Shown one piece after another: positions 1 through 20,412 of a stretch of 20,412 nt of DNA. A program made the translations under genes and the position numbers. The notes beneath the pieces are model-generated. The model was not told the origin of the DNA. It made no database searches and was given only the letters and a program-made list of their open reading frames with translations. Location of the stretch: positions 1 to 20,412 of the IMG/VR virus record IMGVR_UViG_3300002835_010349; one strand, given 5' to 3'. Every line of letters begins with the position of its first letter. Within the stretch, counting starts at the first letter, position 1. Source of the stretch: a virus.

Positions 1-479
1 TCTTGTTCTACAAGATCTACTCGCTTGCCAAACTCGTTAAAGTTGTTCTTGATACCATTAACATCTAATGTTACTGAGTCAAGAGATTTTGTTACTGCTG
101 TTACCTTCTCATTAAGAGATTTGATAGTTGCAGCAAGATCGCCAAAGGCATTAGTAAGAGAAGTATTAATTTCTGAAACTGCCTTGGCAACTTCTTCTTT
201 AACGTCTGCAATAGATTTTTCTACCACATTCTCTACTTCAACTGCTGCTTTTGCAACAGAAGAATCTGCACTAGCATTATCTGATTTAGCCATAGCAAGT
301 TCTTCAACTGCTACTACTTCTTCAGCGACTACAGCGGTTTCTGTTGCTTCTGCAACAATCTTTTCTGCTTCTGCAACAATTTCTGTTGCTTCTGCTACTA
401 CCTCTGTTGCCTGTGCCTCTGGAGCAACCTGTGCATTTTCAACTGCAGTTTCTACAACTGCTTCGGTTGATTCTGTCAT
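1..479 (-). CDS. Probable nested scaffold protein, in-frame internal start (partial)
   Basis: Inside the protease gene and in the same frame, codon 254 is an ATG preceded by TAAGGAGGT with a 7-base spacer. This is the best ribosome binding site in the window, stronger than that of the parent gene. The product would begin MTESTEAVVETAV and contain at least 159 residues to the window edge. It has a low-complexity Ala/Val/Glu stretch with repeated VAEATE units, then a segment with regular hydrophobic spacing (about 68-159 of this product) suggesting coiled coil. Known phages such as lambda (C/Nu3) make the scaffold from an in-frame start inside the protease gene, and both the position and composition fit. 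Translation from this site is inferred, not shown. Confidence 0.68.
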   Translation of the reverse strand, partial: MTESTEAVVETAVENAQVAPEAQATEVVAEATEIVAEAEKIVAEATETAVVAEEVVAVEELAMAKSDNASADSSVAKAAVEVENVVEKSIADVKEEVAKAVSEINTSLTNAFGDLAATIKSLNEKVTAVTKSLDSVTLDVNGIKNNFNEFGKRVDLVEQ

Positions 480-1238
480 TGGATTTACCTCCTTAGTAAT
501 CTTAATTGTATTAATGCCTTTAGCACTATCAACTAAGAATTTTATCATTTCTGTATTATCTTTATCATTCTTTTCTATAAACCCGATATTTTGCATTTTG
601 TTTCCAGTTACTGGACTTGTTGCTGAATCTAACTCTGATACCATAACAATATTGTTTTCTGAATCCCAGAATACGTTTTCAATTTCTGCTTTTGATAGGT
701 ATCCGCTAACAACATTTTGACCGTTTACCTTTTCAATAGATAAAATATTTGCAAATTGATTTGCTGGATTATCCACAAGAGAAAGTTCATGTAGTTCGTA
801 ATTTTTAATTACACGAATTGTCTTATCAATTTTTGCATCATATGCGTCATCCCAAGTCTTAATATTTCCACCAATTGAAAAACCAGTGTAAGTACCATCT
901 AAAATTTTTTCCCAAGCATCTTGTGCACCCTTAGAAACATAGGCAGATACATAGACTCCGCTATAAAACTTTTTATCATTTGGATCAAAATACTTATCTT
1001 CTTTAAATGAAACAATCTTTCCAACAGCAGTTGGCTGATGCATTTCACGAAGATTACCACGGAAATTCTTAAAAGCCTCTATACTAGATTCTGTCGTTAC
1101 GATGTCGCCTTGACGATCAACGTTATCAAGCGTGGCAAAGCCAGACACCATACGGCGTTCAACATCTACTTTTCCAATTGGCATTGAAAGGCGAACATTG
1201 TCACCTTTAGTTTCCCAATGAGCCTTATTTGTTAACAT
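1..1238 (-). CDS. Prohead serine protease, XkdF-like, fused to a scaffold-like C-terminus (partial)
   Basis: The gene runs off the left edge; 412 codons are visible. Residues 1-170 look like an XkdF/HK97-type prohead protease, which cleaves scaffold and capsid proteins during head maturation. A 'GFATLDNVDRQGD' segment (33-45) is followed by a likely catalytic His67 (EMHQP), Ser121 (GFSIGG) and an 'ELHELSLVDNPANQF' segment (148-162) that supplies the acidic residue. This spacing is close to the His65/Ser114/Glu148 triad of the HK97 protease. From residue 254 the protein becomes Ala/Val/Glu-rich and then probably coiled coil (about 320-412), as expected of a scaffold or delta domain. The ATG at 1238 has no Shine-Dalgarno sequence, but an extended -10 box ends 9 bases upstream, which suggests a leaderless or nearly leaderless message. 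The portal gene lies just upstream (40-base gap). The family call is from motifs, not a search. Confidence 0.88.
   Translation of the reverse strand, partial: MLTNKAHWETKGDNVRLSMPIGKVDVERRMVSGFATLDNVDRQGDIVTTESSIEAFKNFRGNLREMHQPTAVGKIVSFKEDKYFDPNDKKFYSGVYVSAYVSKGAQDAWEKILDGTYTGFSIGGNIKTWDDAYDAKIDKTIRVIKNYELHELSLVDNPANQFANILSIEKVNGQNVVSGYLSKAEIENVFWDSENNIVMVSELDSATSPVTGNKMQNIGFIEKNDKDNTEMIKFLVDSAKGINTIKITKEVNPMTESTEAVVETAVENAQVAPEAQATEVVAEATEIVAEAEKIVAEATETAVVAEEVVAVEELAMAKSDNASADSSVAKAAVEVENVVEKSIADVKEEVAKAVSEINTSLTNAFGDLAATIKSLNEKVTAVTKSLDSVTLDVNGIKNNFNEFGKRVDLVEQ
335..415 (-). repeat. Short degenerate coding repeat (VAEATE units)
   Basis: Degenerate copies of a unit reading roughly 'tctgttgcttctgcaac' on the plus strand encode VAEATEIVAEAEKIVAEATE-like units in the protease/scaffold polypeptide. 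The repeat is a low-complexity Ala/Glu/Val tract, probably a flexible or helical linker, and not a mobile or regulatory repeat. Confidence 0.6.
487..495 (-). promoter_or_regulatory. Strong internal Shine-Dalgarno (TAAGGAGGT) in the protease gene
   Basis: Read on the minus strand the sequence is TAAGGAGGT, then AAATCCA, then ATG at 479. The match to the 16S anti-Shine-Dalgarno is nearly complete and the spacing is ideal. It encodes protease residues T-K-E-V, so it is embedded in coding sequence. It is the main evidence for a separately translated scaffold. Confidence 0.75.
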
Positions 1239-1247
1239 AACGTTATA

Positions 1248-1256
1248 ATTATAGCA
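1248..1256 (-). promoter_or_regulatory. Extended -10 promoter TGCTATAAT before the protease
   Basis: The minus strand reads TGC-TATAAT, then TATAACGTT, then the ATG at 1238. Initiation 6-8 bases past the hexamer would start the RNA 1-3 bases before the ATG, giving a leaderless or nearly leaderless message. No -35 hexamer is obvious at 17 bases; a weak TTGAGA lies at 19. The same TGnTATAAT element recurs before other genes in the window. Confidence 0.7.
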
Positions 1257-1278
1257 CTGGTTTATACAGTTTTCTCAA

Positions 1279-2886
1279 CTATTGAGATGCTCTACCTTCA
1301 CCCTGTGGATTGCGGCCAGCAATAGTTGTTGAAGAGTCAGAATTATTATTTGTTCTTTCTGAATCTCTTTCACGAGTTCCCGCCAAATTTGCTCTAGCAT
1401 CGGTTGCCTGTCTTGGGGACATAACAAATGGATCATCTCCATCTGCTCTTTGTGGCAAATCCAACTTTTCACGAGCCTCATTTGGAGTCATAACCTGAGT
1501 CTTTACATATCTTTCAATAATTTGAGATTGTGCAATTTCATCGGTTAGGGTTAGTTCATTAAACTTAAGTTCAAGAATATCTGTTTTTTCTCTAACAATT
1601 TTATTAACTACCTTTTCTAAATGCCTTTGTGCTGGACGAGATACCTGCTCTTTAAAGGTACGATCTTGAGAAAGTGCTGCTGCAATTCCTGCAGAGTCTG
1701 CACCACCCAGTTTAGAGATAGGCACTTGATGGGCAATTAGGATATCATCACGATTTTGTTTACGATATTCTTTAAACGAACCATCTTGAATGCCATTCTC
1801 AATTGGTTCCATCTTAAACTCAACCTTATTTCCGTCTGTATCTCCAGGAAGTGGGATATAAAGAGTTCTGTGTGATTGAGCCTTTAAGCCAGTTTGCAAA
1901 AATCTAAACATCTTATCTTCAGCATCACCTGATAGTTTTGCACCTTTTAAAGTTACTACATATCTTGGAACTGCCTTATTTTCAAAATAGTCAATATTGT
2001 ATTGAGAGGCTAACTGATCTCCAATTAGAGATGGCATTGCTGCAATAATATCTGGAATGCCATAAAATGTGTTTAAAGGTGAGTATTCTTTTAAATGAAT
2101 AATTTCATTTGGTCTTGGATCTGTGCCCATTGGATTTGGATTTTTTGCTCCAAAGTTTCTGAAATAAACTACTTTTTGACCAATAATCTGAATAAATCCA
2201 TCACGTAGACGACGTACACGAACGGTTGTTGCTGGTATATGTCCAACATAGCCAATATCTCCAGCCACGGTTCTACCTACTTCAATAAATCCATTACCAG
2301 TTGCCTGAAGGTCTGTGTAAACCTTTTCCATAGTTTTTGTAAAACTATCGTCATCATTTAAACTTTCTAACCAATCACGTAGTTGAATCTTGGCTCTTTC
2401 AATACGATTACGAGCACGATCAACTGCTGCTTGATCATCATTCATTTCAAACCTTAGCATTGTTCTATCTGAAATATCAAAACGGTATCCAAGGCCAACA
2501 ACATTTTCTACCTTGGCATCAATTGCAGCATGATTAGCAAATGATGTATCATAAAAATTTGCCAACTCATACATATTGTATGGGGGAGTAATTACATCAA
2601 ATAGTCCATAGCCATTCCTATATACCGTGCCAGGATTTATTTGTTTTGATTCTGCATCTACTCCAGAGGGCGTAACATTTGCTGCATTTAAATATGCTTG
2701 ATTTGTTTCTGGGTTAATAGATTTTGATAAATTGCGGTTTGTTCTACGACGAAAATTTTGGTCTAAACCAGAATAATCTTTTAAATCATCCCAACTTTTG
2801 TTAAATGGATCTTGATTTTTAAAAGGATTATCTTCTCTATTTTGTGTATTAAGCCCTACACGAATATACTCTTCTTTGTCACTCAT
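1279..2886 (-). CDS. Phage portal protein, PBSX type
   Basis: The 535-residue protein fits a portal, the dodecameric ring at the capsid vertex that joins head to tail and is the channel for DNA packaging. Evidence is the segment around residues 90-133 ('YGLFDVITPPYNMYELANF', then 'NHAAIDAKVENVVGLGYRF'), which is typical of PBSX/HK97-like portals. A later 'HLKEYSPLNTFYGIPD' block, followed by 'YNIDYFENKAVPRYVV', is the core portal signature. The length is normal and the C-terminal 60 residues are polar and disordered-looking. The ATG lies inside the last codons of the preceding gene (8-base overlap), with AAAGGA about 9 bases upstream, so translation is probably coupled. The prohead protease follows, as in many tailed phages. 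No terminase gene lies between this gene and the tail genes. Confidence 0.92.
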   Translation of the reverse strand: MSDKEEYIRVGLNTQNREDNPFKNQDPFNKSWDDLKDYSGLDQNFRRRTNRNLSKSINPETNQAYLNAANVTPSGVDAESKQINPGTVYRNGYGLFDVITPPYNMYELANFYDTSFANHAAIDAKVENVVGLGYRFDISDRTMLRFEMNDDQAAVDRARNRIERAKIQLRDWLESLNDDDSFTKTMEKVYTDLQATGNGFIEVGRTVAGDIGYVGHIPATTVRVRRLRDGFIQIIGQKVVYFRNFGAKNPNPMGTDPRPNEIIHLKEYSPLNTFYGIPDIIAAMPSLIGDQLASQYNIDYFENKAVPRYVVTLKGAKLSGDAEDKMFRFLQTGLKAQSHRTLYIPLPGDTDGNKVEFKMEPIENGIQDGSFKEYRKQNRDDILIAHQVPISKLGGADSAGIAAALSQDRTFKEQVSRPAQRHLEKVVNKIVREKTDILELKFNELTLTDEIAQSQIIERYVKTQVMTPNEAREKLDLPQRADGDDPFVMSPRQATDARANLAGTRERDSERTNNNSDSSTTIAGRNPQGEGRASQ

Positions 2887-3274
2887 CTACAGAATCCTTT
2901 CCATATTTATCTAATGTTTGTTGTGCTGCATGCCAAGCGCCTAGATCATTCATAGATGGAATTAATCCATTAGCCATTCTTTCTTTTTGTTCTGAATACT
3001 CTTCTTCACTAATTCTATGCAATCCAGGCACAAAAACTGCCTCACCTTCGCCATCATCACCGTAGTGCATGGCAGCCTTTTTTAGTTCTGCAATCTTAGA
3101 GACGTCCCCACGATCTGAGGGAATATTTAAAACTGAACCAGTTTCGTCTGCAAACCATTTACCATTAGATTTTTTATATACATAAAGACCCCAGTCATAA
3201 TGCTTCTCTATTACCTTTCGGCGAACATTTTTTACATAAGGTTTACCAGTTTTTTGATTAATTAATGATTCCAT
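2879..3274 (-). CDS. Conserved-looking 131-residue protein of unknown function upstream of portal
   Basis: I do not recognise the family. The product is small, soluble and charged, with no signal peptide or membrane segment. It begins MESLINQKTGKPYVKN, has a YDWGLYVYKKSNGKW segment (about 28-42), and ends in an acidic tail whose codons overlap the portal start. An ATG two codons earlier (3280) is possible, but it sits one base after a TGCTATACT promoter box and so could not be on that transcript. The ATG at 3274, seven bases past the box, fits a leaderless start and is preferred. Tight overlap with the portal suggests a head or packaging role, but this is context only. Confidence 0.8.
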   Translation of the reverse strand: MESLINQKTGKPYVKNVRRKVIEKHYDWGLYVYKKSNGKWFADETGSVLNIPSDRGDVSKIAELKKAAMHYGDDGEGEAVFVPGLHRISEEEYSEQKERMANGLIPSMNDLGAWHAAQQTLDKYGKDSVDE

Positions 3275-3281
3275 AACCATA

Positions 3282-3290
3282 AGTATAGCA
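3282..3290 (-). promoter_or_regulatory. Extended -10 promoter TGCTATACT, leaderless start for the 3274 gene
   Basis: The minus strand reads stop codon TAG (3295-3293), TC, TGC-TATACT, TATGGTT, then ATG at 3274. The hexamer is one base off consensus and has the TGn extension. The seven-base distance to the ATG predicts that the RNA begins at or next to that ATG. There is no Shine-Dalgarno sequence. Confidence 0.6.
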
Positions 3291-3292
3291 GA

Positions 3293-6200
3293 CTATACGG
3301 GTGTAGATACGGTGGTTGACCATTCTATGTCAGAATATGCTTTTATTTTTTCAGTTGTATAGACTAAACCTTCTCCATCATCAACTATTATTTTATTAGT
3401 TCCCGTATATGTTTTAAATATGTCTGATGGATTGGTTCCATAAAAATTTGAAGAACTTGCTACTAATACACCATCCCAGGTAAAATTATTAAACCAAAAC
3501 TGCCAATCTAAGGTACTGGTTCCATCACTGAGAACTCTAAACCATGGCCTGTTAGTCTTGCTTTCTACTTCTTGCAAACTACTTGCTTGGTAATAGGCAA
3601 TATTATTAAACACTGCTGGCCCTGTAATATTAATATTACCCAAATATGAATCAAATACAAGTGTTGTTAAAAATGAAATGCCTATTGCATACCACTGATT
3701 TAATGATATCACTGGCTCTCTCACTAAAGCCCCATTTAAGTAAAATCCAACGCCATTGTATGGTATACCATTTTCATTTAAAACAAATATTTTTCCTCTA
3801 TTTAAATCTTCACTATTTGCCTGTATATAGAACTTAAGTTTGCCACTTTTATAATTAACCTCAAACATTTCGGTTGCTGTTGCTGGAAACCCTGTTTGGT
3901 CATATCTGAGCCATAGTTGAATTGCACTAATTTTATAATTAGTTGCTAATTCTTTATTGATTGGTAAAGAAAGACCACGATTTTCTAATATATTTAATTC
4001 ACCACGAACTTCTACTCCAGAGGTTTTAGTTAAATAAAGGTAAGGGGTGCTTTCTTTATAGATGCTAAATGGATTTTTTGTTTTATAGTCATAGTAAATT
4101 CCATTTCTTTTATATGGAAACAAATCTACTCCAAACCTTGTTCCAATTGGATTAAATGAATTATCATTAAAGGCTTGAGAAGTTAACTGTAGTTTATTTA
4201 ACAAAATTGGCTTTGTTAAAATACCACGACTATTAAATTCAAGACTATAAACAATTGCTAAATCATTAAAATCTTGAGTTTTTATTGGATAAATTAATGT
4301 ATTATTTAAAACTTCAAATCTAGTTGTTTCCCAGTCCTGATGTTCATTTATATCAAGAATTCTATATTCATTTAATGGTTGCTCATTGGCAAATGACGTT
4401 GGAATATTTGCCCCATCTGATACGTATTGAAAAGTAATATAACTTTTTATTTTTGCACCTGCTGTATCATAATAATATCCTGATAGCCCAGACTCTTCCG
4501 ATAAATTTGTTGTAGTTGGATATCCTATATTAAATTGTAAAAAATCTAAATCATAAAATCTTTCATTATTACTATTTTTTACAAATTGAGCAAAATAAGA
4601 AAGTGGTAAATAGTCTTGCCAGTAACCAGCAACACCTATATCCAAAAAATATTTTTCATAAGATTCTGTTGGTAAAAGAGTATAACTTGCTGTATGATCA
4701 ATTAATAATTGAGCATCCTCTAAAACAATAAAACCATTTTCATCAAAGTTATTTTCTATTTTTGTAGAATTTAAAGATGTACATAGTCCTACAGAGTATA
4801 GTCTTCCTGTAAAGGTATACTCTCCAGAGTCATCCCCACAAACGTACATTTTTAATGAACTTTGATTACCAAAAAATGAATTAACGTTACTACCAAAAAT
4901 ACTAGATATTGTTCTTATATTAATACCTACTGAAAAAATTTCATTAGCAATAATTGCATCTGAAGTAAACAATAACTCTGTTTCTCCATTAAATGTAATA
5001 GAATACTTTATTTCATCATTATCTTTTATAATTGTAAAATAATTACCAGTTAAAGGGTTATAAATTTTAAACAAAATTTCTTCTGTATTGAGGTTGTGGC
5101 AACTAAACACTCCGTAAATACTATCAATCTCATTTGCTAAAATATTAAGTGTTGGAAAGTTGACGTAAGAGTTTGTACTGCTCCAAGTATTGTTTGGTCT
5201 AAAGGATAAAAATTTATCATTAAGGAACGGGCCAGACTCGTTATCTTGTATTTCCTTATTGTCGTCGTATAGTTCTTGCAAAGTTTTACTACCTAAAAAT
5301 ATTTCTGGTAAATTATACTCTGGCGTTCTCAGTGTTGTTTGCGTTGTTGATAAATTGTCAAAACTTCCCTGACTCCAGTTTGCAAAATCTGGATAATTAT
5401 AGTTTGCAGTATAATTTGCAAAAGAATAATCTATAAAGGCTGTAGTTCCTCCGTATGAAGAGTTAATGCCTTCTGGGGAAACGACACCTTGTCCATATAC
5501 CCATCTACGTTTTGCAACTGTAACTGGAACTTGATAAGAATATATGGCAACACAGTCAATTTCAAATGGAGAAACATTTTGACTTGCAAAAAACCCTAAC
5601 CAGTCTTGGTTATCTCCTAGGTTATCAAGTTCATCTGGTAAATTAAGATTTTGAGTGCTCAAAGATAAAGAAATAACTTCTTCTCCATTTACTAACAATG
5701 AGGCAGAATCTTTAATTAAACGAATATGAATTAGCATTGGTCTAAACCATTCACCAACAAAATGAGAAGCAAACTGATCGCCAATAACCAATGTTAAAAA
5801 TCCATCTTCAACATATAATCCATCATCAGATGCGATTGGACCAAAAATTTTAAATGGCGTAAGTGTATTTACATCTAGTCTTGCCCAAAACTCAACTGTA
5901 TAATCATTGTATTGACCTTTTTTATTTAAAAATCCTTTTCCTGGAATAATTAAAGAAGCGTTTATGCTTGGCTCTATCTTTGTTACTCCACTTGCTCCAA
6001 AAACCAAGGGGATTCCAACATTTTTACACTTTAGGCCACCCTCTGTAATGTAATAACCAGAATCTTCTGCAATTCCATATGCTTGTGCCTCTACTGCATC
6101 AAGCCCTCCATAAATGCTTACTGTTGCTGGAACTGTTGTTTGCGTTATTCCATTTAAAGAATAACTATTGAATTCTTCATTCCACTGCCCTAGTGTTATT

Positions 6201-6757
6201 CCATTAAAATAGAATTGATTATCTTCTGATGTTATTGCACCTTCGTATACCTTTATCTTAAAAACAATTCTTAAATTAGCAGATACGTTTGGTATTTCAA
6301 AAGTTTCAGAAATAAATCCCCATTTCTGATATATGCTGCCTGTAAAAGTTTTTAAATTTTGTACTACACTTAACGTATCTGGATCAGTATATTCGTAACC
6401 AATTGAAATATTTTGTAAAAAAATACTATTAGAATAAAAATATGACCCAATTGTAAATGTTCCAAGATCAGCAAGTTGATTAAAATTAATAATATTGGGG
6501 CTGACCATAGAAGCCTCAAGAGTTTCTAGTGTTGGTACGTCAAGTTCAACTAATGATAGAGCACTATCAGCAAAAGGCTCTTTAAGTGAGGTAGACTCTA
6601 GTGTTGCAGTTGCATCTGTAACTGTCCATAAATCAGAAATATCACGTTGTGATTCGGTAATTAAACTTACATAGTCAAGTTTATCGTCTAGCGCCCATAG
6701 CACTAACGGATGTTCAGAATAAATCTTTTCTGCATATAAGTTGGACGGGTTAGACAT
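3293..6757 (-). CDS. Large tail-associated protein with LamG-like (concanavalin) domains
   Basis: A 1154-residue protein that is probably a minor tail or adhesion protein displayed on the virion. It has no signal peptide or transmembrane segment and is rich in Asn, Tyr and Ser, as in beta-rich phage adhesins. Residues about 285-405 read as a LamG/concanavalin-like jellyroll ('YTVEFWARLD', 'HIRLIKDSASLLVNGEEV', 'DCVAIYSYQV'). A second similar unit lies near 940-1090 ('IQLWLRYDQTG', 'GVGFYLNGALV', 'QWYAIGISF'). Such domains usually bind carbohydrate or pack in tail appendages. The start has a good ribosome binding site (GGATAGGAG) and its own extended -10 box. The gene stands between the reductase gene and the portal operon, apart from the fibre genes at the right end. 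The exact position in the tail is not known. Confidence 0.82.
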   Translation of the reverse strand: MSNPSNLYAEKIYSEHPLVLWALDDKLDYVSLITESQRDISDLWTVTDATATLESTSLKEPFADSALSLVELDVPTLETLEASMVSPNIINFNQLADLGTFTIGSYFYSNSIFLQNISIGYEYTDPDTLSVVQNLKTFTGSIYQKWGFISETFEIPNVSANLRIVFKIKVYEGAITSEDNQFYFNGITLGQWNEEFNSYSLNGITQTTVPATVSIYGGLDAVEAQAYGIAEDSGYYITEGGLKCKNVGIPLVFGASGVTKIEPSINASLIIPGKGFLNKKGQYNDYTVEFWARLDVNTLTPFKIFGPIASDDGLYVEDGFLTLVIGDQFASHFVGEWFRPMLIHIRLIKDSASLLVNGEEVISLSLSTQNLNLPDELDNLGDNQDWLGFFASQNVSPFEIDCVAIYSYQVPVTVAKRRWVYGQGVVSPEGINSSYGGTTAFIDYSFANYTANYNYPDFANWSQGSFDNLSTTQTTLRTPEYNLPEIFLGSKTLQELYDDNKEIQDNESGPFLNDKFLSFRPNNTWSSTNSYVNFPTLNILANEIDSIYGVFSCHNLNTEEILFKIYNPLTGNYFTIIKDNDEIKYSITFNGETELLFTSDAIIANEIFSVGINIRTISSIFGSNVNSFFGNQSSLKMYVCGDDSGEYTFTGRLYSVGLCTSLNSTKIENNFDENGFIVLEDAQLLIDHTASYTLLPTESYEKYFLDIGVAGYWQDYLPLSYFAQFVKNSNNERFYDLDFLQFNIGYPTTTNLSEESGLSGYYYDTAGAKIKSYITFQYVSDGANIPTSFANEQPLNEYRILDINEHQDWETTRFEVLNNTLIYPIKTQDFNDLAIVYSLEFNSRGILTKPILLNKLQLTSQAFNDNSFNPIGTRFGVDLFPYKRNGIYYDYKTKNPFSIYKESTPYLYLTKTSGVEVRGELNILENRGLSLPINKELATNYKISAIQLWLRYDQTGFPATATEMFEVNYKSGKLKFYIQANSEDLNRGKIFVLNENGIPYNGVGFYLNGALVREPVISLNQWYAIGISFLTTLVFDSYLGNINITGPAVFNNIAYYQASSLQEVESKTNRPWFRVLSDGTSTLDWQFWFNNFTWDGVLVASSSNFYGTNPSDIFKTYTGTNKIIVDDGEGLVYTTEKIKAYSDIEWSTTVSTPV

Positions 6758-6774
6758 ATTTCTCCTATCCTCTT

Positions 6775-6783
6775 ATTATAGCA
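6775..6783 (-). promoter_or_regulatory. Extended -10 promoter TGCTATAAT before the LamG gene
   Basis: The minus strand reads TGC-TATAAT, then 17 bases containing AGGAG, then ATG at 6757. The whole element lies in the 35-base gap after the reductase gene. A start site near 6768 gives a leader of about 10 bases that keeps AGGAG. No -35 box is visible. Confidence 0.7.
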
Positions 6784-6792
6784 GGATGAAGA

Positions 6793-8823
6793 CTAATATA
6801 ATTTAATTTCGCAAGCGTCTGTAGAACAGTACTTTTCAGATTCAGCGTCAAGATTATCCTTGCCGTCATAAATAGCAGACCAATCAATTTTGCCTATAGT
6901 TCCTACATAAGAATTATACTCTTCTCTAGTAATTTGAGTATATGGTTGTTGTGGATACGTTTTATTACCCATTGGCAAAAATGATACTGCCTTTAATTGA
7001 CCCTCATACATGTGAAGGGCAGGAGCGATATGTTTTGACTCTTCTTCTTTATCAAATGAAAGAGTTACAGAAACCCCATTGTCAGACCAATATTTTTGAG
7101 CAGTTGCTGCCAAACCAATTTTTTCAAAAAGACTTACATCTTTTTCAGAACGAGGATGTCCAGATGCTACTGGGAAATATACTACTGAAGTGTTTGCTGA
7201 TACAAGATCTGCTTCAATTTTATACCCTGCTGCTTTAAATAAATGCACCATTGGATCAGTATTACCAAACCTGATAGCACGTAAATAAAATGATCCTCCT
7301 GGACCCCAATGAACTCCAGGGGTAGCACCAGAAAGCAATGAAACAGATCCTGAAGGTTTTACAGTAGTTACACGAATTGATTCACGAACACATAACCACT
7401 CTGAATATGAATGATCATATTGACGAATTTTTTTATACCCCTCGTCCATCCATTGACGAACTGCTGGCATTCCCTTAGTATCTGCAAAAGATGCAATACC
7501 AGTTAGAGATGTTCCAATACGACGATTTCTCTGCATAATGCCATTTGTATTTTGCCAGTGTGTTGGCATTAATGTTACGGTTTTTCCATATAGATAAGCA
7601 AACTTTAATGTACGCAAAAAGTCTTCTTTATCTTCGTGACGATTTAAGTGAACCTCTACGAGTGTGCATAGTTCATAGGACTCTAATGGTTGTTCAGCAC
7701 AAGGATTAAAACCCATAACACGAGCATCCTTATAGTCTGGGGCATCTGCAAGTCTTCCATATTCCCTTGCCACATCTAACCAAATAAATCCTGGCTCTCC
7801 ATTGTCTGAAATTAAATCTACATAATCCTCATACCTTGTTCCAACTTGTGCTGAAATAGAGTTATTAGACATCCAAGCCCAACCAGGATTTTCTGAATCA
7901 AATGAGTTACGATCTGGAAAAACTTCTGCATTTTTTAAATTAATAAAATCCTTATCTTCAGCACTACCCAAGGCAAGTGTGGCAGAACGACGAACGTTTC
8001 CAGATACAACACATGTACCAATAAGGTTTACAATATCTACTATTGCACGAGAATCAAGGGTTTCTCCTGCTCTACCGCCAATTACAGTATTTATCTTGTT
8101 ATGTAATGCTATAAGTGGTGCTGGACCGCTAGCAACCCCGCCAAAGCCTTTTATTGGGGCACCTAGGGGTCGGATAAGGTCATAGTTAAACTTTTGTATA
8201 GCCTGATTAGGTCTTAAATAAGAGTTTAAAAGCATTCTAACTGAATCAACCCATCCTTCACGGGTATCTGGGATATCCCACACATTTTCTGGTTCTGTTG
8301 GAGTATAGATAGGCATTTCTTTGTCTTGACCAACGGTATCAAACCCTACACCAATACCCAGCATTAAAGCATCCATTACCCATGCAAATAAAGCACCTGG
8401 ATCATTGCGATCAATATCACGAGTAGACACCATTGCACAGTTTTGTAAGGAGGCAGAATTACGCTTCTCCATAGTCATAGGTGTTCCAAATGCCCATAAA
8501 CCACGACCTGGTGGAGTCCACTTTAAATTAAACATACGGTCATAGGCTTCCTGAGCAGACTTTTGAGCCTTGTTGTCATTCCAGGGTAATCTATTATCTT
8601 TAGCGTGGTTCTTTTGTACTGAGTACATTCCTTCAATTACCCGCTTACAAACTTCATGCCATCTTTCTTTTGTACCATCTTCTTTCATACGAGAGTATGT
8701 ACGTATAAAGGTAATCTCACCTAATGAATTAGAGCCTGCATCTGTAAAGCCAAATGGCGCCTGAATCTCAATATACTTGCTTACAAATTCATCTGATAAA
8801 CGAAAAGAAAATACCTCTGACAT
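6793..8823 (-). CDS. nrdJ: Class II (adenosylcobalamin-dependent) ribonucleoside-triphosphate reductase, monomeric type
   Basis: Reduces ribonucleoside triphosphates to deoxy forms for phage DNA synthesis, using coenzyme B12 to generate a thiyl radical without oxygen. The 676-residue protein matches the monomeric Lactobacillus leichmannii type (739 residues there). The active-site block 'GFNPCAEQPLESYELC' gives Asn373, Cys375 (thiyl), Glu377 and Cys386. The Cys375-Cys386 spacing of 11 equals that of Cys408-Cys419 in the model enzyme. Cys129 (SLQNCAM) is the partner redox cysteine. The C-terminal pair Cys666/Cys671 (CSTDAC) has the spacing of the swinging Cys731/Cys736 pair, so all catalytic cysteines are present and the gene looks functional. 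It has its own promoter and a roughly 55-base leader, but only a weak ribosome binding site. It sits between the modification cassette and the tail/portal genes. Confidence 0.95.
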   Translation of the reverse strand: MSEVFSFRLSDEFVSKYIEIQAPFGFTDAGSNSLGEITFIRTYSRMKEDGTKERWHEVCKRVIEGMYSVQKNHAKDNRLPWNDNKAQKSAQEAYDRMFNLKWTPPGRGLWAFGTPMTMEKRNSASLQNCAMVSTRDIDRNDPGALFAWVMDALMLGIGVGFDTVGQDKEMPIYTPTEPENVWDIPDTREGWVDSVRMLLNSYLRPNQAIQKFNYDLIRPLGAPIKGFGGVASGPAPLIALHNKINTVIGGRAGETLDSRAIVDIVNLIGTCVVSGNVRRSATLALGSAEDKDFINLKNAEVFPDRNSFDSENPGWAWMSNNSISAQVGTRYEDYVDLISDNGEPGFIWLDVAREYGRLADAPDYKDARVMGFNPCAEQPLESYELCTLVEVHLNRHEDKEDFLRTLKFAYLYGKTVTLMPTHWQNTNGIMQRNRRIGTSLTGIASFADTKGMPAVRQWMDEGYKKIRQYDHSYSEWLCVRESIRVTTVKPSGSVSLLSGATPGVHWGPGGSFYLRAIRFGNTDPMVHLFKAAGYKIEADLVSANTSVVYFPVASGHPRSEKDVSLFEKIGLAATAQKYWSDNGVSVTLSFDKEEESKHIAPALHMYEGQLKAVSFLPMGNKTYPQQPYTQITREEYNSYVGTIGKIDWSAIYDGKDNLDAESEKYCSTDACEIKLY

Positions 8824-8884
8824 AAAAATTCCAACTTTCTATTAAAAAATATTATGAACACTTTGATAATTCCAAAGCACTCTT

Positions 8885-8893
8885 AGTATATCA
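8885..8893 (-). promoter_or_regulatory. Extended -10 promoter TGATATACT before nrdJ
   Basis: The minus strand reads TGA-TATACT, placing the start site near 8878 and giving a leader of about 55 bases before the ATG at 8823. The leader begins with a small inverted repeat (CTTTG/CAAAG, 8861-8877). No -35 hexamer is visible. The match is one base weaker than the other TGnTATAAT boxes. Confidence 0.5.
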
Positions 8894-8953
8894 TAAGTTT
8901 AAAATAAAAAAATACGCATAAACTATAAACTAAATCTTTACTTTATGGTTAGG

Positions 8954-8974
8954 TACTTTTATAAAACAAAAGTA
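8954..8974 (-). terminator. Possible weak terminator hairpin after the dehydrogenase gene
   Basis: A 7-base inverted repeat (TACTTTT / AAAAGTA) with a 7-base loop begins 8 bases after the stop codon of the dehydrogenase gene. The stem is AT-rich and no clear U-run follows on the minus strand. It marks the end of the modification cassette at best, and termination is uncertain. Confidence 0.3.
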
Positions 8975-8981
8975 TACTATA

Positions 8982-9650
8982 TCATCCAAATTTACTACTA
9001 TTAATATGGCACATCTCTATTTGATTAATGTTTAGATGTTTTGGTAAAGATCCAACCCAATAAATTGCCTGGGCTAAATCTTCTGCAGATAAAGCATACT
9101 CTCTTTTTTGTTCTTGAGTATCAATTGTAGCAGGGCAAATTTCAGTTATCTTTATATTGTACTCTGGAAACTCTAACCTCATTGTATCTATCAATCCCCG
9201 CTCACCACGTTTAGCATTGGTATAGTTTCCTCCACCACGATAAGGAATTTTTCCACCAAATGATGTTACAAAAATAATAGTTGGAGATTCTGATTTTTGC
9301 ATACATGGTACAAATAGTTGAGATAGATACATCGGGCCAGTTACATTTATATCGTAGGCCACTCTAAAGTTTTCTGGGGTCTCATTAATTATTTTTGTAG
9401 GACCAGCGCCACCACCAGCATTGTTAACTAACAGGTCAAGGGTTATGTCCTTATATTTTTCAAAGAATACCCTTATTGCCTTAGAGTCTGTAATATCTAA
9501 CTGATATACTTCAACATTTTCAGAAATTAATTGTGAAACTTTTGATAAATTTCTAGATACTGCTATAACTTTATATCCATTTTCAGATAAAAATTTTACA
9601 GTTGCATAACCAACACCTTTACTGGCCCCAGTAACTATTGCTGTTTTCAC
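8982..9650 (-). CDS. Short-chain dehydrogenase/reductase (SDR), NAD(P)-dependent
   Basis: A 222-residue classical SDR. The cofactor motif TGASKGVG is at residues 7-14, NNAG at 76-79, catalytic Ser130 (VTSFGG), and Tyr143 with Lys147 (YTNAK). The Ser-Tyr spacing of 13 is canonical. The fold is single-domain and cytoplasmic. Overall it resembles small NADP-dependent hydroxy-acid or serine dehydrogenases of the YdfG kind, but the substrate cannot be read. The start is GTG at 9650, eight bases after the preceding stop and with no clear Shine-Dalgarno, so it is probably coupled to the oxygenase gene upstream. As the last gene of the cassette it might oxidise or reduce a product made by the hydroxylases (inference). 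Confidence 0.9.
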   Translation of the reverse strand: MKTAIVTGASKGVGYATVKFLSENGYKVIAVSRNLSKVSQLISENVEVYQLDITDSKAIRVFFEKYKDITLDLLVNNAGGGAGPTKIINETPENFRVAYDINVTGPMYLSQLFVPCMQKSESPTIIFVTSFGGKIPYRGGGNYTNAKRGERGLIDTMRLEFPEYNIKITEICPATIDTQEQKREYALSAEDLAQAIYWVGSLPKHLNINQIEMCHINSSKFG

Positions 9651-9658
9651 TTTATTTA

Positions 9659-10354
9659 TTAAGAACTTTTTCGCATTTGCATATTATTATGTATCCAGTG
9701 TCCAGGAATCATATATTTAAATTTATTTTTTACTAAATGTGCGGTATGGTAATAGGGAGCAGCAGATGGAAAAATAATTATACTTCCTGCTTTAGGTTTT
9801 ACAGCAAAATCAATTGAATTATTTTTTAATGCTATATCATAATCTAGGTCTGGAGATGGTTGCATACCAACTTCTTTATATTCAGATAAAGTAAATGATA
9901 CCTCTCCACCATCAAAATCATCATTTAAATAAATATTAAATGAATATCTTAAAGTTATATCTCCATCGTTTTGATCAAAATGAGAACCCATGCCAACTCC
10001 AGCATTATATTTTTTTATGTTAAAAACAGGAAATAAGTTTGGTTCATCTGAGTCACCCATTGCAGCACCGTAGTCTTTACAAACTTCGTAAAAAGATTCA
10101 AATATTGTATTATAAACAAAAAGCATTTTAGACTTATATGGCTCTTTCATATTTTGTATTTGATTTAAGTCATATGTTTTTGTAAATCCATATATAAAAT
10201 TTTTATCATTTGATGCAGTCCAATCTAGCCATGAAGAAACTCCGTCAGACTTTTCCATTTCATCTAACTCATCAATTGTTTTCATTAGATTATCAAAATC
10301 TTTAATGCAGTCTTCATAGTAGTAAACTTTTTGTTCTAAAATTTGTTTTTTCAT
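9659..10354 (-). CDS. 2-Oxoglutarate/Fe(II)-dependent dioxygenase, prolyl-4-hydroxylase-like fold
   Basis: A 231-residue protein with the iron facial triad of the double-stranded beta-helix oxygenases: His125-x-Asp127 (SHFDQND) and a distal His203 (YYHTAH). The conserved 'YLNDDFDGGEVSF' strand lies between them (142-154), and KPKAG is followed by IIIFPS before the distal histidine. Where most relatives use Arg to bind 2-oxoglutarate, a Lys (213, FKYMIPGHW) sits at the expected place. The enzyme would couple oxidative decarboxylation of 2-oxoglutarate to hydroxylation of a protein or small-molecule substrate. AAGGAG precedes the ATG, and the gene lies 16 bases after the previous oxygenase. The N-terminal 60 residues differ from the neighbours, suggesting a different substrate. 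Confidence 0.87.
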   Translation of the reverse strand: MKKQILEQKVYYYEDCIKDFDNLMKTIDELDEMEKSDGVSSWLDWTASNDKNFIYGFTKTYDLNQIQNMKEPYKSKMLFVYNTIFESFYEVCKDYGAAMGDSDEPNLFPVFNIKKYNAGVGMGSHFDQNDGDITLRYSFNIYLNDDFDGGEVSFTLSEYKEVGMQPSPDLDYDIALKNNSIDFAVKPKAGSIIIFPSAAPYYHTAHLVKNKFKYMIPGHWIHNNMQMRKSS

Positions 10355-10370
10355 TTTTTACAAGTTCTCC

Positions 10371-11030
10371 TTAGTATCTATTTTTCTCATAATGACCTAT
10401 TTCTTTTACAAAACCAACAAGAACATACCTTATTGGCCCTTCAGCAACATGCTTTACTCCGTGCTCATATTTTTCATTACCTGGGAAAACTAACATCTCT
10501 CCTGGCTTAGGCCTTAACTCTAAGTTTAAGTTTTTAAAAAAAAGTTCTCCTTCATTATAGTCATCGTTAAGATATAGTATGGTTGCATATTGAATAGATG
10601 GATCAGTGCGTTGATCGGTATGGGATTTTAATTCAACTCCTGGTTGCATTCTTTGAATAGTAGCAAAACCACTTAAATGCAGGTTTGGGTCAGACTGAAC
10701 AACTAAATTATTAAATTTTTCATACATAGGGTGGTACTCACTATAGCCTGAAATATTTAGATTTTTATCAGCCCAATTTTGAGTAATTTCAAATTTTCCT
10801 TCAGCAACAAGATTTTCAACATCATCTCTACCAAATTTTTCCATACAAAATTTTGGCAAGTTTGATAGATATTCTACTTCCCAATCTGCTTGAGATGCTT
10901 CATTAATTTTACTCCAAATAAAGTCTGTTTCTTGTTTTGATAAAATATTTTTAACTAGTAACACTTCATCTGTAATTTCTTCAAACTCATAATTATTTTT
11001 TACTAATTGTTTTTTAAAATTTTCAATCAT
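10371..11030 (-). CDS. 2-Oxoglutarate/Fe(II)-dependent dioxygenase, P4H-like
   Basis: A 219-residue oxygenase with an intact triad: His137-x-Asp139 (SHTDQ), His190 (YEHGV) and Arg201 (IRYVL) for 2-oxoglutarate. The strand 'ILYLNDDYNEGELFF' (151-165) and 'KPGEMLVFPG' (175-184) are typical of the P4Hc superfamily. The start codon lies within the end of the preceding oxygenase gene (8-base overlap) with GAAGAGG just upstream, so translation is coupled. The N-terminal half (about 100 residues) is variable and may set the substrate, which cannot be named. Confidence 0.9.
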   Translation of the reverse strand: MIENFKKQLVKNNYEFEEITDEVLLVKNILSKQETDFIWSKINEASQADWEVEYLSNLPKFCMEKFGRDDVENLVAEGKFEITQNWADKNLNISGYSEYHPMYEKFNNLVVQSDPNLHLSGFATIQRMQPGVELKSHTDQRTDPSIQYATILYLNDDYNEGELFFKNLNLELRPKPGEMLVFPGNEKYEHGVKHVAEGPIRYVLVGFVKEIGHYEKNRY

Positions 11031-11778
11031 TGAAAACCTCTTCAGGTTTATATTTGTTTCCGTTCATATCTATTTTCCAGCCTTGCTTAAGTAATTCTTG
11101 CCACTCTTCTTTTTCAATTTTTTGAGCATCTCTAATTTTTTGCATTTCTTCTGCCCAAGCGTCTCTTGTTTCTTGTGAATAAGCAGATTCTTCTCTATCA
11201 TCCCAAAAAGATCCTATTGTATATCTAATACCTTTAGTAATTAAAGATACTTCATGCATATTGTTAAATCCCCCATCAAAAACAGCAAGCAATCCTGTTT
11301 TTGGTACTATAGATATATCTTGATCTGGAAAGTTTAATACTCCACCTTCAAAATCTGTATTTAAATATAAAAATCCAGCATATCTGCTTCTTGCAAATGG
11401 TCCAGTATTTCCATGCTCATCTGTATTATCTGAATGAATTCTAGCGTATGCCCCTGGTTCCCATTTTTGAGTATGATATCCAATTTTAACAATTGCTGAC
11501 GGATCAAGATCATGCACTGTTGCAATAGCATTAGAAATTCCTTTTTCAATATCAGAAAAAATTGTTGGACTTAGTCCAATATCAATAACTTCTTTATCAT
11601 TGTCCAATGGCAACACTGAAGAATATGATTCATAAAATGATATTGGCATCCAAGAAATACTTCCAACTTCTGCATGTTTATCTAAAACTTTTACAATTTT
11701 TGCAGCAGTGTCCTCATTTATAAAATTTTCATAAACAATAATATCCTTAGTTATTCTTTTTTTATTTTCTAAATTCAT
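11023..11778 (-). CDS. 2-Oxoglutarate/Fe(II)-dependent dioxygenase, P4H-like, with charged C-terminal tail
   Basis: A 251-residue oxygenase: His115-x-Asp117 (RIHSDN), His175 (NMHEV) and Arg185 (GIRYTIGSFW). The segment 'GFLYLNTDFEGGVLNFP' (135-151) carries the usual metal-site strand, with Thr in place of the first Asp of NDD. After the catalytic core a helical, Glu/Lys-rich tail (about 193-251) is unique among the six oxygenases here. The gene overlaps its upstream neighbour by ATGA and its downstream neighbour by 8 bases, so the three are one translationally coupled block. The substrate is unknown. Confidence 0.9.
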   Translation of the reverse strand: MNLENKKRITKDIIVYENFINEDTAAKIVKVLDKHAEVGSISWMPISFYESYSSVLPLDNDKEVIDIGLSPTIFSDIEKGISNAIATVHDLDPSAIVKIGYHTQKWEPGAYARIHSDNTDEHGNTGPFARSRYAGFLYLNTDFEGGVLNFPDQDISIVPKTGLLAVFDGGFNNMHEVSLITKGIRYTIGSFWDDREESAYSQETRDAWAEEMQKIRDAQKIEKEEWQELLKQGWKIDMNGNKYKPEEVFND

Positions 11779-12455
11779 GGTTTTTTATCACCTGTATGCT
11801 CTGTTATTTCCCAAAAAAATGGACAGGTATATCTAATGCCACTTTTTATCTCTGTTACTCCATGGATATATTGCATATCTCCTGGGAAAAAATAAGCAGC
11901 GCCCTTTTTGGGTTTAAACTTAACTCCTTGATTTGGAAAATATAATTCTCCACCTTCATAGTCATCATTTAAATAAAATAAACTTGAAAGATCGTAGTTT
12001 GGAAAATCGTTTGGCTCTCCAGCATCTGGACCTTCATGCAATTCTTTATCTGCATGAGGCATCTGTAGGTGACCTGGTAACCACCTTACAATTGTTGTTC
12101 CTGTTGGCTTAACTTTTACTTTATAAAAATCTTCAACAATTGGTTGTAATTTTTGAAATAGTCCAGCGATAACTGGTGCAATTGTTGGATCATTTTTATC
12201 TAAACTTGGTGTGGTTGCAACTCTGTCTTTCCAAAAATCAGAATCATATACAACTGTTCCATTTTCATTTACATGGCTTTGTGTTACATCCCAGATAGTG
12301 ATAGATTTTGCTGCCTTTTCTAAAAAAGTAATTTCTTCTTGAGTCATAAAATTTTCTAACTCAACAATCATTTCTTTACCATTACCAAAAAATCCTGAAG
12401 GGGTTATTGACCTTGTTCTTTTAACAACTGTTGGGGTATTGTCTATTTTATTCAT
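11775..12455 (-). CDS. 2-Oxoglutarate/Fe(II)-dependent dioxygenase, P4H-like; leaderless start
   Basis: A 226-residue oxygenase with His134-x-Asp136 (PHADKE), His198 (YIHGV) and Arg208 (IRYTCPFFW). 'LFYLNDDYEGGELYFP' (159-174) and 'KPKKGAAYFFPGD' (181-193) complete the core. It is the first gene of a four-oxygenase run. The ATG is six bases past a TGGTATAAT box and has no Shine-Dalgarno sequence, which predicts a leaderless mRNA starting at the ATG. The next gene begins inside its stop codon (ATGA). It is the most canonical P4Hc-like member of the group, but the substrate is not known. Confidence 0.91.
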   Translation of the reverse strand: MNKIDNTPTVVKRTRSITPSGFFGNGKEMIVELENFMTQEEITFLEKAAKSITIWDVTQSHVNENGTVVYDSDFWKDRVATTPSLDKNDPTIAPVIAGLFQKLQPIVEDFYKVKVKPTGTTIVRWLPGHLQMPHADKELHEGPDAGEPNDFPNYDLSSLFYLNDDYEGGELYFPNQGVKFKPKKGAAYFFPGDMQYIHGVTEIKSGIRYTCPFFWEITEHTGDKKP

Positions 12456-12461
12456 ATTAAG

Positions 12462-12470
12462 ATTATACCA
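12462..12470 (-). promoter_or_regulatory. Extended -10 promoter TGGTATAAT, leaderless start for the 12455 gene
   Basis: The minus strand reads TGG-TATAAT, CTTAAT, ATG. The A of the ATG is seven bases past the hexamer, exactly where transcription should begin. It would drive the four oxygenases and the dehydrogenase as one unit independent of the genes upstream. Confidence 0.72.
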
Positions 12471-12513
12471 GAAATATTTTATTTAAATAATAGTTAGTTT
12501 TGTTAATATTTCT
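12470..12513. repeat. 9-base inverted repeat next to the leaderless promoter
   Basis: AGAAATATT (12470-12478) and AATATTTCT (12505-12513) are perfect reverse complements separated by 26 bases. They fill the gap between the end of the 12512 gene and the promoter at 12462-12470. The site could be an operator flanking the promoter or part of an AT-rich terminator. In AT-rich DNA a chance match is also possible. Confidence 0.35.
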
Positions 12514-13231
12514 ATGCCTGTTGCTGCTTTGTATTATCAACTACGCTTAATCTTAAAGTTTTTACCTCGTGACTTCCACGAGACTCTCCTTTTTCATTTA
12601 CGGCATCTCTATACCAATCTGTCCACTTTCCAGATTGATTTATTATTTGTGATGCTGCGCCATAAGATTGGTTTGCTTCATTTCTTTTATTGTCTGGATC
12701 CTGATATTCATTTATTTCAATAGTAGATTCATTTAAAGCACTTAAAGATATTGGAATAATTGTGGCTAATGGAGTTCCAGCCTTTATTAATATTTCTTTA
12801 TTTGCTGACCTTGCTTTAATTGCTAGTGGAAGTGGATTATCCAGAAATGAAGTACTTATTATAGAAGACATTGTCTCAAAGTCATCATTGAAATAGTTAA
12901 CTGGATTAATAGTAAACATGCTTACATTTTGCTCTGTTCTAAAAACTAATCCAGTGTTAAAACTTACACTTCCTTGGCCTCTTCCAGTATAACAAATGTC
13001 CTGACCTTGTAAAAGTTCAATATTGCTTCCAGTTTGATCACTAATACCATTCCAGATGAAACTTATATCTTTTGAACAAGACAAATTCCATCCAACTACA
13101 TTTGCCTGAGTTACTGGAAAACACCTATATGCATGATTTTCTGAAGTTGTACCCATCCAATCTCTTTTTACAGACATTGGTTGAATCTGCATAGTTGACC
13201 AAGGCATTTGTTCAACTGAAATATTAAACAT
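12512..13231 (-). CDS. Phage protein of unknown function (possibly DUF6065-like), second copy of a paralogous pair
   Basis: A 239-residue soluble protein, no signal peptide. The pattern 'CFPVTQANVVGWNL' (37-50), 'DISFIWNG' (55-62), 'SFNTGLVF' (90-97) and 'KAGTPLATIIPISLS' (150-164) resembles a beta-rich family common in aquatic phages. From memory this may be DUF6065, but I could not check. It shares the same ordered landmarks with the 13907-14695 product (GW.L/GY.L, .P.N.F, AGTP..x.P), so the two are probably distant paralogs. Each follows one of the two most similar oxygenase genes. The ATG overlaps the upstream stop by one base (TAATG), so translation is coupled. The catalytic role, if any, is unknown; a partner or substrate-presenting role is a guess. 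Confidence 0.8.
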   Translation of the reverse strand: MFNISVEQMPWSTMQIQPMSVKRDWMGTTSENHAYRCFPVTQANVVGWNLSCSKDISFIWNGISDQTGSNIELLQGQDICYTGRGQGSVSFNTGLVFRTEQNVSMFTINPVNYFNDDFETMSSIISTSFLDNPLPLAIKARSANKEILIKAGTPLATIIPISLSALNESTIEINEYQDPDNKRNEANQSYGAASQIINQSGKWTDWYRDAVNEKGESRGSHEVKTLRLSVVDNTKQQQA

Positions 13232-13896
13232 TATTCATTAGCCCACTTTGGATCATACATATCTGGAGTATGAAATTTTTTGCTGTAATCTAACATAGTA
13301 ACAATAGAATATTTTGTTCCAGAATGTACTGGCATTGCTCTATGTGGGTACATAAAGTTTGATGGAAATATAAATAAGTCTCCAGCATCTGGTTTAACAT
13401 TTAAACCTTGCAGCCTAAAAAATAATTCTCCACCCTCATAGTCATCGTTTACATATGCAACAAGTGAAACGGTACAGTTATAAGAGTATCCATGATCATG
13501 GTGCTCCTGAAAATGCTGTCCTGGACCATATTTAATAAAATTAAATGCTTCCCAATACTTTAAGTTATAAATATTAAACTGTTTGCAATAATCTTGTACT
13601 GCTGGATTTTGAGCATCATAAACATCTTGCCATAATGCTTGAAGATTTAAAGATACCTGACTTGTGTCATTTTCAATATCAGTTTTTTTAAATTTAAAAT
13701 CATTACAATCTCTATAGTTTGGCATTAACTCTTGATAGCCAACGTATGCTGGAAGCCAACTATACCCTTTGTCTTCGCTACCAACTGGTTCAAGATTATC
13801 CTCAAGCCTATTGATAACATCAAATTCTTTTTTAATTACCCCTTTATAACATACTATGCCATTACCAAGGTTAACTTTATCTGTCCATGTTTGCAT
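13231..13896 (-). CDS. 2-Oxoglutarate/Fe(II)-dependent dioxygenase, P4H-like, 'NCTVS' subtype (copy b)
   Basis: A 221-residue oxygenase from the ATG at 13896, which has AAAGGGG six bases upstream. A longer reading from 13956 would overlap the previous gene by 50 bases and lacks a ribosome binding site. The metal site is His132-x-Asp134 (EHHDHG) with distal His185 (YPHRAMPV). The 2-oxoglutarate residue is Lys195 (SGTKYSIV) instead of the usual Arg. It is a close paralog of the 14697-15425 product: both share 'EAFNFxKY', 'YNCTVS', 'NDDYEGG', 'PSN.xY.HA/R' and 'SGTKY'. A ten-base gap follows the upstream unknown-protein gene, and the second unknown-protein gene overlaps it by one base. It is probably a hydroxylase acting on a protein or sugar. 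Confidence 0.9.
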   Translation of the reverse strand: MQTWTDKVNLGNGIVCYKGVIKKEFDVINRLEDNLEPVGSEDKGYSWLPAYVGYQELMPNYRDCNDFKFKKTDIENDTSQVSLNLQALWQDVYDAQNPAVQDYCKQFNIYNLKYWEAFNFIKYGPGQHFQEHHDHGYSYNCTVSLVAYVNDDYEGGELFFRLQGLNVKPDAGDLFIFPSNFMYPHRAMPVHSGTKYSIVTMLDYSKKFHTPDMYDPKWANE

Positions 13897-13906
13897 TTTT
13901 TCCCCT

Positions 13907-14695
13907 TTATTTATATTCTCTTTTAGACCATACTTTATTTTTATAAACACCACCATCTGGCTTACGATAAAAACTCATGTTGTCTATAAGTTTATCATAC
14001 ATCTGTCTTTGGTCTAGACTTTCTATTTTTTGCTCCCAGTTTTCTCTTTTAAAAGGAAGAACCTGTAAGTAGGGTGTTCCCGCTGGCAAAGTTCCTTCCC
14101 AACCTTCTGCAATAAAAAATGGAAATGTTCCAAGTATATGAACCTTGTCAGAATCAACTACTCCAGTTGTATTTAAAAATGGCAGATCAAATCTGTTCAT
14201 TGGAGTCATAAATAATGCACTGTATCCTTCTGGTAGTTCTAGACCCCAATCTGGATACCAGGCGAAATGATCTTTATAAAATCCCCTTGGATGCTCAAAT
14301 TGTGGCATTGCCTGTCTTTTACCACAAAAATCTTTATAATTTGGATCAGATATTTTAACATCAATTATTCCTTTTTCATTTTTAAAAAATGTAAGATCGC
14401 ATGGAGTTTTTAAAACATATCCTGTTGAAAATGCATCTAAAATTGCTGGACATGCTTTCCATGTTGGAATTTTTCCATAATCATCTACAGTTCCTTCTTT
14501 TGGAAAAGGACAAATTTCTTTTGATGCTTTATAGTATTCACCATTTGGCATCTTAGCAAATCTATCTGCATCCTTGTACCAATCTGGAATTACCTTTTGT
14601 GTTGGAGATGGTGCAGAAAAACTTTCTTCATTTGATAATGGCCTGTATGGCTTAAATATAATTATATTTTTAGATATATTAGAGTCTTCAGACAA
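13907..14695 (-). CDS. Phage protein of unknown function, first copy of a paralogous pair (TTG start)
   Basis: A 262-residue soluble protein. Landmarks are 'VIPDWYKDADRF' (35-46), 'KACPAILDAFSTGYVLKTP' (80-98), 'WGLELPEGYSALFMTPMNRF' (150-169), 'LPFLNTTGVVDSD' (171-183) and 'AGTPYLQVLPFKRENW' (205-220). This is a widespread aquatic-phage family without a known role, and it also appears distantly related to the 12512-13231 protein. The TTG start follows the upstream stop by one base, with AGGA about 12 bases upstream inside that gene, suggesting coupling at reduced strength. The consistent pairing with an oxygenase gene suggests the two proteins work together (inference). Confidence 0.82.
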   Translation of the reverse strand: MSEDSNISKNIIIFKPYRPLSNEESFSAPSPTQKVIPDWYKDADRFAKMPNGEYYKASKEICPFPKEGTVDDYGKIPTWKACPAILDAFSTGYVLKTPCDLTFFKNEKGIIDVKISDPNYKDFCGKRQAMPQFEHPRGFYKDHFAWYPDWGLELPEGYSALFMTPMNRFDLPFLNTTGVVDSDKVHILGTFPFFIAEGWEGTLPAGTPYLQVLPFKRENWEQKIESLDQRQMYDKLIDNMSFYRKPDGGVYKNKVWSKREYK

Positions 14696-14696
14696 C

Positions 14697-15425
14697 TTAT
14701 TTATGTCCTAACTCATTAATATCTGTCATTACCACTACACAATATTTTGTTCCTGATTTTATTGGCAACGATGCATGTTCATAAATATAATTTGATGGAC
14801 AAAGAACTATATCTCCAACTTTGGGTTTATAAACAAGGTTATCCATTCTTGGAAACTTTAAGTCTCCACCTTCGTAATCATCATTTATATATACTACTGC
14901 AGAAACTGTACAGTTGTAAACTGGGCCATGATCTGCATGAATATTAAAGTGAGATCCTTCTCCTTCATATTTAACAAAATTAAATGCTTCATAATATACA
15001 ACATTTATTCCCCAATATGAAGCATAATCATCTACACAGTATTTTAATTTTTCATATATTTCTTGATGAAGATCCAATAGTTCTGCATTATCAGCATCTC
15101 TTGATCCAAGATTTTCTTGTTTATATTTAAAATCAACACAGTCTCTTGCTTTTTTAATTGGAGTTTCAGAGTTTGTTACTTTTGCTTCTGACCAATTATA
15201 TTTTTTATTTTTACTTAAATTTGACTCAAGAGTATTTATATACCTTTTAGAGTCTTCTAAAGAAAATGTATTTTTATAAACATTAACACCTAAAGCCAAG
15301 TTTTCAACTACTATGCCATCTTTTAATGACTTTGAGTTAAGTCTATTGCTTGATGTTTCTGATCTATCTTTTGTAAACCAAACATTTGAGTTTTCATCAT
15401 ACTGGGTTTGTTCTTTATAGTTCAT
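14697..15425 (-). CDS. 2-Oxoglutarate/Fe(II)-dependent dioxygenase, P4H-like, 'NCTVS' subtype (copy a)
   Basis: A 242-residue oxygenase with His163-x-Asp165 (NIHADHG), distal His217 (YEHASLP) and Lys227 (SGTKYCVV) where Arg is usual. 'NCTVSAVVYINDDYEGGDL' lies at 171-189. It is the closest paralog of the 13231-13896 enzyme, but has about 30 extra N-terminal residues. AAAGGAG stands 6 bases before the ATG, and the gap to the glycosyltransferase gene is 19 bases. Lys in place of the 2-oxoglutarate Arg occurs in lysyl- and prolyl-hydroxylase-type members of the superfamily, so an active enzyme is likely. The substrate cannot be assigned. Confidence 0.9.
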   Translation of the reverse strand: MNYKEQTQYDENSNVWFTKDRSETSSNRLNSKSLKDGIVVENLALGVNVYKNTFSLEDSKRYINTLESNLSKNKKYNWSEAKVTNSETPIKKARDCVDFKYKQENLGSRDADNAELLDLHQEIYEKLKYCVDDYASYWGINVVYYEAFNFVKYEGEGSHFNIHADHGPVYNCTVSAVVYINDDYEGGDLKFPRMDNLVYKPKVGDIVLCPSNYIYEHASLPIKSGTKYCVVVMTDINELGHK

Positions 15426-15444
15426 TTTTTCTCCTTTTATGTGG

Positions 15445-16221
15445 CTAGTATAATTCTACAGGAATATATTTTTTAGTTAAATGTCCAATTAAGGTATTTT
15501 CTTGCGGAGTAGAGTCCATTTTAGGAATTTCTAAACTATGCATCAACCAAGATGAGTTAAACAAAGATATAGCAATGCTATTAGCCATTAGACCTTTTGT
15601 ATATTCAAAAATAAATGGGTTTAAAAAATCACGAGTATGTGAATATCTTATTGGATGAAAAATACGCTCTTCTTTAACAAAATGCATTAAATTATTCTTT
15701 GAGATTATATCTGTTAATAATACTGGACCATACTTAATTTGATCTCCTTTAGTTGCAGTTGGCATACAAACAAAATTATTAATTAAGTCATCTAAAATTT
15801 CATCATTATTTATGTATAAGATATCATTATTAATTCTTATTGGTCCTTTTGCTGGATGAGGAGTGTCTACAAAAAATCCAAATAAATATGGTTCTGGATC
15901 TGGCCAGGTATCAGTTAAACAAACCATATCGGAGTCAGTCCATATAAGGTCTGTTTTTTTCAACATATGAAGTCTAAATAAATCAGCAAACTGTTGATGT
16001 CCACCACCACATAAAGGATCATCAAACTTTGTTAGAAATATATCCTTTTCTAACATAATTTCATTTGCATCTTTTTTAATTGCACCATTTGGAACTTTAA
16101 TAGACATGTCATACAGATATATGTATAGTTCATGCCCATGGTATAGATATGAATTCCAAGAAATTTGCTGCAGTAGGGTAGGTTCATTTCCAAACCATAA
16201 AGTACCAAACTTTAACCCCAT
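15445..16221 (-). CDS. DXD glycosyltransferase, GT32-like
   Basis: A 258-residue probable glycosyltransferase. The key segment 'FADLFRLHMLKKTDLIWTDSDMV' region (78-100) matches the donor-binding part of the GT32/OCH1-like 'sugar-binding DXD' group. Asp96 and Asp98 are the metal- and nucleotide-sugar-binding acids. The N-terminal strand 'FGTLWFGNEP' (5-14) and 'HGHELYIYLYDM' (28-39) fit the GT-A nucleotide-binding half. There is no signal peptide or membrane helix, so it acts in the cytoplasm. It opens the modification cassette, has its own promoter with an AGGGG ribosome binding site, and directly precedes the oxygenases. Plausible targets are a phage tail protein or a hydroxylated residue on it (inference). 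Confidence 0.82.
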   Translation of the reverse strand: MGLKFGTLWFGNEPTLLQQISWNSYLYHGHELYIYLYDMSIKVPNGAIKKDANEIMLEKDIFLTKFDDPLCGGGHQQFADLFRLHMLKKTDLIWTDSDMVCLTDTWPDPEPYLFGFFVDTPHPAKGPIRINNDILYINNDEILDDLINNFVCMPTATKGDQIKYGPVLLTDIISKNNLMHFVKEERIFHPIRYSHTRDFLNPFIFEYTKGLMANSIAISLFNSSWLMHSLEIPKMDSTPQENTLIGHLTKKYIPVELY

Positions 16222-16248
16222 TATTTATACCCCTATCAGATTTAATTA

Positions 16249-16257
16249 ATTATAGCA
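16249..16257 (-). promoter_or_regulatory. Extended -10 promoter TGCTATAAT before the glycosyltransferase
   Basis: The minus strand reads TGC-TATAAT, then 27 bases containing AGGGG, then ATG at 16221. The start site is near 16242, giving a leader of about 20 bases. It lies in the 72-base gap after the S74 fragment and would drive the whole modification cassette. No -35 box is seen. Confidence 0.7.
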
Positions 16258-16293
16258 TATACCTATTAATAATAAAATACATCAATATTAAAA

Positions 16294-16575
16294 TTATTTA
16301 TTTTTTAATATTTTTATTTCATCTTCTAGATTTTTTACTCTTTCCAACAAAGTTTTTAAAACTTCTACAGAGTAAACAGAAACAAGGTCATACCTAAGAC
16401 CCAAAGGTTTATTATCTTTGTCAAATACAACTATATATTTTAAAGAGTCTACTTCGTTAACTTCTTCTGCTATATAGCCAAGTTGTCTGATTTCTTTAGT
16501 GTCACCGTTGTATATCCATGTTACTGGATTTAAACTCTTTATTGCTTGTTCAAAATCAATACCCATTGATTCCAT
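16294..16575 (-). CDS. C-terminal part of an S74 intramolecular chaperone domain, as a separate ORF
   Basis: A 93-residue ORF that matches the body of the peptidase S74 (intramolecular chaperone) domain found at the ends of phage tail fibres and spikes. Landmarks are 'AIKSLNPVTWIYNG' (11-24), 'LGYIAEEVNEV' (32-42), 'YIVVFDKDNKPLGLRYD' (47-63) and a C-terminal coiled coil (about 70-93). The self-cleaving Ser/Lys start of the domain is missing. It is found instead at the end of the previous gene (SSKRFK), in the same frame but separated by 45 bases with stops TAA, TAG and TAA. A GTGGGGGT sequence before the ATG could be a ribosome binding site, and a TAGTATAAT box precedes it at 16619-16627. 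The ORF may be a separate subunit, the result of nonsense mutation, or the far side of a translational bypass. Confidence 0.78.
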   Translation of the reverse strand: MESMGIDFEQAIKSLNPVTWIYNGDTKEIRQLGYIAEEVNEVDSLKYIVVFDKDNKPLGLRYDLVSVYSVEVLKTLLERVKNLEDEIKILKNK

Positions 16576-16603
16576 TTTTAATTACCCCCACTATTTTTAA
16601 TTA
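16574..16603 (-). repeat. 11-base direct repeat in the gap between the two S74 parts
   Basis: TAATTAAAAAT occurs twice on the minus strand (16593-16603 and 16574-16584), 19 bases apart. The first copy contains the in-frame TAA that ends the upstream gene; the second runs into the ATG of the downstream ORF. It may be a short tandem duplication, or matched sequences that assist ribosome re-entry. The pattern is clear but its role is not. Confidence 0.6.
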
Positions 16604-17418
16604 ATGTTTACAACCCTCATTATACTATGCTTAAATCTCTTAGATGAGTAAATGAATCTTGGGAAAGATGGACCAAACGATGGGAAGAATGGTGGAGCGA
16701 AGGCTGGGAAGAACGGGAAGAATGGTGGGAAGAATGGTGGGAAGAATGGTGGGAAGAATGGGAAGAACGGTGGGAAGAACGGTGGGAAGAACGGTGGGAA
16801 GAATGGTGGGGTAGTTACGCTGTTTGAAGCACTTGAGGTTGATGAATTACCATTTGCGTTAGTAGCATAAACTGTATATGTTTGTGAAGTATCTCCTTCT
16901 TGGGTAACGTTAACGCTTGTTGTTCCTGATCCAACAGTAGCACCTTTACCATCTGATGATGCCCAAGTGTAACCAGTAATTGCACTTCCACCATTTGCAG
17001 GGGCAGTCCAAGAGACAGCATCTGAAAGGGCTGAAGTTGTTACGGTTGGTGCAGCAGGAGTTGCTGGCACTGTTGTTGCTGTAATAGAACTAGATGCACT
17101 AGAAGCATCAGAAGTTCCAACTGCGTTTGTTGCTGTTACTGTAAATGTATAGGCGGTATTAGATTGTAATCCTGTTACAGTCAATGGTGATGATGCTCCA
17201 GATGCTGTATAACTACCAGGGGATGAAGTAACTGTAAATGATGTAATTGGTGCACCATTACTTCCACCAGATGAGAATGAAACGCTTGCTGCACCATTAT
17301 TAAATGCACGAGATGTTCCAACATCTGTTGCAGAAACGCTTACTGGTGGATTAGGTTTTCCTGCACCCTGAAATCCAAGGCCTCTTACACCTGCTCCTCG
17401 TCCACCAATAATAGGCAT
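16597..17418 (-). CDS. Fibronectin-III tail protein with a (PPFF)n tract and the catalytic start of an S74 domain
   Basis: A 273-residue putative tail fibre or baseplate protein. After a Gly-rich N-terminus (1-22) come two FnIII-like domains (about 23-116 and 117-203; 'GAPITSFTVTSSPGSYTAS', 'YTFTVTATNAVGTSDAS', then 'SWTAPANGGSAITGY'). Residues 204-249 are almost only Pro and Phe in the order (PPFF)n with PFF interruptions. The end, 'FIYSSKRFKHSI', is the start of an S74 chaperone domain: Ser258 and Lys263 have the same spacing of five as the self-cleavage dyad of endosialidase-type spikes. The rest of that domain is in the next ORF beyond three in-frame stops. AAGGGG precedes the ATG, and the gap to the fibre gene is 11 bases. 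The protein would be anchored in the tail through its N-terminus (inference). Confidence 0.85.
   Translation of the reverse strand: MPIIGGRGAGVRGLGFQGAGKPNPPVSVSATDVGTSRAFNNGAASVSFSSGGSNGAPITSFTVTSSPGSYTASGASSPLTVTGLQSNTAYTFTVTATNAVGTSDASSASSSITATTVPATPAAPTVTTSALSDAVSWTAPANGGSAITGYTWASSDGKGATVGSGTTSVNVTQEGDTSQTYTVYATNANGNSSTSSASNSVTTPPFFPPFFPPFFPPFFPFFPPFFPPFFPPFFPFFPAFAPPFFPSFGPSFPRFIYSSKRFKHSIMRVVNIN
16619..16627 (-). promoter_or_regulatory. Possible -10 box TAGTATAAT before the S74 fragment
   Basis: The hexamer TATAAT is perfect, but the preceding TAG lacks the TGn extension found at the other promoters. It lies inside the coding end of the FnIII gene. If used, RNA would begin near 16612 and carry GTGGGGGT before the ATG at 16575, allowing independent synthesis of the fragment. 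Chance occurrence in AT-rich DNA cannot be excluded. Confidence 0.3.
16660..16809 (-). repeat. 12-base tandem repeat encoding PPFF, with a 45-base higher-order unit
   Basis: The unit CCRCCRTTCTTC-like (plus strand GGTGGGAAGAAY) is repeated in frame and encodes PPFFPPFFPPFF. Two adjacent 45-base units each read (PPFF)3-PFF. The unit nearer the gene start uses mainly CCG at the second proline and the other uses CCA, so the two blocks have expanded or diverged separately. Irregular copies (PAFAPPFFPSFGPSFP) close the tract. Copy number is likely to vary by slippage. Confidence 0.9.
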
Positions 17419-17429
17419 TTATTTTCCCC

Positions 17430-19496
17430 TTATGCAAATCTTGTCTGTGATCCAAAGGCTGTAAAAGCAGCGTTTCCTGTCTTTACTATTGTGTATGAAT
17501 AGATATCAATACTGTTTGCGTTACCTGCAGATGGTGCGGTACCATTCTGCCACTTTGGAGTTACTGCAGATCCATCAATTGTAAATGATGTCTGGTAGTA
17601 AGGAGTTGCTCCATTTGTTGCAAAGAATACAACTGTAATAGAGTCGTTGGTAGCAAGACTGTCATTAAGCGTAGTGCTTCCATCTCCACGAATATTTAGT
17701 GTCCAGTTACCGCTTGCATCTGAAGTGTAATATAGAATGCCGCTTGTCAAAATATTTAGGTTAACTGTGCTACTTGCAGCAGTTGCAGATACTGACCAAC
17801 GCTCCTCTGGTCCACGAAGAACTGGATTCACTGCTACCGCATTTGTTAATGTTGGAGCAGTTGCAAAAACTAATCCGCCTGTTCCAGTTTCATCTGTTAC
17901 TGCAGAAGCAAGATTGGCTGATGATGGTGTTCCAAGAAATGTTGCTACATTAGTTCCTAATCCTGAAACCGCAGTACTAATTGCAACATTTGAAACTGTA
18001 TTACTTGATCCATCAATAGTTTTATTTGTTAAGGTTTGAGCGGTAGATAAATCTACTGTTGTTCCAGTATTAATACTAAATACTGATCCTGTTAATGTTA
18101 ATCCTGTGCCTGCTGAATATGTGCCAGCACCTGAAAACTGTGTAAATGCTATTGCATCTGTTCCTACAGTTCCTACTATGTTAGTTTGTACCCAACCAGT
18201 ATTGTCGTTAACTGTGCCTCCAGTTACGAACACAAAGTCTCCGCCATCAATTTCGGCTGGCGCATCAAAATCTGTTGCTCTTGATGGTGCTCCAGAGGCT
18301 GCTACTACATAAATACCATTTTCAGATTGAGTAGTTTGGTTCTTAATAAGAATTCTATTTCCTGTTGCAAGAGTTATTCCATCAAGAGTGTCTCCGTTTT
18401 CAACATCTGTGGCAAGAGTAATGTTAGCGGTTGTTGCAGCAACTGCTGAAGGGTGAATATGTAATCCTTCTGTTACTGCATCTACGTAAGCCTTTGTAGC
18501 AGCGTCTGTTGAATTTGTTGGTGTTGGAACTGTGACAGTTCCTGTAAATGTTGGGGAAGCAAGAGGAGCCTTAGCATCCATTTGTGTCTGAATTGCAGAA
18601 GTAACACCATCTACATAATTAAGTTCTGTAGCGGTTGCTGTAATAGCAACATCTTCGTTAATCTTTGGAGATGTTAAAGTCTTATTTGTAAGAGTTTCTG
18701 TCCCCGCAAGTGTGGCTACATCGGCATCACTAATTGCAGTATTTAGTTGTGCAAGAGTTGAAGTAACTGTGTTTGAGCCAAGTGAAATTGATTTATTTGA
18801 AAGTGTATTTGTTGATGATGCTGTTACTGTAATGTCAGATGTTAAAGCAACTGTTCCTGTTGCATCTGGCATTGTAATAGTGCGATCTGCTGTTGGGTCA
18901 GTAAATTGAAGAGTAGTTTCAAAATCATTTGCAGTTGCACCTTCTACATAAATTGCTCCATCTGAAAGTTGTAGTCCTGAAACAGTTGGAGCAGTAAGAG
19001 TTTTATTAGTAAGTGTATCTTCAGTATCTCTTAAAACAACTGTTCCTGAAGCATCTTGAAAAGTAACTGTTCTATCTGCTGTTGGGTCGGTTACTTGAAG
19101 GGTAGTTTCAAAATCATTTGCAGTTGCACCTTCAATAGTAATAGAACCTGAGAACACTCCAATATTAGTAATATCTGAAAGGTTACCAGTTGTAATAACT
19201 GTACCTGTAACGTTTGGAAGAGTAATTGTACGATCAGCAGTTGGATCTGTTACTTGAAGAGTAGTTTCATAAGAGTCTGCAGTGGCACCTTCAAAAACAA
19301 TGCTTGTACCAAAAGAAGGATTTACTGTTGAGTTGGCATCAATAAAATAGTCTAGGTCAGCCCAGTGGTTTGTACCATCACCAATCTTAAATTTATTAGT
19401 ATCTGATTCCCATCCCATTTCACCAGCATTTAATACTGGGTTTGCAGATGTCCACTGTGAAGCGGTTCCTCTGCGTTGTTGCATTCTAGTTGCCAT
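17430..19496 (-). CDS. Tail fibre protein with Mtd-like N-terminus and repeat shaft
   Basis: A 688-residue fibre. Residues 1-55 ('RRGTASQW', 'VLNAGEMGWESDTNKFKIGD', 'W..L.Y') match the N-terminal attachment domain seen in major-tropism-determinant-like and related fibres. The shaft then has three copies of a GATAxxxETTLQ..DPTADRTIT..x.TGTV unit (about 69-218) interspersed with TLTNKTLT(A/S)P motifs. It also has a 'STDAATKAYVD' joint and a 'NRILIKNQTTQSENGIYVV' domain common in phage fibres. The C-terminal 110 residues ('SGILYYTSDASGNWTLN' onward) look like the tip domain. It would recognise the host surface. AGAGGAG lies 5 bases before the ATG, and an extended -10 box precedes it. The C-terminus has no S74 chaperone of its own. 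Confidence 0.9.
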   Translation of the reverse strand: MATRMQQRRGTASQWTSANPVLNAGEMGWESDTNKFKIGDGTNHWADLDYFIDANSTVNPSFGTSIVFEGATADSYETTLQVTDPTADRTITLPNVTGTVITTGNLSDITNIGVFSGSITIEGATANDFETTLQVTDPTADRTVTFQDASGTVVLRDTEDTLTNKTLTAPTVSGLQLSDGAIYVEGATANDFETTLQFTDPTADRTITMPDATGTVALTSDITVTASSTNTLSNKSISLGSNTVTSTLAQLNTAISDADVATLAGTETLTNKTLTSPKINEDVAITATATELNYVDGVTSAIQTQMDAKAPLASPTFTGTVTVPTPTNSTDAATKAYVDAVTEGLHIHPSAVAATTANITLATDVENGDTLDGITLATGNRILIKNQTTQSENGIYVVAASGAPSRATDFDAPAEIDGGDFVFVTGGTVNDNTGWVQTNIVGTVGTDAIAFTQFSGAGTYSAGTGLTLTGSVFSINTGTTVDLSTAQTLTNKTIDGSSNTVSNVAISTAVSGLGTNVATFLGTPSSANLASAVTDETGTGGLVFATAPTLTNAVAVNPVLRGPEERWSVSATAASSTVNLNILTSGILYYTSDASGNWTLNIRGDGSTTLNDSLATNDSITVVFFATNGATPYYQTSFTIDGSAVTPKWQNGTAPSAGNANSIDIYSYTIVKTGNAAFTAFGSQTRFA
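18841..19291 (-). repeat. Three copies of a ~93-base coding repeat in the fibre gene
   Basis: Related blocks lie at about 19199-19291, 19037-19133 and 18841-18944. Each encodes an approximately 31-residue unit (ETTLQ, DPTADRTIT, TGTV). The last two copies are closest at the DNA level. They are modular shaft repeats that can change number by recombination. Confidence 0.75.
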
Positions 19497-19521
19497 TTTT
19501 ACTCCTCTGAAGTATGTCTAT

Positions 19522-19530
19522 ATTATAACA
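19522..19530 (-). promoter_or_regulatory. Extended -10 promoter TGTTATAAT before the tail fibre
   Basis: The minus strand reads TGT-TATAAT, 25 bases including AGAGGAG, then ATG at 19496. The TG overlaps the last bases before the upstream gene's stop region, and the element fills the 39-base gap. The start site is near 19515, leaving a leader of about 19 bases. No -35 box is evident. Confidence 0.65.
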
Positions 19531-19535
19531 GATAA

Positions 19536-19994
19536 TTAGTTAAAATTATCTATTGCTATTCCACCATCCCAGGTTTGATCCCAAGAAGATGTATTGTAAA
19601 GTCCAGCAGTAACTAGTTCTCCTGCTTGGTAGTAATATCCTGCATCTTTAAAAATACTGACAATTAATCCATTACCATCAATTGAAGTATCATGAATATG
19701 GTCTTGTAATGTTTCTGCATCTTGAAGTGTTGCAATTGCAACCCATTGTGAATTATAGTAAACATGTACACGTTCTGTTAATGTATCAAACCATAAATCT
19801 CCACTATCTGGAGAAACTGGTGGTGTAGAGCCAACAGGAAGTTGTGGTGATCCTACTGCAGTGTCTACATAAAGTTTTGTTGCTGCATGAGCATTTTGAG
19901 TAGGAGTGGCAACTGTGACTGTTGATCCAAAAGTTCCGCCTTCGGCTACAATAATGCCGTGCTTTACTCTGAAGTCTTTATTTACTGTTGCCAC
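19536..19994 (-). CDS. Short tail fibre/appendage protein
   Basis: The GTG at 19994 is the preferred start: AGAGG is 6 bases upstream, and the product begins MATVNKDFRVKHGI, a beginning shared by many phage fibre proteins. An in-frame TTG two codons earlier is less likely. The 152-residue protein has a 'FGSTVTVATPTQNAHAATKLYVD' region, parallel to the STDAATKAYVD joint in the next gene, then 'SPDSGDLWFDTLTERVHVYYNSQWVAI'-like residues of a beta-rich phage head or tail accessory domain. It is probably a subunit or accessory of the neighbouring fibres. The gap to the upstream fibre gene is 20 bases. Confidence 0.8.
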   Translation of the reverse strand: MATVNKDFRVKHGIIVAEGGTFGSTVTVATPTQNAHAATKLYVDTAVGSPQLPVGSTPPVSPDSGDLWFDTLTERVHVYYNSQWVAIATLQDAETLQDHIHDTSIDGNGLIVSIFKDAGYYYQAGELVTAGLYNTSSWDQTWDGGIAIDNFN

Positions 19995-20014
19995 TTCCAA
20001 CCTCTATTCTTTAG

Positions 20015-20412
20015 TTATGCTTCAATATAAACCTTGTGTACTTTAACATCGGTATCTGCTGCTGCACCAGTTACCTGAAGAAGAACGTTTCCACCACTGT
20101 AAACAGCGTTAGTTGTTCCTAGTTCAGTGTTGCTGATTACATCTGCATACTCTGTTAAGTAAACATTATTTGATCCATCTACAGTAACCAAAACTTCAAT
20201 TACTTCAATATCATTACCTTTTTTCATTTGTACGATATATTTAGCACTTGAGTATGTTGTTGCTGACCATGTATCAATTGTTGTTGCTGAAGTTGATGCG
20301 GTAGCAAGAGCAGAACCAACAAGAGCATCTGGAAGAGCAATACTTGTCGCTGCTGCTGCACCAAGGGTTGGTGTAGTAAAGGTTGGACTATTAGTAAATG
20401 CTACTGTTCCAG
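20015..20412 (-). CDS. C-terminal end of a phage tail fibre protein (partial)
   Basis: The reading frame is open across the right edge, so the apparent ATG at 20227 is internal. The visible 131 residues begin near 'AFTNSPTFTTPTLGAA', a fibre-shaft phrase, and continue 'TIDTWSATTYSSAKYIVQM'. They end in a compact beta-rich domain ('DIEVIEVLVTVDGSNNVYLTEYADV' region, then 'VLLQVTGAAADTDVKVHKVYIEA'). This last domain resembles the C-terminal domain of many aquatic-phage fibre and head-decoration proteins. It is the first gene of the adsorption module in this window; its N-terminus and length are not visible. Confidence 0.8.
   Translation of the reverse strand, partial: GTVAFTNSPTFTTPTLGAAAATSIALPDALVGSALATASTSATTIDTWSATTYSSAKYIVQMKKGNDIEVIEVLVTVDGSNNVYLTEYADVISNTELGTTNAVYSGGNVLLQVTGAAADTDVKVHKVYIEA

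Follow-up and report, generated by a model that had tools for sequence, protein, structure and literature searches.

The prohead protease gene at one edge of a 20,412-base IMG/VR virus contig raises the question of whether a single reading frame supplies both the maturation protease and, from a second start inside it, the scaffold on which the head is built. The window, meaning the whole stretch of 20,412 bases that was analysed, carries this parent gene on its minus strand and loses its end at position 1. By comparison with relatives, we found a conserved Shine-Dalgarno (SD) site and start codon within the frame, a parent start without an SD, a hairpin just ahead of the nested SD and no separate scaffold gene. 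We put at about 90% the reading, drawn from sequence, that the frame would give two co-terminal proteins, a 450-aa protease-scaffold fusion from an SD-less and probably leaderless start and a 197-aa scaffold from an SD-led start assisted by the hairpin.

The parent gene, assigned as prohead protease plus scaffold from the list of open reading frames and profile matches, occupies positions 1 to 1238 (minus strand; codons 1-412) and is open to the window edge. In the near-identical contig L002 (3084-base overlap with the window, 4 mismatches) the same gene closes at 450 aa, and a further contig, L003, overlaps the window over 1235 bases with 0 mismatches. The parent protein scores above the curated cut-offs of two Pfam families, S78_2 (PF14550, 29.4 bits, cut-off 24) and S78 (PF04586, 23.7 bits, cut-off 21), and matches the head maturation protease family phrog_9427 along residues 4-397 (E 6.5e-104); the S49 domain is absent from the Pfam search, which returned S78_2 and S78 only. 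An AlphaFold model of the 450-aa protein (28 rows), of middling quality (mean pLDDT 64, pTM 0.37), is ordered to about residue 240 except for residues 161-184, has a pLDDT below 50 over 243-344 and is helical over 333-418. When the ordered part was submitted to a fold search, it matched T4 gp21 (5jbl) with a Z of 11.9 over 132 residues (rmsd 3.3), which is stronger than the match to the HCMV protease, whose Z of 5.4 is weak by itself. An HK97-type protease was absent among the fold-search matches listed, an absence that proves nothing, and a PDB sequence search gave 6 matches, only to coiled-coil-like stretches. By sequence models and by fold, the parent protease is of the S78 / T4 gp21 / assemblin type.

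Inside this frame, AAGGAGG lies at 494-488 (minus strand; AAGGAGGT extends to 487) and is followed, after 7 nt (480-486), by an in-frame ATG at 479-477, which is codon 254, exactly as the initial annotation had reported. A start here would yield a putative scaffold product (positions 1 to 479, minus strand), the first 159 of whose 197 codons are in the window. The residues up to the nested start read ...KITKEVNP and those after it MTESTEAVVETAVENAQVAPEAQ..., an Ala/Glu-rich sequence, and the change in protein character that had been placed at this codon is upheld by the AlphaFold model, in which a folded protease gives way to a disordered linker and a coiled coil. Since the order of the model ends at about residue 240, ahead of the disordered stretch and the helices, the codon-254 start opens the linker and the coiled coil. 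In most nested products of the cluster representatives described below, an acidic N-terminal region is followed by a coiled-coil-like segment and a conserved tail around TA(F/I/V)(R/K)KSGDLG and (S)xWGGxFL. No Pfam or PHROG family model calls the nested part a scaffold, and its putative role is suggested by its position, its coiled coil and the absence of another candidate.

The composition of the two parts also differs in one dipeptide. Lys-Ser is enriched in the scaffold part (window 3-479, minus strand, and relatives), with 173 occurrences observed against 45 expected from shuffling in 38 cluster representatives, and is not enriched in the protease part (57 observed, 78 expected). In the scaffold part it mostly stands in the context hydrophobic-x-Lys-Ser, which is also present in the first residues of many portals (in the window at 2886-2700, minus strand, FNKSWD and LSKSIN) and hardly present in the capsid protein. 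Judged from sequence, hydrophobic-x-Lys-Ser is a candidate for the cleavage consensus of the protease.

The surrounding gene order leaves the nested product as the scaffold candidate. The portal gene (1279 to 2886, minus strand; Phage_portal, E 2.6e-30) is directly upstream of the parent, and extension of the sequence past position 1, which the initial annotation had proposed as a check, revealed no separate scaffold gene after the protease in L002, in five more relatives or in 14 annotated records. In L002, the major capsid gene begins 28 nt after the 450-aa gene, whose stop the nested start shares, and no scaffold gene lies between the protease and the capsid gene; in the five further relatives, the capsid gene comes next after the protease, with AGGAGGT ahead of it. 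The parent has tblastn matches in 139 deposited phages (Streptomyces 127, Rhodococcus 9, Brevundimonas 2, Alicyclobacillus 1), and a genome scan for relatives gave 2 loci, one in an Actinomycetota MAG and one in a MAG labelled cyanobacterium. We examined the annotated records of 14 of the 139 phages (12 Streptomyces and 2 Rhodococcus phages). All 14 have portal, protease and capsid in this order with the major capsid gene directly downstream of the protease, none contains a scaffold CDS, and the annotation of the protease gene names no function beyond capsid or head maturation protease. An internal SD and start were present near the boundary in all 14, the site in Rhodococcus phage Dorin being a weaker AAGGAG at 11 nt from the internal start. 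In the annotated genes of Comrade, Wakanda and Wofford, this start falls at codons 267, 263 and 258, respectively, and it is a GTG in Comrade and Wakanda.

The retention of the internal SD and ATG in close relatives, likewise suggested as a check, was complete: all 80 loci of the first relatives (69-100% identity) keep AAGGAGGT and the ATG at codon 254, counted as 253 in the one locus that begins at codon 2. A wider set comprised 417 loci, corresponding to 348 distinct genes, after 21 of 438 sequences had been dropped for want of a usable parent gene; the gene finder used here accepts ATG alone as the parent start. Of the 348 distinct genes, 335 have an in-frame start beyond codon 225 that is preceded by an SD of 6 nt or more, and 314 have AAGGAGG or longer. 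Among the 13 genes without the site, 11 are cut off by contig ends; the others are L234, which has AAGGGGGT, and L420, which retains the SD and ATG but has a TAG 6 codons beyond the latter. This TAG may be a sequencing error, a mutation or a recoded stop.

Because loci L086-L205 were retrieved with an exact 21-base piece of the hairpin, counts that include them, as those on the 348 genes and on the spacing between hairpin and SD partly do, lean towards conservation; in the genes obtained by protein search alone, the nested site is present in 261 of 268. Clustering at 75% identity gave 39 clusters, each represented by one gene, and the site occurs in 38 of them, compared with 8.27 expected when synonymous codons are shuffled within each gene. 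As a control, codons 10-225 of the same 39 representatives contained 0 in-frame sites and 2 out of frame. The nested start itself is variable, being ATG in 284, GTG in 47 and TTG in 4 of the 335 genes, and its position drifts from codon 231 to codon 379. The SD is read as AAG GAG GTA in the window clade and as GAA GGA GGT in Wofford, Wakanda and Comrade, and this difference in codon phase between clades implies that the SD itself is retained and that protein constraint is no explanation. Synonymous conservation reaches 0.77-0.97 over the 20 codons before the start versus 0.54-0.73 in codons 4-170, a contrast that was raised in 11 of the 11 clusters with at least 5 members.

The initial annotation saw the nested SD and missed a conserved element upstream of it, a two-tier hairpin within the coding sequence (500 to 538, minus strand; codons 234-247) with the outer stem UCUUAGUUG/CAAUUAAGA around the inner stem UAGUGCU/GGCAUUA. 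Codons 234-247, 249 and 250 show no synonymous variation among 71 distinct sequences wherever they encode the same residue, the mean identical-codon fraction over codons 1-262 being 0.69, and the roughly 17 nucleotide-frozen codons ahead of the SD fold into the hairpin (MFE -17 kcal/mol for 72 nt, z -3.1). In genes located by protein motif alone, the hairpin codons are TTC in 180 of 180, AGT in 178, GGC in 179 and ATT in 179, where the background shares are 22% of Phe, 11% of Ser, 21% of Gly and 64% of Ile codons, respectively. All 76 distinct elements (a count that includes the hairpin-retrieved loci L086-L205) have T as the third base of the codon preceding the right-arm Lys/Glu, whichever of Ile, Ser, Thr, Ala and Val it encodes. 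Pairing of the outer stem is seen in the MFE structure of all 48 distinct elements from protein-search loci carrying the element, and the stem still forms in elements with 3-nt deletions; the distance from the hairpin end to the SD is 5 nt in 68 of the 72 distinct elements measured. Inspection by eye of L321, the one of the 180 genes without the inner-stem letters, showed that its outer stem, with an altered right arm, can still pair in full, UCUUAGUUG/CAACUGGGA.

The window-type hairpin is common to 13 of the 39 clusters, and these have a mean z of -2.38 at the site versus -0.52 elsewhere in the genes (p 9.7e-7, the clusters being related and thus non-independent). In the other 25 clusters, the mean z was -1.11 at the site versus -0.43 elsewhere (p 0.015), and in some other clades a dissimilar hairpin occupies this position. 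A hairpin as a feature of the whole phage group was set aside as weak, given this p of 0.015 and a median rank of 0.50 within the gene for the raw MFE. In a covariation test, 94.9% of cells pair, 2 pairs have substitutions in both partners and the score is attained in 40 of 500 shuffles; the signal is only modest because the left arm hardly varies. An Rfam search returned one chance match only (E 0.25, other strand). We also considered by inspection, and rejected, a sequestration of the SD by the upstream UUCUUAG, which in the fold pairs with the CAAUUAAGA arm, leaving the hairpin clear of the SD. The most likely role of the hairpin would be to aid ribosome loading at the SD or to keep the site open.

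It is possible, if rather unlikely, that the hairpin is instead a site for a protein or nuclease (a repressor, or an RNase III-type processing that would release the scaffold message with its 5′ end stabilised) or acts as a DNA element, for example in packaging, in which case the nested start would still be real. The left arm is almost frozen even at paired positions open to covariation, which fits sequence-specific recognition, and each of 11 contigs examined has exactly one perfect copy of the hairpin sequence, with no second near-perfect copy; against this, the fixed 5-nt distance to the SD (68 of 72) ties the hairpin to scaffold translation, and other clades have unlike hairpins in its place. 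The frozen stretch could also be read as a nested promoter, TTGATA (532-527) and TACAAT (510-505) separated by 16 nt (505 to 532, minus strand), from which the scaffold would have its own mRNA, like UL26.5 of herpes simplex virus. Both hexamers match at 5 of 6 positions, the length of the SD leader fits, and the stretch is invariant in the window clade. In the related clusters, however, the promoter letters are not conserved, a -10 match of at least 5/6 being found in only 14 of 73 distinct elements and 13 lacking TTGATA, while the hairpin persists with its outer stem paired in all 48 protein-search elements; the lack of a second near-perfect copy in the 11 contigs also speaks against a promoter. 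The nested promoter is an improbable cause of the frozen stretch and is kept as a rival. That the SD-like letters are only Lys-Glu-Val codons and that all scaffold is made as a protease fusion, like P2 gpO, is very improbable: of 280 closed genes, 279 encode protease and scaffold in a single frame, the exception being L420, and P2 has a single gene for both functions (PMC8508860), but the SD occurs in different codon phases, the starts vary, and the site is found in 38 of 39 clusters where 8.27 are expected.

The parent start codon (ATG, 1238-1236, minus strand) lacks an SD, as had been claimed, and only 6 of the 348 parents have a 5-nt SD core within 20 nt of the start (1 of 268 in the protein-search set). 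A -10 box, TATAAT with TGC before it, stands at 1253-1248 (minus strand), 9 nt upstream of the parent ATG, and is predicted to be a leaderless promoter. A box matching TATAAT at 5/6 or better lies within 22 nt of the parent ATG in 336 of 348 genes, at 8-10 nt in 292, and is present in 36 of 39 clusters, with a mean of 5.4 matches versus 4.4 in shuffles. Transcripts of M. tuberculosis begin 7-12 bp downstream of the centre of the -10 motif (PMC3898074), and with such spacing, transcription here would begin at or beside the parent ATG. The parent mRNA is thus probably leaderless, as the initial annotation had supposed from the sequence, except that the case is weak in the cluster of L082 (Wofford, Riptide): with a poor -10 box there and a parent start that overlaps the gene before it, coupling, not leaderlessness, is the likely mechanism. 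Roughly one transcript in four or five is leaderless in S. coelicolor and mycobacteria, and such mRNAs initiate robustly in the latter (PMC4895711, PMC4633059); therefore, the parent start need not be weak. A TATAAT also stands 6 nt ahead of the ATG of a second SD-less gene of the window (11775-12455, minus strand), so that leaderless initiation may be widespread in this phage.

In the two-product reading, the full-length 450-aa protease-scaffold fusion would start at the SD-less ATG, probably on a leaderless mRNA from the -10 box 9 nt upstream, and the 197-aa scaffold would start at codon 254 and consist of the acidic disordered linker, the coiled coil and the conserved C-terminal tail only. 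Any mRNA crossing the region would offer the SD to ribosomes and allow scaffold synthesis, the hairpin fixing the 5′ side of the ribosome entry site, and the protease fusion would depend on a transcript starting at its ATG or on coupling to the preceding gene. As both proteins would have the same C-terminal part, they could co-assemble and so draw the protease into the procapsid. We infer that both are translated and that the scaffold is in excess; such a skewed ratio, which the initial annotation had also envisaged, would be better explained by the choice of mRNA, the SD-less start being served by an mRNA beginning there and the SD-led start by every mRNA that crosses it, than by a weakness of leaderless initiation. 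A more tentative suggestion is that the hairpin-SD module and the leaderless parent might set the protease:scaffold ratio through which mRNA is made, as a translational counterpart of UL26/UL26.5.

Other genes of the window drew our attention. Six genes at 9659-15425 (minus strand) have a common YxNDDYEGGELFF-like segment and look like paralogues, which we take to be 2-oxoglutarate/Fe(II) oxygenases, and the 676-aa gene at 6793-8823 (minus strand) presumably encodes a ribonucleotide reductase. The predicted protein of 16597-17418 (minus strand) ends in a long Phe/Pro repeat (PPFFPPFFPPFF...), the part before which we assume to be fibronectin-like.

These results suggest that a large group of viruses related to Streptomyces phages, including the 139 deposited records that match the parent, carries an unannotated scaffold gene. 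They also provide a natural system in which an SD-less and an SD-led start share a frame, together with a conserved hairpin, in phages whose hosts (Streptomyces, Rhodococcus) can be grown. A literature search, mostly outside subscription journals, listed no publication that describes a nested scaffold start for these phages; for small actinophages, fused forms of protease, scaffold and capsid have been described (PMC7302621). Among named phages, members of the Stanwilliamsviridae (Wofford, Wakanda, Riptide, Comrade and others) are about 50-54% identical to the window parent over codons 1-253 and have the same unannotated SD and start at the boundary. They differ in an extra small gene (portal, small gene, protease, capsid), in lacking the window-type hairpin and in the frequent use of GTG as the nested start.

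The analogy with lambda C/Nu3 drawn by the initial annotation holds for the layout, the scaffold occupying the 3′ portion of the protease frame with a common stop and starting at codon 239 of lambda C versus codon 254 here, and fails for the start signals and the type of protease. Lambda C has a strong purine-rich SD, AGAGGAGGAG, and a GTG start, whereas the window parent is SD-less; lambda nu3 has no SD within 12 nt, whereas the nested start of the window is SD-led. The lambda protease is annotated as S49, unlike the S78 / T4 gp21 / herpes fold of the window protease, and with S78_2 and S78 as its only Pfam matches, the window gene would work like C/Nu3 but outside the lambda gpC family. Gene order is also different, gene D standing ahead of the capsid gene in lambda, whereas the capsid gene directly follows the protease in the relatives of the window. 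In lambda itself, C, Nu3 and the portal B are reported to assemble into an initiator complex (PMC3224144). Folding of the 60 nt upstream of lambda nu3 (L440, phage lambda 5072-5131) also gives a strong hairpin, CUUCCGGAU/GUCCGGGAG, which contains the only SD-like letters there, about 15 nt from the ATG.

Phage P2 gpO resembles the window gene in uniting protease and scaffold in one gene, a nested start being absent from the description in the available text of PMC8508860. The herpesvirus UL26/UL26.5 pair is alike in its in-frame nesting, its N-terminal protease and C-terminal scaffold, and a similar fold. The UL26.5 product, reported as abundant in B-capsids, comes from a promoter of its own inside UL26 (PMC2949831), whereas the window gene is best read as having an internal ribosome-binding site. 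The combination of a nested scaffold with a T4 gp21/herpes-type protease fold is relevant to the question of whether the UL26/UL26.5 layout is ancient or has several origins. In summary, the architecture is already known from lambda C/Nu3 and herpes UL26/UL26.5, and what is new here is the arrangement of the start signals and the additional conserved hairpin.
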